The notes under the pieces were generated by a model. It was not told the origin of the DNA. It saw nothing but the letters and a program-made list of their open reading frames with translations, and did no database searches. From assembly GCA_016218975.1 (NCBI GenBank), contig JACRCO010000098.1, forward strand, positions 1 through 59,841: 59,841 nt of DNA, in the 5' to 3' direction. The position numbers were made by a program, and so were the translations under genes. Below are positions 1 to 59,841 of the stretch, piece after piece (positions within the stretch are counted from its first letter, which is position 1; each line of letters opens with the position of its first letter). The DNA comes from Deltaproteobacteria bacterium. Lineage in GTDB: Bacteria > Desulfobacterota > Deferrimicrobia > Deferrimicrobiales > Deferrimicrobiaceae.

Positions 1-364
1 CTCTTCTCCCGCGCAGGACGTTCGCCGACGCGAGCATCCAGCCGCCGTGGCATATGGCGGCGACCACTTTCCCCTGCCGGTACGATTCGCGAACCAGGTC
101 GACCATCGACTTACGCAGGCGCATCCGGTCCGGCGCATAGCCTCCGGGTACGATCACCGCGTCGAAGCCGCCCGCATCGGCCTGCTCCACGCCGATGTTC
201 GCTCTCGCCTCGTAGCCGTGCTTGGAAGTATACGTGGATGCCAACGGCCCCACGATCGAAACGTCGGCGCCGGCTTCCCTCAGGCGCAACACTGGATACC
301 AAAGTTCCAGGTCCTCGTAGAGGTTTTCCACCAGGACCGCAACCCGCTTTCCTTTCAGTTCCAT
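1..364 (-). CDS. DJ-1/PfpI-family type 1 glutamine amidotransferase-like protein (partial)
   Basis: The first 121 codons are present and the 3' end lies outside the window. The ATG at 364 follows a clear GGAGG at 7-nt spacing. The protein opens with a Rossmann-like strand (KRVAVLVENLYEDLELWYP), then a VIVPGGYAPDRMR segment and AAICHGGWML, the nucleophile-elbow motif whose Cys is the catalytic residue of this superfamily. Family members include intracellular proteases/amidases and glyoxalase III- or deglycase-type stress proteins; the exact reaction cannot be read from the fragment. No signal peptide is visible, so it is cytoplasmic. It is divergent from the efflux operon, and the 240 bp between them hold no gene I can support. 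Confidence 0.85.
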   Translation of the reverse strand, partial: MELKGKRVAVLVENLYEDLELWYPVLRLREAGADVSIVGPLASTYTSKHGYEARANIGVEQADAGGFDAVIVPGGYAPDRMRLRKSMVDLVRESYRQGKVVAAICHGGWMLASANVLRGRR

Positions 365-623
365 ATAACACCTCCGGTGTGGCCTTTCCCTTGACCGGGA
401 TCTTCTCTCTACACTTCTTTTGAGAAATAATCCCGCGCCGCGGTTTCATCGGGCGGGGGCAGGCATACGGTCTCCATGAGGGATCATGTCGAGGCGATCC
501 AGGCGCAGCAGGCGTCCGAGTTGAACGTAGTTCATGAGATAAGTTGGAATGGACTTGCATCTAATTTTTTTATGCACGATCTTATGATGACGCAGCCGAA
601 ACTCTATGGACGGGAAATTACGC

Positions 624-2129
624 ATGAAACGATGCATGCGGAACATTGTCGCGTTATTCGTCGCAGCCCTCGCAGGTTGCGCGGCCGGGCCCGATTTTCG
701 CCGTCCCGCTTCCCCCGCGGCGGCTTCATATGCCGGAAAGGATTTCCCCGCAGAGACGGCCGCGGCGCCGTCGGCTGGGGGAGCCGCCCAGCGATTCGTG
801 GAGGGTGAGAAGATTCCCGCGCAGTGGTGGGAACTGTTCCGCTCGAAGCCGCTTGACAACCTGATCCGCCAGGCATTTGCGGACAATCCTTCGCTCTCCG
901 CGGCGGAGGCGAGGCTCCGCATCGCGGAACAGAACCGCAGGGCGCAATTCGGAGCTCTATTTCCGCAGGTATCGGGCAGCGCCTCGGCGAGCAGGCAGAA
1001 ATCATCAGGGGCGTCGTTCGGCCAGCCGCAGCTCGACATCTCCCCCTTCAACCTCTACAACGCATCGATCGGCGTAACGTATGCGCTCGATCTGTTCGGC
1101 GGCACGAGGCGTGAACTTGAGGCCCTTCAGGCGGAAATAGATTACCGGCGATACCAGCGCGAAGGCGCGTGGCTCGCTATTGCCGCCAACATCGTCACGA
1201 CGGCGGTGCGCGAAGCAGATCTGCGCGCCCGGATCGCGGCGACCAGGGATATTGCGTCCGCGGAAGAGATGCAGCTTGGCCTGGTGGAGCGGCGGCATCA
1301 GCTCGGCGGGGCATCCCTCCCGGACGTCCTCGCCCAGAAGGCGCAGCTCGCACAGACCAGGGCTGCCCTGCCGGAACTGGAAAAACAGCTTGCGCAGGCG
1401 CGCCACCGGCTGGCGCTGCTCGCCGGCAGATATCCCGAGCACGCGGCGACGCTCCCGGAATTCGCGCTCGACGGAATGAACCTGCCGCAGGAACTTCCCC
1501 TGAGTCTGCCTTCGTCGATGGCGCGCCGCAGGCCGGACATAAGAGCCGCGGAAGAGGTGCTGCACGCGGCGTCCGCCAGGATCGGCGTGGCCACGGCGAA
1601 CCTCTACCCGCAGATCACCCTGACGGGCAACATGGGATCGCTGGCCACAAGGCCGCAGGACCTGTTCGGCTCGGGATCCTCGATCTGGAGCGTCGGAGCG
1701 GGGCTGCTCCAGCCTATCTTCCGGGGCGGAGAGCTGACCGCGAAGCGGCGAGCCGCGATCGCCGCCTATGACGAGGCGGCGGCTCAATACCGCGAAACCG
1801 TCCTCCTTGCTTTCCAGAACGTAGCCGACGCCCTGCGTGCTCTTGAAAAGGACGCTCAAACGCTCAAGGCGCAGGCCGGGGCCGAAGCCGCGGCCCGGGA
1901 ATCACTCGAGCTCGCACGGCGGCAATTCGAACTCGGCGCGGTCGGCTATCTGACGCTGCTTAACGCCGAGCGGCAGCACAGGCAGGCGGTTATCGAACTC
2001 GTCCAGGCCCGGGCGGCCCGCCTTTCCGACACGGCCGCCCTCTTCCAGGCGCTCGGCGGCGGATGGTGGAACGGCGAACCTGAGAGCGGCGCGGATAAAA
2101 TATCGCGGAACGGTCGAATAAGTCCTTAA
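624..2129 (+). CDS. RND efflux outer-membrane factor, NodT/OprM-type lipoprotein
   Basis: About 501 residues. It forms the outer-membrane channel of a tripartite drug or metal efflux pump. The N terminus (MKRCMRNIVALFVAALAGC) ends in a lipobox (LAGC), so the mature protein should be a lipoprotein. Two TolC-type repeats follow, with GxxRRELEALQAEIDYRRY near residue 165 and the family-typical RRPDIRAAEEVLHAASARIG near residue 300. I chose ATG 624 because GGGAAA sits 6 nt upstream and it gives a compact signal peptide; ATG 606 is in frame but has no ribosome site. It is first of three co-directional genes. An outer-membrane-factor-first order is less usual than adaptor-pump-channel. Confidence 0.9.
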   Translation: MKRCMRNIVALFVAALAGCAAGPDFRRPASPAAASYAGKDFPAETAAAPSAGGAAQRFVEGEKIPAQWWELFRSKPLDNLIRQAFADNPSLSAAEARLRIAEQNRRAQFGALFPQVSGSASASRQKSSGASFGQPQLDISPFNLYNASIGVTYALDLFGGTRRELEALQAEIDYRRYQREGAWLAIAANIVTTAVREADLRARIAATRDIASAEEMQLGLVERRHQLGGASLPDVLAQKAQLAQTRAALPELEKQLAQARHRLALLAGRYPEHAATLPEFALDGMNLPQELPLSLPSSMARRRPDIRAAEEVLHAASARIGVATANLYPQITLTGNMGSLATRPQDLFGSGSSIWSVGAGLLQPIFRGGELTAKRRAAIAAYDEAAAQYRETVLLAFQNVADALRALEKDAQTLKAQAGAEAAARESLELARRQFELGAVGYLTLLNAERQHRQAVIELVQARAARLSDTAALFQALGGGWWNGEPESGADKISRNGRISP

Positions 2130-2144
2130 CGGAGCCTTCACGCC

Positions 2145-3266
2145 ATGAAAAAACGGATCATCCTCGTCGTCGCCGCGATTTTGATCGTTATCGCCGCGCT
2201 TGCAGCGGCCAAGATCATGCAATTCCGGAAGATGGACGAACAGGGGAAGAATTTCGTTCCTCCGCCCGAGACGGTGACCGCCGTTGCTGCACGGACCGAA
2301 TCGTGGGAAACGGCGCTTGGCGCGGTCGGATCGATCAGCGCGGTCCAGGGGGTAACCGTGGCCGCCGAACTGACAGGGAAGGTGACGGAAATCGTGTTCG
2401 AGCCGGGGGCGAAGGTAAAGAAGGGGGACCTGCTGATCCGGCAGGACACCAGCTCGGAGGATGCACAGCTCCCCGGCGCCGTGGCGCAGGTGAAACTAAC
2501 GCAGACCGTCCTCGCCCGCAACGAAAAGATGCTGGCGGAACGGATCATTTCCCAGGCCGACTTCGACGCGGCCGTCGCCGCGCGCGACCAGGCGATCGCG
2601 CTGGCGGAAAGCATCCGCGCCGCCATCGGCAAAAAGACGATCCGCGCCCCCTTCGGCGGCAGGATCGGCATCCGCCAGGTGAACCTCGGCCAGATCCTCC
2701 GCGAAGGCGATCCTATCGTCACGCTGCAATCCCTCGACCCGGTCTATGTCGACTTCTCCCTTCCGCAACAACACATCGGGCGGTTGCGGGTCGGTCTCCC
2801 GGTCAAGGTGACTTGCGATGCCCTGCCGGGGGTAACGCTCGGCGGACGCATAACTGCGATCAACCCGCTGGTTGACGCGGAAACCCGAAACATCCGCCTG
2901 CAGGCGACGGCGCAGAACCCGAAGGAAAGCTTGAGACCCGGAATGTTCGTCAACGCGGCGGTCGGCCTGCCGGTCCGGCAGAAAGTGCTCGCCGTTCCCG
3001 CCACGGCGGTTCTCTATGCCCCTTACGGCGATTCGGTTTTCGTCGTAGAGGACGCCAGGGAAGGAAAAGGAGGCAAGGTTCTGCGCCAGCAGTTCGTGCG
3101 GCTCGGGGAAAAGCGCGGAGACTTCGTCGCCGTCGCCCACGGACTGAAGGAAGGGGAGAACATCGTCAGCACCGGCGTTTTCAAGCTCCGCAACGGACAA
3201 GCGGTGACCGTCGATAACCGTCTCGCGCCGAAATTCCAGGAAGCCCCGAAACCGGAGAACAGCTGA
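2145..3266 (+). CDS. RND efflux periplasmic adaptor (membrane fusion protein)
   Basis: 373 residues, AcrA/MexA-like. It links the inner-membrane pump to the outer-membrane channel. One N-terminal hydrophobic segment (residues 4-23) anchors or exports it. Next come the lipoyl/barrel-sandwich half motif with GKVTEIVFEPGAKVKKGDLL, a short helical hairpin, the second lipoyl half (IRAPFGGRIGIRQVNLGQ), a beta-barrel (VYVDFSLPQQHIGRLRVG) and a membrane-proximal domain. Length is normal for the family. It starts 15 nt after the channel gene and its stop lies 5 nt before the pump gene, so the three genes form one operon. The substrate cannot be predicted from sequence. Confidence 0.92.
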   Translation: MKKRIILVVAAILIVIAALAAAKIMQFRKMDEQGKNFVPPPETVTAVAARTESWETALGAVGSISAVQGVTVAAELTGKVTEIVFEPGAKVKKGDLLIRQDTSSEDAQLPGAVAQVKLTQTVLARNEKMLAERIISQADFDAAVAARDQAIALAESIRAAIGKKTIRAPFGGRIGIRQVNLGQILREGDPIVTLQSLDPVYVDFSLPQQHIGRLRVGLPVKVTCDALPGVTLGGRITAINPLVDAETRNIRLQATAQNPKESLRPGMFVNAAVGLPVRQKVLAVPATAVLYAPYGDSVFVVEDAREGKGGKVLRQQFVRLGEKRGDFVAVAHGLKEGENIVSTGVFKLRNGQAVTVDNRLAPKFQEAPKPENS

Positions 3267-3271
3267 AACAT

Positions 3272-6200
3272 ATGAAATTCACCGACCTTTTCATCCGGCG
3301 GCCGGTCCTGGCGCTGGTGATCAACCTGCTCATCATCATCGGGGGCCTTCAGGCGATCCGGACCATAAACGTCCGCCAGTACCCGCGCAGCGAGATCGCG
3401 ATGGTGACGGTCACCACGGTTTACATCGGCGCAAGCGCTGACCTTGTGCGCGGGTTCGTAACCTCGCCGCTGGAGAGGGCCATAGCGGCCGCCGACGGAA
3501 TCGAGTACATGGAATCGCAGAGCGCCCTCGGCCTCTCCACGATCAACGTGCGTCTCCGGCTCAACTACGATTCCACCAAGGCCCTTGCGGAGATAGGCTC
3601 CAAGGTAGACCAGGTGCGCCGCGACCTTCCCCCCGAGGCGGAAGTGCCGGTCATAAACATCGAATCGGCCGACAGCCGGTTCGCATCGGCCTACTTGAGC
3701 TTCAGCTCCGACCTGCTTGAGCAGAACGAGATCACCGACTACCTCGTAAGGATCGTCCAGCCCCGACTTTCGGCGATACCGGGGGTGCAGCGGGCGGACG
3801 TCCTGGGCGCCCGCACATTCGCCATGCGCATATGGCTCAAGCCGGAACGGATGGCCGCGCACGACGTCAGCCCGGTCCAGGTGCGGCAGGCATTGGCGGC
3901 CAACAACTTCCTCTCCGCCCTCGGGAGAAGCAAAGGCACGTACATCCAGGTAAACCTCACTGCGGACACGAACCTTCGCACGGTAGAGGAATTCAAGCGC
4001 CTGGCCGTGAGGCAGCGGAACGGAACGATAGTCAGGCTGGGCGACATCGCCGACGTGGTGCTGGGCGCCGAGGACTACGACGCGGAGGTCCGCTTCTCCG
4101 GCCAGACCGCGGTTTTCATGGGCATATGGCCGCTCCCGAACGCCAACTCGGTCGACGTCATCAAGCGGGTGCGGGCCGAGATGGACTCGATCAGCCGCGA
4201 CCTGCCGGTGGGACTTACGGCCCGCGTGGCTTACGACGCCACAGACTACATCACCAACGCGATCCGCGAGGTCCTGAAAACACTGGGAGACACGCTGCTG
4301 ATCGTCGTCGTCGTGATCTTCCTGTTCCTCGGGTCGTTCCGCTCGGTCATGATCCCGGTGGTGGCGATCCCGTTGTCGCTGATCGGGGGGGTTTTCCTGA
4401 TGCAGGTCTTCGGGTTCACTTTAAACCTGCTGACGCTCCTGGCCATCGTCCTGTCTGTCGGCCTTGTCGTCGACGACGCCATAGTCGTCGTGGAAAATGC
4501 GGAGCGCCACATGCGCGAGGGGAAAACGCCCCTTGACGCGGCGCTGATCGGCGCCCGGGAGCTGGTCGGGCCGATCATCGCGATGACCGTCACCCTGGCG
4601 GCGGTCTATCTTCCCATAGGGCTCCAGGGGGGACTTACGGGAGCGCTCTTCAGGGAGTTCGCGTTCACGCTCGCCGGAGCCGTAGCCATCTCGGGAGTCG
4701 TGGCGCTGACCCTTTCGCCGGTCATGTCGGCGAAGATGCTGAAGCCCGGTCTCGAGGAACGCGGTCTGGCCGGACGCATAACCCGCGGTTTCGATCGCCT
4801 GAAAAACGCGTACGGCCGGCTGCTGGACAATACCCTCGCGGCGCGTCCCGCGGTTTATGCGATCTGGATAGCCGTGTCGCTCGCCAGCGTCCCGATGTTC
4901 ATCATGTCCGCGAAGGAGCTGGCGCCGATGGAGGACCAGGGCGTCATCTTCGGCATCCTGGACACATCCGCCAACTCCACCCTCGACCAGAACAGCATCT
5001 TCGCGACGGAGGTCAACCGCGTCTACCAGAGCACGCCGGAAACCGACTTCACTTTCCAGATCACTTTTCCGAGCGGCGGTTTCGGCGGCATGGTGGCAAA
5101 GCCCTGGAAGGAACGGAAGCGGACCATATTCGAGATCCTTCCCGGGGTCCGGCATGAGCTTCAGAAGATCCCCGGCATACGGACCTTCGCGGTGCCCCCC
5201 CCTGCGCTCCCCGGAGGAGGCGATTTCCCCGTGGAATTCATATTGGCGTCGACGGCCGAAACTCCCCGGATACTCGAATTCGCCCAAAAGATCCAGGTGA
5301 AAGCCATGCAAAGCGGGATATTCGCCTTCCCGCCTGTGATCGACGTAAAGATCGACCAGCCCCAAACCGAATTCGTGATCGACCGGGACAAGGTGGCGGC
5401 GATGGGTCTGAACCTGGAACAGGTGGGAGGCGACCTTGGCGGGCTGGTGGGCGGCGACTTCGTAAACCGCTTCGACATATCGGGCCGCAGCTATAAGGTC
5501 ATCCCTCAGATCCAGCGCGTCGGACGGCTGAATCCCGGCCAACTCCAGGACGTTTACGTCACGGGCCCGAACGGCAGGCTTGTGCCATTAAGCACGGTGG
5601 CAACCCTGCGCGAATCGGTAGTCCCCCGATCGCTCAACCGGTTCCAGCAGCTCAATGCGGTGAAGATCAGCGGCGTGGCCGTCCGGCCGCTGGACGAGGC
5701 GCTGCGCTTCATGGAGGACGAGGCGGCGAAGATACTGCCCAAGGGCTACGTCATCGATTACACGGGCGAGTCCCGCCAGCTCCGCACCGAAGGGGAAAAG
5801 TTTCTGCCTGCTTTCACCCTGGCCATCATACTGATCTTCCTGGTGCTGGCCGCCCAGTTCAACAGTTTCCGCGATCCCTTCGTCATCCTGGCGGGTTCGG
5901 TGCCTCTGGCCATGTTCGGGGCATTGATCTTCACGTTCCTGAAGATGCCCGACCCCAACGTCCCCTTCTGGACCCGCGGCTGGACCACCACACTCAACAT
6001 CTACTCGCAGGTCGGACTGGTGACTCTCGTCGGGCTGGTGTCCAAGAACGGCATTTTGATCGTCCAGTTCGCCAACCAGCTGCAGATCGAGGGAAAGTCG
6101 AAGCTCGATGCCGTGCGCCAGGCCGCGATGATCCGGCTCCGGCCGATCCTCATGGTGAGCGCCGCAACGATCGGCGGCCACTTCCCGCTGACGCTGGTCA

Positions 6201-6373
6201 CCGGCGCCGGCGCCGCCGCAAGAAATTCCATCGGCCTTGTTCTGGTCGGCGGGATGTTCATCGGGACGCTCTTCACATTGTTCGTCATCCCTTCCATCTA
6301 CATGCTGATCGCCCGAGACCATGGCATGGATCGGGAACTCATCCAACCTGGCGGAAACTCGCGGCCCGACTGA
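3272..6373 (+). CDS. RND (HAE1-type) multidrug efflux pump permease
   Basis: 1033 residues, the full AcrB/MexB length. It is the proton-driven inner-membrane pump of the tripartite system. The N terminus (MKFTDLFIRRPVLALVINLL) is the signature first membrane segment. The proton-relay Asp pair is present in the TM4 region (SVGLVVDDAIVVVEN). Two large periplasmic loops separate the two six-helix halves, and the second half ends with GLVSKNGILIVQFAN and the RLRPILMVSAATIGG motif. GGAGAA about 10 nt upstream can serve as ribosome site. No regulator of the TetR or MarR type is visible beside the operon. Confidence 0.95.
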   Translation: MKFTDLFIRRPVLALVINLLIIIGGLQAIRTINVRQYPRSEIAMVTVTTVYIGASADLVRGFVTSPLERAIAAADGIEYMESQSALGLSTINVRLRLNYDSTKALAEIGSKVDQVRRDLPPEAEVPVINIESADSRFASAYLSFSSDLLEQNEITDYLVRIVQPRLSAIPGVQRADVLGARTFAMRIWLKPERMAAHDVSPVQVRQALAANNFLSALGRSKGTYIQVNLTADTNLRTVEEFKRLAVRQRNGTIVRLGDIADVVLGAEDYDAEVRFSGQTAVFMGIWPLPNANSVDVIKRVRAEMDSISRDLPVGLTARVAYDATDYITNAIREVLKTLGDTLLIVVVVIFLFLGSFRSVMIPVVAIPLSLIGGVFLMQVFGFTLNLLTLLAIVLSVGLVVDDAIVVVENAERHMREGKTPLDAALIGARELVGPIIAMTVTLAAVYLPIGLQGGLTGALFREFAFTLAGAVAISGVVALTLSPVMSAKMLKPGLEERGLAGRITRGFDRLKNAYGRLLDNTLAARPAVYAIWIAVSLASVPMFIMSAKELAPMEDQGVIFGILDTSANSTLDQNSIFATEVNRVYQSTPETDFTFQITFPSGGFGGMVAKPWKERKRTIFEILPGVRHELQKIPGIRTFAVPPPALPGGGDFPVEFILASTAETPRILEFAQKIQVKAMQSGIFAFPPVIDVKIDQPQTEFVIDRDKVAAMGLNLEQVGGDLGGLVGGDFVNRFDISGRSYKVIPQIQRVGRLNPGQLQDVYVTGPNGRLVPLSTVATLRESVVPRSLNRFQQLNAVKISGVAVRPLDEALRFMEDEAAKILPKGYVIDYTGESRQLRTEGEKFLPAFTLAIILIFLVLAAQFNSFRDPFVILAGSVPLAMFGALIFTFLKMPDPNVPFWTRGWTTTLNIYSQVGLVTLVGLVSKNGILIVQFANQLQIEGKSKLDAVRQAAMIRLRPILMVSAATIGGHFPLTLVTGAGAAARNSIGLVLVGGMFIGTLFTLFVIPSIYMLIARDHGMDRELIQPGGNSRPD

Positions 6374-6450
6374 AATATTCTTTCGATGCCTGCGGATCGA
6401 ATCCCCTTTTTGCACATCGAATGTTGATGGACGTCGAAAGGAGGTCCGTC

Positions 6451-6620
6451 ATGGCGGAAGTTGCAGGGAAATCGTCTTTTATTGCGCGTGACCCAACGAG
6501 GCTACCGCCGCCGGTCAGGCGGCCCGGTTCCTCGGACAGGGGTTCACGAAGGTGAAAGTGCTGTTGGGCGGCGTCGAGGCATGGGAGAAAGCGGGATATC
6601 CGATCATCCGCGCTGCATAG
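6451..6620 (+). pseudogene. Half-length rhodanese with in-frame UGA at the active-site loop (fragment or selenoprotein)
   Basis: The frame ending at TAG 6618 reads REIVFYCA-UGA-PNEATAAG, then FLGQGFTKVKVLLGGVEAW and EKAGYPIIRAA. This is the C-terminal half of a single-domain rhodanese (sulfurtransferase), including the PLLGG-x-AW region. In the CPNEATSA-type rhodaneses the UGA position (6489-6491) is a Cys. The N-terminal half, normally about 60 residues, is absent. ATG 6451 has an excellent ribosome site (AAAGGAGG, 6 nt) but lies one base out of phase; removing one base of GGGAAA (6466-6471) would join it to EIVFYCA. It could be a decayed gene, an assembly indel in a short selenoprotein, or a remnant. 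Confidence 0.5.
6504..6528 (+). other. SECIS-like hairpin after the rhodanese UGA
   Basis: GCCGCC (6507-6512) pairs perfectly with GGCGGC (6518-6523) around the five-base loop GGTCA. ACC (6504-6506) and GGT (6526-6528) extend the stem past a two-base bulge. The loop GG falls 22-23 nt after the UGA, close to the 19-20 nt of the E. coli fdhF SECIS, whose loop contains GGUCU. This position and loop are what a bacterial selenocysteine-insertion element should show. GC-rich DNA makes chance hairpins common, so it is supportive, not proof. Confidence 0.4.
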
Positions 6621-6729
6621 CAGCCTTCCGGAATCGCTTGCGGCCGGCGGGAATCCAACCCCCATAACTTCCTTTCGTCCCGCACGGCGGGACCTTGGGA
6701 AATACAGCCCACCGGGAGGAGATGAGATC

Positions 6730-7029
6730 ATGAACATGAGAAAGGCAGTGGCAATGTTGGCGGCGGCGGCGTTTATCCTGGGCCTGGGAATTCCGGGCAT
6801 TTCGACGGCGATGAGCCACGAGGAATTGAAGGGCACCGTCACCAGGATCGAGGGCACCAGGGTAACGATCCAGGACAACATGGGCATGGAAAAAACGATT
6901 CAGGCGACAGGGCCGGAAGAGCTGAAGAACATCAAGATCGGCGACCATGTCTCCTTTAAAAACGGCATGTTGAAGAAAGAGGCGGAAGGGGCCGAAAAAT
7001 CCAGTCCTGCTCCTGGACCAAAGTACTGA
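6730..7029 (+). CDS. Small exported protein, OB-like fold suspected
   Basis: 99 residues. ATG 6730 follows GGAGGAG at 8-nt spacing. A signal peptide (MNMRKAVAMLAAAAFILGLG to STA) precedes about 75 residues of short alternating strands: HEELKGTVTRIEGTRVTIQD, EKTIQATGPEELKNIKIGDHV and a Lys/Glu/Pro-rich tail. The pattern, a strand pair followed by a KIGDHV-type turn, matches small periplasmic proteins of the kind also encoded at 13557 in this window. No enzymatic motif is visible and I do not assign a function. It lies between the efflux operon and a strong terminator, and could be a single-gene unit. Confidence 0.75.
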   Translation: MNMRKAVAMLAAAAFILGLGIPGISTAMSHEELKGTVTRIEGTRVTIQDNMGMEKTIQATGPEELKNIKIGDHVSFKNGMLKKEAEGAEKSSPAPGPKY

Positions 7030-7040
7030 TGCGTTGAACG

Positions 7041-7074
7041 CCGGAGGGCGAAGTTACGCGCTTTCGCCCTCCGG
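7041..7074. terminator. Bidirectional hairpin terminator
   Basis: A 12-bp inverted repeat, CCGGAGGGCGAA (7041-7052) with TTCGCCCTCCGG (7063-7074), sits between two converging genes, the small exported protein and pntB. There is no long T run on either side, so it may act as a strong pause or barrier hairpin. Confidence 0.6.
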
Positions 7075-7097
7075 ATCCTCTCCTTGCACGAACCGTC

Positions 7098-8474
7098 TCA
7101 CCGGCCGGAAGACAATTCCTTGACGATCCCGCCGGCCACAGCCTTGGCGTCGCCGAAGACCATGAGCGTCCGCTCCATGTAGTAGAGCTCGTTGTCGATG
7201 CCCGCGAATCCGGGACTCATGCTGCGCTTGATCACCATCACAGTGCGCGCCTTGTCCACGTCCAGGATCGGCATCCCGTAGATCGGGCTGTTCCGGTCGT
7301 GGCGGGCGGCCGGGTTGGTGACGTCGTTCGCGCCGATGACGAGAGCCACGTCGGCCTGCGGAAACTCGGAATTCACGTCCTCCATCTCCATCAGCCTGTC
7401 GTATGGAATGTCGGCCTCCGCCAGGAGGACGTTCATGTGTCCGGGCATCCGGCCGGCAACAGGGTGGATGGCGAATTTCACGTCGACGCCGGCCCTCGTG
7501 AGGATATCGAACATCTCGCGGAGCTTATGCTGCGCCTGCGCCACCGCCATCCCGTAGCCCGGGACGACGATCACCCGGCTCGCCGCCTGCAGAATGTCCG
7601 CAGCCTCCCCGGGCGTTGCGCTGCGCACGATCCGCGGCGAAGCGGAAGCCGCGGCCCCCGCCTGCATCTGGCCGAAAGCTCCGAAAAGAACGTTGGTGAA
7701 GGAGCGGTTCATCGCCCGGCACATGATAACCGACAGTATGAAGCCGGACGATCCGTCCAGCGCTCCGGCTATTATGAGGAGTTTATTGTTGAGCACGAAT
7801 CCCATCGCCGACGCCGACAGCCCGGCATAGGAGTTGAGAAGCGAGATCACCGTGGGCATGTCCGCTCCGCCGATGGGGATGATGAGGAGCACGCCGAACA
7901 GCAACGCCATCGCGCCGAAGACCGGGAACAGCCAGGAGGCCTCCGGCCGTATCGTCAGATAGGCGCCGGCGGCGGTTGCCAGCCCGAACAGCGACAGGTT
8001 GACGATATTCTGGTTGCGGTAGGTGATCGGTCGCGTCGGCAGGATCTCCTGCAGCTTGCCGAAGGCCATAAGCGACGCCGTGAAGGTGAGGAATCCCAGC
8101 AGCACCTCGAACGCAAGGGCGCCCATGGTGAAGGTGTCTATTCGGGGGGTCCTCAGATAATACTCCGCCGTCCCTACCAGCGCCGCGGCCAGCGCCCCGA
8201 ATGCGTGCGAGAGCGCCGTCCGCTGCGGCACGGCGGTCATCGGCATCAGCGCCATGGGAATGCCGATCGCGGTTCCGGCCACGAACGCCACGGCGATCCA
8301 GCGGTAACTCTCGATTTCGGGTTTGAGCAGCGTCCCGCCCACCGCCAGCGCCATTCCGGCTACTCCGACGATCACTCCGCGGCGCGCCGTCCCTACGGCC
8401 GAAAGCCACATCAAGGCGAGGATGAAGGATACCGCCGCTCCAAGGTATATGAGAGGGATGAACGCGTCGATCAT
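7098..8474 (-). CDS. pntB: NAD(P) transhydrogenase subunit beta
   Basis: 458 residues. It holds most of the proton channel and the NADP(H)-binding domain III of the inner-membrane transhydrogenase, which drives hydride transfer between NADH and NADP+ with the proton gradient. About eight hydrophobic segments fill residues 1-260. Domain III follows with VIVVPGYGMAVAQAQHKL (the NADP-binding GYG-A motif), KFAIHPVAGRMPGHMNVLLA and VALVIGANDVTNPAA. I chose ATG 8474, which overlaps the stop of the upstream subunit (ATGA), rather than a longer in-frame opening reaching 8813 that would overlap the two upstream genes. It is last in a translationally coupled three-gene operon. Confidence 0.95.
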   Translation of the reverse strand: MIDAFIPLIYLGAAVSFILALMWLSAVGTARRGVIVGVAGMALAVGGTLLKPEIESYRWIAVAFVAGTAIGIPMALMPMTAVPQRTALSHAFGALAAALVGTAEYYLRTPRIDTFTMGALAFEVLLGFLTFTASLMAFGKLQEILPTRPITYRNQNIVNLSLFGLATAAGAYLTIRPEASWLFPVFGAMALLFGVLLIIPIGGADMPTVISLLNSYAGLSASAMGFVLNNKLLIIAGALDGSSGFILSVIMCRAMNRSFTNVLFGAFGQMQAGAAASASPRIVRSATPGEAADILQAASRVIVVPGYGMAVAQAQHKLREMFDILTRAGVDVKFAIHPVAGRMPGHMNVLLAEADIPYDRLMEMEDVNSEFPQADVALVIGANDVTNPAARHDRNSPIYGMPILDVDKARTVMVIKRSMSPGFAGIDNELYYMERTLMVFGDAKAVAGGIVKELSSGR

Positions 8475-8767
8475 TGCTTGTCTTTCCCGCTTTTCCGGAA
8501 CATCCGGAGCATGCGGTAGGTGATGAGGTAGCCGCCGACGATGTTGATCATCGAACAGGCAACCGCCAGCGTCCCAAGCACGGTGGAAAGCGCGGACTTC
8601 TGCTCGCCCGCCACCATGATCGAGCCCACGACCGCGATGGCCGATATGGCGTTGGTGAGAGACATCAACGGCGTATGCAGCAGCGGCGACACCCGCCGGA
8701 TCACCTGGAATCCCAGGAACGTCGCCAGCACGAAAACGTAGAGCCCCAGTTCGACGTCGGCGCTCAT
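8471..8767 (-). CDS. pntAB: NAD(P) transhydrogenase subunit alpha, membrane part
   Basis: 98 residues with three hydrophobic helices (LGLYVFVLATFLGFQVI, LTNAISAIAVVGSIMVAG, VLGTLAVACSMINIVGGYL). It corresponds to the C-terminal membrane segment of the alpha subunit, encoded separately here as in Rhodospirillum-type three-gene transhydrogenases. HTPLMSLTNAISA is the conserved first motif. It overlaps pntAA and pntB by 4 nt at both ends, so translation of the three subunits is coupled. Confidence 0.94.
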   Translation of the reverse strand: MSADVELGLYVFVLATFLGFQVIRRVSPLLHTPLMSLTNAISAIAVVGSIMVAGEQKSALSTVLGTLAVACSMINIVGGYLITYRMLRMFRKSGKDKQ

Positions 8768-9912
8768 GAAGACGCCTTGCCTTTCCAATCCGGCAGCCGG
8801 ACTGCGCCGCCATGCGTTACAAGCGCTCCGCGAATGATTTCGTCGTCCAGGTCGAGGTGGAATTTTCCGTCCTTCCAGAACGCCAGCACGAAAGAAGTCA
8901 GGTTGCGCGAGTAGAGGACGCTCGCGTGCCACGGGAGTTCCGCGGGAAGATTGAGCGGGCCGAAGATCGTTACTCCCCTCTCCGTCACGTTGAAGCCGGG
9001 CCGGGTCAGCTCGCAGTTGCCGCCGGCCTCGGCGGCCAGGTCGACGATCAACGAGCCGGGCCGCATCGCCCGCACCATCTCCGCGGTGATCAGCCTGGGC
9101 GCGGTAATTCCGCCTATGAGCGCCGTCGTGATGACGGCGTCGGCGGCCGAGCACCGATCGGCGATCAGTTCCGCCTGCTTCCGGTAGAACTCCGGGGAAA
9201 GTTCCCGGGCATAGCCTGCGGTATCCTGCGCGCTCTCGCCGGTTTCGACGCCGACGAATCGGGCGCCGAGGCTCTCAACCTGTTCCTTGACCGCGGGGCG
9301 CGTGTCGGTGGCTTCGACCGTGGCTCCCAGGCGCCTCGCCGTGGCGATCGCCTGCAGCCCCGCCACCCCGGCGCCGATAACGAATACTTTGGCGGGAAAG
9401 ACGGTCCCCGCCGCGGTCGTCAGCATCGGGAAGAATTTCGGCAACGCACCGGCGGCGATCAGCGCAGCCTTGTAGCCGGCGATGTTGGCCATCGATGAAA
9501 GCGTGTCCATGGATTGGGCCCGCGATATCCTGGGGATCCGGTCGGTGGCGAATGCGCTTATCCTTCGCGCCGCGAGCTTATCCACCACGTCCGGGTGGCG
9601 CGCCGGAATCAGTGTGCCGAGGAGCATTGCGCCCTCGCGCATCATGTCTATCTCATGAAGACCGAGGGCCGGGTTCATGTCGGGAGGTTGCACCTTGAGG
9701 AGAAGATCGGCGCCGGCCAGCAGACCGGCTACGTCCGTCCCGATATCCGCCCCGGCCGCCCGGTAGTCGTCGTCGGAGATATGGGCGGCCGCCCCGGCAC
9801 CGCTTTCAATGGAAACCCGGATGCCCGCCTGAACCAGCTTTTTGCATGACTCCGGCACGAGAGCAACCCGCGTTTCCCCTTCACGGATTTCCCTTACAGC
9901 CGCGATTTCCAT
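8764..9912 (-). CDS. pntAA: NAD(P) transhydrogenase subunit alpha, soluble NAD-binding part
   Basis: 382 residues, homologous to alanine dehydrogenase. This is domain I, which binds NAD(H) at the cytoplasmic face. REIREGETRVALVPESCKKL opens the protein. RAQSMDTLSSMANIAGYKA and the Rossmann motif VIGAGVAGLQAIATARRLGA (about residues 175-195) are textbook. GSLIVDLAAEAGGNCE lines the nucleotide site. It is first of the pnt operon. The start at 9912 lies 81 nt after the stop of the sigma-54 regulator gene. Confidence 0.95.
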   Translation of the reverse strand: MEIAAVREIREGETRVALVPESCKKLVQAGIRVSIESGAGAAAHISDDDYRAAGADIGTDVAGLLAGADLLLKVQPPDMNPALGLHEIDMMREGAMLLGTLIPARHPDVVDKLAARRISAFATDRIPRISRAQSMDTLSSMANIAGYKAALIAAGALPKFFPMLTTAAGTVFPAKVFVIGAGVAGLQAIATARRLGATVEATDTRPAVKEQVESLGARFVGVETGESAQDTAGYARELSPEFYRKQAELIADRCSAADAVITTALIGGITAPRLITAEMVRAMRPGSLIVDLAAEAGGNCELTRPGFNVTERGVTIFGPLNLPAELPWHASVLYSRNLTSFVLAFWKDGKFHLDLDDEIIRGALVTHGGAVRLPDWKGKASS

Positions 9913-9921
9913 TGGGTTCCC

Positions 9922-9958
9922 CGAACGAACCCCGGTTAAATACCGGAGTTGTCGTTCG
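9922..9958. other. Nested inverted repeat upstream of pntAA
   Basis: CGAACGA (9922-9928) pairs with TCGTTCG (9952-9958), and inside it CCGGT (9932-9936) pairs with ACCGG (9942-9946) around TAAAT. It lies between the stop of the regulator gene and the pntAA start. It could terminate the regulator transcript or act as a leader hairpin or operator for pnt; no T run decides this. Confidence 0.35.
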
Positions 9959-9993
9959 TTAGATGCAAATCACGATGGTTTTATGGCAGGTCG

Positions 9994-11718
9994 CTATCGG
10001 TTTATGCCCAATTGTTTCATCCGTCTCCAAAGGGTAACGCGGCTCATGCCGAGCTGCGATGCGGCCTCGGCCCGGTTCCATCGGCAGCGATCGAGCGTCT
10101 CCCGAAGCCTCTCCGCCGCAATTTGCCCGTCCCGTCCGGGAGGATTCGGCACAGATCCGCCGGCGCCTCTGAACCGGATTTCGGCCGGAAGCGAGGACTC
10201 CTCGACCGTGGTCCCCCGCGAACAGATGTTCGCACGCTCGACGGCGTTTTCCAGTTCCCGAACATTGCCGGGCCACGAATACTCGATCAGCGCCTGCATC
10301 GCCAAGGGGGAAAAGGCGCGCGCGCATCCCCCTTGCCGCTCCTGCGAGCGGTCCAGGAAATGCTGCACGAGGAACGGAATGTCCTCCCTGCGGTCACGGA
10401 GCGGCGGCAGGGTGACAGACACCACGTTGAGCCGGTAATAGAGGTCGTCACGGAACGCGCCCCCGGTGATCCTCTCCTTGAGGCGGCGGTTTGCGGCCGA
10501 GATGATCCGCACATTCGCCTTCCTCGTTTTCGTCTCCCCTACCCGCTGGTATTCCCTCTCCTGGATGACGCGGAGCAGCTTCGCCTGCAGATGCGGTCCG
10601 ATCTCCGATATCTCGTCGAGGAAGAGCGTGCCTCCCTCCGCCATCTCGAACCGCCCGGCCCGGTCCTTTACCGCCCCCGTGAACGCCCCCCGGACGTGTC
10701 CGAAAAGCTCGCTCTCCATAAGATTTTCGTTGAGGGATGCGCAATTGACCCCGAGAAACGGCTTCTCCGACCGGCCGCTCAACCGATGGATCGCCCGCGC
10801 CGCAAGCTCCTTGCCGGTGCCGCTCTCCCCTTCGATCAGGACGTTCGCATCGGAATCGGCGACGGTCTCTATCAGGTCGAAAATTTCATGCATGCGATGG
10901 TTCTTGCTCAGTATCCCCTGGAACTCCCGCACCTGCCCGGAGGAAACCGGCATGAAATTCATTTCCCTGAGATCGCGGAACGAGCAGATCCCGCCGATCT
11001 GCCGCCCTTCCTCATCACGCAGAACCGCCGTGCTGGACGCGATCGGAATCGCAGTCCCGTTCCTGTCCCGCAGGTTCACCTCGACTCCCCGAAGCGTCTC
11101 GCCGGTCCGCATCGACCGCTTGAGCGGGCACACGGACTCGCAGAAATCGGAACGTAAAACCTCCATGCACTTCTTCCCGAGGACCTCGTCCGCGGAATAT
11201 CCGGTCAGTCTTTCGAGCGAGCGGTTGAAGGACATCAGCTTCATGTCCAGGTCGACCGTGTAGACTCCCGAGGGAATATTGTCGAGGATCGTCTGCATCC
11301 TGATCCGTTCCCTCCGGTACATGGAGCTTGCTTTCCTGAGGTTTTCCTTCAACTCCTTGAGCCTTGTGATGTCGCGGATCACCTCGACAACGCCTATCGT
11401 CCTGCCCGCCGAGTCGCGGAGCGGGGTGAAGTTTATGCAGGCGCTCATCGGCTCCCCGCCTTTTCCCCGAACCTCCACGTCGAACCGATCCTCGGACTTA
11501 CCCGTTTCCATTACCGCCGCGAAGGGACAGCCGGAGTCGCAGATCGATTCTTGGACGACTTCGCTGCATGGTTTCCCGAGGATCTCTTCCAACCGGTAAC
11601 CCGACTTTTCGAGAAAGGACCTGTTGGCGAACAGAATCCGCCCATCCGGCGAAATCGCGACCATCACATCGGTGACCGACTCGACAAGAAGTTTCTCGAA
11701 AGTCAATTCGGTATTCAT
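9994..11718 (-). CDS. Sigma-54-dependent enhancer-binding activator with two PAS sensors
   Basis: 574 residues. PAS 1 is about residues 9-115 and PAS 2 about 135-250. The AAA+ domain (about 270-505) has Walker A GESGTGKE, the sigma-54-contacting GAFTGA loop and a GGTLFLDEIS Walker B. A Fis-type helix-turn-helix closes the protein (EAASQLGMSRVTLWRRMKQL). Both PAS domains carry a paired-cysteine motif at the same place (SICDSGCPF and DFCESVCPL), suggesting a redox or metal signal. There is no receiver domain, so sensing is direct. The ribosome site AAGGGGG precedes ATG 11718. It is divergent from the porin-cytochrome operon, whose upstream region has inverted repeats and a -24/-12 promoter, so that operon is its likely target. 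Confidence 0.93.
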   Translation of the reverse strand: MNTELTFEKLLVESVTDVMVAISPDGRILFANRSFLEKSGYRLEEILGKPCSEVVQESICDSGCPFAAVMETGKSEDRFDVEVRGKGGEPMSACINFTPLRDSAGRTIGVVEVIRDITRLKELKENLRKASSMYRRERIRMQTILDNIPSGVYTVDLDMKLMSFNRSLERLTGYSADEVLGKKCMEVLRSDFCESVCPLKRSMRTGETLRGVEVNLRDRNGTAIPIASSTAVLRDEEGRQIGGICSFRDLREMNFMPVSSGQVREFQGILSKNHRMHEIFDLIETVADSDANVLIEGESGTGKELAARAIHRLSGRSEKPFLGVNCASLNENLMESELFGHVRGAFTGAVKDRAGRFEMAEGGTLFLDEISEIGPHLQAKLLRVIQEREYQRVGETKTRKANVRIISAANRRLKERITGGAFRDDLYYRLNVVSVTLPPLRDRREDIPFLVQHFLDRSQERQGGCARAFSPLAMQALIEYSWPGNVRELENAVERANICSRGTTVEESSLPAEIRFRGAGGSVPNPPGRDGQIAAERLRETLDRCRWNRAEAASQLGMSRVTLWRRMKQLGINR

Positions 11719-11794
11719 GGCACCCCCTTAACCAGCATTTAACGTTTAACGTTTCATTAACGTTAACACGCGATACATTTCGTTTCATCAAGAA

Positions 11795-11891
11795 TGTTTC
11801 ACGTTAACCGCTTGAAATAATACTATTTGGGATCGTTTCGTACATCTCCGACGGTTGTTTCAGCTTTAACGTGAAACAAACTGAAACAACC
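11795..11891. promoter_or_regulatory. Probable upstream activator sites for the sigma-54 regulator
   Basis: Two dyads share one consensus: TGTTTCA-N11-TGAAATA (11795-11819) and TGTTTCA-N9-TGAAACA (11856-11878). The 13-mer TGTTTCACGTTAA (11795-11807) recurs exactly inverted as TTAACGTGAAACA (11866-11878). A further arm pair, GGTTGTTTCAG (11853-11863) with CTGAAACAACC (11881-11891), overlaps. More degenerate TTAACGTT copies lie at 11735-11766. The sites sit 90-170 bp upstream of the -24 element, the usual distance for enhancer-binding proteins, and next to the regulator's own start, allowing autoregulation. Confidence 0.6.
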
Positions 11892-11963
11892 TGAATTCTC
11901 CGGCGAATTTGTCCCGACGGAAAAACTCCTTTTATTACAACTGGTTTCCCTTTCGATAGCAAA

Positions 11964-11978
11964 TGGCATGGTTATAGC
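11964..11978 (+). promoter_or_regulatory. Candidate sigma-54 (-24/-12) promoter for the porin-cytochrome operon
   Basis: TGGCATGGTTATAGC keeps the invariant GG-N10-GC spacing of sigma-54 promoters (consensus TGGCAC-N5-TTGC). The -24 box is good and the -12 box has TAGC for TTGC. Transcription would begin near 11990, about 50 nt before the ATG at 12041. This argues against a longer in-frame start at 11981. Confidence 0.55.
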
Positions 11979-12040
11979 CAGTGCAATGGCAGGGCCGGAC
12001 GGATACGGATTCCGGGACAGTCGACAAAAGGAGACAAGTA

Positions 12041-13534
12041 ATGAAAAGAAAATGGTCCGCAACACTGGCGTCAACCCTTTTAGCGCTCCTTGTGGCATTG
12101 CCGGGAGCATCTCTCGCCGCGGAACCCGCACCGGAAGCGAAGAAATCGACCTTCGACTGGCTGACGATCGGAGGAGATTACCGATTCCGGGCGGATTCCC
12201 TTAACGGGAAAATGCCGACGTTTTTCAACTTCTTCGATCCTTCGTACCAGGCGTTCCTCGGAGGCGGGCCGGCGCCTTCCCCGACCGCGGGGGCGGATGT
12301 CAAGAACGAGACCCTCTACACCAACCGGTTCGGGCTGAACCTCAAGGCGAAGGCGTCGCAAAACGTGTCGGCCTCCGCCCGTCTCGTCATGTTCAAGACA
12401 TTCGGCTCGCAGGACGACAGCGCGGTTTCGGGACTGCGCAGCGCGAGCGGGACGATCCAGCCGTTCTTCGCCGACCGTGTCGGCGTGTTCGACGGAACCA
12501 CGGGCCACATCCCCGCCGACGGAAAGGTCTTCGTCGACTACGCGTATGTGACGATCAACAACATCTTCGATCAGCCGATCTGGTTCTCCGTCGGGAGACG
12601 TCCATCGACGGGTGGGATCCCGAGCCACCTTCGGCAGAACAACGAGAAACCGGGGAACGCGGGCATCCCCGCCTTGCTTGTGGATTACGCCTTCGACGGG
12701 GCGACCCTCGGATACGCGCCCGACATCGAGGCGCTCCCGGGAGCTTACGCGAAGCTCTGCTACGGAAGGGCATTCGAAAACGGCTTTACGCTGGATTCGG
12801 GGAACGGCCTCCGCGATACGGACATGATCGGCGTCTCGCTGGTTCCCTACGACACTGACCGGCTCTACATGAACCTGCAGTGGAACCGCGGCATGAATAT
12901 CTTCAACTCGCCGGTCATCAAGAGCAACACCGTCTTCGGAAATACCCAGCCCTCCGTCGATCTGGGAGACATCGACTGGTTCGGGTTGACCCTGCTAAGC
13001 ACGATGAAGAAGGTCGGACCGGGGACGCTGAACATCTTCGGAAGCGGGGCGCTCGACAAGACCCATCCCAACGGAAAGACGGTCATCCTGTCTAACGGCT
13101 TCGACACGGGCGCAGGCCTCATGTTCACGGGGCGCAGCGAATCGACGACCGGCTGGGCAGCCCACATCGGGGGCCGATACGACATCACGGCCACCCGGAC
13201 GAAGATCGGGGCGGAATACAATCACGGCTCAAAAAACTGGATATCTTTCGTTCCGGCGGGGGACGACATATGGACCAGCAAGCTGGGCGCCCGCGGGAAC
13301 GTCTACGAAATCTACCTGATACAGGAACTGAACGAGAAAGCGGTTTCTTCGCACATCGCGAAGACTTTCCTGCGCGTCGGCTACCAGTACTACGACTTCA
13401 CCCACACTGGAAGCAACAACTGGGTAGGCGCCCCGGTCAAGATGTCGGAGCTTGTCAACGCCGCGAACGCGCAGATGCTGGTGCCTGTCGAGAAGGCGAC
13501 GGATTTCTACGCGACGGTTGAAGTGAAGTTCTGA
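12041..13534 (+). CDS. Outer-membrane beta-barrel porin of a cytochrome conduit (DUF3373/ExtI-like)
   Basis: 497 residues. A signal peptide (MKRKWSATLASTLLALLV to SLAA) is followed by a protein made almost wholly of amphipathic strands with aromatic girdles, ending VEVKF with the C-terminal Phe of outer-membrane barrels. WLTIGGDYRFRADSLNGK near residue 40 and repeated GLNLKAK, WFSVGRRPS and VGYQYYDF strands support a large barrel. ATG 12041 has AAAGGAGA upstream and lies downstream of the sigma-54 promoter. It is first of a four-gene operon with two octaheme cytochromes, so it probably forms the trans-membrane sheath or channel of an electron-transfer or oxyanion-uptake complex. The similarity to Geobacter ExtI is my recollection of gene order and type, not a search result. 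Confidence 0.8.
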   Translation: MKRKWSATLASTLLALLVALPGASLAAEPAPEAKKSTFDWLTIGGDYRFRADSLNGKMPTFFNFFDPSYQAFLGGGPAPSPTAGADVKNETLYTNRFGLNLKAKASQNVSASARLVMFKTFGSQDDSAVSGLRSASGTIQPFFADRVGVFDGTTGHIPADGKVFVDYAYVTINNIFDQPIWFSVGRRPSTGGIPSHLRQNNEKPGNAGIPALLVDYAFDGATLGYAPDIEALPGAYAKLCYGRAFENGFTLDSGNGLRDTDMIGVSLVPYDTDRLYMNLQWNRGMNIFNSPVIKSNTVFGNTQPSVDLGDIDWFGLTLLSTMKKVGPGTLNIFGSGALDKTHPNGKTVILSNGFDTGAGLMFTGRSESTTGWAAHIGGRYDITATRTKIGAEYNHGSKNWISFVPAGDDIWTSKLGARGNVYEIYLIQELNEKAVSSHIAKTFLRVGYQYYDFTHTGSNNWVGAPVKMSELVNAANAQMLVPVEKATDFYATVEVKF

Positions 13535-13556
13535 GTTCGAAGGAATGGAGGCTCAC

Positions 13557-13883
13557 ATGAAACGGTTCGCGATCGTGTTCGTTATGCTCGCATGCGTCGC
13601 CGCGGGGGGACTCTTTCCGGCCGGTGCGGCTGCCGACGGTGAAATCAAGTTGGTCGGCGTTATTTCCGCGATCGATATCGCCGGACAGGACGCCGCCTCG
13701 GCAACGGTGACGCTCAAGGACAACAAGACCGATGCGGCGGTCACAGTCGTCGTCACCGACGACCTTACGCTGGACAAGTTCAAGGACCACCGCATCGTCG
13801 TCGGGGACGAGATCAGGCTCAAGTACGAATCGAAAGACGGGAAGAACCTCAGCAGGTATTTCCGTAAGACGGCGGGCTGCTGA
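13557..13883 (+). CDS. Small periplasmic protein of the porin-cytochrome operon (ExtJ-like position)
   Basis: 108 residues. ATG 13557 follows GGAGG at 5 nt; the in-frame ATG at 13545 has no ribosome site. A signal peptide (MKRFAIVFVMLACVAAGGLF to GAAA) precedes strands EIKLVGVISAIDIAGQD, SATVTLKDNKTDAAVTVVV and the turn HRIVVGDEIRLKYESKDGK, ending in a lone Cys (KTAGC). The fold pattern resembles that of the small exported protein at 6730. It lies 22 nt after the porin gene and before the cytochromes; small periplasmic proteins occupy this place in some Geobacter conduit clusters. It is likely a structural or assembly partner, function unknown. Confidence 0.78.
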   Translation: MKRFAIVFVMLACVAAGGLFPAGAAADGEIKLVGVISAIDIAGQDAASATVTLKDNKTDAAVTVVVTDDLTLDKFKDHRIVVGDEIRLKYESKDGKNLSRYFRKTAGC

Positions 13884-13923
13884 CCGGCCCGCATCGGAAG
13901 CTTTGTGAATATTGCGTATTTTC

Positions 13924-13950
13924 AGCCGCCCGGGATTATCCCGGGCGGCT
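13924..13950. other. Perfect hairpin between operon genes 2 and 3
   Basis: AGCCGCCCGGGA pairs exactly with TCCCGGGCGGCT around TTA, a 12-bp stem with a 3-nt loop, ending 19 nt before the cytochrome start codon. No T run follows. It may be an mRNA-stabilising or partial-attenuation hairpin that sets the ratio of porin to cytochrome. Confidence 0.5.
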
Positions 13951-13969
13951 GCCGCAACGGGAGGGAAGC

Positions 13970-15337
13970 GTGAAGCGTTATTCGATCGTTTTGTCTTTGT
14001 TGGCATGCGCATGTTCCGCCGCCTGGGGGGCGGAACACCCCGGCAGGGCCTATCTGGAGAAGAACGGATACAAGGGCCCTTCGACGTGCGAAACGCAGGG
14101 GTGCCACCCCGGAACCGCACGGTCGTTCCTCGACACCGTGCACTGGAAACATTCCTCCAGGGTTACGAACGTGGACGGGACGGACCCCCGGGCCGAGTAC
14201 GGGATGAAGAACCGCATATACACGATGTGCAACGGGAACGACATCGTTAACGACCTGAAGGAAACCCCGCCGAATACGAAAACCGGCAAGACGAAATTTA
14301 CCGGATGCAACACTTGCCACCCCGGCAACCATACAAGCGACGTGGGGAGCACGGGAAAGGACGCGGAGAACGCGGTCGATTGCCTGGTATGCCATTCATC
14401 GTCATACGATTACCGCCTCCGCAAGCCGTACAGGGACGAGAAGGGCAGGATCGTCATGGGACAGGACCGCAGCGTGAAAGCCGCCCTCGCGGTCGGCAAG
14501 CCCGGCGTCAAGAACTGCATGGTATGCCACGAATCGGCTGGAGGAGGCGTCCTCCTGAAACGCGGATTCGCTTTCACGCGCGAGAACGATGTCCATGCGG
14601 CCAAGGGTATGGTCTGCGTCGACTGCCATGCCGCGAAGGACCATAGAATCCCGACCGGGTACGACCCTAACAACTGGGCGAACGACGGTATCCGCGTTTC
14701 CTGTTCGGGCTGCCACGGAGAGACGCCCCACAAGGACGGCGACATCGATCGCCACACCGGAAGGATCGCCTGCCAGACATGCCACATAACCAGAACCGGC
14801 GGCGCGGCGGCGAAAGACTTTACCCGGTGGACACAGGGGGCGGACGGCTTTTTCGAACCGACAACCCTCCGCATGGAAGCGAACGAGACGACGCCGGTGT
14901 ACGCCTGGTACAACCGCACCGTCGCAAACACGCCCGGGTTCATCGGGCCCAAGGGAACCCGTGCGGACGCAGCAAGCCGCATCCATCCTTTCAAGATATA
15001 CGAAGGCAAGGCTTACTTCGACCGGAAGACCGGCAGCCTTCTTTCGATGGATTTCGCCCCGCCGATGGCGACGGGCGACACGCTGGCGGGAGTCGCCTCC
15101 GCCGCGAAGACCCTCGGTATCCGGGAATACGACCCCGTCCCGGGCTGGCAGACGATCTACTTCGGGAGCAGCCACCTCGTGACACGGAGCAAGGCGCTCA
15201 CATGCGCGAACTGCCACGCCCCGAACGGCGTATTGAACTTCGCCGCTCTTGGATACACCGCGGAGGAGGTCCGCAAACTGACCTCCGCCGGGATCTACTT
15301 CGAGAAGATGACCGCGAAACAGAAGGAGGAGTGGTAA
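13970..15337 (+). CDS. Octaheme c-type cytochrome (first of tandem pair)
   Basis: 455 residues. Starts at GTG 13970 with GGGAGGGAA just upstream. A signal peptide (MKRYSIVLSLLACACSAAWG) exports it to the periplasm or beyond. Heme sites in order are one CX4CH (CETQGCH, C40-H46) and seven CXXCH (CNTCH, CLVCH, CMVCH, CVDCH, CSGCH, CQTCH, CANCH), giving eight hemes. Cys87 (RIYTMCNGND) is not in a heme motif. The signature RHTGRIACQTCHI is shared with the next gene, so the two are paralogues. It probably carries electrons through or across the outer membrane with the upstream porin. Substrate unknown; an oxyanion- or metal-reducing conduit is inferred from context only. Confidence 0.9.
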   Translation: MKRYSIVLSLLACACSAAWGAEHPGRAYLEKNGYKGPSTCETQGCHPGTARSFLDTVHWKHSSRVTNVDGTDPRAEYGMKNRIYTMCNGNDIVNDLKETPPNTKTGKTKFTGCNTCHPGNHTSDVGSTGKDAENAVDCLVCHSSSYDYRLRKPYRDEKGRIVMGQDRSVKAALAVGKPGVKNCMVCHESAGGGVLLKRGFAFTRENDVHAAKGMVCVDCHAAKDHRIPTGYDPNNWANDGIRVSCSGCHGETPHKDGDIDRHTGRIACQTCHITRTGGAAAKDFTRWTQGADGFFEPTTLRMEANETTPVYAWYNRTVANTPGFIGPKGTRADAASRIHPFKIYEGKAYFDRKTGSLLSMDFAPPMATGDTLAGVASAAKTLGIREYDPVPGWQTIYFGSSHLVTRSKALTCANCHAPNGVLNFAALGYTAEEVRKLTSAGIYFEKMTAKQKEEW

Positions 15338-15359
15338 AAACCCCGAAAGGAGGAGAGAG

Positions 15360-16706
15360 ATGAGAAAGATCTTCGTTGCAGCGGGCATCATGCTGGCCAT
15401 GTCGCTGTCGGGCGGCACGGCCGACGCGGCGGGGCCTTCCCACGCCGGGTACGTCAAAACGTTCGAGGGGCCGCGCACCTGCACGGCGGCTTCATGCCAC
15501 CCGGACGCCGCGAAAGAGGTGGCGGAAAGCCTCCATTATCAACAACGGGCGGTGCCGCAGTTTCTGGAAGGCTGGGAATCGGGAAAACTTGCGGGAATGA
15601 CGGAGACGTATTGAGCGCCGCCCAATACGGTAGCGGGGCATAACTGGATCGGAATTCTCCAGTCCAGGGATGCCTCTAAGCCGGCGCAGCCAGGTGGCTG
15701 CGCTCTTTGCCACGCGGGACTCGGCGCGAAGCCCAATCCTGTCGGAAAGTTGACTGAAGCGGATTACGACAACATCGATTGCCTTTTGTGCCACGCCCCG
15801 GGCTACAAGCGTACGGTTACGAAGGACGGAAACAAATTCCGCATCGTCCCGGACCCGTCGATCGATATCCTTAAAGCGGCGCAGTCGGTCGGAAAACCGA
15901 CGAACGATATTTGCCTTCGGTGCCACGCGGGCGCCGGCGGTGGGCCGAACCACAAGCACGGCGTCACCCCGACGAGGGAGAGCGACGTGCATGTGGCCAG
16001 GGGAATGCTGTGCGTCGATTGCCATTGCACCGAAAAACACAGGATACCCGGAGGCGCGGACATCAAGGCGCAGGAGCTAACGGACATTAAAACCGCCTGC
16101 GAGAACTGCCACTCCTCACCGCACGAGGGGGAGCAGGCGAAAGAGCTGAACCGGCACACGGCCCGGATCGCCTGCCAGACTTGTCACATCCCCTCGATAG
16201 CACGGGATTCGAAGATGCCCACGATCGTCGAGCGCGACTGGACGAAACCCGTCCTTAACGAAAAAACCGGGCTCTTCGGTCCGACGAACAGGACGGCGGG
16301 CAATGTGCGACCGGAGTACGCATGGTGGAACCGTTACATGAAAGTGCCGCCGGAGCCCGTGGGGTCCATCGGCGATCCGAAGGCGAAAATCTACCCGTGG
16401 AAACGGACGGATTACACCGTGATCGGCGACGCGGCGACCGGCAAGCCGGTCTTCATCAAGTCCGGCGCCTATGCCGTAACCGGAGACCCCGGGGCTGCCG
16501 CGAAAAAGGGGGCGGAGGACTCGAAGCAGAACTACAGCGGAACATGGAAAGGGATAAAGGAGACGATGGTGTTCTCGTTGAACCACCAGGTCGCTCCGAA
16601 ATCCGAGGCGCTTTCTTGCGCATCCTGCCATGGCCCGAAAGGCGTGCTGGATTTCCGCAAACTCGGGTACGGCGACGAGAAGATCGGGAAACTGATCGGC
16701 AGGTAA
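15360..16706 (+). CDS. Octaheme c-type cytochrome with in-frame TGA (possible selenocysteine)
   Basis: Read through TGA 15612-15614, this is one 448-codon frame. Ribosome site AAAGGAGGAGAG precedes the ATG, and a signal peptide runs to about residue 24. Heme sites are CX4CH (CTAASCH, C41-H47), then CALCH, CLLCH, CLRCH, CVDCH, CENCH, CQTCH and CASCH after the TGA. The order, the RHTARIACQTCHIP signature and DVHVARGMLCVDCH match the upstream paralogue. The TGA is codon 85, 38 residues after the first heme His; Cys87 of the paralogue lies 41 after its own, and both follow a GM-x4-6 stretch. Sec at a Cys site is therefore plausible. A nonsense mutation or sequencing error would also give this, leaving an 84-residue stub with no second start of its own. 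Confidence 0.8.
15643..15663 (+). other. Weak SECIS candidate in the second octaheme cytochrome
   Basis: ACTGGA (15643-15648) pairs perfectly with TCCAGT (15658-15663) around the loop TCGGAATTC. The loop starts 35 nt after the TGA, near the far limit for bacterial SECIS elements, and its first two bases are not G. A shorter alternative, CCGC/GCGG at 15618-15636, lies nearer. Neither is convincing alone. Confidence 0.2.
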
Positions 16707-16757
16707 AACCGACGAACCCGCCGGCAGGCAATGCCGAATCGATGCGGGTTAACGATC

Positions 16758-16788
16758 AGGAGAGGGCGGGGTTCGCCCGCCCTCTCCT
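16758..16788. terminator. Bidirectional terminator hairpin
   Basis: AGGAGAGGGCGGG (16758-16770) pairs with CCCGCCCTCTCCT (16776-16788) around GTTCG, a perfect 13-bp stem. It sits between the cytochrome stop and the subtilase stop on the other strand, so it can end both transcripts. Confidence 0.75.
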
Positions 16789-18126
16789 CTACTTCCGCAG
16801 TTCCTCCAGCGCCATCGTGTACGCGGGAAACCCCGGACGCAGCGAAAGAGCGGTCTCGAACAGTTCTTTCGCCCGATCGATCCCGCCCAAGTCCCGCCAG
16901 GCCGCGGCGAGATTCGCCGCTGCGTCGGCGCTCCAGGGTGCGACCGCCCGGGCGGTTTCCAGCAGGATGCGGGCCTCCTTCGGATTTCCCCTGCACAATT
17001 TGTACAGGCCGGCATTGGTGTATATGAATTCCGCGAAGATTCCGCATGAAGGGCATTCCGTCGGATCCATGTACGGATGGCCCGGAGACATCGCAGCCTG
17101 CAGTACGTTGTGCACATGCGGCAGGTGCCGGATCGCTCGCTGAAACAATTCATCGGCGCGCTGGAGAAGGACGGGATCCTGCCGCTCCGGGGCGGTCGCC
17201 GCCAACGTAGCCTGGTAAAAGGAGGCATCCGCTCCCGCTCTTCCGCTCGTCCGGTAGGCTTCCAGCTCTCCGTTGCTCAAGCCAAGGGCCGCCGCGCCGG
17301 CGAACAGGGGACTTGCGAAACTCGTTCCGAGCATTCCCGGTATTTCACGGATGCGAAAATCCGCCAGCATAGCCTGCGGAGCGTGGGGAGCCAGGGAAAA
17401 AGCCCTCTCCGTTTCGCCGCCGCCTTCCGCCGGGAGATTTTCCCTCGATTCGCTCATGAAGCCGACGGCGTACACGGCATCCTGGCGCCCGGGGCAGAAA
17501 ACGCTGCCCGAATTGTTGCCGGCGGCCGCGAACACCTTCTTGCCCTTGACTGCGGCCGCCGATGCCGCCTCGCACAGCACGCAGTCCGGGTTTTCGGGAG
17601 ACAATTTACGTTTGCTGAATGCCGCCCGCCCCAGAAGGATCTCCGAAAACATCCTGATGACTTCTTCCGTGAAGGAAAACTTGTGCGGAGTACCCAGGCT
17701 CAGGTTGACTATATCCGCATCGGACCCGGCCGCATCGCGTACCGCGTCCCTGACCGCATACGGATCGACCACCCCGTCCCTCACGACGGAATAAATGTCG
17801 AGCCTGCACTCCGGCGCCACTTCGGCGATGAGGAGCGCCACCACCGTCCCGTGCTGCATCGAAGCCTTTGCCCCGCTTTGCGGGACGTAGCTCTTCACGC
17901 GATCGACGAGCCCGGCCAGCTTTGGAATCGAAAGGTCGCAGAGCGAGTCGATGACGGCCACCCGTTTCCCGCTGCCGCGGTAGCCAAGACCGTGGGCATG
18001 TTTCACGGCGCTCCAAAAAGGTCCTTCCAGGGAAAATCGCCACTTGTCCGAGGCGGGATCGTAGCCGCCGAGCACCGCCTCGGCACCCGCGGCTCCCTCC
18101 AGCTCGCACCACAAGGGATGCGGCAT
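16789..18126 (-). CDS. Cytoplasmic subtilisin-like (S8) protease with C-terminal TPR region
   Basis: 445 residues with no signal peptide or propeptide. The catalytic triad is intact: Asp60 in VAVIDS, His92 in MQHGTVV and Ser269 in GTSFASP, with oxyanion Asn204 or Asn205 in AAAGNNSG and DIVNLSLGT in between. Residues about 320-445 form tetratricopeptide-like helices (ADELFQRAIRHLPHV, NPKEARILLETARAVAP, DRAKELFETALSLRPGFP) with an extra PTECPSCGIF pair of cysteines. Such a repeat tail on a cytoplasmic protease suggests recognition of a partner or trigger. It lies 9 nt after the 241-residue gene upstream, in one operon. It could be an executioner protease acting on that neighbour. Confidence 0.9.
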   Translation of the reverse strand: MPHPLWCELEGAAGAEAVLGGYDPASDKWRFSLEGPFWSAVKHAHGLGYRGSGKRVAVIDSLCDLSIPKLAGLVDRVKSYVPQSGAKASMQHGTVVALLIAEVAPECRLDIYSVVRDGVVDPYAVRDAVRDAAGSDADIVNLSLGTPHKFSFTEEVIRMFSEILLGRAAFSKRKLSPENPDCVLCEAASAAAVKGKKVFAAAGNNSGSVFCPGRQDAVYAVGFMSESRENLPAEGGGETERAFSLAPHAPQAMLADFRIREIPGMLGTSFASPLFAGAAALGLSNGELEAYRTSGRAGADASFYQATLAATAPERQDPVLLQRADELFQRAIRHLPHVHNVLQAAMSPGHPYMDPTECPSCGIFAEFIYTNAGLYKLCRGNPKEARILLETARAVAPWSADAAANLAAAWRDLGGIDRAKELFETALSLRPGFPAYTMALEELRK

Positions 18127-18135
18127 CGCAGCCTC

Positions 18136-18861
18136 CTATTCGGTGAATAACGGCCCGCGGGGAGAGATCTCCATCATGGGGATCTCAGGCATATCCCGCA
18201 TCGCTTGAGTAACTGTTTCCGTCCCCCACCAGTTAAGCCCGTAGAGCCGCAATAGAATGGGGCCCGCGCCTTCCAGTTGATAGCCGAGGTTCCGCGAGTC
18301 GAGTATGGATATGCCGACGTTCGCGATGTCGAAATTCCTGATCGCCGATACATCGCCCTTGAGACGCACCGACGCGTCGGAAGCGCCCGATACCAGGACC
18401 ACGAACCTGCCCGCCACCTCGACATGGCTCACCAGCAGATGGCCGGCCGGCCACTCCGGGCTTCTGTCGACGATGTGCTTCCGCACAGCCAGCAGATTCT
18501 CTATCTCGTTCGTACGCACATCCACCGCGTGGAACACGACCGCGCCTTCGGAGCCGAAGCTCAACTGGAAATCCAGGTCCACGGCGGGCCCCGGAGACGG
18601 GCCGGAAGCTACGGGCGCCGCTGCTCCAAGCTGAACGACCGTGCACTGGTTCGAGTGGAACTTCATGACATTGGGCTGCTGATTCTGCCGTTTCAGAATT
18701 TGCAGCTGTGGAAAAACGTCGCTTATGTTGCCCTGTCGCACGAAGGCATTGTTCTCTATCTTTCCGATGTCCCCGGGTCCGACCAGGTCCCCCGGCTGCC
18801 ACACCGGTATGTAGCTCAGCTCGTTCCGAACTTCCCTGGAGTACCGTTTTACAAGATTCAT
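18136..18861 (-). CDS. Unknown 241-residue protein coupled to the subtilase (gasdermin-like topology suspected)
   Basis: ATG 18861 has AGGAGGATGAAG directly upstream. There is no signal peptide and no enzyme motif. The N-terminal part reads LSYIPVWQPGDLVGPGDIG then QGNISDVFPQL, followed by a Pro/Gly linker and strands FGSEGAVVFHAVDVRTNEIE, LLVSHVEVAGRFVVLVS, VSAIRNFDIANVGISIL and GYQLEGAGPILLRLYGL. The last 28 residues (after NWWG) form a separate charged tail. This order of strands, with a short C-terminal tail, resembles my memory of bacterial gasdermins, which are activated by adjacent proteases. The N-terminal Cys typical of those proteins is missing. I do not claim the family; it is a hypothesis supported mainly by the operon with a protease. 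Confidence 0.7.
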   Translation of the reverse strand: MNLVKRYSREVRNELSYIPVWQPGDLVGPGDIGKIENNAFVRQGNISDVFPQLQILKRQNQQPNVMKFHSNQCTVVQLGAAAPVASGPSPGPAVDLDFQLSFGSEGAVVFHAVDVRTNEIENLLAVRKHIVDRSPEWPAGHLLVSHVEVAGRFVVLVSGASDASVRLKGDVSAIRNFDIANVGISILDSRNLGYQLEGAGPILLRLYGLNWWGTETVTQAMRDMPEIPMMEISPRGPLFTE

Positions 18862-18997
18862 CCTTCATCCTCCTTCGGCGGCGTGAGCGTTCCGGACATA
18901 CCAGTCCCACTTATCTGGATGAAGAAATATTACACCAATCTGCGATGTATTGCATAAAACAGTTATTGAGGTTGGCGCGTTGTAGAAAGCCTGACGA

Positions 18998-20989
18998 TCA
19001 AAACATCAATAAGCGCAATGCAACCTGCGGCAGGACGCGGACTTGCGAGAGGACGGCGATGCCCGCCTGCTGAATCATCCTGTGTTTTATCATGATTGCG
19101 GCTTCCGTTGCGAAATCCGCATCCTTGATCCTCGAACCTGCCGACGAAAGCGCATCGATCTGCGTTCGCTGCACGCTTATGACGCTTTCCAGCCGATTAC
19201 GGACAGCCCCCAGACCGGAACGCATTTCGTCCACCGATTCCATCGCGCCGTCGACGACGGCGATGGCGCCCATCGCCTGCTCGCGCGTGTCGATCCGCCG
19301 GAAGTCCGCCCTGTTTCCGAAGGAATCATAGCGCATGCCGTAAACCCCGGTCGCCGAACCGTCCTGGTTTTCCGAATCCCAGGCCACGATGAATCCGCCG
19401 CCATCGAGCCCGGCGACGGAACACGCCGATTGGTATCCATCCGTGTAATCGTTCACCCGGAATTCACCGCCCGCCATATTGCCGCCGGCATCGAATCGCT
19501 GTCCGTAAATTCCCGATCCCGACCCGTCCTGGTAAAGCGCTTCCCACACTACGACAAAGCCTCCGTCGTCGAGTTTCGTAATATCGGGATAATACTGGGG
19601 GTCTGCCGTTGTCGTATTCACCTGGAACTCGGTGCCTGATTTGCTGCCGTCGGCATTGAACCTCTGGGCCTTGACGTCGCCCCCCGAGCCCCAGGCGGCG
19701 ATGAACCCGCCGCCGTCCAGCGCCGCCACAGCGGGCATGTCCTGTGTGCCGGCGGTTATGGTATGCAGGGGGAACTCGACGCCCGCCCGGTTGCCGTCTG
19801 CGTCATATCTCTGCCCGTAGACGCCGTAACCGCTGCCGTCCTGCCCGACGGAATTCCACGTGACGACGAAGCCGCCGCTGTCGAGAGCCGCGACATCCGG
19901 CTGCATCTGCTGATTCTGCCAATAGGTATTCACCTGAAAATCATTGCCGAGCGCGGTGCCGGAGGAATCGTACCTTCGCGCAAATATGCCGTTGACGCTC
20001 CCGTCCTGCGGCCAGGACATCCAGGCGATCACGAAACCGCCTCCGTCGAGCGTTGCCGCCGACGGCGCCATCTGGTCCGCAAAGGTGGTGGAGTTTACCC
20101 TGAATTCACTGCCGGCGGGATTGCCGTCCGGGTCGTATATCCGGGAATAAACACCGTAGCCCGATCCATCCTGTCCCAACGAATCCCACGTGACGATGAA
20201 TCCTCCGTTCTCCAGGGCGATAACGGACGGCCTGTTCTGCTCGTTCGACCAATACCCATTCACCTGGAATTCGCTCCCCGCCTTGTTGCCGGAGGAATCG
20301 TATCTTTGCCCGAAGATCCCCTCGGCGGATCCATCCTGGTTCGTCGAAACCCAAGCCACCACGTATCCGCCTCCGTTAAGCGCCGTGACGGAAGGCCAAT
20401 ACTGGAAGTCGTTCGTCGTCGTATTTACCGGGCCTTCCGTGTCCGTGTAAAAACCCAGCGTTCCGGTCGATACCGCATCGAGCGAAACGGCAAGGGTGTC
20501 GTATCCGGCCGTACCGACTTTCAGGTTCACGTCGCCCGCCGAGCCGTCCAGAAGTTTCATCCCGTTGAACTCGGTGCCCCCCGCGATCCTGTCGATCTCC
20601 TCGACAAGATGCGCATATTCCTCCGATATCGAGCTTCTCTCCCGGCTGCCGAGAGAACCGTTGGACGCCTGGACCGAAAGTTCGCGCATCCGCCCAAGCA
20701 TTCCATCGACCGTGCTCAGGGCCGATTCCGCAACCTGGACCATCGAAATGCCGTCGTTCGCATTCCGTACGTCCTGGTACAGGCACTTGACCTTTGCGTC
20801 GATACTCGAGGACAACGCAAGCCCCGCGGCATCGTCGGACGCCGAATTGATCCGCAGCCCTGACGCAAGTCGCCTCACGGAACATTCCAGCCGGTTCCTC
20901 GTCACCGCGAGCGAACGACCCCCAATCGTGGACAGCATGTCGGAACAAATCGTCAAGGACAGCTTGGACTCTCCCCCCACGGCCTTCAT
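18998..20989 (-). CDS. fliC: Flagellin with a seven-repeat propeller-like variable domain
   Basis: About 663 residues. The D0/D1 ends are clear: RRLASGLRINSASDDAAGL, NDGISMVQVAESALSTVD and ELSVQASNGS at the N side; GAVRNRLESVISVQR and KDADFATEAAIMIKHRMIQQ at the C side. The middle (DNA 19300-20430) is seven repeats of about 50-57 residues. I chose ATG 20989, with GGAAGAAG about 9 nt upstream, over GTG 20998, which would leave almost no spacing. Four or more Cys occur (TICSDM, LECSV, VKCLY, SACSV), unusual for flagellin, and the C end reads VALRLLMF instead of the usual LLR. No other flagellar gene is in the window. Confidence 0.9.
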   Translation of the reverse strand: MKAVGGESKLSLTICSDMLSTIGGRSLAVTRNRLECSVRRLASGLRINSASDDAAGLALSSSIDAKVKCLYQDVRNANDGISMVQVAESALSTVDGMLGRMRELSVQASNGSLGSRERSSISEEYAHLVEEIDRIAGGTEFNGMKLLDGSAGDVNLKVGTAGYDTLAVSLDAVSTGTLGFYTDTEGPVNTTTNDFQYWPSVTALNGGGYVVAWVSTNQDGSAEGIFGQRYDSSGNKAGSEFQVNGYWSNEQNRPSVIALENGGFIVTWDSLGQDGSGYGVYSRIYDPDGNPAGSEFRVNSTTFADQMAPSAATLDGGGFVIAWMSWPQDGSVNGIFARRYDSSGTALGNDFQVNTYWQNQQMQPDVAALDSGGFVVTWNSVGQDGSGYGVYGQRYDADGNRAGVEFPLHTITAGTQDMPAVAALDGGGFIAAWGSGGDVKAQRFNADGSKSGTEFQVNTTTADPQYYPDITKLDDGGFVVVWEALYQDGSGSGIYGQRFDAGGNMAGGEFRVNDYTDGYQSACSVAGLDGGGFIVAWDSENQDGSATGVYGMRYDSFGNRADFRRIDTREQAMGAIAVVDGAMESVDEMRSGLGAVRNRLESVISVQRTQIDALSSAGSRIKDADFATEAAIMIKHRMIQQAGIAVLSQVRVLPQVALRLLMF
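19300..20430 (-). repeat. Seven tandem protein repeats inside the flagellin
   Basis: Each unit follows P-S-V-T-A-L-x-G-G-G-F-V-V-A-W, then Q-D-G-S-G-x-G-I-Y-G-Q-R-Y-D, then G-N-x-A-G-x-E-F-x-V-N. Six units have the QDGS turn; the fifth lacks it and is shorter. Four strands per unit and seven units fit a seven-bladed beta-propeller. Repeat DNA is diverged rather than identical, so this is an old amplification. Confidence 0.75.
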
Positions 20990-21182
20990 CGGGCACACTT
21001 CTTCCGCTAAGAGACACTCGGTCGTTTTTAGATTTTCTTAAGAGATCGGCGTGATTTAAACAAGCCGTAATAATTGACATTTCTGATATGCGGAAATAAT
21101 TGTCGTGTGATCGATTACGGTTGCGATGGAATACCGCCTGAACACCGCGCGGAAGTTCGGCGGAGGCACGTGGGACGGCGCG

Positions 21183-21515
21183 CTACTTCCGGGGTTTCCC
21201 CAGGACGTCTCCCGCCCATGTCATCGCGGCCGCGACCGTGGGGAACCCGACGGTCGAAGTGATCAGGACCAGGGCATGCCGGATCTCTTCCGGTTTTGCC
21301 CCCGCCTCGAGCGCCCTGCGGACGTGGCTGTGGACCGATCCTTCCGAGCGGATGGCTGCCGCGGCGGCAAGCTGGACAAGTTGGGCCGTCTTCTCATCGA
21401 GTGGGCCCGCGCCTTTCAATGCCTCTCCAAGCTCTTCAACCGCATCCATGACCGCCCCGTACCGCTCTTTCATGCCAAGGTATGCCTTCGGGAGTTTTTT
21501 CTTCACCTGTCCCAT
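21183..21515 (-). CDS. Carboxymuconolactone decarboxylase-family protein without the CxxC pair
   Basis: 110 residues from ATG 21515, which follows GGGAGGA at 7 nt; an in-frame ATG at 21545 lacks a ribosome site. The AhpD-like helical fold is recognisable from KTAQLVQLAAAAAIRSEGSV, HSHVRRALEAGAKPEEI and HALVLITSTVGFPTVAAAM. AhpD-type members carry CxxC before the His; here that stretch is EGSVHSH, so peroxidase/disulfide chemistry is unlikely. Small CMD proteins of this kind are common and mostly uncharacterised. Monocistronic, upstream of the flagellin on the same strand with about 190 bp between. Confidence 0.85.
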   Translation of the reverse strand: MGQVKKKLPKAYLGMKERYGAVMDAVEELGEALKGAGPLDEKTAQLVQLAAAAAIRSEGSVHSHVRRALEAGAKPEEIRHALVLITSTVGFPTVAAAMTWAGDVLGKPRK

Positions 21516-21680
21516 GTTCCGTTCCTCCCTTCGAATGGGCTCCACGCTGTCATTCTACACGCAACCCCGGTTCATGCCCGCGCCGATTTCATCTAACCCG
21601 CATTTCTCACCATTTTTTCCGAAACGCACAGGAGTCGTCCGTTATCGAAACACGGTAATTTCCGGCAATTATGGCCCTGC

Positions 21681-21694
21681 TTGACCTGGGTCAA
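21681..21694 (+). promoter_or_regulatory. FNR/DNR-type box upstream of the nar operon
   Basis: TTGACCTGGGTCAA is a perfect TTGAC-N4-GTCAA palindrome, the CRP/FNR-superfamily anaerobic or NO/nitrate-responsive site. A possible -10, GAATAA (21718-21723), would put transcription near 21730 and centre the box at about -42, the class II activation position. The ATG of the first gene is at 21771. Confidence 0.6.
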
Positions 21695-21770
21695 GGAAAC
21701 GATCCGGCGGTCAGGGAGAATAAAGCAACGGTTTCCCGGCCATTGACAAAGGGAACGGAGGGAACCACCG

Positions 21771-22316
21771 ATGCGCGGCGGCAGGTTCGCAACTCTTCTC
21801 CCCCTGATCCTCTCGCTTTCCATTCTCCCCGCATTCACGCCGGAAATATTCCCTGCGGACGCTGCCGCCCCGCTTCAAGGAGACCCCGATCGCGGACGCG
21901 GCCTTTTCACCGGCGAGCTCCGGTTCGCCGGCGGAGGGGCAGCCTGCATCGGCTGCCATTCCGTCGCCGGGATTCCCGGCGGCGGGGGCCTGCTGGGGCC
22001 GGACCTTTCCAAAACACATTCGGATTACGGCGCAGAAGGCATTGACGCGGCGCTTGCGGATCTGTCGTTTCCCACGATGAAGCCTTTGTACGCGAATCGC
22101 CCGCTTAGCCCAGCGGAAAGGGCGCACGTTGCCGAGTTTCTCAGGGCGTCCGGAAGCGCGCCGCCGGAAGATCCGCGGAGTCCGCATTCGCTTTCCGCGG
22201 CCGCCGGGTTCGCCGCCCTGCTGATCCTGCTTTTCGCGCTTGGAAGGGGCCGCCTGAAAGGGGTGCGGAGGCCGCTCGTCAACAGCCGGAAAGGAAGGGA
22301 AGGAGCCGCGAGATGA
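21771..22316 (+). CDS. Membrane-anchored monoheme cytochrome c of the nitrate reductase operon
   Basis: 181 residues. A signal peptide (residues 1 to about 30) precedes a periplasmic class-I-like cytochrome domain with one CIGCH site and the downstream Met-containing [17 protein letters not shown], where the Met may be the sixth ligand. A transmembrane helix ([15 protein letters not shown]) and a basic cytoplasmic tail close the protein. Ribosome site GGAGGG. Its stop overlaps the narG start (ATGA), so the two are coupled. It may feed electrons to or from the nitrate reductase, as a partner of the NarI cytochrome b. Confidence 0.88.
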
Positions 22317-25300
22317 GCTGGATCCGTGACCTTTTCGATCCGCGTGCGAGGAAGTGGGAGGAGTTCTACAGGAACCGCTGGCAGCACGACAAGGTCGTCC
22401 GCAGCACCCACGGGGTAAATTGCACCGGCGGCTGTTCCTGGATGGTCCACGTCAAGAACGGGATAGTCACGTGGGAGCTCCAGGCCACCGATTATCCGCA
22501 GCTGGCGGGAGACCTCCCGCCTTACGAACCGCGAGGATGTCAGCGCGGCATTTCCACGTCCTGGTACGTCTACAGCCCTCTTCGCGTCAAGTATCCTTAC
22601 ATGCGCGGCGCCCTGATGGATCTATGGAGGGAAGCGAAAAAAAGGCATTCGGATCCCGTTGAGGCGTGGACCTCGATCATGGAGGATGCCGACGGGCGGC
22701 GCCGGTACCAGCAGGCTCGCGGAAAGGGAGGGTTCCGCCGTTCTTCATGGGACGAGGCGCTCGAACTGATTTCCGCAAGCGCCATATATACGATCAAGAA
22801 GCACGGCCCCGACCGGATCATCGGTTTTTCGCCGATCCCCGCCATGTCCATGCTCAGCTATGCCGGCGGATCCCGGTTTCTCCAGCTTCTGGGCGGCGTG
22901 AGCATGAGCTTCTACGACTGGTACAGCGACCTGCCGAACGCCTCGCCGGAAACGTGGGGGGAGCAGACCGACGTCGCCGAAAGCGCAGATTGGTACAACA
23001 GCCGTTACATCGTGGTGATGGGCTCCAACCCGAGCATGACGCGGACGCCGGACGTGCATTTCGCAGCGGAGGCAAGGCACAACGGCACAAAGCTTGTCGT
23101 CATTTCACCCGATTTCAGCATGACCTCGAAGTACGCCGACTGGTGGATCCCCGCCCACGCGGGCCAGGACGGCGCGCTGTGGATGGCTGCCAACCACGTG
23201 ATCCTGTCCGAGTATCACGCGGCGAGAAGCGTTCCGTATTTCACCGACTACCTCAAGCGATATTCCGACGCCCCGTTCCTCGTCGTGGTCGACGAGGGCG
23301 GGTCCGCCGCAGGATCGTCCGGCGGAAACGGAGCAGGGGAATCGTGGCGGTTCCTCAGGGCGGGATGGCTGCCCCGGTACGGCGGCGTGGAGCACGGCGA
23401 ATGGAAGCCGGTGGTGTGGGACGAAACGTCCGGAGAGCCCCGATCTCCCCAAGGCAGCGTCGGTTACCGCTGGCAACAGGAGAATGGCCGCTGGAATCTG
23501 GAAATGAAGGACGGACAGGACGGCTCTCCCCTCTCCCCGGCGCTTACTTTTTTCGGGTCATCCGACGGAGTGCTCGAAATCGGGATTCCCGACTTCGCGG
23601 GCGGCAGCACGCTGCGGCGGGGGGTCCCGGTAAGGTACGTGGACACGGATCGGGGACGGCTGCCGGTGACCACCGTCTTCGATCTCCTGATGGCGCAGTT
23701 CGGCGTCGACCGCGGACTTCCCGGAGATTACCCCTCCGGATACGACGATTCCGGGAGTCCGTACACCCCCGCGTGGCAGGAGAAGTACACGGGGGTGGAC
23801 CGCAGCGCCCTGATCCGCTTCGCCCGCGAGTGGGCCGACACCGCGGAGAAGACCGAGGGGCGCTGCTCCATAATCATCGGCGCGGGGATCAACCACTGGT
23901 ACCACAACAACCTGATGTACCGGGCGGGGATGGTCGGGCTGATCCTCTGCGGATGCGTGGGGCGGAACGGCGGAGGTCTCAACCACTACGTCGGGCAGGA
24001 GAAGCTGGTTCCGATGGCGCCGTGGGCCGCGCTGGCCTTCGCGCTCGACTGGGGGAAGCCCCCGAGGCTGACGAACACGCCGTCGTTCCACTACGTCCAC
24101 TCAGACCAGTGGAGGTACGAGCGCGGCTTCGGGGAATATCAGCCGATGCCGTCCGGCGGCCCTTCCGCCGGAAACGGGAACGGCTCCGGCGCCTCGCTTA
24201 CCCGGGGGCACACGATGGACGTGCAGGCGCTGGCTGTCCGCATGGGATGGCTGCCGTTCTTCCCACAGTTCGACCGGAACCCGCTGGACGTCGTGCGCGA
24301 CGCGCAGAAGGATGGGGCGACGGACGACGCAGGGATCGTGCGATGGGCGGTGGAGCGCATAAAGGAGGGGAAACTCCGGTTCGCGGTGGAGGATCCCGAC
24401 GCCCCCGAAAACTGGCCGAGGCTCTGGCTCATCTGGCGGGGGAATGCGCTGATGTCCTCCGCCAAGGGCCATGAGTATTTCCTCAAGCACTACCTCGGCA
24501 CGCACCACAATGCCGTTGCGGAGGAGGTCGCGGAAGGCTCCGTCAACGAGGCAGTGTGGAGATCGCCCGCTCCGGAGGGGAAGCTCGACCTGGTCGTCGA
24601 CATCAATTTCAGGATGGACACCTCCGCGCTTTATTCGGACATCGTCCTTCCCACCGCGACCTGGTACGAGAAGAACGACCTTAACAGCACCGACCTGCAC
24701 TCCTTCATACACCCCCTGACCCAGGCGGTTCCCCCCTGCTGGGAGTCCAAAAGCGACTGGGACATTTTCAAGGCGATAGCGGAGAAGGTGAGCGGGCTGG
24801 CGGCTGTCCACCTGCCCGGCAAAGTTCGTGACCTGGTCGCAGTGCCGCTCCAGCACGACACTCCCGCCGAGCTCGCTCAGCCCCGCGTAAAGGACTGGAA
24901 ACGCGGCGAGTGCGAGGCGATTCCCGGGAAAACGATGCCCAACCTGGTCGTGGTCGAGCGCGACTATGCCGCCCTGCACCGCCGCTTCGTCTCGTTCGGG
25001 CCGCTGGCCCGCAGGGACGGGATCGGGGCGCACGGGATAGCCTGGTCGATAGAAGACGAATACGACGCGATGGCGGCGCTCGACTCCGCGGAAAGCTGGG
25101 AGGGGAAGCGGTACCCCACCATCGGCGACGCCGTGGATGCGGCTAACCTCATCCTGCGACTCGCCCCCGAGAGCAACGGAGAGATGGCTCACCGCGCCTT
25201 CAAGGCCGAGGAGAAGAAGGTGGGGCTACCGCTTGCGGATCTTGCCGAAGGATCGAGGGAGGTACGTTATACGTTCGACGACCTCGTCCGCCAGCCGAGA

Positions 25301-25990
25301 AGGGCGCTCACGACGCCGTGCTGGACCGGGATAACCAAGGGCGGCCGTGCCTACTCCGCATACTGCGTGAACGTCGAGCGGCTCGTCCCGTGGCGGACCT
25401 TCACGGGAAGACAGCACCTCTACCTCGACCACGAAGGGTACATCGCTTTCGGAGAGCACCTGCCGACATACAAGCCGAATCCGGACCCCCGCGCTATGGG
25501 CGATATAACGAAGAGCCGCCCCGAGGGGAAATCGATCCTGCTCAGCTACCTGACGCCGCACGGCAAGTGGCACATACATTCGACATTCTCCGACAACGAG
25601 CGGATGCTCACCCTCTCGCGCGGCTGCGAGCCGCTTTGGATGAACGACCGGGACGCCGCGGAAGCCGGGATCGCGGACAACGACTGGGTGGAGGCATACA
25701 ACGATCACGGCGTCGTGGTCACGCGGGCGGCGGCGACGGCCCGGCTTCCCAGGGGGATGTGCATGCTTTACCACTCCCCCGAGCGGACCGTCGGGGTACC
25801 TAAATCCCCGATCCGCGGAAACAGGAGGGGCGGCGGTCATAACAGCCTGATCCGGGCGCGCCTGAAACCGGTGCTCATGATGGGCGGGTACGCACAGTTC
25901 ACTTACGCTTTCAACTATTGGGGCCCCACGGGGGTCAACCGGGACACCCTGGTCTACGTCAGGAAACTCCCCGGCAAACCCTCCTGGTGA
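22313..25990 (+). CDS. narG: Respiratory nitrate reductase alpha subunit
   Basis: 1225 residues, full NarG length. The catalytic subunit binds Mo-bisMGD and one FeS cluster and reduces nitrate to nitrite. The N-terminal FS0 motif has His for the first Cys ([11 protein letters not shown], then PRGCQRG). The Mo-ligand Asp region is [18 protein letters not shown]. The C terminus has NRGGGHNSL and the molybdopterin dinucleotide-binding domain. There is no twin-arginine signal, which fits a cytoplasm-facing enzyme. Nitrite oxidoreductase alpha subunits are related, but the narJ, narI and narK neighbours favour nitrate respiration. Confidence 0.95.
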
Positions 25991-26016
25991 AAAATGCGGG
26001 TTAAGCGAGGGCCGGC

Positions 26017-27504
26017 ATGGATGTGAGAGCGCAGGTCGCGTCGGTATTCCACCTGGACAAGTGCATCGGCTGCCACACGTGCAGCATCGCGTGCAAGAAC
26101 GTCTGGACCGACAGGCGGGGCGCCGAGTACATGTGGTGGAACAACGTGGAATCGAAGCCTGGTACCGGCTACCCGACTCTGTGGGAGGACCAGGAGAAGT
26201 ACCGAGGCGGCTGGGAGAAGCGCGGGGCAGGACTCGATCTGCGTCTCCAGGGGAGGCTTTCCGGCCTTGCGAACCTTTTCTTCAACCCGTACCTGCCGTC
26301 GCTGGACGACTATTACGAGCCGTGGACCTACAGGTACCAGGACCTCTTCGGAGCGCCGCAGGGAGACGATCAGCCGACAGCGCGTCCGGTGTCCAGGATC
26401 ACGGGGAAACCGATCGACATCGAGGCGGGCCCCAACTGGGACGATGACCTGGGAGGCTCCCCCGTCTACGCCGAATCGGACCCGGGTCTCAAAAGGATGA
26501 GCGAGGCCGAGCGGCGCGAGATATTCGAGCTCGAACGGATCTTCTGCTTCTACCTCCCGCGGATCTGCAACCACTGCCTCAATCCCGCCTGCCTTGCAGC
26601 CTGCCCCGCAGGGGCGATCTACAAAAGGGGCGAGGATGGGATCGTGCTCGTGAACCAGGAGAAGTGCCGGGGCTGGCGCATGTGCATATCGGGGTGCCCT
26701 TACAAGAAGGTCTACTACAACTGGGAAAACGGGAAATCGGAGAAGTGCATTCTCTGCTACCCCCGTGTTGAGACCGGGCAGGCCCCCGCCTGCTTCCATT
26801 CCTGCGTCGGAAGGATCCGGTATCTCGGGGTCCTGCTCTACGACGCATCGCGGATCGAAGATACCGCGAAGGCGCAGGACGCGGATCTCGTTGAAGCGAT
26901 CCGGGGGATCATCCTCGATCCGTCCGACGGGAATGTGGTTTCGGCCGCGCGCAAGTGCTGCGTCCCCGAAGAGGTGATCGCCTCCGCGAAAAAATCTCCG
27001 GTCTACAGGTTCGTCAAGGAGTTCCGGATCGCCCTCCCGCTCCACCCGGAGTTCCGCACGCTGCCGATGCTCTACTACGTCCCGCCGCTCCTGCCGGTGC
27101 TCACCGCTGAGGGCGACGGATCGAGGAACATCGCGGAGGATCTCTTCGGCTCCCTTTCGAGGGCCAGAGTCCCGGTCCGCTACCTCGCCGGGATGCTGGC
27201 GGCGGGGAACGAGACGGTGGTTTCCGCTGCGCTGAAGAAACTGATCGCCGTCAGGATCCGGGCGAGGGCGAAGTCGGTGGGAGATGTGCCGGAGGAGGAT
27301 GTCCGGCGCGCGCTTGCGGAAGGCAGCCTGACTCCCGAGGAGGCCGAAGCGATTTTCCGGCTGACCGCGGTCTCCAAATACGACGAGCGGTTCGTCCCGC
27401 CCCCTTTCGCCGCCGACCGCGCGGCCGAGGAGGCCGGGGCCGGACCCGACATCGAGAGGGGACGCACCGGAGTCGGATTCCTCAAGAAATCGGGGAAGGA
27501 GTAG
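26017..27504 (+). CDS. narH: Respiratory nitrate reductase beta subunit
   Basis: 495 residues. This is the electron-transfer subunit with four FeS clusters between NarI and NarG. The clusters read CIGCHTCSIAC, CNHCLNPACLAACP, CRGWRMCISGCP and CILCYP with a later CFHSC. The Trp in CRGWRMC replaces a Cys, which gives the [3Fe-4S] centre of NarH. It follows narG by 26 nt and precedes narJ by 3 nt. The C-terminal 120 residues match the length of the family's extension. Confidence 0.95.
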   Translation: MDVRAQVASVFHLDKCIGCHTCSIACKNVWTDRRGAEYMWWNNVESKPGTGYPTLWEDQEKYRGGWEKRGAGLDLRLQGRLSGLANLFFNPYLPSLDDYYEPWTYRYQDLFGAPQGDDQPTARPVSRITGKPIDIEAGPNWDDDLGGSPVYAESDPGLKRMSEAERREIFELERIFCFYLPRICNHCLNPACLAACPAGAIYKRGEDGIVLVNQEKCRGWRMCISGCPYKKVYYNWENGKSEKCILCYPRVETGQAPACFHSCVGRIRYLGVLLYDASRIEDTAKAQDADLVEAIRGIILDPSDGNVVSAARKCCVPEEVIASAKKSPVYRFVKEFRIALPLHPEFRTLPMLYYVPPLLPVLTAEGDGSRNIAEDLFGSLSRARVPVRYLAGMLAAGNETVVSAALKKLIAVRIRARAKSVGDVPEEDVRRALAEGSLTPEEAEAIFRLTAVSKYDERFVPPPFAADRAAEEAGAGPDIERGRTGVGFLKKSGKE

Positions 27505-27507
27505 GCG

Positions 27508-28074
27508 ATGGAAGGCGGGAACCCGGACTGGAGGGTGCTGGGATTGTTCGCAGGGATGCTCGACTACCCCGGCGAGGCGCTGGCTCCGCTTGCGGAAGAG
27601 GCAGAGAAGGTACTGTCGGAGAACCGGCCGGAAGCGTCCTCCCTTCTGGCGGAATTTCGCGCATCGCTGCGCGACACTTCGCCGGCCCGGATGGAGGAGA
27701 TCTACACCGCAACTTTCGATCTGCAGGCTGCATGCTGTCCTTACATAGGCGTTCACCTTTTCGGCGAGGGACACAAGCGGCGCATCTTCCTCGCGCGGCT
27801 GAACGACATGTACGGAGATTACAGGTTCCGCGCCGCCGGTGAACTGCCGGACCACCTGGCATCGGTCCTTCGCTTTCTCGCGGATTCGGCATGGGGCGAC
27901 GACGCCAGGGCACTGCGCGAGGACGGGCTTCTCCCCGCCCTGGAAAAGATGGCGGAGGCATTCCCGGAAGGGTCCGCCAACCCGTACGGGAAATTATTGG
28001 GTGCGCTTCGAATCGCGCTTCGCCCCGGGATGCCCGTGAAGGAAACGCCGCCTGTTCCCGGTAGGGAGGTCTGA
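27508..28074 (+). CDS. narJ: Nitrate reductase assembly chaperone
   Basis: 188 residues, all-helical TorD/DmsD-like protein. NarJ binds apo-NarG and guides molybdenum cofactor insertion and membrane attachment; it is not part of the final enzyme. LGLFAGMLDYPGEALAPLAE near the N terminus, YTATFDLQAACCPYIGVHLF and the LPDHLASVLRFLAD motif are typical. Position between narH and narI supports the call. Confidence 0.92.
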   Translation: MEGGNPDWRVLGLFAGMLDYPGEALAPLAEEAEKVLSENRPEASSLLAEFRASLRDTSPARMEEIYTATFDLQAACCPYIGVHLFGEGHKRRIFLARLNDMYGDYRFRAAGELPDHLASVLRFLADSAWGDDARALREDGLLPALEKMAEAFPEGSANPYGKLLGALRIALRPGMPVKETPPVPGREV

Positions 28075-28078
28075 GGCG

Positions 28079-28771
28079 ATGTCCGAAATCTTCCTGTACG
28101 TCGTTTTTCCGTACGCAGCCTTCCTGCTTGCGATCGCCGTCGGTATCTACAGGTACCGGTCGGACCGTTTCTCCTTCACGAGCCGGTCGTCCCAGTTCCT
28201 CGAAGACCGGCTCCTTTTCTTCGGATCGATTTCATGGCATTACGCGATAGGCATCATACTGGCTGCCCACATCCTCGCCGCGATCTTCCCGGAAAGCTGG
28301 GCCGCGCTGCTCGGCTCGCCGCTGCGGCTGCTTATACTCGAAGGGACAGGGCTCGCGCTCGGCGTCGCGGCGACAGCCGGGATCGCAGCCTTCGCGCTGC
28401 GCAGGATCTTCGACGCAAGAATCGCCGCGACGACGGAGACGATGGACTGGATCGTCCTCGCAACGCTACTGTTCCAGACAGGATCGGGAGTGTACGTGGC
28501 GTGGAAGTACCGCTTCGGGGCTGCGTGGTATCTCCACACCGCGGTCCCGTGGCTGTGGTCCCTCGCGCGCCTTTCGCCGGAGCCGGCCTACGTGACCGTC
28601 CTGCCGCTCGCCGCGAAGCTCCACCTGCTGAACGCGTTCTTCCTCGTCGCATTGCTCCCCTTCACACGCCTTGTCCACCTGTTCTCGATCCCGGTTTCCT
28701 ACGCATGGCGTCCCAATTTGCTCTTCCGATGGAACCGCAAGGGGCCGTACCTCTCCGGAGACGGAAGATAA
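28079..28771 (+). CDS. narI: Nitrate reductase gamma subunit (cytochrome b)
   Basis: 230 residues with five hydrophobic helices. It takes electrons from quinol at the periplasmic side and passes them through two b hemes to NarH. SISWHYAIGIILAAHILA holds two His ten residues apart, as in the distal and proximal heme ligands of E. coli NarI; further His occur in WYLHTAVPW and KLHLLNAFF. It starts 4 nt after narJ. The loop KYRFGAAWYLHTAVPWLWSL lies between helices four and five. Confidence 0.94.
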   Translation: MSEIFLYVVFPYAAFLLAIAVGIYRYRSDRFSFTSRSSQFLEDRLLFFGSISWHYAIGIILAAHILAAIFPESWAALLGSPLRLLILEGTGLALGVAATAGIAAFALRRIFDARIAATTETMDWIVLATLLFQTGSGVYVAWKYRFGAAWYLHTAVPWLWSLARLSPEPAYVTVLPLAAKLHLLNAFFLVALLPFTRLVHLFSIPVSYAWRPNLLFRWNRKGPYLSGDGR

Positions 28772-28793
28772 CGGAAGATAAAGGAGGAAGCGC

Positions 28794-30185
28794 ATGCAGA
28801 ACGATAACCCGCAACCTTCCCCGCTTGCGGGAAACCTGGAAGGAGTCGCACGCAGGCCTCCCTCTTCGACCTGGCTGGACCGATGGGAGCCCGAGGACGA
28901 GCGGTTCTGGAAAACCGGGGGAGAGCGGATCGCGTGGCGTACTCTCGCCATAACTACAAGCGCACTGGTCCTCTCCTTCGCAACATGGTTCATGATGAGC
29001 GCCATTGTCGTACGCCTTCCGCAGGTCGGTTTCCGTTATTCCACGATGGAGCTTTTCTGGCTCGCGGCCATGCCGGGACTGGCGGGAGGCTCCCTGCGGG
29101 TCGTTCACACGTTTCTCATACCTATCTTCGGCACCAGGCACGTCGTAACCGTTTCGACGTTGCTCAAGCTGATCCCGTGCATCGGGATCGGCATCGCCGT
29201 CATGAACCCGGAAACGCCCTTCTGGCTATTCATGGTGTTGGCGCTGCTCGCGGGATTCGGCGCCGGCGATTTCTCCTCGCACATGCCGAGCACCAGCGTG
29301 TTCTTCCCCAAGCGACTGCAGGGGACCGCGCTCGGAATCCAGGCGGGCGTCGGCAACTTCGGCGTGAGCCTTGCCCAGTTCGTTTCTCCCTGGATCATCG
29401 GTTTCGCCGCCGTCGGCACATCGCAGACGCTGGTAAAGGGCGGAGCTTCCACACAGGTCTGGCTGCAGAACGCCGCGCTCTGGTACGTGCCGCTTCTACT
29501 TGTCCTCGCCGCATTGGGATGGGTATCGCTGAGAAGCGTCCCCGTGATGGCGTCGTTCCGGGAGCAACTCGACATCTTCGGCAACAAGCACACGTGGTTC
29601 TGCACGATTACTTATCTTATGACCTTCGGATCGTTCTCCGGGTTTTCCGCGGCGTTTCCGCTCCTGATCAAAATCCTGTACGGGGATTTCCCCGGCGCCC
29701 CCGATCCGCTGGCCTACGCTTTCCTCGGTCCCCTCGCCGGATCGCTCGCGCGCACATGCACGGGGCCCATCGCCGACAAGGTCGGCGGTGCGATACTTAC
29801 TCACGTCGTCGGGATCGGCCTGATCCTCTGCGTGGGCGTCTTGGCATTCACCGGACTGCTGGCTCCCGCTTCACTTGCCCAATTCCCCTGGTTCGTAGCC
29901 GTGATGCTGTTGATCTTCCTGCTCACGGGAGTGGGGAACGCGTCCACGTTCCGCCAATATCCGATCATATTTTCCCATTCGCCGCGGCAGGGCGCGGGAG
30001 TGATCGGGTGGACGGCGGCCGTCGCTGCATACGGCCCGTTCATCTTCGCAACCTTGATCGGAACGGTGATAACGCGGTTCGGCTCGCCGATTCCTTTCTT
30101 CCTCGGGCTCGGCGCATTCTTCGTCCTGGCCGTCGCGATCAACTGGTGGTATTACACGCGCAAGGGTTGCGAAAAACCGAGCTGA
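28794..30185 (+). CDS. narK: Nitrate/nitrite transporter (MFS, NarK family)
   Basis: 463 residues with twelve predicted helices. A hydrophilic head of about 45 residues precedes helix one (TLAITTSALVLSFATWFMM). The nitrate-signature segments are GFGAGDFSSHMPSTSVFFP in the first half and LTGVGNASTFRQYPIIFS in the second, with an Arg in RLPQVGF and another in the second signature for anion binding. It lies 22 nt after narI with GGAGGAAGC as ribosome site, so it is last of the nar operon. It could import nitrate with protons or exchange nitrate for nitrite. Confidence 0.93.
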   Translation: MQNDNPQPSPLAGNLEGVARRPPSSTWLDRWEPEDERFWKTGGERIAWRTLAITTSALVLSFATWFMMSAIVVRLPQVGFRYSTMELFWLAAMPGLAGGSLRVVHTFLIPIFGTRHVVTVSTLLKLIPCIGIGIAVMNPETPFWLFMVLALLAGFGAGDFSSHMPSTSVFFPKRLQGTALGIQAGVGNFGVSLAQFVSPWIIGFAAVGTSQTLVKGGASTQVWLQNAALWYVPLLLVLAALGWVSLRSVPVMASFREQLDIFGNKHTWFCTITYLMTFGSFSGFSAAFPLLIKILYGDFPGAPDPLAYAFLGPLAGSLARTCTGPIADKVGGAILTHVVGIGLILCVGVLAFTGLLAPASLAQFPWFVAVMLLIFLLTGVGNASTFRQYPIIFSHSPRQGAGVIGWTAAVAAYGPFIFATLIGTVITRFGSPIPFFLGLGAFFVLAVAINWWYYTRKGCEKPS

Positions 30186-30231
30186 TGCCCCGGAGGCGGA
30201 GCGAAGCGCCGCCGGCTCTCATCGAAAGATA

Positions 30232-31245
30232 ATGAAGCCGGATCGCGCGCGGAACGCAGGCCGAAGGGCGACCATGGACGAGTTGGTCGGCGAACTCCGC
30301 CAGGCGGTGGATGGACTGGCGGCCGACGGGATCGACCGGGGCGATATAAAGATACTTTTGCGCGCAGTGCGCGAGCTCCGGTACTCCTTCAAGGTCTTCG
30401 CCGGGCTCAAATCCTACCGCAAGGTGACGGTGTTCGGATCCGCGAGGTGCGCGGCCGGGTCGCCCACCTATCTCCAGGCGGTCGCGTTCGGCAAGGAGAT
30501 GGCGCGCAGGGGCTGGATGGTCGTAACCGGGGCGGGAGAAGGGATAATGGAGGCCGCCCACGTGGGAGCGGGACCGGAACTGGCGATCGGAATAAATATC
30601 CTTCTTCCGTTCGAGCAGGCGGACAACCCGGTCATCGCCGGGAGCGACAAGTTGATCCACGTGAAGTACTTCTTCACCCGCAAGCTGTTGTTCATCAAGG
30701 AAACGGACGGAGTGGCGCTCTTTCCGGGGGGGTTCGGTACGCTCGACGAGGCATTCGAGATCCTGACGCTTCTTCAGACGGGCAAGAGCCGCATCTTTCC
30801 CGTGGTGCTCGTGGACGCCCCCGGAGGAGACTACTGGAGGATCTGGAGATCGTTCGTCGAGCGGCACCTCCTGGCGCGGAAGTGGCTATCGCCGGAGGAC
30901 CTCTCGTTCTTCCGCATCACCGACAGCGCGGAGGAGGCGGCTGCGGAAATCCTCGGTTTCTACCGGGTGTTCCACAGCATGCGCACCGTCGGCCCCGAGC
31001 TCGTCATCCGGCTGCGCCGCCCGCTGTCGAAGAACGAGCTCCAAGGTCTTAAGGAACGGTTCGGGGACATCCTGTCGGGCGGCACTTTCCTTGGATGCGC
31101 GGCCTTGCCGGGGGAGGAGGACGAACCCGAACTCGCGGCGCTGCCCCGTCTTGCGTTCCGCTTCAACCGACGGAGCTACGGCCGGCTCCGAATGCTCATC
31201 GACGCGCTGAACAGGGAAGAGGCTGGTCGGGACGGGCAGACTTGA
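30232..31245 (+). CDS. LOG-family (lysine-decarboxylase-like) nucleotide phosphoribohydrolase homologue
   Basis: 337 residues. KVTVFGSARCAAGSPTY opens the Rossmann fold, GAGEGIMEAAHVGA replaces the usual GGGxGxMGA loop, and LFPGGFGTLDEAFEILTLLQ carries the PGGxGTxxE motif of nucleotide-monophosphate phosphoribohydrolases. An N-terminal helical extension (about 60 residues) and a C-terminal 110-residue domain make it longer than the 190-residue plant LOG type; this longer form is common in bacteria. The physiological substrate is uncertain. It begins 46 nt after narK; ATG 30274 is an alternative start. Confidence 0.8.
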   Translation: MKPDRARNAGRRATMDELVGELRQAVDGLAADGIDRGDIKILLRAVRELRYSFKVFAGLKSYRKVTVFGSARCAAGSPTYLQAVAFGKEMARRGWMVVTGAGEGIMEAAHVGAGPELAIGINILLPFEQADNPVIAGSDKLIHVKYFFTRKLLFIKETDGVALFPGGFGTLDEAFEILTLLQTGKSRIFPVVLVDAPGGDYWRIWRSFVERHLLARKWLSPEDLSFFRITDSAEEAAAEILGFYRVFHSMRTVGPELVIRLRRPLSKNELQGLKERFGDILSGGTFLGCAALPGEEDEPELAALPRLAFRFNRRSYGRLRMLIDALNREEAGRDGQT

Positions 31246-31401
31246 CCGGCCGGCGGTGCTTGACGACAGCATATTTCCGAGAATATGTTCAGCAAGGGAA
31301 TTCGCGAGCGGCTTCCAGGAAAACGACGGGGCGGTACGCCCATGGAATGAAAGATGTCTGCAGGAGACACAAAATAAAGTCCCGACAACAGAGGAGGACG
31401 T

Positions 31402-31830
31402 ATGAAGTCGATCGTGGCTGCGGTGTTGGCCGGCGTGGCGGGCTGCCTGGTGACGCTCGTGATGGTGCATGGGAACGGCGATGCCTGGGCAGCGCGTGCG
31501 GAGCAGGTAAAAGAGATTCGCACCGAGAGGGTCGTGCTTGTGGACGCCAAGGGGGGCTTGAAGGCTGTCCTGGGAACGGGCAATGATGGGCGGCCCGTCT
31601 TCGCGATGGTGGACGGCAAGGGAAATGTTCGTATATCCATTGCGATCTCGAGTAACGACTCGCCGGCGATCGGCATGACGGACAGCAAGAACCGGGCGGT
31701 AATCGGCCTGGCTGTCACCAATAACGACGATGCCGCCTTAACGCTCACGGACAACCAAGGCAAGGTGCAGGCGGCGCTGGGCATCCAGAAGGGGTCCGGC
31801 AAGCTTAAATTGAACGGCAAAGACATGTAA
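31402..31830 (+). CDS. Exported or membrane-anchored repeat protein, beta-solenoid-like
   Basis: 142 residues. Ribosome site GGAGGAC precedes ATG 31402. One N-terminal hydrophobic helix (IVAAVLAGVAGCLVTLVMV) is either a signal peptide or an anchor. The rest is four to five short units of the form VLVDAKGGLKAVLG, FAMVDGKGNVRISIAI, IGMTDSKNRAVIGLAV and LTLTDNQGKVQAALGI, with an alternating hydrophobic strand and D-x-x-G turn. This regular spacing suggests a small solenoid or stacked sheet. Such proteins are widespread and uncharacterised. It is the last gene before the defence island. Confidence 0.78.
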   Translation: MKSIVAAVLAGVAGCLVTLVMVHGNGDAWAARAEQVKEIRTERVVLVDAKGGLKAVLGTGNDGRPVFAMVDGKGNVRISIAISSNDSPAIGMTDSKNRAVIGLAVTNNDDAALTLTDNQGKVQAALGIQKGSGKLKLNGKDM

Positions 31831-31848
31831 ACCGGATTTCTTCCATCC

Positions 31849-31868
31849 AAGCTTTTGGTAAACATCGC
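31849..31868. repeat. Island-end direct repeat (copy 1 of 3)
   Basis: AAGCTTTTGGTAAACATCGC recurs as AAGCTTTCGGTAAACATCG at 32080-32098 and, more loosely, as AACCTTTTGGTAAGAATTGC at 50605-50624. Copies at 31849 and 50605 both end about 43 nt from a tRNA-Pro 3' end, and the interval in between (ACAGGCGG, ACAGG-x-AACT) is also similar. The homology between the two island ends is thus longer than the tRNA itself. Confidence 0.55.
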
Positions 31869-31911
31869 AACAGGCGGTCATCATCGCCAACAGGTAACTG
31901 CAGGGAATTTC

Positions 31912-31963
31912 TGGTCGGGACGGCCGGACTTGAACCGGCGACCCCTTGCTCCCAAGGCAAGTG
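31912..31963 (-). other. Left attachment site: 3' fragment of tRNA-Pro
   Basis: These 52 nt match positions 50668-50719 of the intact tRNA-Pro(UGG) except at two places, and cover CCA, acceptor 3' strand, T arm and anticodon arm. The two differences are a compensatory C-G/G-C swap in the T stem, so the arm still folds. Identity stops after CAAGTG. A displaced tRNA 3' end beside an integrase is the classic left boundary of a tRNA-targeted island. Confidence 0.8.
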
Positions 31964-31980
31964 TGGCGGATTTTCGGAAA

Positions 31981-32020
31981 AAGCGGTTAACGATTGAAAT
32001 TGCGCGGATTCAAGCGGTTA
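31981..32020. repeat. Short direct repeats near the left attachment site
   Basis: AAGCGGTTA occurs at 31981-31989 and 32012-32020, each followed by ACG or CGA. Two copies 31 bp apart, just inside the island end, fit arm-type integrase or excisionase binding sites. The repeat is short and this is an inference from position. Confidence 0.35.
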
Positions 32021-32107
32021 CGAATGTACCGCCAGTATACGGGGTATAGGGAAAACCGGCTGTACAGGCAGGTGGTGGTAAGCTTTCGGTAAACATCGAT
32101 CGGTCCA

Positions 32108-32530
32108 TCACTCCCCTCTTCTCTTCTTTACCTTAGGCAAGTGTTTCCCGATCTCGTTGCGTACTCGTCTAGCAAGGGCGACCGCCCGTCGCGCCTCGGT
32201 CAGAGAAATCTCCTCGAAATAGCCCGGGTAGCGCGCCTCCGTCGCGTAGGCAGTGAGTCTGCGTTGCTCCGATACCGAGAGCTTCGGCCGAACGTTTTTC
32301 GGCATCAGTGAAATGAGCCGGCCCAGATCATGGGTCTTCGGAAAATCAATGTTACTCGAAGCGAGATAAGCCTTGATCGATTTCTCGATGCATTGTTGCG
32401 CATGGAAACATACCGTATCCGTCGGGCATTCTTCGCCCAATGTCAGCGTGTGTGTTGCGGTCTTTAGGTCGTTTTCCGCTTTGACCGTCCATTCGCAAAC
32501 AACTTGCATTATGCGTTCACGGTCTGGCAT
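32108..32530 (-). CDS. HEPN-domain protein (partner of MNT nucleotidyltransferase), left pair
   Basis: 140 residues. EWTVKAENDLKTATHTL and CFHAQQCIEKSIKAYLASSN, followed by KTHDLGRLISL, are the core of the PF05168-type HEPN fold. The C-terminal ARRVRNEIGKHL has Arg and His in the spacing of the HEPN ribonuclease R-x(4-6)-H motif. HEPN proteins paired with minimal nucleotidyltransferases act as RNase toxins that the partner silences, often by adenylylation. It overlaps the partner gene by 14 nt. Confidence 0.85.
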   Translation of the reverse strand: MPDRERIMQVVCEWTVKAENDLKTATHTLTLGEECPTDTVCFHAQQCIEKSIKAYLASSNIDFPKTHDLGRLISLMPKNVRPKLSVSEQRRLTAYATEARYPGYFEEISLTEARRAVALARRVRNEIGKHLPKVKKRRGE

Positions 32531-32843
32531 ACACCACTTTCCCTTCCCGGGCAGCGGGCTTTTCTATCGTTCCTGAGATCTCCTTCCGCCAGGCAAAATC
32601 GTTAGGAGTCGTCACGATGATATCCTTCGGAATCCGAATGTCATCCAGTGCCACCGCGATTTCGATTGCCTTGTTCCGCTTCGACCCCCGCACAGGCATG
32701 ACGACCAGAAGATCCACATCGCTATCAGGCCCGGCATCTCCCCGGGCGTGCGATCCGAACAGGACGATCCGTTCCGGCCCGAACCGTTTGACGATCCGCC
32801 GCACCATGGTGTCGATCTTCCTCTGGACACCGGACGCCTTCAT
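32517..32843 (-). CDS. Minimal nucleotidyltransferase (MNT) antitoxin-like, left pair
   Basis: 108 residues. RIVLFGSHARGDAGPDSDVD carries the GS-x10-D-x-D catalytic motif of the minimal pol-beta nucleotidyltransferases, followed by IPKDIIVTTPNDF. GAGGTGAAC precedes ATG 32843. It is upstream of and overlapping the HEPN gene. The pair is likely a toxin-antitoxin or defence module that also stabilises the island. Confidence 0.88.
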   Translation of the reverse strand: MKASGVQRKIDTMVRRIVKRFGPERIVLFGSHARGDAGPDSDVDLLVVMPVRGSKRNKAIEIAVALDDIRIPKDIIVTTPNDFAWRKEISGTIEKPAAREGKVVYARP

Positions 32844-32884
32844 TTGTTCACCTCGCCTCTCGCCTCAACTATGAGCCTTCAATG

Positions 32885-33097
32885 TCAACGTTCACCGGCC
32901 TTCGTTTTTTTCTTGGGTTCGCTTTCCTCCGATAGATAACCCAGTCGCGCAAGCTCTTTCGCGACCAGGTAGCGAACAGCGGAAGAAAGGCTGCGCTCCT
33001 CCTTCGAACAGTAAGCCTCCAGCGCTTCGGCCAGAGCCCCGGTCAATCGAAGTCCAAGAAAGCGTTCCTTCTTGATCATGAGTCGATTGTTAAACAT
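32885..33097 (-). CDS. Ribbon-helix-helix-like small protein
   Basis: 70 residues. KERFLGLRLTGALAEALEAY then KEERSLSSAVRYLVAKELAR is a strand-helix-helix of CopG/RHH type, with a charged tail. The start is uncertain: ATG 33097 or ATG 33079, neither with a good ribosome site. It is divergent from the excisionase across a 66-bp promoter region with a repeated CGGATAA, so it may repress xis/int or serve as an antitoxin for the neighbouring pair. Confidence 0.6.
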   Translation of the reverse strand: MFNNRLMIKKERFLGLRLTGALAEALEAYCSKEERSLSSAVRYLVAKELARLGYLSEESEPKKKTKAGER

Positions 33098-33103
33098 TTT
33101 ATC

Positions 33104-33132
33104 TTGACAGGCAATGATTATTTTCGGATAAT
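33104..33132 (+). promoter_or_regulatory. Sigma-70 promoter of the xis-int operon with repeated operator
   Basis: TTGACA (33104-33109) and GATAAT (33127-33132) are separated by exactly 17 nt. CGGATAA at 33125-33131 recurs at 33145-33151, two helical turns away, overlapping the -10 and the leader. That arrangement suggests repression by the excisionase or the divergent RHH protein. Confidence 0.65.
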
Positions 33133-33163
33133 ACGTTTAACATACGGATAACAAGGAGCGCCA

Positions 33164-33358
33164 GTGACCCCACTTACCCGATTTTCGCTGATCAGGCCCG
33201 AGGATGTGGCGAAAATACTGGGCTGCAGCGTCGTCTATATCTACAAATTGGCCCAGCGCGGCGAACTTCCCTCCTATGCATTTGGCCGCTCCGTCCGGTT
33301 TCATCCTCATGAGGTATCCGAGTTTATCAAATCGCATCGTCGCAAGGACGCGGAATAA
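33164..33358 (+). CDS. Excisionase / MerR-like helix-turn-helix protein
   Basis: 64 residues from GTG 33164, with AAGGAG 7 nt upstream. SLIRPEDVAKILGCSVVYIY, KLAQRGELPSYAFGRSVRF and HPHEVSEFIKSHRR form the HTH_17 winged fold used by excisionases and recombination-directionality factors. It precedes the integrase by 28 nt. Confidence 0.85.
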   Translation: MTPLTRFSLIRPEDVAKILGCSVVYIYKLAQRGELPSYAFGRSVRFHPHEVSEFIKSHRRKDAE

Positions 33359-33386
33359 CCCAGCATTATGCCCGAGAAAGCCGAGC

Positions 33387-34472
33387 ATGGGAGTTTATAA
33401 GGTCACATACCCCGGTACGGGGAAAGTCTCCTATGGTGTCGATTACTGGGATCCCAGCGGAAGGAAGATCCGTCGGATCGTTTCCGACAGAAAAAAGGTG
33501 GCCGATGCAATATGGGCGAAGATACACGTCGAGCTTGAAACCGGCGCCTATTATGACCGGAAGCAAATTAAAACCTTTACGATCAAGGACCTGATCGAAA
33601 AGTACCTGGAATGGTTCAGGGGTCGCAGATCCTTCGAGACGGAAAAGATTCACCTGTCCGCCATCGCCGCTCATTTCGATCGTAAAATCGTGTGCGACAT
33701 CACGGAACACGACGTGATCGCCTTCCGAAACATCCGCCAAGACACGCCGACGAGAAATGGAACACCCCGAACCCCCGCCGCGGTGAACAGGGAGATATCT
33801 GTTCTCAAGCGCTTACTCGGAAAAGCTGTAACGTGGGGAATGGCCCGGACCAACGTCGCCTTGGGCGTAAAGCCCCTTAAGGAACCAAAGGGGCGTTTGC
33901 GTTACCTGGAAGTCGAAGAGGCAGGCAGGTTACTCCAAGAAGCAGTGAAATCGGAAAATCCTCATCTGTATCCGATCCTGCTCACCGCGTTGGAAACGGG
34001 GATGCGCCGGGGAGAGATCATGAAACTTCGCCGCCCCGACCTGGATATTAAATCTGGGAGGATCTACATACCGGATACAAAAATCGGAAAACCGCGTCAT
34101 GCCCCGGTTTCCTCAAGATTGATGACAACGCTAATAAAAATTCCATCGCACCCTGATTCGGATTTTTTCTTCGCTGGAAATGGCGGGAAGCCATTTCATG
34201 ACGTGCGTACATCCTTCGAAAATGCATGCCACCGCGCGGGCATCATAAATTGCCACTTCCACGACCTGCGCCATACTTTCGTCACACATATGATCGATGC
34301 GGGCATCGATTTGTACGTCATCGGGAAAATCGTCGGCCACACGAACGCGACGATGACCGAGAGGTACGGACACCTTGTGAAGGGAAGAGACAAGGAAGCA
34401 GTAGAGAAACTTCCGGACTGGGAAAATTGCAGGAAGGTCTTGGTTTGCTCCCGCGCTGACGGTAACAGTTGA
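33387..34472 (+). CDS. Tyrosine-family site-specific integrase
   Basis: 361 residues. ATG 33387 was chosen because the longer in-frame opening from 33204 runs out of phase through the excisionase gene. An N-terminal AP2/SAM-like arm-binding region precedes the core domain (KTFTIKDLIEKYLEWF) and the catalytic domain with TALETGMRRGEIMKL (Arg), HFHDLRHTFVTHM (H-x-x-R), GKIVGHTNATMTERYGHL (His and the nucleophile Tyr). All core residues are present, so it is probably active. It sits close to the left att site and is the likely enzyme that placed the island in tRNA-Pro. Confidence 0.93.
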   Translation: MGVYKVTYPGTGKVSYGVDYWDPSGRKIRRIVSDRKKVADAIWAKIHVELETGAYYDRKQIKTFTIKDLIEKYLEWFRGRRSFETEKIHLSAIAAHFDRKIVCDITEHDVIAFRNIRQDTPTRNGTPRTPAAVNREISVLKRLLGKAVTWGMARTNVALGVKPLKEPKGRLRYLEVEEAGRLLQEAVKSENPHLYPILLTALETGMRRGEIMKLRRPDLDIKSGRIYIPDTKIGKPRHAPVSSRLMTTLIKIPSHPDSDFFFAGNGGKPFHDVRTSFENACHRAGIINCHFHDLRHTFVTHMIDAGIDLYVIGKIVGHTNATMTERYGHLVKGRDKEAVEKLPDWENCRKVLVCSRADGNS

Positions 34473-34640
34473 GTTTATACCGTCTATCTCTAATGAAAGG
34501 GAATTCGGCACCCCTATTCCCCGTCCCTGAAACGTGGCAATAACACTGGACATAATTCAAAAGGGGAACAGGATAAGCATTCTGGTGTTGCCTCTCACAA
34601 CATTTATTAAACCAAAAAGTTGCCTAATGATTAAATACTG

Positions 34641-36089
34641 CTACCGACATCCTATCCAAGACACGTTGAACCCCGATAGCGGGTGGTCATAGAAGGATGA
34701 TCTACCGCTATACATCCTTCCGAGCAAGCTAGATTTTTCCATCAAGGCTTGCTTCAATAAATCAACGTCCTTTGCTCCGAGAGGCCGCAGCAGTTTTTCG
34801 GCGTTTTTCACAGGACCTGCTTGCAAGAGATATTTGGGTGGTTTTCTGCTCATGTACAATGAACTCCAAGGCCTCCATTTCAACCATCCCGATGTGTCCG
34901 TCTCTTGGATTATTCCTCGCAAAAATAGGAAATAATCCGCTTCCATAAAATCTTCAAATGATACAAATCGGCTGATATCGTCTTCCTCGTACCTGGCTTT
35001 CAGAATATCCGCGTGCAGCGATGCCCGACGCAGGTCCAATCGCTTATTCCGATCATCGAGCAATCGTACATGCTCTGATGCGTAATCGAACGATACGGTC
35101 CCCTCTCTGTTTATGCCGGAATTCCTGACATGTAAATCGTTGTCCAGCAAATCGGCGATTGTTTCCCACCTGTCTTCCTTAATGAGTAGCGAGAAAAGAT
35201 CTACTAAAAGCTCATGCCCGACGAACTTGAAGAAATCGAAGTCGCTATCCCTACTGCTGCCAGAAAATCCGGCAGGAGTGTTATATCGCTCCAGTAACTT
35301 GCCAAACCCCTTGTACACGGCGAGTGCAGCCGATGCAGCGTTCATCGCTGCCATCAGCTCGACAATACGACAGAACCCTGTGACTAGCGGTTTCGCACTG
35401 TCTATTGCCCGTAGCAGCAATTCATCGCGTTCTTCCTCGGTGGAATAATCTGGGGCGAGCGAAACGATACGATCCACCAGATTTTCCATGTACTTTCGGG
35501 CAAGGTTGGTTTGGTTTGGCTTATTACCCTCTATTGCCAACCGAAGCTGGGTGCCAATGGAGGGGCCTTCGGAAACATCGGGGGTTGCCTCACATTTCGC
35601 AATGATGGCACGTAACGCACCTTCAAGCTTACATTCCAGAACTTTGCGCTCAGGAGCACGTTCTGTGGCTTCCTCGGACATCTCATATGTGATGACGTAT
35701 TTCATTCGGAGATCAAAGGGAAGTTCCTCTGGGATTCCATAGGCCGTATTCATCACCAGGAGATATTTGTCCGGCCCCAGCGCTTTCATGGCGTACCCGA
35801 GCTCGATGAGGACGTTTGGATTCGGGGACAGTCTTTTCTCGCCTCGGTTGATGATCGATATATCGGCGACGAAAATGTGGGCTTGGTCGATCTTGTCGAG
35901 GATGGTCCTTCCAATGTCGGGTGAGCCCGGCACACCTTGGATATCGCGGTCCACAACAGGCTCTACTTTGAGTGAGTCGTCGGTGCGAATTGCTTTAGCA
36001 GCGTTTTCGAGGGACTTCTCGATGAATCCACGATTGGTAGCGTTGGGGAGATCAGACTGCCACGAATAAAAGATTGTGTATTTCCTCAC
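34641..36089 (-). CDS. TIR-like domain protein with a large helical C-terminal region
   Basis: 482 residues from GTG 36089, which overlaps the upstream stop (GTGA). Residues 1-150 read KYTIFYSWQSDLPNATNRGF, VVDRDIQGVPGSPDIGRTI, AHIFVADIS and NPNVLIELGYAMKAL, a TIR-like or nucleotide-hydrolase Rossmann fold common in bacterial conflict systems. The Glu in LIELGYA matches the usual position of the TIR catalytic Glu. Residues 165-482 have no domain I recognise and no SAVED or STING signature. Last gene of the array. It may be an NAD-consuming effector with the C-terminal part as sensor. Confidence 0.75.
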   Translation of the reverse strand: MRKYTIFYSWQSDLPNATNRGFIEKSLENAAKAIRTDDSLKVEPVVDRDIQGVPGSPDIGRTILDKIDQAHIFVADISIINRGEKRLSPNPNVLIELGYAMKALGPDKYLLVMNTAYGIPEELPFDLRMKYVITYEMSEEATERAPERKVLECKLEGALRAIIAKCEATPDVSEGPSIGTQLRLAIEGNKPNQTNLARKYMENLVDRIVSLAPDYSTEEERDELLLRAIDSAKPLVTGFCRIVELMAAMNAASAALAVYKGFGKLLERYNTPAGFSGSSRDSDFDFFKFVGHELLVDLFSLLIKEDRWETIADLLDNDLHVRNSGINREGTVSFDYASEHVRLLDDRNKRLDLRRASLHADILKARYEEDDISRFVSFEDFMEADYFLFLRGIIQETDTSGWLKWRPWSSLYMSRKPPKYLLQAGPVKNAEKLLRPLGAKDVDLLKQALMEKSSLLGRMYSGRSSFYDHPLSGFNVSWIGCR

Positions 36090-37921
36090 GGCGCGTCGGG
36101 TCCTGGATTGGCTTTCGCGAGAGACCTAACGACCATGTGGATCCTCTCAAGGGCCTCGGCGCATTTTTCTATCAGTTGTAATCCCTGCTGGATACCGTGC
36201 TTTGACAAGTCAATACCCGCTTTCCCCATCGCGAGATCGGCTTCACTGCTAGGTAGATGAGCATCGGCAAGCCGGAGTTCGTACACGCCGAACAATGGAG
36301 TCATAATGGTGTAGGAGTCGGCGGCTGAGACAACCGTTGCGAGCACTTTCTCCAACGACTTGAGCGAACCCCATTTCTCTCCCTTCGGCGGTGGGACGAG
36401 ATTCTGTAACGCCTCGGTATCCAGGCTATCCGCGGTCAACCGGGCAACGTCCTTTGCCTGGGCCAACAGGCCGTTCCGATCGTAGGCGCGGAACCGGTGG
36501 ACTCTATGCAGAAGTTCCAAACGGTGCGGATGGCCACGGAACAGTGGGGTGCCGGTCACCGTCCGGAATACTTCGTCGAGGGAGGCCATTGCGTCGGCGA
36601 GACGACGTTCAGGTGCGGTGGTGTCAGCCGGCATGGCGCGCATCTGAGACGCCAGAAGCTCCTCCGAGACGCCTCCCTCCGGGCCGACGTTGAAGGCCGC
36701 CCAGATACGCTGCTGCCATTCCGGTAGTAGTGCGATGTCTTTCGCGTACACGTTGACCAGCCCGATGCTGTTCACACCGAAGCGTATCTTGTAATCGGGT
36801 GAGCATCGAACATGACCGGTATCTCTTGTATGCCAGCCGAGAGCGCCGCCCCGTCTATGGGCCAGAACTGGGATCACTTCAGGCTTGAACCACAACCAGC
36901 GACTGTCGCGGACGAGCGTGTCCTTTGACTCGCGTTTGCCCGACGCGTCCGTCAGGAAGAACACCGCTCCCGGCACGTGATCTCGACGGATGCGCGGGCT
37001 GTGCTCGCTTGGGTCGATCCACTCGTTGCGCCAATTCTCTCCCTGTACGAAGAAGAGCTTCCTTTCGTGTCGCCCGAAGGTCCAGGATCTTGACGAGACG
37101 TTCTCATCGGTCGGAAAACCAAAAACTGGCACGTCCTCGCCCGGGTCTATGTCGGTCCGCGAGACGTGAAACACTGCGGTCTCAGCTCCGTACGGCGTAC
37201 CCCCTTCATGAATCGCAGTGACCCGTCCCTCCCAGCGGTTGTCATCAGTTCCCTGGAAGAAGGGGTTATCTGTCCACCCGATATGGCTTGCGTCCTCCAC
37301 CACCTCCTCGCGGTTTCGATACGAGGTGATGTAGAGGCCCATGTTCCTTGCACAAAGATAATCACGAAGGAGATCGGAACGGATTTCCATCAGGGTTGGG
37401 TACCCGTTGGGGTGCCGCGACAACCTAGCGACTTCCGTGTAATCCTCGTCCGGACAAACCCATTTATCACCCTCTCTTAGCAGGCCCAAAGTAACCACCA
37501 GATCCTGATGGAGATGCCACACCGAATGCTCACTGCTGTTTATGCGTTGTTCGAGCACCAGTGCAATCCCGAACGGCCGCTCCGGATCGGCCTCGTGCAC
37601 GTCAGCAGGGATGTATCGTCCCTTATCTACGCAGCCTCTGTGTTCGTGGCCAATGCCAATGTCGCTCCATCCGAGACGCATAGCCTCTTTCTTGCTTCCG
37701 ACCGGAATTGCCAGGGACCCGGCACCGAAAAATTCCTCCCGGAATCCAAGATGCCCACGCTGTCCTTCCTCATGCACACCATGGATTGCACGCAGGGGAA
37801 TCCACACCGCCTTCGCAAATGAGCGGCGCCGAAGATCTGCCATCTCGAACCACAATTGGTCCATCATGGCGCAGCACATCCACTGATCTGCTTCCTCATG
37901 TCGATTACGTACCCGATCCAT
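36086..37921 (-). CDS. Unknown 611-residue protein between S-4TM effector and TIR protein
   Basis: I do not recognise a family. The ATG at 37921 overlaps the upstream stop by 17 nt; ATGs at 37879, 37867 and 37864 are alternatives. No membrane segment or signal peptide is visible. The N-terminal two thirds look like mixed alpha/beta with many aromatic and His residues (SVWHLHQDLVVTLGLLREGD, LGWHTRDTGHVRCSPDYKI). A conserved-looking patch is KDIALLPEWQQRIWAAFNV then PEGGVSEELLASQ. The last 200 residues are helical (RRLADAMASLDEVFRTVTG, GLQLIEKCAEALERIHMVV). It overlaps the TIR gene by 4 nt, so the two are translated together. Confidence 0.7.
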   Translation of the reverse strand: MDRVRNRHEEADQWMCCAMMDQLWFEMADLRRRSFAKAVWIPLRAIHGVHEEGQRGHLGFREEFFGAGSLAIPVGSKKEAMRLGWSDIGIGHEHRGCVDKGRYIPADVHEADPERPFGIALVLEQRINSSEHSVWHLHQDLVVTLGLLREGDKWVCPDEDYTEVARLSRHPNGYPTLMEIRSDLLRDYLCARNMGLYITSYRNREEVVEDASHIGWTDNPFFQGTDDNRWEGRVTAIHEGGTPYGAETAVFHVSRTDIDPGEDVPVFGFPTDENVSSRSWTFGRHERKLFFVQGENWRNEWIDPSEHSPRIRRDHVPGAVFFLTDASGKRESKDTLVRDSRWLWFKPEVIPVLAHRRGGALGWHTRDTGHVRCSPDYKIRFGVNSIGLVNVYAKDIALLPEWQQRIWAAFNVGPEGGVSEELLASQMRAMPADTTAPERRLADAMASLDEVFRTVTGTPLFRGHPHRLELLHRVHRFRAYDRNGLLAQAKDVARLTADSLDTEALQNLVPPPKGEKWGSLKSLEKVLATVVSAADSYTIMTPLFGVYELRLADAHLPSSEADLAMGKAGIDLSKHGIQQGLQLIEKCAEALERIHMVVRSLAKANPGPDAP

Positions 37922-38834
37922 TTCGTGAACAGGTCCGCAAGAGATACCGCTTCACCATCACGTCGGTCGCATCCACCATGGTGCCTTCCTGGTATGTCCG
38001 ACAGAAACTGTAGAAGATGTCCAGAATCGGAGTGTTCGTTCTTCGGTGATCATAAATCCGGTCTTGCAGATGGCGTGACTCGACCTCAAGAATTTCTTCG
38101 GACAGTTTCTCCTTCATTACCCTGTCCCATAGCGCCTCCGAGTCGTTTCTAATCTTCTCCACCGTGTCGGCGGACTCGTTCTGCCGGATGTACTCGCGGA
38201 TGAGCCACAGAAAAAGTGGCAAGGCTGGCGATAGCACGGATAGAACGACATCCCGGACGTCCATCCGGCGCCAGAATCCAGCGACCAACACCACAGCACC
38301 AAGGGCGATCAGAACAGCGAGAACACCGCCGGTGTAGCGACTGCGGAGACCGGCGTCCCACACTACATTCCCTCGCTGGCACAGAATACGGGCAACTGGG
38401 AGCGGCACTTTCCCGACCGAAATCGGGTACCACTCCGACACGCGTTTTCTGCTGATAGCGTCCTGTCCCGCTTTCCGAAATGCGTCGCTGATTGTCTCTT
38501 CCGGCTCCTCCTTTCCAACCCTCCGCTCATGCCACTCCATTCCCAACAAGTCACAGTCGAACTTCTCCTGTATTCGTGCAGCGGATTCTTTCAGTCTCTT
38601 CAGGAGGTAGTAGGGAATAACTGCGTCACCAGCGGAGACAAGAACGCTATACAAGCCGACCCAGGGCTTGAGGTCCGACCAAGCAATGAGTGCAAAGGCA
38701 AGACCTACTGGGGCGAGGACGACCAAGACCATCTGCACTTTCAATATTCGTTTCGCCCGCATGTACAGGTGGTTGGATGCCGCCCACAACTTAAAGAACG
38801 ATTCCTGCGCCAGTCTCTCCGGAATATCGTTCAT
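37905..38834 (-). CDS. S-4TM-type predicted pore-forming effector
   Basis: 309 residues with four transmembrane helices in two hairpins: VQMVLVVLAPVGLAFALIAW, WVGLYSVLVSAGDAVIPYY, VLAVLIALGAVVLVAGFW and VVLSVLSPALPLFLWLI. The cytoplasmic parts read FDCDLLGMEWHERRVGK, then ISDAFRKAG, and near the end HLQDRIYDHRRTNTPILD. This layout matches the S-4TM family proposed as membrane-damaging effectors of nucleotide-signalling defence systems. It starts 9 nt after the CD-NTase stop, so the two probably form a type I CBASS-like signal/effector pair. Confidence 0.8.
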   Translation of the reverse strand: MNDIPERLAQESFFKLWAASNHLYMRAKRILKVQMVLVVLAPVGLAFALIAWSDLKPWVGLYSVLVSAGDAVIPYYLLKRLKESAARIQEKFDCDLLGMEWHERRVGKEEPEETISDAFRKAGQDAISRKRVSEWYPISVGKVPLPVARILCQRGNVVWDAGLRSRYTGGVLAVLIALGAVVLVAGFWRRMDVRDVVLSVLSPALPLFLWLIREYIRQNESADTVEKIRNDSEALWDRVMKEKLSEEILEVESRHLQDRIYDHRRTNTPILDIFYSFCRTYQEGTMVDATDVMVKRYLLRTCSRNGSGT

Positions 38835-38843
38835 CGTCGTCTC

Positions 38844-39731
38844 TTACGATGCACGTTTAGGGAAGTATCCGTTGAATACGATGTCCCATTGCCGCCTAGC
38901 TTCGACATGATCGCCCTTTTTCTCCGCGCTATAGGCGTACGCAGCATGGTTGGCGGAAGCGGCGATGGAGCGGCTGACCTTTTCCTGATACGCCGCCGTC
39001 CTTGCGGCTGGCACCAACCCGGAAATGCGAAGCGGATCCTGCATCGCCCTACAGTTACGTTCCTTAAGATCCCATAACGCCTTTGCAACGCAATACGAGT
39101 AACTGCTCACGCCCGAGCAGATTCCAGAATCCGCGAGGTACAGTTCAATATGGAATGACGACAGTCTGATGTCTGCCTCCCGGCAGTGACGCCAGTATTT
39201 CAAAAGTCTGGACACATACCGGAGCTTCCTGCCTGATGCCTCGTTGGCACTCTCGATATAGGTGTCATGTGAATCGGGACTTGCCACCTTCCACTCCCCG
39301 CCCCCTTTGGGGATGAGATACATCGGACGCTTCTGCGCGCTGAACCCGTGGAATACGGCGGGAACCACGTCCACCGAGTTTGCGCCGCCGCCGAATTTTA
39401 CGACGACGGCCTGCTCGTCCCGGGAGATCTGCGTGTTCGGATACCGCCCCGTCAGGTCCTTTCTGATCTTCTCAATAAACGTTTCGGAACTGATCCTCCG
39501 GTCACCCCACTGCGATTCGGCGACCGGAAACAGTACGAAGAAGTCGACATCGCTATGGCGACGGATCGCAGTCCCTCGCTTGTGGCTACCGGCAAGGAAA
39601 ATCTTCTTAATTCCGAAGGAGTCTACGAGGCGTCTGTTGATCGTGGACATCTTCGTTCTGATGTCCGCAAGTTCTGAGTCAAGAGGCTCGATACGGTCAA
39701 GCAGGGTGGCGAATGCATCTCCAACTTTCAT
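38844..39731 (-). CDS. CD-NTase (cGAS/DncV-like nucleotidyltransferase), second copy
   Basis: 295 residues from ATG 39731, which has AGGAAGGGG upstream; ATG 39761 is weaker. FLAGSHKRGTAIRRHSDVDF holds the GS motif and the first two catalytic Asp, and ANSVDVVPAVF the third. SSFHIELYLAD and the helical C-terminal half fit the SMODS type. It should make a cyclic di- or trinucleotide on infection and signal to the S-4TM protein next door. It is clearly different from the CD-NTase at 42219: no shared stretches beyond the catalytic motifs. Confidence 0.85.
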   Translation of the reverse strand: MKVGDAFATLLDRIEPLDSELADIRTKMSTINRRLVDSFGIKKIFLAGSHKRGTAIRRHSDVDFFVLFPVAESQWGDRRISSETFIEKIRKDLTGRYPNTQISRDEQAVVVKFGGGANSVDVVPAVFHGFSAQKRPMYLIPKGGGEWKVASPDSHDTYIESANEASGRKLRYVSRLLKYWRHCREADIRLSSFHIELYLADSGICSGVSSYSYCVAKALWDLKERNCRAMQDPLRISGLVPAARTAAYQEKVSRSIAASANHAAYAYSAEKKGDHVEARRQWDIVFNGYFPKRAS

Positions 39732-39887
39732 TCGGAACGTTCCCCTTCCTGTCTTTTCCATTTCTCTGTGTATATTGCCGGTCTGTCAAGCCATTCCAAG
39801 GAACCAGTTCCGGCCGCGGAAAGCACCTTAGATAGCGACGCACCAAAACAGGAATATCTAATGTCTCGCCGGCCGCAATCTCGCTAT

Positions 39888-40388
39888 TCACATGGAGCAT
39901 TCCTGCAACTCCACCGGTTGCCCCGCAAAGGGAAAGATAAAGACCCTCGCATTCCATCTTTCGTCCCTTCCGTCGCCTACGATGATGAGCACGGGCTCCG
40001 GGCAGTGGTAGTTCTCGTCCTCGGATATGCGTTTCATCTGCCGCACGTCGTCTGTGCTCGGGGCAACGATATCGGCCGGGTGATGATGCCATTCCCCTAT
40101 GTAGTATTCCCGACTTGGTTTCGACCACAGCTTTGCCAAGAACCGCTGCAACCCGGCGACTCCCCTGTGGAACCAAGTACGCCCCGCTTTGGAGTCCCTG
40201 GGCGGCGGGGTGGCGGCGGTGAGAATTGCCGTCGCACGGTTTGGCGTGTATTTGCCGACGAGAATTCCTCCCGTTTCCCGTCCTCTCGCTATCGCACAGA
40301 GACCACGGATCTTGTGTTCGACTTCCCCCGGGAGGATCACCTTAAACCTTCCGTCGTCGGAAGAATAGGATCGCGGGGTCGGACTCAC
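39888..40388 (-). CDS. cap3: CBASS JAB/JAMM isopeptidase Cap3
   Basis: 166 residues from GTG 40388, overlapping the Cap2 stop (GTGA). ARGRETGGILVGKY gives the JAMM Glu, and GEWHHHPADIVAPSTDD gives the H-x-H-P-x(n)-S-x2-D zinc motif. Cap3 removes the ubiquitin-like conjugation of CD-NTase made by Cap2. It is followed by a 156-bp gap, the largest in the array, before the second CD-NTase. Confidence 0.92.
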   Translation of the reverse strand: MSPTPRSYSSDDGRFKVILPGEVEHKIRGLCAIARGRETGGILVGKYTPNRATAILTAATPPPRDSKAGRTWFHRGVAGLQRFLAKLWSKPSREYYIGEWHHHPADIVAPSTDDVRQMKRISEDENYHCPEPVLIIVGDGRDERWNARVFIFPFAGQPVELQECSM

Positions 40389-42292
40389 GACGTCCCGCCG
40401 GTCTCGGCTCCGTCCGTGCGGTCGTAACCGACGAAGATATTGTCCGCGAATTTCTGTTCATAGACGACAAGCGAGGGATACGGTGGAGGGGTATTGACAC
40501 GCGACTCGATCTCTTTGATGGAAGTGGCCGCGGCCAGCACAACATCCTCGTACCTCGCGGGAAAGAGGGGGGACCAGCATCCAGCTCCCTCAAATATTTC
40601 TTCATCCTCGGCAATATGCTGCTTTTCCTTGTCCATCCAGCCCCGGATTTGATCGCGGAACCGTGCGGCCGGAAATGTGTTCCCGTATGCAGTGAAGCAA
40701 TACAGTCGCCTTGCGCGAAAACCGAGCGACAGGGAAACGAACAACTTCGGGATACGGAACCAGGTGGAAGCGAGGGAAGACAGTATCCCGTCCGACGCCG
40801 TACAGTCGATCAGAACATCAATGCCATCCATCATCCGCACGGATTCTGTGCTCGGGAAGTTGGATTTCAGGGGGACGACCGACAGATGAGGCGATATGGA
40901 TTGCAGACGTTCCGCAACGGCTATTGCCTTGTTTTGCGACAGGTCATGGAGGGTCAGGACGTGTCTGGATAGATTACCGACCCCTATGTTTTCTCCATCG
41001 ACGAGAACGAAGGTCTTCACTCCTCCGCGCGCTAGGAGCTCTGCCACCGCGGACCCAAGAGAACCCACACCAATGATTCCGACTGAGGCGTCTCGGAGTT
41101 TCTCTCCAAATCGTCCACGGACCCTCAGCCGGTCAGGGTGCCAGTTGCTAGTCATGAGATATGGAATCGCACGGTCATCGGCAAGATCCAACTGGAATTT
41201 GCGTTCCAACCCCATCGCGTTTTTTCTGAATCCATGTGGCGCCTTGCCTCCTCCCGGTCTAAAAACGGGCAGATCGATAGCCTTCCAATGGATCTCGGAA
41301 TTTGCTTCTCCGACTTTCCGCGGAATTGGGAATCCCAGGAGCAGAATGACACGGTCGACCTTGGGGCTTATGTGCGAAATGATCGTCTTGAAACCGCCGA
41401 TGAGGTCCACACCCAACCTAATCCCCAATCCACTTAGGTCTCTCCAGGTGACAGGAGCTTGCCATGGTTCCAAGATGATCGGCCCCGGCCAGAGCCACCA
41501 CACTCCTTCCCTGATGTCAGTCTCCGGGGGTTTGTATCTCCATGATCCCTCTCGGATAGATCTCCCATCGAAGGTTTCGTACCGGTAGACAGCAACGGCA
41601 TCTTTCGGGGGTGGACAAGGCGCGAAGAAGATTCGGCCGATTCGTTCCATTGTGGCCGTCCAGGCCGACATGGAAGCGGGGCCCTCGTCATGAACCACAT
41701 GGATGGCGGAAAAGGCTAGTCCCCGATAGTCGGGGAGTTCAAAAGGATCGCCGGGTCTGAGAAGCGTTCCTTCGGCGGCCGCCTTGATCCACTGGCTCGC
41801 CCTTTCCGCATACCACAACATCCGGAGTTCTGCATCTCCGAATGGCTCCTCCGTGAAGTCGTACCCCCCGAGTGATCGAACCTGGGATTCGAGACACAGT
41901 TTGCCCTTCCTCCATGGGAGGGTGTCCGAGCCTGAGATGTTCAGGGCTTGATGGGGAAACGTACAAGTAATTCCTCCCTCCTTTGCCGGGAAATAGCAGA
42001 CTTCCCCCGCAGGATAGATGTCGGAGAGCGTGATGAACCAACGGCTTACTGGCGGGATATGATCCGAAGAGACACGAGCCACGATCTCGACCGGGAAGGC
42101 CCAGCCATTGTCGGTGCCGAACCAGACGGGGGTGCCTAGGACCTTCAGATCCGCCGCTCCCCGGAGTGCGTTCAGGGCGACGACGATCGCACTGTTCGGA
42201 GACCGGGGGACGTTTCCGTTAGGCAAACCTTGTGCTCCCGGGGATTGTTGGAGCGATCCGTTCCGTGAAACCGCCTGAAGTTTTGCCTCCAC
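40385..42292 (-). CDS. cap2: CBASS E2-E1 fusion Cap2
   Basis: 635 residues. The N-terminal region (about 1-190) is an E2-like domain (SRWFITLSDIYPAGEVCYF, TCTFPHQALNIS). The central part is a linker domain. The C-terminal ThiF/E1 domain has VGIIGVGSLGSAVAELLARG, FVLVDGENIGVGNLSRHVL, an adenylation Asp in VLIDCTASDG and a candidate transfer Cys in GAGCWSPLF (about residue 570). Cap2 conjugates the CD-NTase C terminus to a target and primes it. The GTG start at 42292 overlaps the CD-NTase gene by 74 nt; the true start may be later (TTG 42229). Confidence 0.9.
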   Translation of the reverse strand: MEAKLQAVSRNGSLQQSPGAQGLPNGNVPRSPNSAIVVALNALRGAADLKVLGTPVWFGTDNGWAFPVEIVARVSSDHIPPVSRWFITLSDIYPAGEVCYFPAKEGGITCTFPHQALNISGSDTLPWRKGKLCLESQVRSLGGYDFTEEPFGDAELRMLWYAERASQWIKAAAEGTLLRPGDPFELPDYRGLAFSAIHVVHDEGPASMSAWTATMERIGRIFFAPCPPPKDAVAVYRYETFDGRSIREGSWRYKPPETDIREGVWWLWPGPIILEPWQAPVTWRDLSGLGIRLGVDLIGGFKTIISHISPKVDRVILLLGFPIPRKVGEANSEIHWKAIDLPVFRPGGGKAPHGFRKNAMGLERKFQLDLADDRAIPYLMTSNWHPDRLRVRGRFGEKLRDASVGIIGVGSLGSAVAELLARGGVKTFVLVDGENIGVGNLSRHVLTLHDLSQNKAIAVAERLQSISPHLSVVPLKSNFPSTESVRMMDGIDVLIDCTASDGILSSLASTWFRIPKLFVSLSLGFRARRLYCFTAYGNTFPAARFRDQIRGWMDKEKQHIAEDEEIFEGAGCWSPLFPARYEDVVLAAATSIKEIESRVNTPPPYPSLVVYEQKFADNIFVGYDRTDGAETGGTS

Positions 42293-43361
42293 CGTTGGAC
42301 GGCTTTGGGAACTTGTCCCCGAGTAGCTTCTGCCATAGCTTGCCGCTCTCTGCCGGGTCGGTACTCTCGTATGCCTGTGCCGCTAAGAGTGCCGCATTCT
42401 CGGTCTGTTCGAAGAATTTGGCGAAGTCCTCCACCGTGATCCGAGCGAAGACGTCATGGCTGGGTACTCCATAGTCCGGAAGGACAGGATTCCGGCCGTT
42501 GTCGACGTCCTCTCTATACTTCAGAACAATCTCGGTTAGCGTTTTTTTTATCCCTTCGGCGACTGACCCAATGTTGTCGGGGCAGCATTCGCCGACAAGG
42601 CGTTCGAGGGGAAATCCCTTGGGTCGCTCGGGCTCGGGGTGCTTCTCCAAGCGCCACCACTTTATCGCTTTAACGACATTTACGAAGTGCTTATTGCACC
42701 GCGAGTTCTTATCCCGGGTCCAGCGGATTTGTTCAAGCGGGTGTGTATCTTCCCAGATGTTAGCATCCCGGTCCGGAATACGGAGAGGCTCCATCTTCCA
42801 TTCCTCTCCCCTTTCTGCTTCGTAGAGCTTGCTGAGGGCGGCAGACGTCCTCTTGTCAGGGCTGAGCCATGCCTCGTGGAGTCGCCAGTCCGGGGCGTCC
42901 GAAAGATTGAAGTTCGTGGTAACGGCCTCTGAGGCCAGGAATCTCGCTTGCGCTTCAGTAGGAGCCGACGTGATGACGAGATCGAGCTCCACGTACGAGA
43001 GCTCGATCCCTATGGACCGTCCCTGAATCCGGTACTTTCCCTTGTAGTGCTTCTCGACAAAGGGTTTGAAGATGTTGATCGCCTGGGCAGGAGTATAACC
43101 CCCGTCTCCGCCAACCTTGCGTTCCTTCAAGTTCGTTACCACCACAATGTCGACGTCGGCCCGAGCGTCCCCGTGGGGGCGCACCGAGGTGTCCCGACGG
43201 TAGCTTCCCTGGAGGAAGTCGCTTACGATGACGGACTTGAGATCCTGGTCGGCCCTGAGCCTATCCCTGAGCGTATTGTGGCCCGTCTGAAGAGCTTCCC
43301 GATGGTTCTCCTGGAGACGGATCTCTTGGAGGAACTTTGCGAAATTGCTTTCGAGTATCAT
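42219..43361 (-). CDS. CD-NTase (cGAS/DncV-like nucleotidyltransferase) of the type II CBASS
   Basis: 380 residues from ATG 43361, with AAGGAGG 10 nt upstream; the frame remains open to 43799 but that part overlaps Cap4. DFLQGSYRRDTSVRPHGDAR followed by ADVDIVVVTNL carries GS and two Asp, and YVELDLVITSAP the third. The C-terminal tail (TERIAPTIPGSTRFA) is flexible and ends in Ala, as expected for a substrate of Cap2 conjugation, which joins the CD-NTase C terminus to targets. It is flanked by Cap4 and Cap2. Confidence 0.9.
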   Translation of the reverse strand: MILESNFAKFLQEIRLQENHREALQTGHNTLRDRLRADQDLKSVIVSDFLQGSYRRDTSVRPHGDARADVDIVVVTNLKERKVGGDGGYTPAQAINIFKPFVEKHYKGKYRIQGRSIGIELSYVELDLVITSAPTEAQARFLASEAVTTNFNLSDAPDWRLHEAWLSPDKRTSAALSKLYEAERGEEWKMEPLRIPDRDANIWEDTHPLEQIRWTRDKNSRCNKHFVNVVKAIKWWRLEKHPEPERPKGFPLERLVGECCPDNIGSVAEGIKKTLTEIVLKYREDVDNGRNPVLPDYGVPSHDVFARITVEDFAKFFEQTENAALLAAQAYESTDPAESGKLWQKLLGDKFPKPSNGGGKTSGGFTERIAPTIPGSTRFA

Positions 43362-43399
43362 GTCGTCACACCTCCTTGACTCCGGCCACCACCCTGCCG

Positions 43400-44920
43400 T
43401 TATGGCAGAGCGAAACTCGGAGTGTACGTGTTGCCCCGTTCGTTGTCGAAATCGAACTCGTAAAGACGCACCCGCCCCATAGTTCTTCCGGATTGTCCCA
43501 AGAAAAACAATAGGGCGTTGGGGGAAGCGACAAACAGATGGATCGTTCCGGTCACGCCGTTCTGCCTCTGGCGACGCACTTCTTGTACGACCCCGTCCGC
43601 AATCAATACCGCGTGGTCTGCGCCCTTCACGCTTAGGTAGCTCGGGCCGGATTCCGGGACGAAGTGGATAAGCCGACGAATGGAAAGACCGGTTTCGCTG
43701 AGGTACCTTTCCACGTCGGCCAGGATCGGATTGGTGGCGGAGATTGCAACAACCGCGTCCGCGGAAACAACGCTTTGTTCGCTTACTTCGACCCTCCACT
43801 CAGGCTCACCCGTCGGCCAAGCCGGAGAGGCCGATGGTTTCCATGGTTCTCGGATCGCCCCTTTCTGTACCGGGAACACCTGCGTGCCGGATTTGCGGTC
43901 CAGGGTGAAACCCGCTGCGTACGCGACCGACCCGTGGCATTCCAGGAGAAGGTGGTGCTCGCGTTCCCGCAACGACGAATCCTCCAGGAATGCCCGGAGG
44001 GCGGGGACAACCTCGTCGGTCCACAACCTTCCATCTCGAATGTGCCTTCCATCGAAGTGCTTTGCCACGCAGACGAAGCGATTGGTTTCTGCTTCGATCC
44101 GCTCCGCGAATCGCATGAAGCTACGAATGCCGAGCGTCGGGATTTTAGGTCCCGTCGACGCGTTCTTCTCCAAGAGGTCATGACGATCGCAGATCTCGGT
44201 CAGCGTTTTTGCGTCGAATTCGTTTGGTCCTTCCATGATGAACTTTCGCGCCAGATCGGTGTACGGGTTCGCGCGACGATCCGGGGGAACTGGCCTGAGG
44301 CCGGCCCGGTAGAGCCGGTCGTCCACAATGGCTCCAAAGTCGCGGCGGTTGAAGTAGTGCGGCTGAAACCTGAGGCGGAGGGCGAAATCTTCGAATTCGT
44401 CAGGGGGTACGACGAGGTGGCTGCGCCACGACTCCCTCGCCGCACCAAGTTTGCCCTTCGGTCCATCCGTAAAAAACCCTCTAGGCAAGGAGCCGTCCTC
44501 GCGGACTGATTTGGCTAGAGGGTCATCGGCCTTCCACCCCCAGTTGGACGCGAAGTTGAGGAGAAACCAGTCGTGTTTCCTGCGGACGGTTTTATACCCC
44601 GCATGGAATCTCTGTAACAGGGAGCTTTTGTTCCCCGTGAGACCGGGGTCTATCAGGTTTCGAGAGCAGTAGGCGTCCCGCTGGTCGACGTGGTATTTTA
44701 CCTGAAAGAAGTCCGCCCTGCTTAGACGGCCGCTCGCGTCGACGCCGGGTGCCCGATAATACACAACGACGTCGTCCATTCCGGATACACCATCGTGTTC
44801 AAGGATGACGCGGTCGGCAGGCGACGTCTCTATCAGTAGATTCGCGGCTTGGTACCAGAAGAACAACGCCTGCATGTCATCGCCCATGATACGTGCGGCC
44901 ACGGCCTTTCTCGCCGCCAT
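43400..44920 (-). CDS. cap4: CBASS effector Cap4: nuclease (DUF4297-like) plus SAVED
   Basis: 506 residues. The N-terminal third is a restriction-endonuclease-like domain: ALFFWYQAANLLIETSPA, MDDVVVYYRAPG and RADFFQVKYHVDQRDA, with Asp and Q-x-K as metal-binding residues. The C-terminal region is a SAVED sensor (VVAISATNPILADVERYLSE, GTIHLFVASPNALLFFLGQ, RVRLYEFDFDNERG). Ligand binding by SAVED would activate DNA degradation. It starts 2 nt after hsdS and ends 38 nt before the CD-NTase. Confidence 0.88.
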   Translation of the reverse strand: MAARKAVAARIMGDDMQALFFWYQAANLLIETSPADRVILEHDGVSGMDDVVVYYRAPGVDASGRLSRADFFQVKYHVDQRDAYCSRNLIDPGLTGNKSSLLQRFHAGYKTVRRKHDWFLLNFASNWGWKADDPLAKSVREDGSLPRGFFTDGPKGKLGAARESWRSHLVVPPDEFEDFALRLRFQPHYFNRRDFGAIVDDRLYRAGLRPVPPDRRANPYTDLARKFIMEGPNEFDAKTLTEICDRHDLLEKNASTGPKIPTLGIRSFMRFAERIEAETNRFVCVAKHFDGRHIRDGRLWTDEVVPALRAFLEDSSLREREHHLLLECHGSVAYAAGFTLDRKSGTQVFPVQKGAIREPWKPSASPAWPTGEPEWRVEVSEQSVVSADAVVAISATNPILADVERYLSETGLSIRRLIHFVPESGPSYLSVKGADHAVLIADGVVQEVRRQRQNGVTGTIHLFVASPNALLFFLGQSGRTMGRVRLYEFDFDNERGNTYTPSFALP

Positions 44921-44922
44921 CG

Positions 44923-46122
44923 TTACAGGTCCCCTCGGAACGCGCGATGGAGAAGGGATTGGAACAGATCGTCCAGCCGGCGGCAGGATTCGGCTTGCTT
45001 GGCCTCAAGCAAGCGGATCTCAGCAACGCGGGCGGCGAATTCTTTTTGCAGAGATAACGGTGGCCTGAAGCATTTGTAGCCCTCAATGAAACTTCGTGGA
45101 ACTCGCTGTTGCCCTGCGGTACCGGTAAAGTTTATCTCTGCCTCTTTTATGAATCCATCTCGCCGAATGATCGAAAAGATGAATTGGGCTTGTACTTCCG
45201 GGCGTGGACGAAGCACGATAAATTCAGTGGAGCCGAACCCTATTCCACCAATCAGATCTTGAGCAATGGCTGCCTTGCCGTTTTGCATACATGGTGTGAT
45301 CTTTGCGAAAAGGACGTCTCCATCCTTAAAGGACGTAAAACCTTTTGACACCCCGGAAAGTAATCTCGTCTCTGGCCGAGCGATAACTCCTGCCTTTTCA
45401 TCTACCGCAGCCATCGGGATAAAAGAGACAGCGGTGTCGGGCGATATCCCCGTGGTATTGAGAGGTCGCGGGTTTATCTCTGCTAGTTCACCCAAGGTGG
45501 CATTTGGCCACCCTTTCGGGTTCGCCGCAAGATCCCCGAACATCTCTTTGAACAACGCAGGAATTAGGTTCCCCGTACGATGGTCGGCCTCCTCTCTGAG
45601 ACGGCGGAGTCGATCTGCGGTATCGAGAATCGTCACGATCCTTTCCTGCACAGAGATGCACGGAACCGGAATCCGCGAGTTGGTCATGAAGTTTGTAGGA
45701 ACACGCTGTTGCCCCGCCGTTCCGGTGAAATTTGCCTCTGCAGCCGTCCTGAAAGACGGTTGTCGTACAAAAGCAAAAACCCACTCCGGGAGCACTTCCG
45801 GTCCCGGACGCAACACATGGAATTCAGTGGAACCAAATCCGATGCCTCCGGTCAGATTCCGGGCGATCGCCGCCTTGCCGTTTTGCATGCATGGAGTGAT
45901 TTTGGCGCAGAGAACATCATTCTCCCGAAAGGAGGTGTACCCCTTCGAGACTTCTCCGCACCGCTTGACTACCGCAAAACGTATCGACCCGGTTGTTTCG
46001 TCGATGGCGGACATCGGAACGAAGGATACTTCGGTCTCGGCAGGCGGTAGACCGCCTTTCCCCTCCCGAGGGTTGATCTGACAAACATCTCCAAGCCGTT
46101 TTTCGGGCCAAACCTGTTTCAC
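44923..46122 (-). CDS. hsdS: Type I restriction-modification specificity subunit
   Basis: 399 residues from GTG 46122, overlapping the hsdM stop. The two target-recognition domains are strongly alike: VPMSAIDETTG and IPMAAVDEKAG, then KGYTSFRENDVLCAKITPC and KGFTSFKDGDVLFAKITPC, then MQNGKAAIA-x2-L-x-GGIGFGSTEF in both. Each is followed by a conserved helix (RLRRLREEADHRTGNLI; EIRLLEAKQAESCRRLDDL). HsdS sets the bipartite DNA target; near-identical domains predict two equal or similar half-sites. Confidence 0.92.
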   Translation of the reverse strand: MKQVWPEKRLGDVCQINPREGKGGLPPAETEVSFVPMSAIDETTGSIRFAVVKRCGEVSKGYTSFRENDVLCAKITPCMQNGKAAIARNLTGGIGFGSTEFHVLRPGPEVLPEWVFAFVRQPSFRTAAEANFTGTAGQQRVPTNFMTNSRIPVPCISVQERIVTILDTADRLRRLREEADHRTGNLIPALFKEMFGDLAANPKGWPNATLGELAEINPRPLNTTGISPDTAVSFIPMAAVDEKAGVIARPETRLLSGVSKGFTSFKDGDVLFAKITPCMQNGKAAIAQDLIGGIGFGSTEFIVLRPRPEVQAQFIFSIIRRDGFIKEAEINFTGTAGQQRVPRSFIEGYKCFRPPLSLQKEFAARVAEIRLLEAKQAESCRRLDDLFQSLLHRAFRGDL

Positions 46123-47621
46123 TTCCCTACCTCGGCCAGCAATGCCTTCGCTTGTTTCGCAATCTTCTCTTCGAGAACCAATACCTCCGCAAGGATTTCC
46201 TTCGGCGTGTCGTGATTGACGGCTTCAGCCGCGATGACCTTGTACCGGCCCACTGCAAGGCTGCCGTCGTTCTCGACGATCTTCTCGACCGGTATACGGA
46301 GGCTATTCGGTCCCTCCTCTCGGCCGGTCCATTTGGCGAGAACGTCGGGGATGTCGTTCGCCTCTGTCGTCGTTCGTTTGTCGTCGAGGGAGTAGCCATC
46401 CGCGGTAATATCGTAAAACCAGACGGTCTTGGTCCTCCCTCCCTTCCTGAACACCAGGAATGCCGTGCTGACTCCGGCGTAGGGTCTGAACACCCCCGAC
46501 GGCATGGAAACCACGGCTTGCATCTCGCACTCGTTCAGGAGCATATCGCGGAGTTTCTTGTGCGACCTCGTGGCCCCCGAAAGGACACCGGCGGGCACGA
46601 TTACCCCTGCGCGTCCTCCCGGAGCGAGATGGTCAATGAACCACTTCAGAAACAGCAGTTCGGTATCGCGGGTGGGTAGATTGATGTCAGAAAGAATGCT
46701 TTCCTTCTGGATCGACCCGGCAAAGGGAGGATTCGCGAGTATCACATCGTAGGTGGCTCCCGGGTACTTCCCACTGATGCTTGTCGTCAACGGATTGAAG
46801 AACTCGATGTTGGCCTTCTCCAGACCGTGCAGGTACAGGTTCAGGATGGCGATCTTCACCATGTTCGCGTCGTTGTCGTACCCGGTGAAGGCCATCTCGT
46901 CCAGGTGCTTCCATTGCTTTGGTTTCAGGAGCGATCCGTCGATGGTGCCTTTTTCCAAGTCCGCCGGATTCGTGTGCTGCTTCATGATGTGGTAGAAGGC
47001 GGAGATGAGGAACCCGGCAGTTCCGCACGCCGGGTCGCAGATCTGTTCCATCGGTTGTGGGTTCACCATCGCCACGATCATGTCGATGATGTGCCGGGGA
47101 GTCCGGAATTGCCCGTTTGTGCCCGAGACGGCGATCTTGCCGAGCAGGTACTCGTACATGTCCCCCTTAAAGTCGTGGCCGTCGGTCGTAGTGAGATCCA
47201 TGTCGTTAATGGCTTGGACGACGGCACGCAGCGTGGGGCGGTCGTAGATCTTTAGCGTGGCGCGGTTGAAGAGCAGTTGGCCTGTTGCCGACAGGCCGGG
47301 CAGGCCGTGGATCGCCTCGATGGCGCCGCGGACCGTCTCGAACAACTCGTCTCCGGCCAACGTGACGAAATGCTCCCAGGAATATCTCTCCCACTTCCCT
47401 GAGAAGATCTTCTTGTACGTCTTGCTGACGGCCGCCCGTTGATTGTCTTTCTCGGTAAGGAGTCGCAGGAAAAGCAGGTAGGAGATCTGCTCGATTGAGT
47501 CCATGGGATTGTTGACACCACCCGAGTAGAGCATGTCCATGAGGGCGTCGACCTTCCCACGAAGGCCGGAAGAGAAGAAGTTGTTCCCGTTCGATGGAAC
47601 CGTGATGATGCTCGGCGTCAT
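46119..47621 (-). CDS. hsdM: Type I restriction-modification methyltransferase subunit
   Basis: 500 residues. It is the N6-adenine methyltransferase of the complex. Motif I is ICDPACGTAGFLISAF, motif IV ILANPPFAGSI. The N-terminal HsdM helical domain (KVDALMDMLYSGG, EQISYLLFLRLLTEKD) is present. Its ATG overlaps the hsdR stop and its stop overlaps the hsdS start, so the three subunits are coupled in the order R-M-S. Confidence 0.95.
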   Translation of the reverse strand: MTPSIITVPSNGNNFFSSGLRGKVDALMDMLYSGGVNNPMDSIEQISYLLFLRLLTEKDNQRAAVSKTYKKIFSGKWERYSWEHFVTLAGDELFETVRGAIEAIHGLPGLSATGQLLFNRATLKIYDRPTLRAVVQAINDMDLTTTDGHDFKGDMYEYLLGKIAVSGTNGQFRTPRHIIDMIVAMVNPQPMEQICDPACGTAGFLISAFYHIMKQHTNPADLEKGTIDGSLLKPKQWKHLDEMAFTGYDNDANMVKIAILNLYLHGLEKANIEFFNPLTTSISGKYPGATYDVILANPPFAGSIQKESILSDINLPTRDTELLFLKWFIDHLAPGGRAGVIVPAGVLSGATRSHKKLRDMLLNECEMQAVVSMPSGVFRPYAGVSTAFLVFRKGGRTKTVWFYDITADGYSLDDKRTTTEANDIPDVLAKWTGREEGPNSLRIPVEKIVENDGSLAVGRYKVIAAEAVNHDTPKEILAEVLVLEEKIAKQAKALLAEVGK

Positions 47622-50020
47622 GCGTTTATCGCTCCTTGGATGGACTGCCGCACCAGCATCGACTGGCGCAGGGCTCCGAACACCTCATCGCGGTGCTCGA
47701 ACCGTGCCAGAGCGGGAAGCCCACCGATCTTATTGAACTGGCTGCTGTCGTACAGGGTGACGTCGTTGTCGAGGAACTTCCGGAGCGATTCGGGGTCTTC
47801 CGCCACGAGCCCCGCCATGGCGCTCAAGAGCTTCTGCTCGCTGTACCTCAGGTTGAAGCGAGCGGCGATCGAGTCCACCGTATCGTCGACGATCTCGTCT
47901 TTGGTGGGAAGCGGGCGCCGGCCGAAGGCCCCGTAAACGAAGGACGGTGTCGGGGCCGGGACGTCATAAGCCTTGACCAGCTTGTCCGCAGAGTAGAACA
48001 TCTCCGGCTTGTGGAAGAACCGCTCCTGCATGATGGTCTCCACAGCGTCGTCGTCCTCGTTTTCCACGGCTTCCTTGAACGCCGGGTCTTTCTCGGCAAA
48101 TTCCTGGACGTCCTTCTCGAAGCGGCCTCGGAAGGTCAGGATGTCCACCTTCTCCCCGTCCGGGCCGACGATCCGTATCTCCTCCGAAACCACGATGTCT
48201 CGGCCCGTCCAAACGGGGATTTCCTTTGGGGGCTTGGGAGGACCCGGCTCCGGCGGTACGAGTTCCGGCCCGACGCCTGGACCGGGGCCCGGACCAGGGG
48301 GTGTAGTCGGGGGAGCCTCCCCACCCTTGGGGATCGGCAACAGGATGGGAATGGTGTAGTCATATTTCTCCTCGAAGTATTCCGCGACACCGCAGAAATC
48401 GAGGATGAAGTAATGTTCCTTGTCGTAGGCTTTACCGTCGTGCTTGAACGTGTAGAGCCTCGTCCCCCGACCCTTGATCTGAATGTATTCCGTCGGGGAA
48501 AAAACGGGGCGCATGAGCACGATGTTCAGGAGATTGCGGCAGTTGTAGCCTGTGGACAGCATGTCCACGGACACGGCGACGCGCTCCTTCCGCTTTCCGT
48601 CACGGAACTCCTTGGCGATCGACGAGGAGTCTGGAATCCGTGAGGTGATCGTCACCGCAATCTCCGGTTGCATGTCGTTTAGGATCTTCGTGATGTTGGT
48701 CGCGTGGGTCTGGTTTACAGCAAAGATGATGGACTTTCCGAGGCTTCCGTTGGGCTCGCGCTGAGCGTGTTTCAGGAACTCCTCACACATGACCCGGTTG
48801 CGCTCAGGTGTGAAGATCTTCCGTTCGAGGTCCTGGACCTTGTAGTTCTCCTCCCGCTCGTCGATCGTGACGGCCCACCCGCCATCGTCCAGGGCCTGCG
48901 TCGTGATGTCCGACCGGATGTCGAAGATCTTGGGCGTACAGAGGAACGGGCCTTCGGGATCCTTCGAACCCTCTATCATGTCGTACCGGAAGGTCGGCTC
49001 CCCCGGTTCACAACCGAAGTAGATGTAGGTGTCGCGGAGCTGGCGGGCCTCAAGGGCCTTCGGGTTTTCCTGCCCCAGAGCGCCAATGTCCACATTGAGG
49101 AGGTATGCCTTGGGGGTGGCGGTCAGGCCGATACGCGTCGCCTGGAAGAACTGGACACATTCCCGGGCATCGCCGTAGATGGACCGGTGGGCCTCGTCGT
49201 TGATAACCAGGTCGAAGTGGAACGGGGTGAACTCCGTCCGGTAACGGCGGTCGACCATCAGTGACTGGATCGTGGCGACAACCACACAAGAGCCGAGCAG
49301 CTCCAGAGGGCGGCGGCGCGCGGTCTTGAAGATTACCGGCTTGTAGTCCCGGAGGATAACCTCGAAGTCCTCCATCGTCTGCTTGGCAAGCTCGATGCGG
49401 TCCACAATAAAGAGGATGCGCTCGGCGTTCCGGGTGACGAGGAACCTCCTGCCAAGGGCGGCGCAGAGCAGTGTCTTGCCGGTTCCGGTTGCCATCTCCA
49501 AAAGGAATTTCCGCTTCCCCTGCTCGTCGAACTGATTGGAAACTTCGTCGATCGCTCGGATCTGATACCCGCGGAGGCCGATGTCTCTCCGAAATGGCTT
49601 GAGGTAATCCGAGCCGATGGGTTCCGACATCAGGGGACTGGGCGGCTTGAGATTCTTCTGGCGGAGCCGATCGAGATCCTCCTGGGAGGGGAACCGTTCG
49701 ATACGGTAGGCATCTCGCTGGTCGGCCCGCTCATAGTTCCAGAACCAGTGCTGTCGGCCGTTGGAGAGGATGACAAAAGGCACCTTGGCGGTCTCGGCGT
49801 ATTTGCGAGCCTGCTCCTTGGCGTCGTAAGGGTCCTCGTCCTCGCGCTTTGCTTCAAGGACAGCGAGGGGACCGTATTTTCCGAAGAGGAGGTAATCTAC
49901 GCGGCCGCTCGAACCCGTTACCTCGAACCGGACAACCTTGTCGTCGAGGATGTTCCAACCGCTATCTCGAAGTGCTTTGTCGATAAGGACACGAGAGAAT
50001 GCTTCGTTGTAGCCGGTCAT
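47618..50020 (-). CDS. hsdR: Type I restriction-modification endonuclease/translocase subunit
   Basis: 800 residues. The N-terminal nuclease has DYLLFGKYGPLAVLEAKRED (Asp and E-x-K). The SF2 motor has EMATGTGKTLLCAALG (Walker A), VINDEAHRSIYG (DEAH), VDMLSTGYNCRNL and IQIKGRGTRLYTF (motif VI). A Pro/Gly-rich linker (GPGPGPGVGPELVPPEPGPP) separates the motor from the C-terminal helical domain. Ribosome site GGAGGAGCC precedes ATG 50020. It is the first large gene of the array. Confidence 0.94.
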   Translation of the reverse strand: MTGYNEAFSRVLIDKALRDSGWNILDDKVVRFEVTGSSGRVDYLLFGKYGPLAVLEAKREDEDPYDAKEQARKYAETAKVPFVILSNGRQHWFWNYERADQRDAYRIERFPSQEDLDRLRQKNLKPPSPLMSEPIGSDYLKPFRRDIGLRGYQIRAIDEVSNQFDEQGKRKFLLEMATGTGKTLLCAALGRRFLVTRNAERILFIVDRIELAKQTMEDFEVILRDYKPVIFKTARRRPLELLGSCVVVATIQSLMVDRRYRTEFTPFHFDLVINDEAHRSIYGDARECVQFFQATRIGLTATPKAYLLNVDIGALGQENPKALEARQLRDTYIYFGCEPGEPTFRYDMIEGSKDPEGPFLCTPKIFDIRSDITTQALDDGGWAVTIDEREENYKVQDLERKIFTPERNRVMCEEFLKHAQREPNGSLGKSIIFAVNQTHATNITKILNDMQPEIAVTITSRIPDSSSIAKEFRDGKRKERVAVSVDMLSTGYNCRNLLNIVLMRPVFSPTEYIQIKGRGTRLYTFKHDGKAYDKEHYFILDFCGVAEYFEEKYDYTIPILLPIPKGGEAPPTTPPGPGPGPGVGPELVPPEPGPPKPPKEIPVWTGRDIVVSEEIRIVGPDGEKVDILTFRGRFEKDVQEFAEKDPAFKEAVENEDDDAVETIMQERFFHKPEMFYSADKLVKAYDVPAPTPSFVYGAFGRRPLPTKDEIVDDTVDSIAARFNLRYSEQKLLSAMAGLVAEDPESLRKFLDNDVTLYDSSQFNKIGGLPALARFEHRDEVFGALRQSMLVRQSIQGAINA

Positions 50021-50032
50021 AGGCTCCTCCGC

Positions 50033-50236
50033 CTACCTTCGCACCTTTCTCGCCGCGCTCTGTTCCGCCATAGAGAGGACACCTTCGATCTCGACGCCTG
50101 CTTTCCGGCAATGGTCCCGGATGAGGACCTCGATCATGTTCGCGACACTCCGATTGTCATGTTCCGCCGCTTGACGCAACGCTTCTTTCACGACGGGGTC
50201 GATCCTAATGGTCAGTTTCTCTGTTTTCCGTGGCAC
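50033..50236 (-). CDS. Ribbon-helix-helix transcriptional regulator at head of hsd array
   Basis: 67 residues from GTG 50236, chosen because AAAGGAGAG lies 6 nt upstream. EKLTIRIDPVVKEALRQAAE is the DNA-binding strand plus first helix and NRSVANMIEVLIRDHCRKAG the second helix of an RHH/Arc-type fold. It starts upstream of hsdR by 12 nt and its own promoter has a tandem repeat, so it probably controls the whole restriction-CBASS array. Confidence 0.8.
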   Translation of the reverse strand: MPRKTEKLTIRIDPVVKEALRQAAEHDNRSVANMIEVLIRDHCRKAGVEIEGVLSMAEQSAARKVRR

Positions 50237-50254
50237 AAGCGGCTCTCCTTTATG

Positions 50255-50275
50255 ATGTACGGCCAATGTACGGCC
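50255..50275. promoter_or_regulatory. Tandem operator-like repeat upstream of the RHH gene
   Basis: ATGTACGGCC occurs at 50255-50264 and again at 50266-50275, one helical turn apart. RHH dimers bind such tandem sites cooperatively. It lies 19-39 nt upstream of the GTG start, in the promoter or leader of the array. Confidence 0.5.
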
Positions 50276-50281
50276 TACAAG

Positions 50282-50667
50282 AATTCGAGGTCAAGCAGAT
50301 TTGTTAGGGTTTATTCAGAAAAGAAAATTGGATGGGCGGAAGATCCATGAAGGCCATTCCCTATGTTCAACGCTGCAAATATCGTCAGTCCGGTCGGACT
50401 CGCCCACCTTTCCGGAATTCCTTGAGGGCTTGGCTCAGGTCGTCGAAGGTTTTATCCTGCCTGATCGACCCAGCTACGATTTCCCACGGAAAAAACATTA
50501 CGATCTCCTTCCCCGAGGACAAATTGCGCTGGAACCACCGTTCGTTTTTGTAAGCCAGTTGGATTCTTGTCCTCCGCGACCCAGTAGACCAGGAAAACTC
50601 TGGTAACCTTTTGGTAAGAATTGCTACAGGCGGCCGGCACGGAAAACAGGCAACTACTTGAAAATTC
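50282..50667. other. Gene-free stretch at the right end of the island
   Basis: About 385 bp hold no gene I can support. An open frame on the minus strand covers 50385-50765 but its first 33 codons are the tRNA, so it is not a gene. The part next to the tRNA (50600-50667) resembles the sequence next to the left tRNA fragment, including CTTTTGGTAA and ACAGGCGG. It probably contains the right attachment arm and the promoter of the defence array. Confidence 0.6.
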
Positions 50668-50744
50668 TGGTCGGGACGGGCGGACTTGAACCGCCGACCC
50701 CTTGCTCCCAAGGCAAGTGCGCTACCAGGCTGCGCTACGTCCCG
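50668..50744 (-). tRNA. tRNA-Pro (anticodon UGG), island insertion site
   Basis: 77 nt including an encoded CCA. The 7-bp acceptor stem CGGGACG/CGTCCCG is perfect with discriminator A. The D arm has GCAGCCTGGTAGC. The anticodon stem CTTGC/GCAAG encloses CTTGGGA, giving UGG at 34-36. The T arm is GGCGG TTCAAGT CCGCC. It is intact, so the inserted element restored the 3' half, as usual for tRNA-targeted integration. Confidence 0.95.
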
Positions 50745-50818
50745 ACTTATAAATCCATTTCGCACTACAACTCATATATCGCAAGGGGTCAGGCTTCGCC
50801 CCGACCGGCTCGCGTTCG
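50700..50818. repeat. 119-bp perfect direct repeat, copy 1 (5' half of tRNA-Pro plus leader)
   Basis: The stretch covers the anticodon arm, D arm and 5' acceptor strand of the tRNA and about 75 bp of its upstream region. It is repeated base for base, by eye, at 50956-51074, offset 256 bp. The 137 bp in between contain an 18-bp palindrome, GGCGCCATCCATGGCGCC (50861-50878). Confidence 0.85.
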
Positions 50819-50955
50819 TACATCCTTGTACTCACTCCGCCGGCGGCCTCGGCAGCTAACGGCGCCATCCATGGCGCCTATTCCTCGCTAACCGCTCGGC
50901 GCTGCCTCGGAGCTCGAATCCACAGTTCCATATTCCGATCTGTCGGATTCTCGCT

Positions 50956-51074
50956 CCTTGCTCCCAAGGCAAGTGCGCTACCAGGCTGCGCTACGTCCCG
51001 ACTTATAAATCCATTTCGCACTACAACTCATATATCGCAAGGGGTCAGGCTTCGCCCCGACCGGCTCGCGTTCG
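50956..51074. repeat. 119-bp perfect direct repeat, copy 2 (truncated tRNA-Pro)
   Basis: Second copy of the 5' half of tRNA-Pro with its upstream leader. The tRNA 3' half is missing; before CCTTGCTCC the sequence is unrelated, so this copy cannot give a tRNA. Together with the fragment at 51888 it shows repeated recombination at this tRNA. No gene is present between here and 51131. Confidence 0.85.
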
Positions 51075-51130
51075 CCTTCCCGAAATCACAAGGAAAGCAT
51101 ACCGGATTAAAGGAGCCCTACCCGCCAAAA

Positions 51131-51553
51131 TCAGGTATTGCCTTTCAAAATTTCATCCGGTAATAACGACCGTATCCTATCCCTTACTCGGCGAGCCATT
51201 TCCACTGCTCCCGAAGCCTCTTCTTCGGTAATCGGGTCCCAATTCCCCGGGTACCTCCCCTCGATCGAATAACGGTTCAACGGAAGAACCTGATCCGGAG
51301 GAAGATCGAGTGCAGTATGATGGCAGGCAAGATCAAGCAGCACGCGCAGGTCGTGTGTCCTGGGATATGAAATCCCATGCAGGACGAGGATGCCTTTCAG
51401 ATACTTTTCGACGCATTGCTGGCTATGAAAACAAACGACCTCCGCGAGCCCTTCACATACCAATTGCATATTATGTTTTGCCGCGGTCAGATCATGTTCC
51501 GCTTTCTCGACCCAGAGAAACACCTCGTGAACGATTTCAGGCCGCACGTTCAT
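51131..51553 (-). CDS. HEPN-domain protein, right pair
   Basis: 140 residues from ATG 51553 (AAGGTAAGG 6 nt upstream); a longer frame to 51619 overlaps the partner more and lacks a ribosome site. FLWVEKAEHDLTAAKHNMQL, VVCFHSQQCVEKYLKGILVL and RTHDLRVLLDLACHH are the PF05168-type HEPN core. The C terminus RRVRDRIRSLLPDE has no His after the Arg, unlike the left-hand HEPN, so ribonuclease activity may be weak or lost. It overlaps its MNT partner by 17 nt, the same arrangement as the left pair. Confidence 0.85.
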   Translation of the reverse strand: MNVRPEIVHEVFLWVEKAEHDLTAAKHNMQLVCEGLAEVVCFHSQQCVEKYLKGILVLHGISYPRTHDLRVLLDLACHHTALDLPPDQVLPLNRYSIEGRYPGNWDPITEEEASGAVEMARRVRDRIRSLLPDEILKGNT

Positions 51554-51866
51554 AAATAACCTTACCTTCGCGAATCGCCTCGCGGATGATGGTTCCCACG
51601 CAATCCTGGTATATCTCAACTTCCTCGGGGGTCACGACGATTATGTCTGTCGGTATCGGTATTCCTACAAGTAGCAAATCGATCTCGACTGCAGTCATTC
51701 GCTTGGAACCCGTTACATTCATGACGATCAACAGATCGGCATCGCTGTCCGCTGTCTGCTTGCCACGTGCATACGAACCGAACAAAATGATTTTTTCCGG
51801 CCGAAAACGCTCCGTTATACGCTCCACGATCTTCTGAAGAACAACCTTTATTTCCGTCTCGGTCAC
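51537..51866 (-). CDS. Minimal nucleotidyltransferase (MNT), right pair
   Basis: 109 residues. I prefer GTG 51866, with GGAGAAGGG 9 nt upstream, to a TTG at 51887 that abuts the tRNA fragment. KIILFGSYARGKQTADSDAD has the GS-x10-D-x-D motif, followed by IPTDIIVVTPEEV. It resembles the left MNT in layout but differs throughout, so the two pairs are related families rather than a recent duplication. Confidence 0.88.
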   Translation of the reverse strand: MTETEIKVVLQKIVERITERFRPEKIILFGSYARGKQTADSDADLLIVMNVTGSKRMTAVEIDLLLVGIPIPTDIIVVTPEEVEIYQDCVGTIIREAIREGKVIYERAA

Positions 51867-51887
51867 GATCTCAACCCTTCTCCTCAA

Positions 51888-51926
51888 CCCAAGGCAAGTG
51901 CACTACCAGGCTGCGCTAAATCCCGA
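51888..51926 (-). other. Degenerate 5' fragment of tRNA-Pro
   Basis: CCCAAGGCAAGTG followed by CACTACCAGGCTGCGCTAAA and TCCCGAC matches the 5' half of the intact tRNA with about three changes. It lies on the same strand as the intact gene and, with the copy at 50956, brackets the right HEPN/MNT pair. It looks like an older attachment scar. Confidence 0.75.
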
Positions 51927-52032
51927 CGTCTTCTTACGATACGCTTTGATGGATTATAGGCGGATTCGGCGGCATCATCTATATCCAAAAACCAGGATAC
52001 TGCATGGAAGGGCAACCGCCGGCACAGGCGCC

Positions 52033-52641
52033 TTACCCCAGCACCCCCTGGGCGCGCAGTTCCGCGACAAGCTTGCGGATCGCCTGGCCGCGGTGGCTGA
52101 TCCTGTTCTTCTCCTCGGTGGATAGCTCGGCCATTGTTCTTCCCGTCCCTTTCACAAGGAAGACGGGGTCATAACCGAAACCTCCCGTCCCGCGCGGGGC
52201 GGGGATGATCTCACCGTCGATCCGGCCGTCCGTTTCCGCGATCACGCGGCCTGGAAGCACGCAGACCGCCACGCATACGAACGCCGCTTTCCACGGCCCG
52301 GGACACGCCTTAAGATCGTCAAGGAGCATGGCATTGTTGTCGCGATCCGACGCCTGCGGGCCCGCGTATCGCGCGGAATGCACTCCGGGCCGTCCTCCCA
52401 GCGCGTCCACCACAATGCCGGAGTCGTCGGCGATGCACATCAGCCGGTGGGCCGCGGCGTAATGAAGCGCCTTGATCCGGGCGTTATCGGAGAAGGTCTT
52501 CCCGTTCTCCTCGGGTTCCTTTATATGCGGCATTTCGAAGATCGCCTTGACCTCGACGTTTTTCAGCGCTCCCAGCCCCAACAGCGCCTTTAGCTCCTGG
52601 ACTTTCCCGCGGTTTTTCGTGGCCAGGAGGAGCCGGATCAC
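52033..52641 (-). CDS. rdgB: XTP/dITP diphosphatase (HAM1/RdgB)
   Basis: 202 residues from GTG 52641, overlapping the rph stop. It cleans non-canonical purine nucleoside triphosphates from the pool. [52 protein letters not shown] and [16 protein letters not shown] are the family signatures, all intact. The rph-rdgB pairing is common in bacteria. Confidence 0.96.
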
Positions 52642-53390
52642 TTGCTCCCCCGCCTCCAGGAATTCTGCATCCGCGCGATACTTTTCCCCGCGCCCATGGC
52701 CGCCCGTAGCATTGCGTCGAGCTGGCCGCGGGTGAACGGCCTGCCTTCGGCGGTTCCCTGGACCTCGACCATGTCCCCGCTACCCGTCATTACCACGTTC
52801 ATGTCCACTTCGGCGGATGAATCCTCCTCGTAGTCGAGGTCGACGAGGATCCTGCCTCCCACGACGCCGACGCTGATCGCCGCGACGGGCTCCCGGACGG
52901 GATTCCATGAAATCGTTCCGCCCGATACCAGCCGTGCGCATGCCTGCCACAAGGCGATCCAGGCGCCGTTGATCGACGCCGTGCGCGTCCCTCCGTCAGC
53001 CTGGAGCACGTCGCAGTCTATCGTGATCGTCCTTTCTCCCAGCGCCTCGAAATCCACCACCGCCCTCAATGCGCGCCCGATCAGGCGCTGGATTTCATAC
53101 GTGCGCCCCTGGACCTTCCCCGTTCTCCCCTCTCTGGCCACCCGTGTGTCCGTGGAACGCGGCAGCATCGAATATTCCGCGGTGACCCATCCCTTGCCGG
53201 TTCCCTTGAGGAATGGCGGAACCCGCTCTTCGATCGACGCGGCGCAGACCACTTTCGTGTCGCCCATTTCAAAAAGAACCGACCCTTCAGCGTGCTTCTG
53301 CACCCCTTCGACGATCCGGATCGGGCGGATCTCCCCTGCCTTTCTTCCTCCCGAGCGTTTCAAGGCCGGGCCGGTCCCCGACTTCTTCAT
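52638..53390 (-). CDS. rph: Ribonuclease PH
   Basis: 250 residues. A phosphorolytic 3' exoribonuclease that trims tRNA 3' ends. [53 protein letters not shown] and [20 protein letters not shown] are the conserved blocks with the phosphate-binding Arg and catalytic Asp. Its ATG overlaps the stop of the upstream kinase gene by 4 nt. Confidence 0.96.
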
Positions 53391-55399
53391 CTATACGTCC
53401 CCCCCGGCCCCGATTCCAGCACCTCGCGGACCTTCGTCGTGAGCGTTCCAGGACCGAACGGTTTCTGCAGGAATGCCACTTCCCGGTTCGCCACCCTGTG
53501 ATGCAATGAAACCTTGTCCGTGTAGCCGGACATGAAAAGCACCTTCATCTCCCGCCGAAGCGGGGACAGCCGCTCGGCAAGCTCCTGCCCGCTCATCTTC
53601 GGCATCACCATGTCCGTCACCATAAGGTGGATCGGTTTCCCGTACCGCATGGATATCTCGAGCGCCTCTTCCCCGTTACCCGCCTCCAGCACCGTGTACC
53701 CGCTTCGCAGCAGAATTTCGCATACAAGCTCACGCACCATTTCTTCGTCTTCCACCACCAGGATCGTTTCCCTTCCACCCAGGGAACCCGGCTCGGCGGG
53801 GGCGATATCGTGGGGATCCGCCGCACCGTCGAAACGGGGCAGGTATATTTCGAAGGTCGTCCCCCGCCCGGAAACGCTGTCGACCCGAATATGCCCCCCG
53901 CTCTGCCGGACGATGCCGTATACGGTGGCAAGCCCCAGGCCCGTCCCCTTCTCCTTCGTGGTGAAGAATGGTTCGTACAGGTGCGTCTTGACTTCTTCGC
54001 TCATTCCCGTGCCGGTGTCGCTCATCGAAAGAACGACCCATTCGCCCGCGGGAACATCGGCGGGCGGTGAAGATGCCCCCTTCGGAACGTCCACGTTCGC
54101 TGTCCGGATATCGAGCCTGCCCCCCGCAGGCATGGCGTCCCGGGAATTGACCGCCAGGTTCACGATCACCTGCTCAACCTGGCCCGGATCGGCCTTCACC
54201 TTCCCCAATCCCTCGCCCAGCGAAGTGACCAGTTCGACGTCCTCGCCGATCAGCCGCCGGAGCATCCTTTCCACGTTCAGCACTACCGAGTTCAACTCAA
54301 GCAGCTTCGGCTGAAGAACCTGGCGGCGGCTGAAGGCGAGAAGCTGGCGGGTGAGCGCCGCCGCCCGCGCGCCGGCCCTGCGGATCTCCTCGATCTCTCT
54401 CCACATCGGTTCGCTGTCGCCGACCCGGTCGAGCAACAGTTCGCTGTACCCAGTTATCGCCATCAACAGGTTGTTGAAGTCGTGGGCGATCCCTCCTGCC
54501 AGCCTTCCCACCGCCTCCATCTTCTGAGCCTGGCGAAGCTGATCCTCGCTGAGCCGCAGCGCTTCCTCGGCCCGCTTCCGCTCGGAAATGTCCGTTATTA
54601 TGGACATTATGCTGGTGATCCCGCCGGACGCGTCGCGCAACGGCGCCGTCGATACGCTGATTTCGATGGCCGAGCCGTCCTTTCGCACGCGGCGAAGCTC
54701 CTTGCCGGTGAACGTCCCGCCGCCGAGTGCGAATTCACGGAACGCACGGAATTCTTCCTTCTTGTCCTCCGGAACTATCGGGTGAGGCCTGCCCACCACC
54801 TCCTGCGCCATCCAACCGAACATTCGTTCGGCGGCCGGGTTCCACATACGTATGTTCCCGACCGGATCGAACGTGACGATGGCCAGCGGCGACGCGTTGA
54901 TGAGCGCCTGGAGAGTCTCTCCGCTGGACCGCAGTTCCTCCTCCGCACGTTTTCGCTCGGTAAGGTCGCGTACGAAGCCAAGGACGGCGGGGCGGCCCTG
55001 GTACACGGTGGGTATCGCATGCACCTCCACGTCCACGGCGGTGCCGTCGAGCCGGAGGAACTTCGCCTCTTCCACGGGGGTTCCCTTCCGCTCCTCCATC
55101 AACTCCCCGATACGCCTCCCCGCAAGCTCCCTGGAATCGGGGTGTACAAGGTCCATCGCGTTCCGCCCGACAAGATCCTCCGGCGAAACTCCTCCGAAGA
55201 ACTTCACCCCGGGCTCGTTGATGTAGGCGACTTTTCCGTCCTGCAGGATGGCGACCACGTCAGGGTAACGCTCCACGACGCGGCGGTATCGTTCCTCGCT
55301 CTCCCTGAGCTCCGCGAGGAGACGCGCGTTTTCCCTGTTGCCTCTTCGCGATGCCTTGGGGCGCACGGCCCTGGAGCGCTTTGGAGTATCGTCAGCCAT
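53387..55399 (-). CDS. Hybrid sensor histidine kinase (PAS-PAS-HisKA-HATPase-REC)
   Basis: About 670 residues from ATG 55399 (GGGAAG upstream); ATG 55414 lacks a ribosome site. No membrane segments, so cytoplasmic. PAS 1 (about 35-155), PAS 2 (160-285), a short coiled linker, HisKA with [19 protein letters not shown] (phospho-His), HATPase with [11 protein letters not shown] (N box), SDTGTGMS (G1) and [13 protein letters not shown] (G2), then a receiver with [20 protein letters not shown] (phospho-Asp) and LQKPFG. There is no output domain. It is the head gene of a kinase-rph-rdgB operon. Confidence 0.93.
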
Positions 55400-55534
55400 A
55401 GGTCCGCTTCCCATGCCGTCGATCCATCTGAAAAATAATACACGGAAATCGACCGTACTTGGCCGATTTCGGTGCGTTTGTAAAAATTTCCGTTCGGGTT
55501 TTTCTTACTGGAAGGTTTCTTCGGGAATCGACTC

Positions 55535-56296
55535 TTACGGCAGGCTGCATCCTTGCGACTTCTGCAAGGCCTGGATTCGTACGACTTTACCCGTCTGGGC
55601 GTCTACGATCACTGCGCATCCGCCGGATGAGGAGGACTTGCCGTTCTTCCTGGGGAACATGTTTATGACAAACACTTGGCGGTACTCGACGGACCCCGCA
55701 TTCCTCTCCGGGAATATAGCCATGTTCTCCGCGAAGAGGCGATACTCCTTCCTTTCCGTCGCCGGCAGGGAGCTCTGCGCCGCCTTGATTGCCTGGCCGC
55801 GGTGAATTTTCACCGACCCGGGGGCGCGCGCGTTCGGATAAAGCATGGCGTCGAGCGACTTTATATGCCCGTCGGTATCGATGGAAAACACGAGGGAAGA
55901 ATCGTAAACCGCCATTCCGCGGACCCTCTGCTGGTAACTTACGCGCCATATGCCGTCCGTCTTTTCCGCTTTCTTCAGGACAAGATGCTCGGGCGGAACT
56001 TTAAGCAGCGAACCGTATTTCCCGACCAGAAGGGCCCCGATTTCGTTGATCTCACTCTTCGTCAAACCCGCGATGTTCTTGATCTCGAGCAGGTCGGATC
56101 CGACCGCCGTGATGTTCTGTGGAGCCATGGTCAGCGAGTCCCACGTCACATCAAGGGATTGCCCGTTCAGATTTACATGCCGGTCGCCGGCCCTGAACGC
56201 TTTTACCTGGAGCGGCGCCAGCATAAAGAAAAGCGCCATCGCGGCGGGAAGAACGCTTTTTCCGCGTGAGAAACGGTCGGTTGCAGTTACGGGCAC
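55535..56296 (-). CDS. Exported protein with FTP/PepSY-like propeptide domain
   Basis: About 253 residues; the start is uncertain (GTG 56296 proposed, frame open to 56575 but overlapping the next gene). RFSRGKSVLPAAMALFFMLA to QVKA is the signal peptide. The mature part has a fungalysin/thermolysin-propeptide pattern: KVPPEHLVLKKAEKTDGIWR, VSYQQRVRGMAVYDSSLVFS and IDTDGHIKSLDAMLYPNAR, then a PepSY-like EYRQVFVINMF and GGCAVIVDAQTGKVVRIQAL. No protease domain follows, so it is a free inhibitory or chaperone-like module. Confidence 0.7.
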   Translation of the reverse strand: MPVTATDRFSRGKSVLPAAMALFFMLAPLQVKAFRAGDRHVNLNGQSLDVTWDSLTMAPQNITAVGSDLLEIKNIAGLTKSEINEIGALLVGKYGSLLKVPPEHLVLKKAEKTDGIWRVSYQQRVRGMAVYDSSLVFSIDTDGHIKSLDAMLYPNARAPGSVKIHRGQAIKAAQSSLPATERKEYRLFAENMAIFPERNAGSVEYRQVFVINMFPRKNGKSSSSGGCAVIVDAQTGKVVRIQALQKSQGCSLP

Positions 56297-56435
56297 CGGG
56301 ATAACGCTCGTGTGACGTCCATCCGCTCTCGATTGCCGTACGGGTTCGCCTGTAGCTGAAGGTCCAAGGTGATGGTGGAAAATATAAATTCGGCGGCAGG
56401 AGAAGTCAACGCATTTGCGAACGTGTTGCGCCCTC

Positions 56436-59400
56436 TCAAGGGCCCGGCACGGGCATCGACAAATCAATCTCGTAGTCCCATTCACGCGCAGGTCCGGAAG
56501 GCGGCGCGCCGGCAGAACCGTACCACTTGATCCAGTCGATCCAGCCGTAGAACACATTGCTGCCAAGGCTCGCATCCGATCCTATCGCAAATATGCCGTT
56601 CGCCTTCACGATCGAATCTCCTGTGTAAAACTTCCTGGAATTGTCCGTCCCCTGGTAAGACTGGTCGGCCTTGGTGCAGTTCCTCAGACCCGACCACAGG
56701 TTGTCGTTGTAATTCCCGTTGGTACCCTGATCCTCAACGTAAATGTCGGCCGGCACGAAGTATTGCCCCGGAATCCCCCCCGCCTTGTTGTTGTCCCAGA
56801 CCGCAAGGACGTAATACCAGTGGTCGGAAACGATCGGGCAAAGCGTGTAATCGGTCAGGACCGGCTTGGTCGCCACGCCCCCGTGCCTGTCTACCGGGTT
56901 CGCCCAGAACGCGATGGAAGCCACGCCGGATGGTGCGCTGTATGTCCATCCCGACATGGCATTGTTCCGCCAGACCGACACCTGGTAGTTGCCGCCGTTG
57001 ACAAGACGTCCGACGATGCGCTTTATGTAGTTCGTCGTGCCGGACATCCCGGTGGGCCTGATCCGCGCCTCCAGCCGCATCCCCGTGTCCGCCTGCAGGC
57101 AGCTGTTGTTGTACTCGAACTTGATGTAGTTGTTGCTGTTGTCCCCGTAAAAGGTGCCGCTGCCCATGGTGTTGGACGGATCGTTCACAACGCCGTAGAG
57201 CAGGTTCGAATTGTCCAGGACGAAGGCGCTGCCGGCCGATTCGTCCAGGTTGAAGACGACCTGGCCGGTCGGGCATCCGGAGAACTGCGTGATGACCACG
57301 GACGTCGTGTCGGCGGGATTCCCGTGATCGTCGAAAATCGAATTCGCGGCCGCTGCAAGGGTGTCCACGTTGATGTCGTTCGAGTTGTCGAGGGCGGCAT
57401 TCAAGGTCAGAGTGGCGGTGGAGGCGCCCGCCGTGTGCGTCACCCCCGTTATAGTCCTGCCGTTGTCGGTATCCGTCAGAGTGAAATCGAATCGGTCAAG
57501 GGCGCCGGTACCGTTCGAGTTGGAGTACACCCCCTCGGAGAAGGTCACGTAGAGCTGGTTTGTCCCGATTACCCCTTCCACCCTGTCGATCCGCGGGGGC
57601 GCCATGGTGTCGATGGTTTGGAAATACGAGGGGGACTTGGTGATGTTCCAGACCTTCACCTCGTCCAACCGGCCTATGAAGTTGTTCGCGGCATCCGACC
57701 AGTTCAAGCCTCCGATTGACAGGGCCGTCGCGCACCAGCCGCTGCACCTGCTTGCGTCCTTGAATCTCATGTCGCTGAACGGAAACATGGCGTTTTCGCC
57801 GGCGCCGGGTTGGGCGTAGCAGGACGATATACTGCTATAACTGGTCGTCACGTCCTCGCCGTTAACATAGATCCTGATCCTCCCGGCGGATCCATCCAAG
57901 GAGTCCCGGTCCGGCCCGGTGGAATCGTAGGTGGCGGCGACGTGGGTCCACTGGTTTAGCGGGATCGAAACCGTGCTGAAAGCTCCGCGCAATCCGTTGC
58001 AGGTCGTTCCGTCCCAGTCGCTTGTCGGACCCCCTCCGGTCATGTTGGTAAACATGGCGACCCGTAATCTCCCGTCTATCTGCTTCAGGAATAAGGCATA
58101 CCCTCCCTGCCAATAGTTACTCTTCGCCATGATCTTTCGCTCGTTGTTGTCGCTGACGGTCGGGTATACCCACGCCTCCAGCGTCATGTTGTACTTCATT
58201 TCCGTAAGCCTGGAGATGTTGCCCGTTTTTCCGTTGTTCGTGGAATCCCATACCGCGGAACCCGATACCGAGCCGTCGCTGCCGACCTCGATCGGGTTGT
58301 TGTTCACCTGGATTCCCGTCCCGACCCTTCCGGACGTGTAGGTGCCGGCCCCGTTCACCCACAGACCGTGGTTGTTCCACATGTTGTTGTCCTTGAGGTT
58401 GCCTTCGAACGGGTAATGGACGACGAGGCCGTTTTCGTGGGCGGGGGCGGCCTGCGTCGCCGTCCCCTTCCGCTTGTTTTCATGGAAGGTCGCCCACTCG
58501 CTCGGCGTGTTCATGAGGTCCGTGTTCCACACATAGGTGCTGGAGTGGCACCGCCCGTAGCACTCGCCGGCCCCGAACGCCACATGGTCGTATGGATCCG
58601 GCTGATGGCACGGGCCTGTGGCGCACACTCCGTTGTTGTGCCAGCCCGGGTTGTAGGAGTGTTCCCTCGTCTTCGGATAGTGGCACGCGTAGCATACCCC
58701 CACGCTGTTGCCGGTACCGAACCCCATCGTCCGACGGTCGTTGACCAGCTCGACGTCGTTTCCGACGGTGTTGTCGTCCAGTGAATTGCTCAAGGAGTAG
58801 CGCAGCAGCTTGTACTTGTTCGAACCGTGAGCTTCGTGGCAGTCGGTGCAGGAGAGGACGTAATTCACTCCCGCGTTCCGAAGCTCCTGATCGTACGCTC
58901 CCTTGACCCAGGCGGAAGTGCCGGACCCCAGGGGTTTCACGGGCCAGCACTGGTTGACACCGGCGGAGGCCGCAGCCGCCTCGTCGCAGGAATCGGAAGT
59001 CCCCCAGTCGATCGCTCTTCCGCATCCCTCCCAGTTGGGGCAATCCTTCGGTCCGGCGTACTGGGCGCCGGTTATGCCTCCGCCGGTGATCATGCCGGTC
59101 AGCCCGGCGGTTTTAAGGCCGTGCGGATCGTTCGTCCAGTCCTTGGCCACGATCGCGTTGACCGCATACTGGTGGCAGTCCATGCAGAAGCCGACATAGT
59201 CCGGCAGCTCGGCCCCTCCGAGCGTATTCACCGTAACGTATGGCGTCTGGTATTTGCCGGTTCCGGCGTAGTCGTTCATTTTCTGGCCCGGCGAAGCTCC
59301 CCACACCGCGAGATTGTTCGTGAACCGTGTCACCGGGCTCTTGCCTTGGCCCGCCTGCAGGTATTTTCCGGTCACTATATGCACGTTATGGCAGGAGGTG

Positions 59401-59841
59401 CATTCGAGCGAGTAGGTGCCGCCGCCGATGGAAAACGAGGTGCCCAGCGGATGTTTCGAGGACATCCCGAAAGCGCCCTGGATGTTGTTGGAGTAGACGG
59501 AGCCGGAAATCGCGAGGTTCTGGATTCCGCCCGATGCGGGGTCCTTGTGGCACTGGTAGCACATCGCCTGCTTGTTCCCCTTCGTCATGGCGGCATAGGC
59601 CCCCGCCTTGCCGTGAACGTCGTGGCACTCCGTGCACTTCAGCGTGTTGTGCGCCGAAGACTGGTACGCAGCGTACGTCGAGTACATGTGGGGAGCGGTC
59701 ACCGCCGCGGTCCCGGGATCGTGGCACTGCCGGCAGTTGCTGTTCGTGTTGTCGTTGGCGAACCCGCTCCTTAGCCGCTTCCCCGATGTGTTGAAGTGCG
59801 AAGTCGTCAAATCGTGGCAGGAGCTGCACACCTGGTTCGCC
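56436..59841 (-). CDS. Multiheme c-type cytochrome with LamG-type and Ig-like domains (5' partial)
   Basis: At least 1134 residues; the start lies beyond the right edge. The visible N-terminal part has eight CXXCH (CSSCH, CRQCH, CTECH, CYQCH, CTSCH, CMDCH, CTDCH, CYACH), one CX4CH (CATGPCH) and one CX3CH (CYGRCH). A LamG/concanavalin-like domain (LVVHYPFEGNLKDNNMWNNH, MTLEAWVYPTVSDN, WTHVAATYDSTG), an Ig-like domain (NQLYVTFSEGVYSNSNGTG) and a second LamG-like domain (RLEARIRPTGMSG) follow. Such hybrids are exported and probably cell-surface; the sugar-binding folds may attach the cytochrome to matrix or mineral. Confidence 0.9.
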   Translation of the reverse strand, partial: ANQVCSSCHDLTTSHFNTSGKRLRSGFANDNTNSNCRQCHDPGTAAVTAPHMYSTYAAYQSSAHNTLKCTECHDVHGKAGAYAAMTKGNKQAMCYQCHKDPASGGIQNLAISGSVYSNNIQGAFGMSSKHPLGTSFSIGGGTYSLECTSCHNVHIVTGKYLQAGQGKSPVTRFTNNLAVWGASPGQKMNDYAGTGKYQTPYVTVNTLGGAELPDYVGFCMDCHQYAVNAIVAKDWTNDPHGLKTAGLTGMITGGGITGAQYAGPKDCPNWEGCGRAIDWGTSDSCDEAAAASAGVNQCWPVKPLGSGTSAWVKGAYDQELRNAGVNYVLSCTDCHEAHGSNKYKLLRYSLSNSLDDNTVGNDVELVNDRRTMGFGTGNSVGVCYACHYPKTREHSYNPGWHNNGVCATGPCHQPDPYDHVAFGAGECYGRCHSSTYVWNTDLMNTPSEWATFHENKRKGTATQAAPAHENGLVVHYPFEGNLKDNNMWNNHGLWVNGAGTYTSGRVGTGIQVNNNPIEVGSDGSVSGSAVWDSTNNGKTGNISRLTEMKYNMTLEAWVYPTVSDNNERKIMAKSNYWQGGYALFLKQIDGRLRVAMFTNMTGGGPTSDWDGTTCNGLRGAFSTVSIPLNQWTHVAATYDSTGPDRDSLDGSAGRIRIYVNGEDVTTSYSSISSCYAQPGAGENAMFPFSDMRFKDASRCSGWCATALSIGGLNWSDAANNFIGRLDEVKVWNITKSPSYFQTIDTMAPPRIDRVEGVIGTNQLYVTFSEGVYSNSNGTGALDRFDFTLTDTDNGRTITGVTHTAGASTATLTLNAALDNSNDINVDTLAAAANSIFDDHGNPADTTSVVITQFSGCPTGQVVFNLDESAGSAFVLDNSNLLYGVVNDPSNTMGSGTFYGDNSNNYIKFEYNNSCLQADTGMRLEARIRPTGMSGTTNYIKRIVGRLVNGGNYQVSVWRNNAMSGWTYSAPSGVASIAFWANPVDRHGGVATKPVLTDYTLCPIVSDHWYYVLAVWDNNKAGGIPGQYFVPADIYVEDQGTNGNYNDNLWSGLRNCTKADQSYQGTDNSRKFYTGDSIVKANGIFAIGSDASLGSNVFYGWIDWIKWYGSAGAPPSGPAREWDYEIDLSMPVPGP

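Follow-up and report, generated by a model that had tools for sequence, protein, structure and literature searches.

A divergent OTR-type octaheme cytochrome gene with an in-frame TGA, very probably read as selenocysteine

The octaheme gene pair and its surroundings

The DNA analysed here, referred to as the window, is a stretch of 59,841 nucleotides (contig JACRCO010000098.1, assembly GCA_016218975.1) from a bacterium of the Deferrimicrobiaceae. Its forward strand carries two neighbouring octaheme cytochrome genes, the second of which contains an in-frame TGA and is called the Sec gene below. The features of this pair are as follows.

13970..15337, + strand: octaheme paralogue in tandem with the Sec gene, bearing Cys87 (codon 14228-14230) at the Sec position; the two proteins are 32% identical
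15348..15354, + strand: AGGAGGA, ribosome-binding site of the Sec gene as judged by sequence, 5 nt 5' of the ATG
15360..16706, + strand: putative Sec-containing octaheme c-type cytochrome gene of a divergent OTR subfamily, 448 codons plus TAA
15480..15500, + strand: heme motif 1, CTAASCH (CX4CH), 5' of the TGA
15612..15614, + strand: in-frame TGA, codon 85, very probably read as Sec; aligned with Cys64 of Shewanella OTR (1sp3)
15646..15657, + strand: weak candidate SECIS hairpin GGAU[CGGA]AUUC, spacing 35, conserved in three close sequences
15699..15713, + strand: heme motif 2, CALCH; the OTR counterpart is RCTSCH, directly past Cys64
15780..15794, + strand: heme motif 3, CLLCH
15912..15926, + strand: heme motif 4, CLRCH
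15954..15956, + strand: codon of the invariant Lys199, equivalent to Lys153 of OTR
16011..16025, + strand: heme motif 5, CVDCH
16098..16112, + strand: heme motif 6, CENCH
16173..16187, + strand: heme motif 7, CQTCH
16617..16631, + strand: heme motif 8, CASCH

An earlier note on this DNA had described a single 448-codon frame broken only by the TGA, with intact heme motifs on either side, and translation of 15360-16706 bears this out. The frame runs from ATG 15360 to TAA 16704-16706, and TGA 15612-15614 is its sole in-frame stop. One heme motif, of the CX4CH type (residues 41-47), precedes the TGA, and seven CXXCH motifs follow it at residues 114, 141, 185, 218, 247, 272, and 420. The N-terminus resembles an export signal, as judged by eye only, and the earliest in-frame start 3' of the TGA is TTG 15750. 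The stop codon of the upstream paralogue is separated from the ATG of the Sec gene by 22 nt. The same note had placed a non-heme cysteine of the paralogue opposite the TGA, and the alignment agrees, pairing Cys87 with codon 85.

The gene pair is preceded by a gene for a small exported protein (13545-13883) and, directly 5' of that, by a gene for a DUF3373 protein (11981-13534, 472 bits), possibly an outer-membrane barrel. Together with the two octaheme genes, they look like one operon. Approximately 6 kb downstream of the pair, at 22313-30185, lie narG, narH, narI, and a gene for an MFS (NarK-like) transporter. In the relative G019, which belongs to another genus of the same family, the Sec gene occurs alone, without the tandem paralogue.

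The Cys64 column in the OTR family

The only significant structural match of the window protein is Shewanella oneidensis OTR (PDB 1sp3; Foldseek E 1.2e-23, approximately 28% identity in the structural alignment). Both are eight-heme proteins, homologous over their full length (phmmer E 5e-40), and both have the Lys153 equivalent and a single non-heme Cys or Sec ahead of the second heme motif. The window protein differs from OTR in having Sec where OTR has Cys64, in a first heme motif of the CX4CH instead of the CXXCH type, and in a longer loop from Sec to the next heme motif. The position was assigned by counting along the alignment of 1sp3 with a Sec-form relative from genome G094, in which the TGA meets the cysteine of INNFC, that is, Cys64. 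This residue does not bind heme and lies about 10 residues before the second heme motif of OTR; no text on it was found in the open-access literature searched. Lys153 of OTR is said to have been described by Mowat and co-workers in 2004 as an unusual ligand of the active-site heme. Its counterpart in the window protein, K199, is invariant in a 53-sequence alignment, and the equivalent lysine is found in 120 of the 123 rows of a larger alignment, the other rows being fragments or off-family sequences.

A TIGR04315 search over 395 genomes of the phylum yielded 32 TGA-interrupted genes of the family in 31 genomes, or 33 genes when a groundwater MAG named Desulfomonile tiedjei (L001) is included. 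In an alignment of 120 OTR-like octahemes including 1sp3, in which each U was masked as X so that the alignment was blind to Sec, every one of the 33 in-frame TGAs falls in the Cys64 column. The remainder of this column consists of 85 Cys, one Thr, and one Ala. Homologues thus carry Cys or TGA at the site and not random residues, a check that the earlier note had named. The aligned members with neither Cys nor Sec, bearing Thr and Ala, are those from G307 (L159) and G111 (L161). A further OTR-like gene (L058 / L176, G068:C15) contains one internal TAG; its site Cys is intact, and the TAG falls at another place in the gene.

The family tree was computed without the Cys64 column. Mapping the Sec/Cys label on it requires five changes, at least four of which are forced by well supported branches, and a topology holding all Sec genes as a single clade is rejected (p-AU 3e-62). 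The window gene, the L001 gene, and the G019 gene form a clade of the three sequences known, which groups with 31 Cys sequences, away from every other Sec gene. Being a quick tree with long branches, it does not fix exactly where the three-sequence clade belongs, but there is no such doubt that this clade stands apart from the other Sec genes. As far as the sequences tell, the exchange of Sec and Cys in the window clade was a separate event, and several others took place in the rest of the family; the count of changes gives no direction.

Decoding of the TGA and competing explanations

The L001 gene has TGA at the same codon at 78% identity, as does the G019 gene at 69% identity, which was the only further close relative found in the 26 genomes of the class that were searched. 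Downstream of the TGA, dN and dS for the three sequence pairs are 0.12 and 0.73, 0.19 and 1.02, and 0.17 and 1.40. These values show that the 3' part is translated and under purifying selection, which acts on either side of the TGA.

As for the machinery, the earlier note had pointed to selA, selB, selC, and selD, and all are present: the source genome has a tRNA-Sec with anticodon TCA (74 bits) and encodes SelA, SelB, and SelD. Its SelD gene and a formate-dehydrogenase-type gene each have one in-frame TGA. The presence of tRNA-Sec was also considered as a correlate of the Sec forms across genomes, but with matches in 54 of 58 genomes it is uninformative. Genomes G134 and G188 have Sec genes but gave no tRNA-Sec match, perhaps owing to draft genomes and strict search filters.

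Bacterial SECIS elements are described by rules for the loop (3-9 nt, with G at the first two positions), the stem (4-16 bp), and the spacing (16-37 nt), and some bacterial selenoprotein genes lie outside this model (PMC13188914). Outside the window clade, 27 of 30 Sec genes have the hairpin CUGGUGC[AGGU]GCACCAG or a slight variant of it at spacing 24, and the other three (L091, L092, L119) have GCAACGA[GGC]UCGUUGC at spacing 20. These hairpins fit the rules. For the Cys genes taken together, no such fit is seen (Mann-Whitney p 8e-14); neither hairpin was found in the Cys genes, a few of which have other strong chance hairpins. In the window clade, GGAU[CGGA]AUUC is the only conserved hairpin that fits the rules, and it is not above chance: of 411 other codon positions, 45 equal or better it. 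A hairpin search, RNAalifold on the three sequences, and the comparison across codon positions gave no convincing SECIS above chance in this clade, and it is here that the Sec reading is weakest.

In most Sec-OTRs (L070, L087, L121, and others), the SECIS lies within the codons for N-W-C-R-C-T-S-C-H, so that an additional Cys is encoded two positions ahead of the heme motif. In the Cys forms shown, this place is occupied by P or S. The RNA element may therefore dictate a residue of the protein. The three genes with the second SECIS solution encode NEA and not NWC.

Four other explanations of the TGA have to be weighed against decoding as Sec. A pseudogene, in which a nonsense mutation has ended the gene and the remainder is decaying, would look the same in a single genome, with one TGA in an otherwise normal gene, and the window gene has no strong SECIS. 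However, the same TGA codon is kept in three species at 69-78% identity and falls exactly in the Cys column, no other stops or frameshifts are present, and dN/dS downstream of the TGA lies between 0.12 and 0.18. A decaying gene is consequently highly improbable. An assembly or sequencing error could have produced the TGA from TGC or TGT, the codons for Cys; TGC differs from TGA by one base, and the draft genome consists of 100 contigs. A read error is nevertheless very unlikely, with a probability close to nil, because the two independent assemblies of L001 and G019 have the same TGA; moreover, 30 more family members have TGA in this column.

It may also be supposed that UGA encodes another amino acid under a reassigned code, or that it is passed by programmed readthrough without selenium, and the window clade does lack a clear SECIS. 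Neighbour genes end in TGA (13532-13534, 13881-13883), where it acts as an ordinary stop, and the code is therefore not reassigned. In addition, the genome has the complete Sec system, and the residue found in relatives at the site is not Trp or Gly but Cys, with which Sec usually exchanges, so that this alternative is very improbable. The last possibility is that two proteins are made, namely an 84-residue monoheme fragment and a heptaheme protein with its own start, for which TTG 15750 and an in-frame GTG past the TGA in G019 are available. These starts are not common to the relatives, however, the GTG of G019 being GTA in the window. The second part would also lack the export signal needed for c-type heme attachment, and the hemes on either side of the TGA form one OTR fold. 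Separate translation thus has next to no probability. Decoding as selenocysteine is the preferred reading, and the whole explanation, an exported OTR-type octaheme with UGA 85 read as Sec, a probable role of this residue in the active site, and separate Sec/Cys exchanges in the family, is considered very probable.

Probable role of Sec85 and comparison with related proteins

In the proposed mechanism, UGA codon 85 would be decoded as Sec by the SelA/SelB/SelC/SelD system of the cell. Sec85 is probably located in the active site, next to the heme that would have K199 as its iron ligand, although the loop formed by residues 64-94 around it has low confidence in the AlphaFold model. Its selenolate could attack or hold the substrate, as a nucleophile or an anchor, and the eight hemes would supply the electrons. 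Candidate substrates include tetrathionate or another compound of the S-S or S-O type, as well as nitrite or hydroxylamine. The earlier note had allowed for either heme ligation or catalysis by Sec. A catalytic role beside the active-site heme is the likelier of the two, being more economical because the site corresponds to the non-heme-binding Cys64, about 10 residues before heme motif 2.

A chemical parallel is provided by the thiosulfate/tetrathionate enzyme TsdA, in which a Cys ligand at the active-site heme is catalytic and forms a covalent S-thiosulfonate (PMC4423706). The resemblance to Sec85 would be one of chemical analogy, not of homology. For OTR itself, reduction of tetrathionate, nitrite, and hydroxylamine has been reported, as cited in PMC6449678 and PMC5276818. 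A role as nitrite reductase, considered on account of the nearby narGHI, is not required because the source genome also has an NrfA-family gene, and this candidate is accordingly weakened.

A broader proposal is offered tentatively, and its prospects are somewhat below even. It is possible that a Lys-ligated heme and a Sec selenolate form a heme-selenium catalytic pair, which selection would have installed several times among the octaheme reductases of the phylum. The window clade would then be an independent instance, perhaps with a different signal for Sec. That Cys and Sec have been exchanged repeatedly at a single site, probably next to the active-site heme, points to the catalytic residue of a family about whose mechanism little is known. 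The natural Sec/Cys pairs of the family offer a means to test the role of selenium in a multiheme reductase. There is also a consequence for annotation: gene callers that take TGA as a stop split such a gene into a fragment of 84 residues and a heptaheme protein without its N-terminal part, and it stays hidden in standard annotation.

A 2026 review lists the TIGR04315 octaheme c-type cytochrome among selenoprotein families, as annotated in GenBank (WP_331457571.1), and no discussion of its Sec site was found there (PMC13188914). The TIGR04315 Sec forms and the window protein have an identical Sec/Cys column and are homologous over the whole length; the window protein, in contrast, falls in a different clade, and its gene does not have the CUGGUGC[AGGU]GCACCAG SECIS. 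Its TIGR04315 score, 198.8 bits, is below the cut-off of 375, and its close relatives score 195.6 and 199.4. Judged from these comparisons, the window gene is a member of a divergent OTR-like subfamily, apparently with its own acquisition of Sec. Within the open-access literature searched, three points seem to be new: a divergent subfamily with Sec, the assignment of Sec to the Cys64 position of OTR, and the repeated exchange. ExtKL (NF040886, PMC13188914) is likewise a Sec-containing multiheme cytochrome but of a different family, and the window protein gives no match to NF040886 at E 0.001. The tandem paralogue group, recognised by the motif YTMCNGN, resembles the Sec protein in its fold family, in the conserved Lys, and, in the window copy, in the CX4CH first motif. 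It differs in having Cys at the site in all members seen, 13 of 13 in the tree.

What the first reader, a model, noticed from the sequence alone, without database searches (positions are those of the whole stretch)
16789..18861. Cytoplasmic subtilase-TPR plus a gasdermin-like small protein
A leaderless S8 protease with an intact triad and a TPR tail sits 9 nt after a 241-residue protein. The small protein's strand order (VVFHAVDV, LLVSHVEVAGRFVV, VSAIRNFDIANVGISIL, GYQLEGAGPILLRLYGL) and its short C-terminal tail recall bacterial gasdermins, which proteases free by removing such a tail. The pair lies outside the recognised island and could be a self-contained cell-death module.
Basis: inference. 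Interest (0 to 1): 0.75.

Follow-up and report, generated by a model that had tools for sequence, protein, structure and literature searches.

The report
Divergent bacterial gasdermin beside subtilase-TPR protease
A small bacterial protein in a two-gene cluster with a subtilisin-like protease belongs to a previously unlabelled branch of the gasdermins, the pore-forming proteins that let cells kill themselves, so this pair probably works as a protease-triggered suicide switch like the one known in fungi.

Summary
A 241-aa protein (18136-18861, minus) is followed 9 nt later by a leaderless 445-aa S8 protease with D60/H92/N204/S269 motifs and a TPR tail. No Pfam, NCBIfam, PADLOC or PHROGs model matches the small protein. 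Remote searches found six homologues in several phyla (22-30% identical). A profile of the seven has one significant PDB match among 177,635 sequences: 7n50, a solved bacterial gasdermin, E = 3.8e-5, colinear over about 165 residues. The match survives shuffle and jackknife controls and exceeds what known bacterial gasdermins score against each other.

Homologues sit beside other proteases: CHAT-TPR in three, caspase-SUMF1 plus CHAT in one, a weak transglutaminase-like protein in one, none in one. In the three CHAT cases it is the only CHAT gene of the replicon or genome; the window's S8 gene is the only one in its genome.

The gasdermin reading is supported by sequence and neighbourhood, not by fold: AlphaFold failed with two sequences (pLDDT 34). 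The pair most resembles fungal HET-Q1/HET-Q2 (gasdermin plus S8 protease) and, unlike most bacterial gasdermins, lacks an N-terminal cysteine. Cleavage, pore formation and phage defence are inferred.

The parts
18136..18861 (-). Gene for a 241-aa divergent bacterial gasdermin-like protein (pore-forming body about residues 1-209)
   Evidence: ORF; six homologues; profile match to bacterial gasdermin 7n50, E = 3.8e-5
18139..18234 (-). C-terminal tail, residues 210-241 (NWWG...FTE), proposed autoinhibitory peptide removed by the protease
   Evidence: Lies after the last conserved block; variable in length and sequence across homologues. The role is inferred from known bacterial gasdermins (PMC9612521)
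16789..18126 (-). Gene for a 445-aa cytoplasmic S8 (subtilisin-like) protease with a C-terminal TPR tail, proposed activator
   Evidence: Peptidase_S8 E = 1e-12, TPR_19 E = 2.7e-6; triad motifs D60, H92, S269 and oxyanion N204, no leader
16831..17025 (-). TPR repeats, residues 368-432 of the protease, proposed sensor or docking part
   Evidence: Pfam TPR_19, TPR_2, TPR_12 matches
18869..18873 (-). Shine-Dalgarno site GGAGG of the gasdermin gene
   Evidence: Sequence
18132..18136 (-). Shine-Dalgarno site GGAGG of the protease gene, overlapping the gasdermin stop codon (translational coupling)
   Evidence: Sequence

Best explanation
The pair is a two-gene, protease-activated gasdermin system. 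The 241-aa protein is a divergent bacterial gasdermin held inactive by its short C-terminal tail. The co-translated cytoplasmic S8 protease uses its TPR tail to receive an unknown signal, probably phage infection or a partner protein. It then clips the gasdermin tail. The freed N-terminal body oligomerises in the inner membrane and opens a large pore, killing or arresting the cell. Shown here: the gene pair, intact protease motifs, sequence homology to a solved bacterial gasdermin, and repeated pairing of the family with unrelated proteases. Inferred: autoinhibition, cleavage, pore formation and the trigger.
For: The profile of seven homologues has one significant PDB match, bacterial gasdermin 7n50, E = 1.8e-4 with full-length proteins and 3.8e-5 with tails removed, colinear (positions 23-185 against 25-193). 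Next hits are at 0.0067 or worse and are unrelated. The score is 25.7 bits against a best of 10.1 in 5,000 shuffles; leaving out any one member gives 18.8-25.1 bits. Known bacterial gasdermins match each other less well (7n50 with 7n52 E = 0.09-0.2). Neighbours: CHAT protein 182 nt upstream in Embleya; CHAT-TPR divergent in Streptomyces; CHAT-TPR 38 nt upstream in the Syntrophus MAG (title); caspase-SUMF1 and CHAT within a few genes in Mesorhizobium. In the Embleya and Streptomyces plasmids and the Syntrophus MAG the neighbouring CHAT gene is the only one; the S8 gene is the only one in the window's genome. Catalytic His and Cys motifs are present in the partner CHAT and caspase proteins.
Against: No confident predicted structure could be made. 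The sequence link rests on one solved gasdermin; 7n51, 7n52 and 9v2s do not reach the list, and a five-member profile missed 7n50. One homologue (G337) has no adjacent protease. The N-terminal cysteine that is palmitoylated in most bacterial gasdermins is absent from all seven. No functional data exist for any member.
Confidence: 0.78

Rival explanations
1. The small protein is a protease-activated effector of a different, non-gasdermin fold that only resembles gasdermin in sequence pattern; it is still released by neighbouring proteases in a conflict system.
For: No usable structure model; only one gasdermin of several in the PDB is matched; no N-terminal cysteine.
Against: The match to 7n50 is colinear over about 165 residues, significant, and robust to jackknife and shuffling, and gasdermins are precisely the proteins expected beside CHAT, caspase and S8 proteases (PMC9612521, PMC10989679).
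Confidence: 0.12
2. The small protein is an inhibitor, chaperone or foldase of the protease rather than its substrate effector.
For: Tight translational coupling is also seen for protease-inhibitor pairs; the S8 protease has no obvious propeptide.
Against: The same family sits beside S8, CHAT and caspase proteases, which share no common fold to inhibit or assist; gasdermin similarity.
Confidence: 0.06
3. The two genes are a chance neighbourhood in which each has its own separate role.
For: No relatives of either gene in close genomes, so conservation of this exact pair cannot be tested; one homologue lacks a protease neighbour.
Against: 9-nt coupling, sole S8 gene of the genome next to the sole gasdermin-like gene, and independent protease neighbours of the homologues.
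Confidence: 0.04

Closest known systems
Bacterial gasdermins (bGSDM) with adjacent caspase-like or trypsin-like proteases (Johnson et al. 2022; structures 7n50, 7n51, 7n52)
   Same: Size (241 aa against 259-268), colinear sequence similarity to 7n50, short variable C-terminal tail, adjacent protease gene, patchy distribution
   Different: Not recognised by any family library used; no N-terminal cysteine for palmitoylation in any of seven members; here the partner is a subtilisin-like S8 protease with TPRs; the pair lies about 16 kb from the nearest recognised defence genes
Fungal HET-Q1 / HET-Q2 (and Q2-like) gasdermin-protease pairs
   Same: Gasdermin paired with an S8 subtilisin-like protease, Q2-like partners often carrying TPR repeats; about 17% of fungal partners are CHAT instead of S8, paralleling the swap seen here (PMC10989679, PMC12881547)
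   Different: Bacterial genes, 9 nt apart; HET-Q1 and HET-Q2 themselves are alternative genes at one locus used in allorecognition; no sequence comparison with fungal gasdermins was made here
TPR-CHAT proteases (Craspase type) and other TPR-protease conflict proteins
   Same: Protease fused to TPR repeats acting as a switchable cytoplasmic activator; CHAT-TPR partners of the homologues
   Different: The window protease is S8, not CHAT; no CRISPR gene was seen beside it
IetS/IteS-type S8 anti-phage peptidase
   Same: S8 fold; weak profile similarity (E = 0.00086)
   Different: Far below the NCBIfam cut-off (12.6 against 900 bits); no AAA ATPase partner

Membership tests
Bacterial gasdermin | Sequence homology to known bacterial gasdermins | tested here: met
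   Profile of seven members hits 7n50 at E = 3.8e-5, sole significant PDB match; controls. Weak in absolute terms
Bacterial gasdermin | Gasdermin N-terminal domain fold | tested here: inconclusive
   AlphaFold pLDDT 33.7 and 34.8 with two-sequence alignments; Foldseek matches meaningless
Bacterial gasdermin | Short C-terminal tail after the conserved body | tested here: met
   32-residue variable tail; other members about 30-70 residues. Inhibition itself not tested
Bacterial gasdermin | Adjacent protease gene (usual, not universal) | tested here: met
   S8-TPR here; clear protease in five of seven loci
Bacterial gasdermin | N-terminal palmitoylated cysteine (in most, not all, members; so not a defining feature in the strict sense) | tested here: not met
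   No Cys in the first 12 residues of any of seven; not universal in known members (PMC9612521)
Bacterial gasdermin | Proteolytic activation and membrane pore formation | not testable with these tools
   Needs bench work
S8 (subtilisin-like) peptidase | Asp-His-Ser triad and oxyanion Asn in the S8 order | tested here: met
   D60, H92, N204, S269 in canonical motifs; Pfam PF00082 E = 1e-12 over nearly the full model
HET-Q1/HET-Q2-like pair | Gasdermin plus S8 protease, the protease cleaving near the gasdermin C-terminus | tested here: inconclusive
   Gene content met; cleavage and relation to the fungal proteins not tested

The most novel reading that the evidence does not exclude
The seven proteins are a separate, cysteine-less (palmitoylation-independent) clade of bacterial gasdermins, missed by current family models. 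Its members have repeatedly exchanged their activating protease (S8-TPR, CHAT-TPR, caspase-SUMF1, possibly a TIR plus transglutaminase-like protein). The S8-TPR pair would be a bacterial counterpart of the fungal HET-Q system.
Probability: 0.5. Interest if true: 0.7.

Novelty: new variant of a known kind. Interest (0 to 1): 0.62.

Why it matters
Bacterial gasdermins are the presumed ancestors of the proteins that drive pyroptosis in animals. A branch that current models do not recognise, without the usual lipid anchor and with interchangeable proteases, means their spread is underestimated. It also gives natural tests of how a short tail can be matched to very different proteases. The S8-TPR pair would give fungal S8-gasdermin systems a bacterial parallel.

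Tried and rejected
Viral contigs: seven scans, no homologue. Phage records: none. Close relatives of the genome: none in 98, so the pair was probably acquired horizontally, though its base composition is like that of the window. Homologues of the S8-TPR protein: none in plasmids (E 1e-5) or in 394 other genomes of the phylum (E 1e-10). Canonical 7n50-like gasdermins in the phylum or in plasmids: none, so a bridging profile could not be built. hhalign to 7n52 and 8sl0 fragments was not significant. A conserved cleavage site in the tail was looked for in the alignment and not found. A link between the flagellin-like gene upstream and gasdermin activation (as in NAIP-NLRC4) was considered and dropped for lack of evidence.

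Full report
OBSERVATION. The window holds, on the minus strand, a 241-aa ORF (18136-18861) and a 445-aa ORF (16789-18126), separated by 9 nt. Both have strong Shine-Dalgarno sites and that of the second gene overlaps the stop of the first, so they are very likely translated together. The longer protein is an S8 peptidase (Pfam E = 1e-12, nearly full model) with TPR repeats at residues 368-432. D60, H92, N204 and S269 lie in canonical S8 motifs and there is no hydrophobic leader. It is the only S8 gene found in the 2.95-Mb genome. The small protein has no match in Pfam, PADLOC, NCBIfam or PHROGs, and none in the PDB as a single sequence.

HOMOLOGUES. tblastn over 72,556 plasmids found four distant homologues: Embleya, Mesorhizobium, Gemmatirosa and Streptomyces avidinii. 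The searches are reciprocal and saturate at these four. A profile search of 395 genomes of the window's phylum found two more, G220 and G337. G220's contig has the same length as PNOM01000052.1, a Syntrophus MAG, recovered independently. No homologue occurs in 98 close relatives, in 340 genomes of another class of the phylum, in phages or in viral contigs. Pairwise E-values among the seven are mostly 1e-10 to 1e-30 at 22-30% identity. Invariant features include a Y near position 7, W21-x-P23, G30-D31-x-G33, F102 and V144-x-x-V147. The last 30-70 residues are variable.

GASDERMIN SIMILARITY. A profile of the seven proteins searched against all 177,635 distinct PDB sequences has one significant match: 7n50, named Gasdermin, E = 1.8e-4, 3.8e-5 with tails removed. 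The alignment is colinear, 23-185 to 25-193, and includes the P-x-x-x-x-x-G-D motif, the F-S block and the V-V-x-x-V-x-x-A block. The next matches (0.0067, a designed protein; 0.015, a phage virion protein) are unrelated. A five-member profile did not find it, so the result depends on alignment depth. As controls, leaving out any one sequence gives 18.8-25.1 bits (E 0.012 to 1.3e-4), and the best of 5,000 shuffles of the 7n50 fragment scores 10.1 bits against 25.7. hhalign gives P = 1.1e-4 for the true fragment and no better than 0.11 for 30 shuffles. For scale, the solved bacterial gasdermins barely recognise each other by sequence: 7n50 against 7n52 E = 0.09-0.2, 7n51 against 7n52 E = 1.6. 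The family thus sits within the known spread of bacterial gasdermins. That 7n50 is the Bradyrhizobium tropiciagri gasdermin is my own knowledge; the PDB table names it only Gasdermin.

FOLD. Their Foldseek results are noise. The fold is therefore neither confirmed nor contradicted.

NEIGHBOURS. Embleya: a TPR-CHAT protein ends 182 nt upstream on the same strand (CHAT E = 4.7e-14). Streptomyces: a 1,200-aa CHAT-TPR protein is the divergent neighbour (E = 4.6e-62). Syntrophus MAG G220: a 1,645-aa TPR-CHAT protein ends 38 nt upstream. Mesorhizobium: a caspase-SUMF1 protein lies two genes away and a CHAT protein four genes away. Gemmatirosa: a protein with a weak transglutaminase-like match (E = 0.025) and, by eye, a TIR-like N-terminus ends about 30 nt upstream. 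G337: no protease neighbour apart from a putative M50-type housekeeping gene about 2 kb away. CHAT genes are rare: the neighbouring one is the only CHAT gene in the Embleya plasmid (292 annotated features), the Streptomyces plasmid (212) and the G220 genome.

MECHANISM. In known bacterial gasdermins a C-terminal peptide of about 20 residues wraps the body and holds it inactive, adjacent proteases remove it, and the body forms pores (PMC9612521; PMC12547243). In fungi HET-Q1 loses about 40 C-terminal residues to the S8 protease HET-Q2. About 60% of fungal gasdermin-linked proteases are S8 and 17% CHAT, often with TPR, ANK or WD40 repeats (PMC10989679; PMC12881547). The window pair fits this plan. 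Its likely action is signal to TPR tail, activation of the S8 domain, tail removal, pore, death or arrest. The signal, the cleavage, the pore and the benefit against phage are inferences.

WHAT DIFFERS. Most bacterial gasdermins carry a palmitoylated N-terminal cysteine (PMC9612521, PMC9079055); none of the seven here has a cysteine in the first 12 residues. The reviews I could read name caspase-like (C14, CHAT), trypsin-like and U49 peptidases as bacterial partners and S8 only for fungi. The primary list of Johnson et al. 2022 was not available, so S8 pairing in bacteria may already be recorded there.

VERDICT. A divergent, unlabelled branch of bacterial gasdermins, here with an S8-TPR protease: a new variant of a known kind.

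Noticed in passing
window 37905-39761 (-): CBASS-like pair: CD-NTase (PADLOC Cyclase E = 1e-58) and a 4TM effector (E = 1e-85), with a weakly TIR/SEFIR-like protein at 34641-36089.
   Followed up: partly
window 44923-50020 (-): Type I restriction-modification genes (HsdM and HsdR by PADLOC; the gene at 44923-46122 looks like HsdS by eye), part of the same defence island, well over 16 kb from the gasdermin pair.
   Followed up: partly
window 18998-20998 (-): Flagellin-like N-terminus followed by repeats of the type GGGFVVTWDSxGQDGSGYGVYGQRYD and a short flagellin-like C-terminus, directly upstream of the gasdermin gene on the same strand; an unusual flagellin with an inserted repeat domain.
   Followed up: no
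L004 7390-9723: Gemmatirosa kalamazoonensis plasmid: a TIR-like plus transglutaminase-like protein directly upstream of the gasdermin homologue, a possible new type of activator.
   Followed up: partly
L003 5382-14350: Mesorhizobium plasmid pMspAR10a: gasdermin homologue near both a caspase-SUMF1 protein and a CHAT protein, with an ASCH-domain gene directly downstream.
   Followed up: partly
window 32108-32843 and 51131-51887 (-): Two nucleotidyltransferase plus HEPN-like small-gene pairs (by eye, minimal nucleotidyltransferase toxin-antitoxin type) at either side of the defence island.
   Followed up: no
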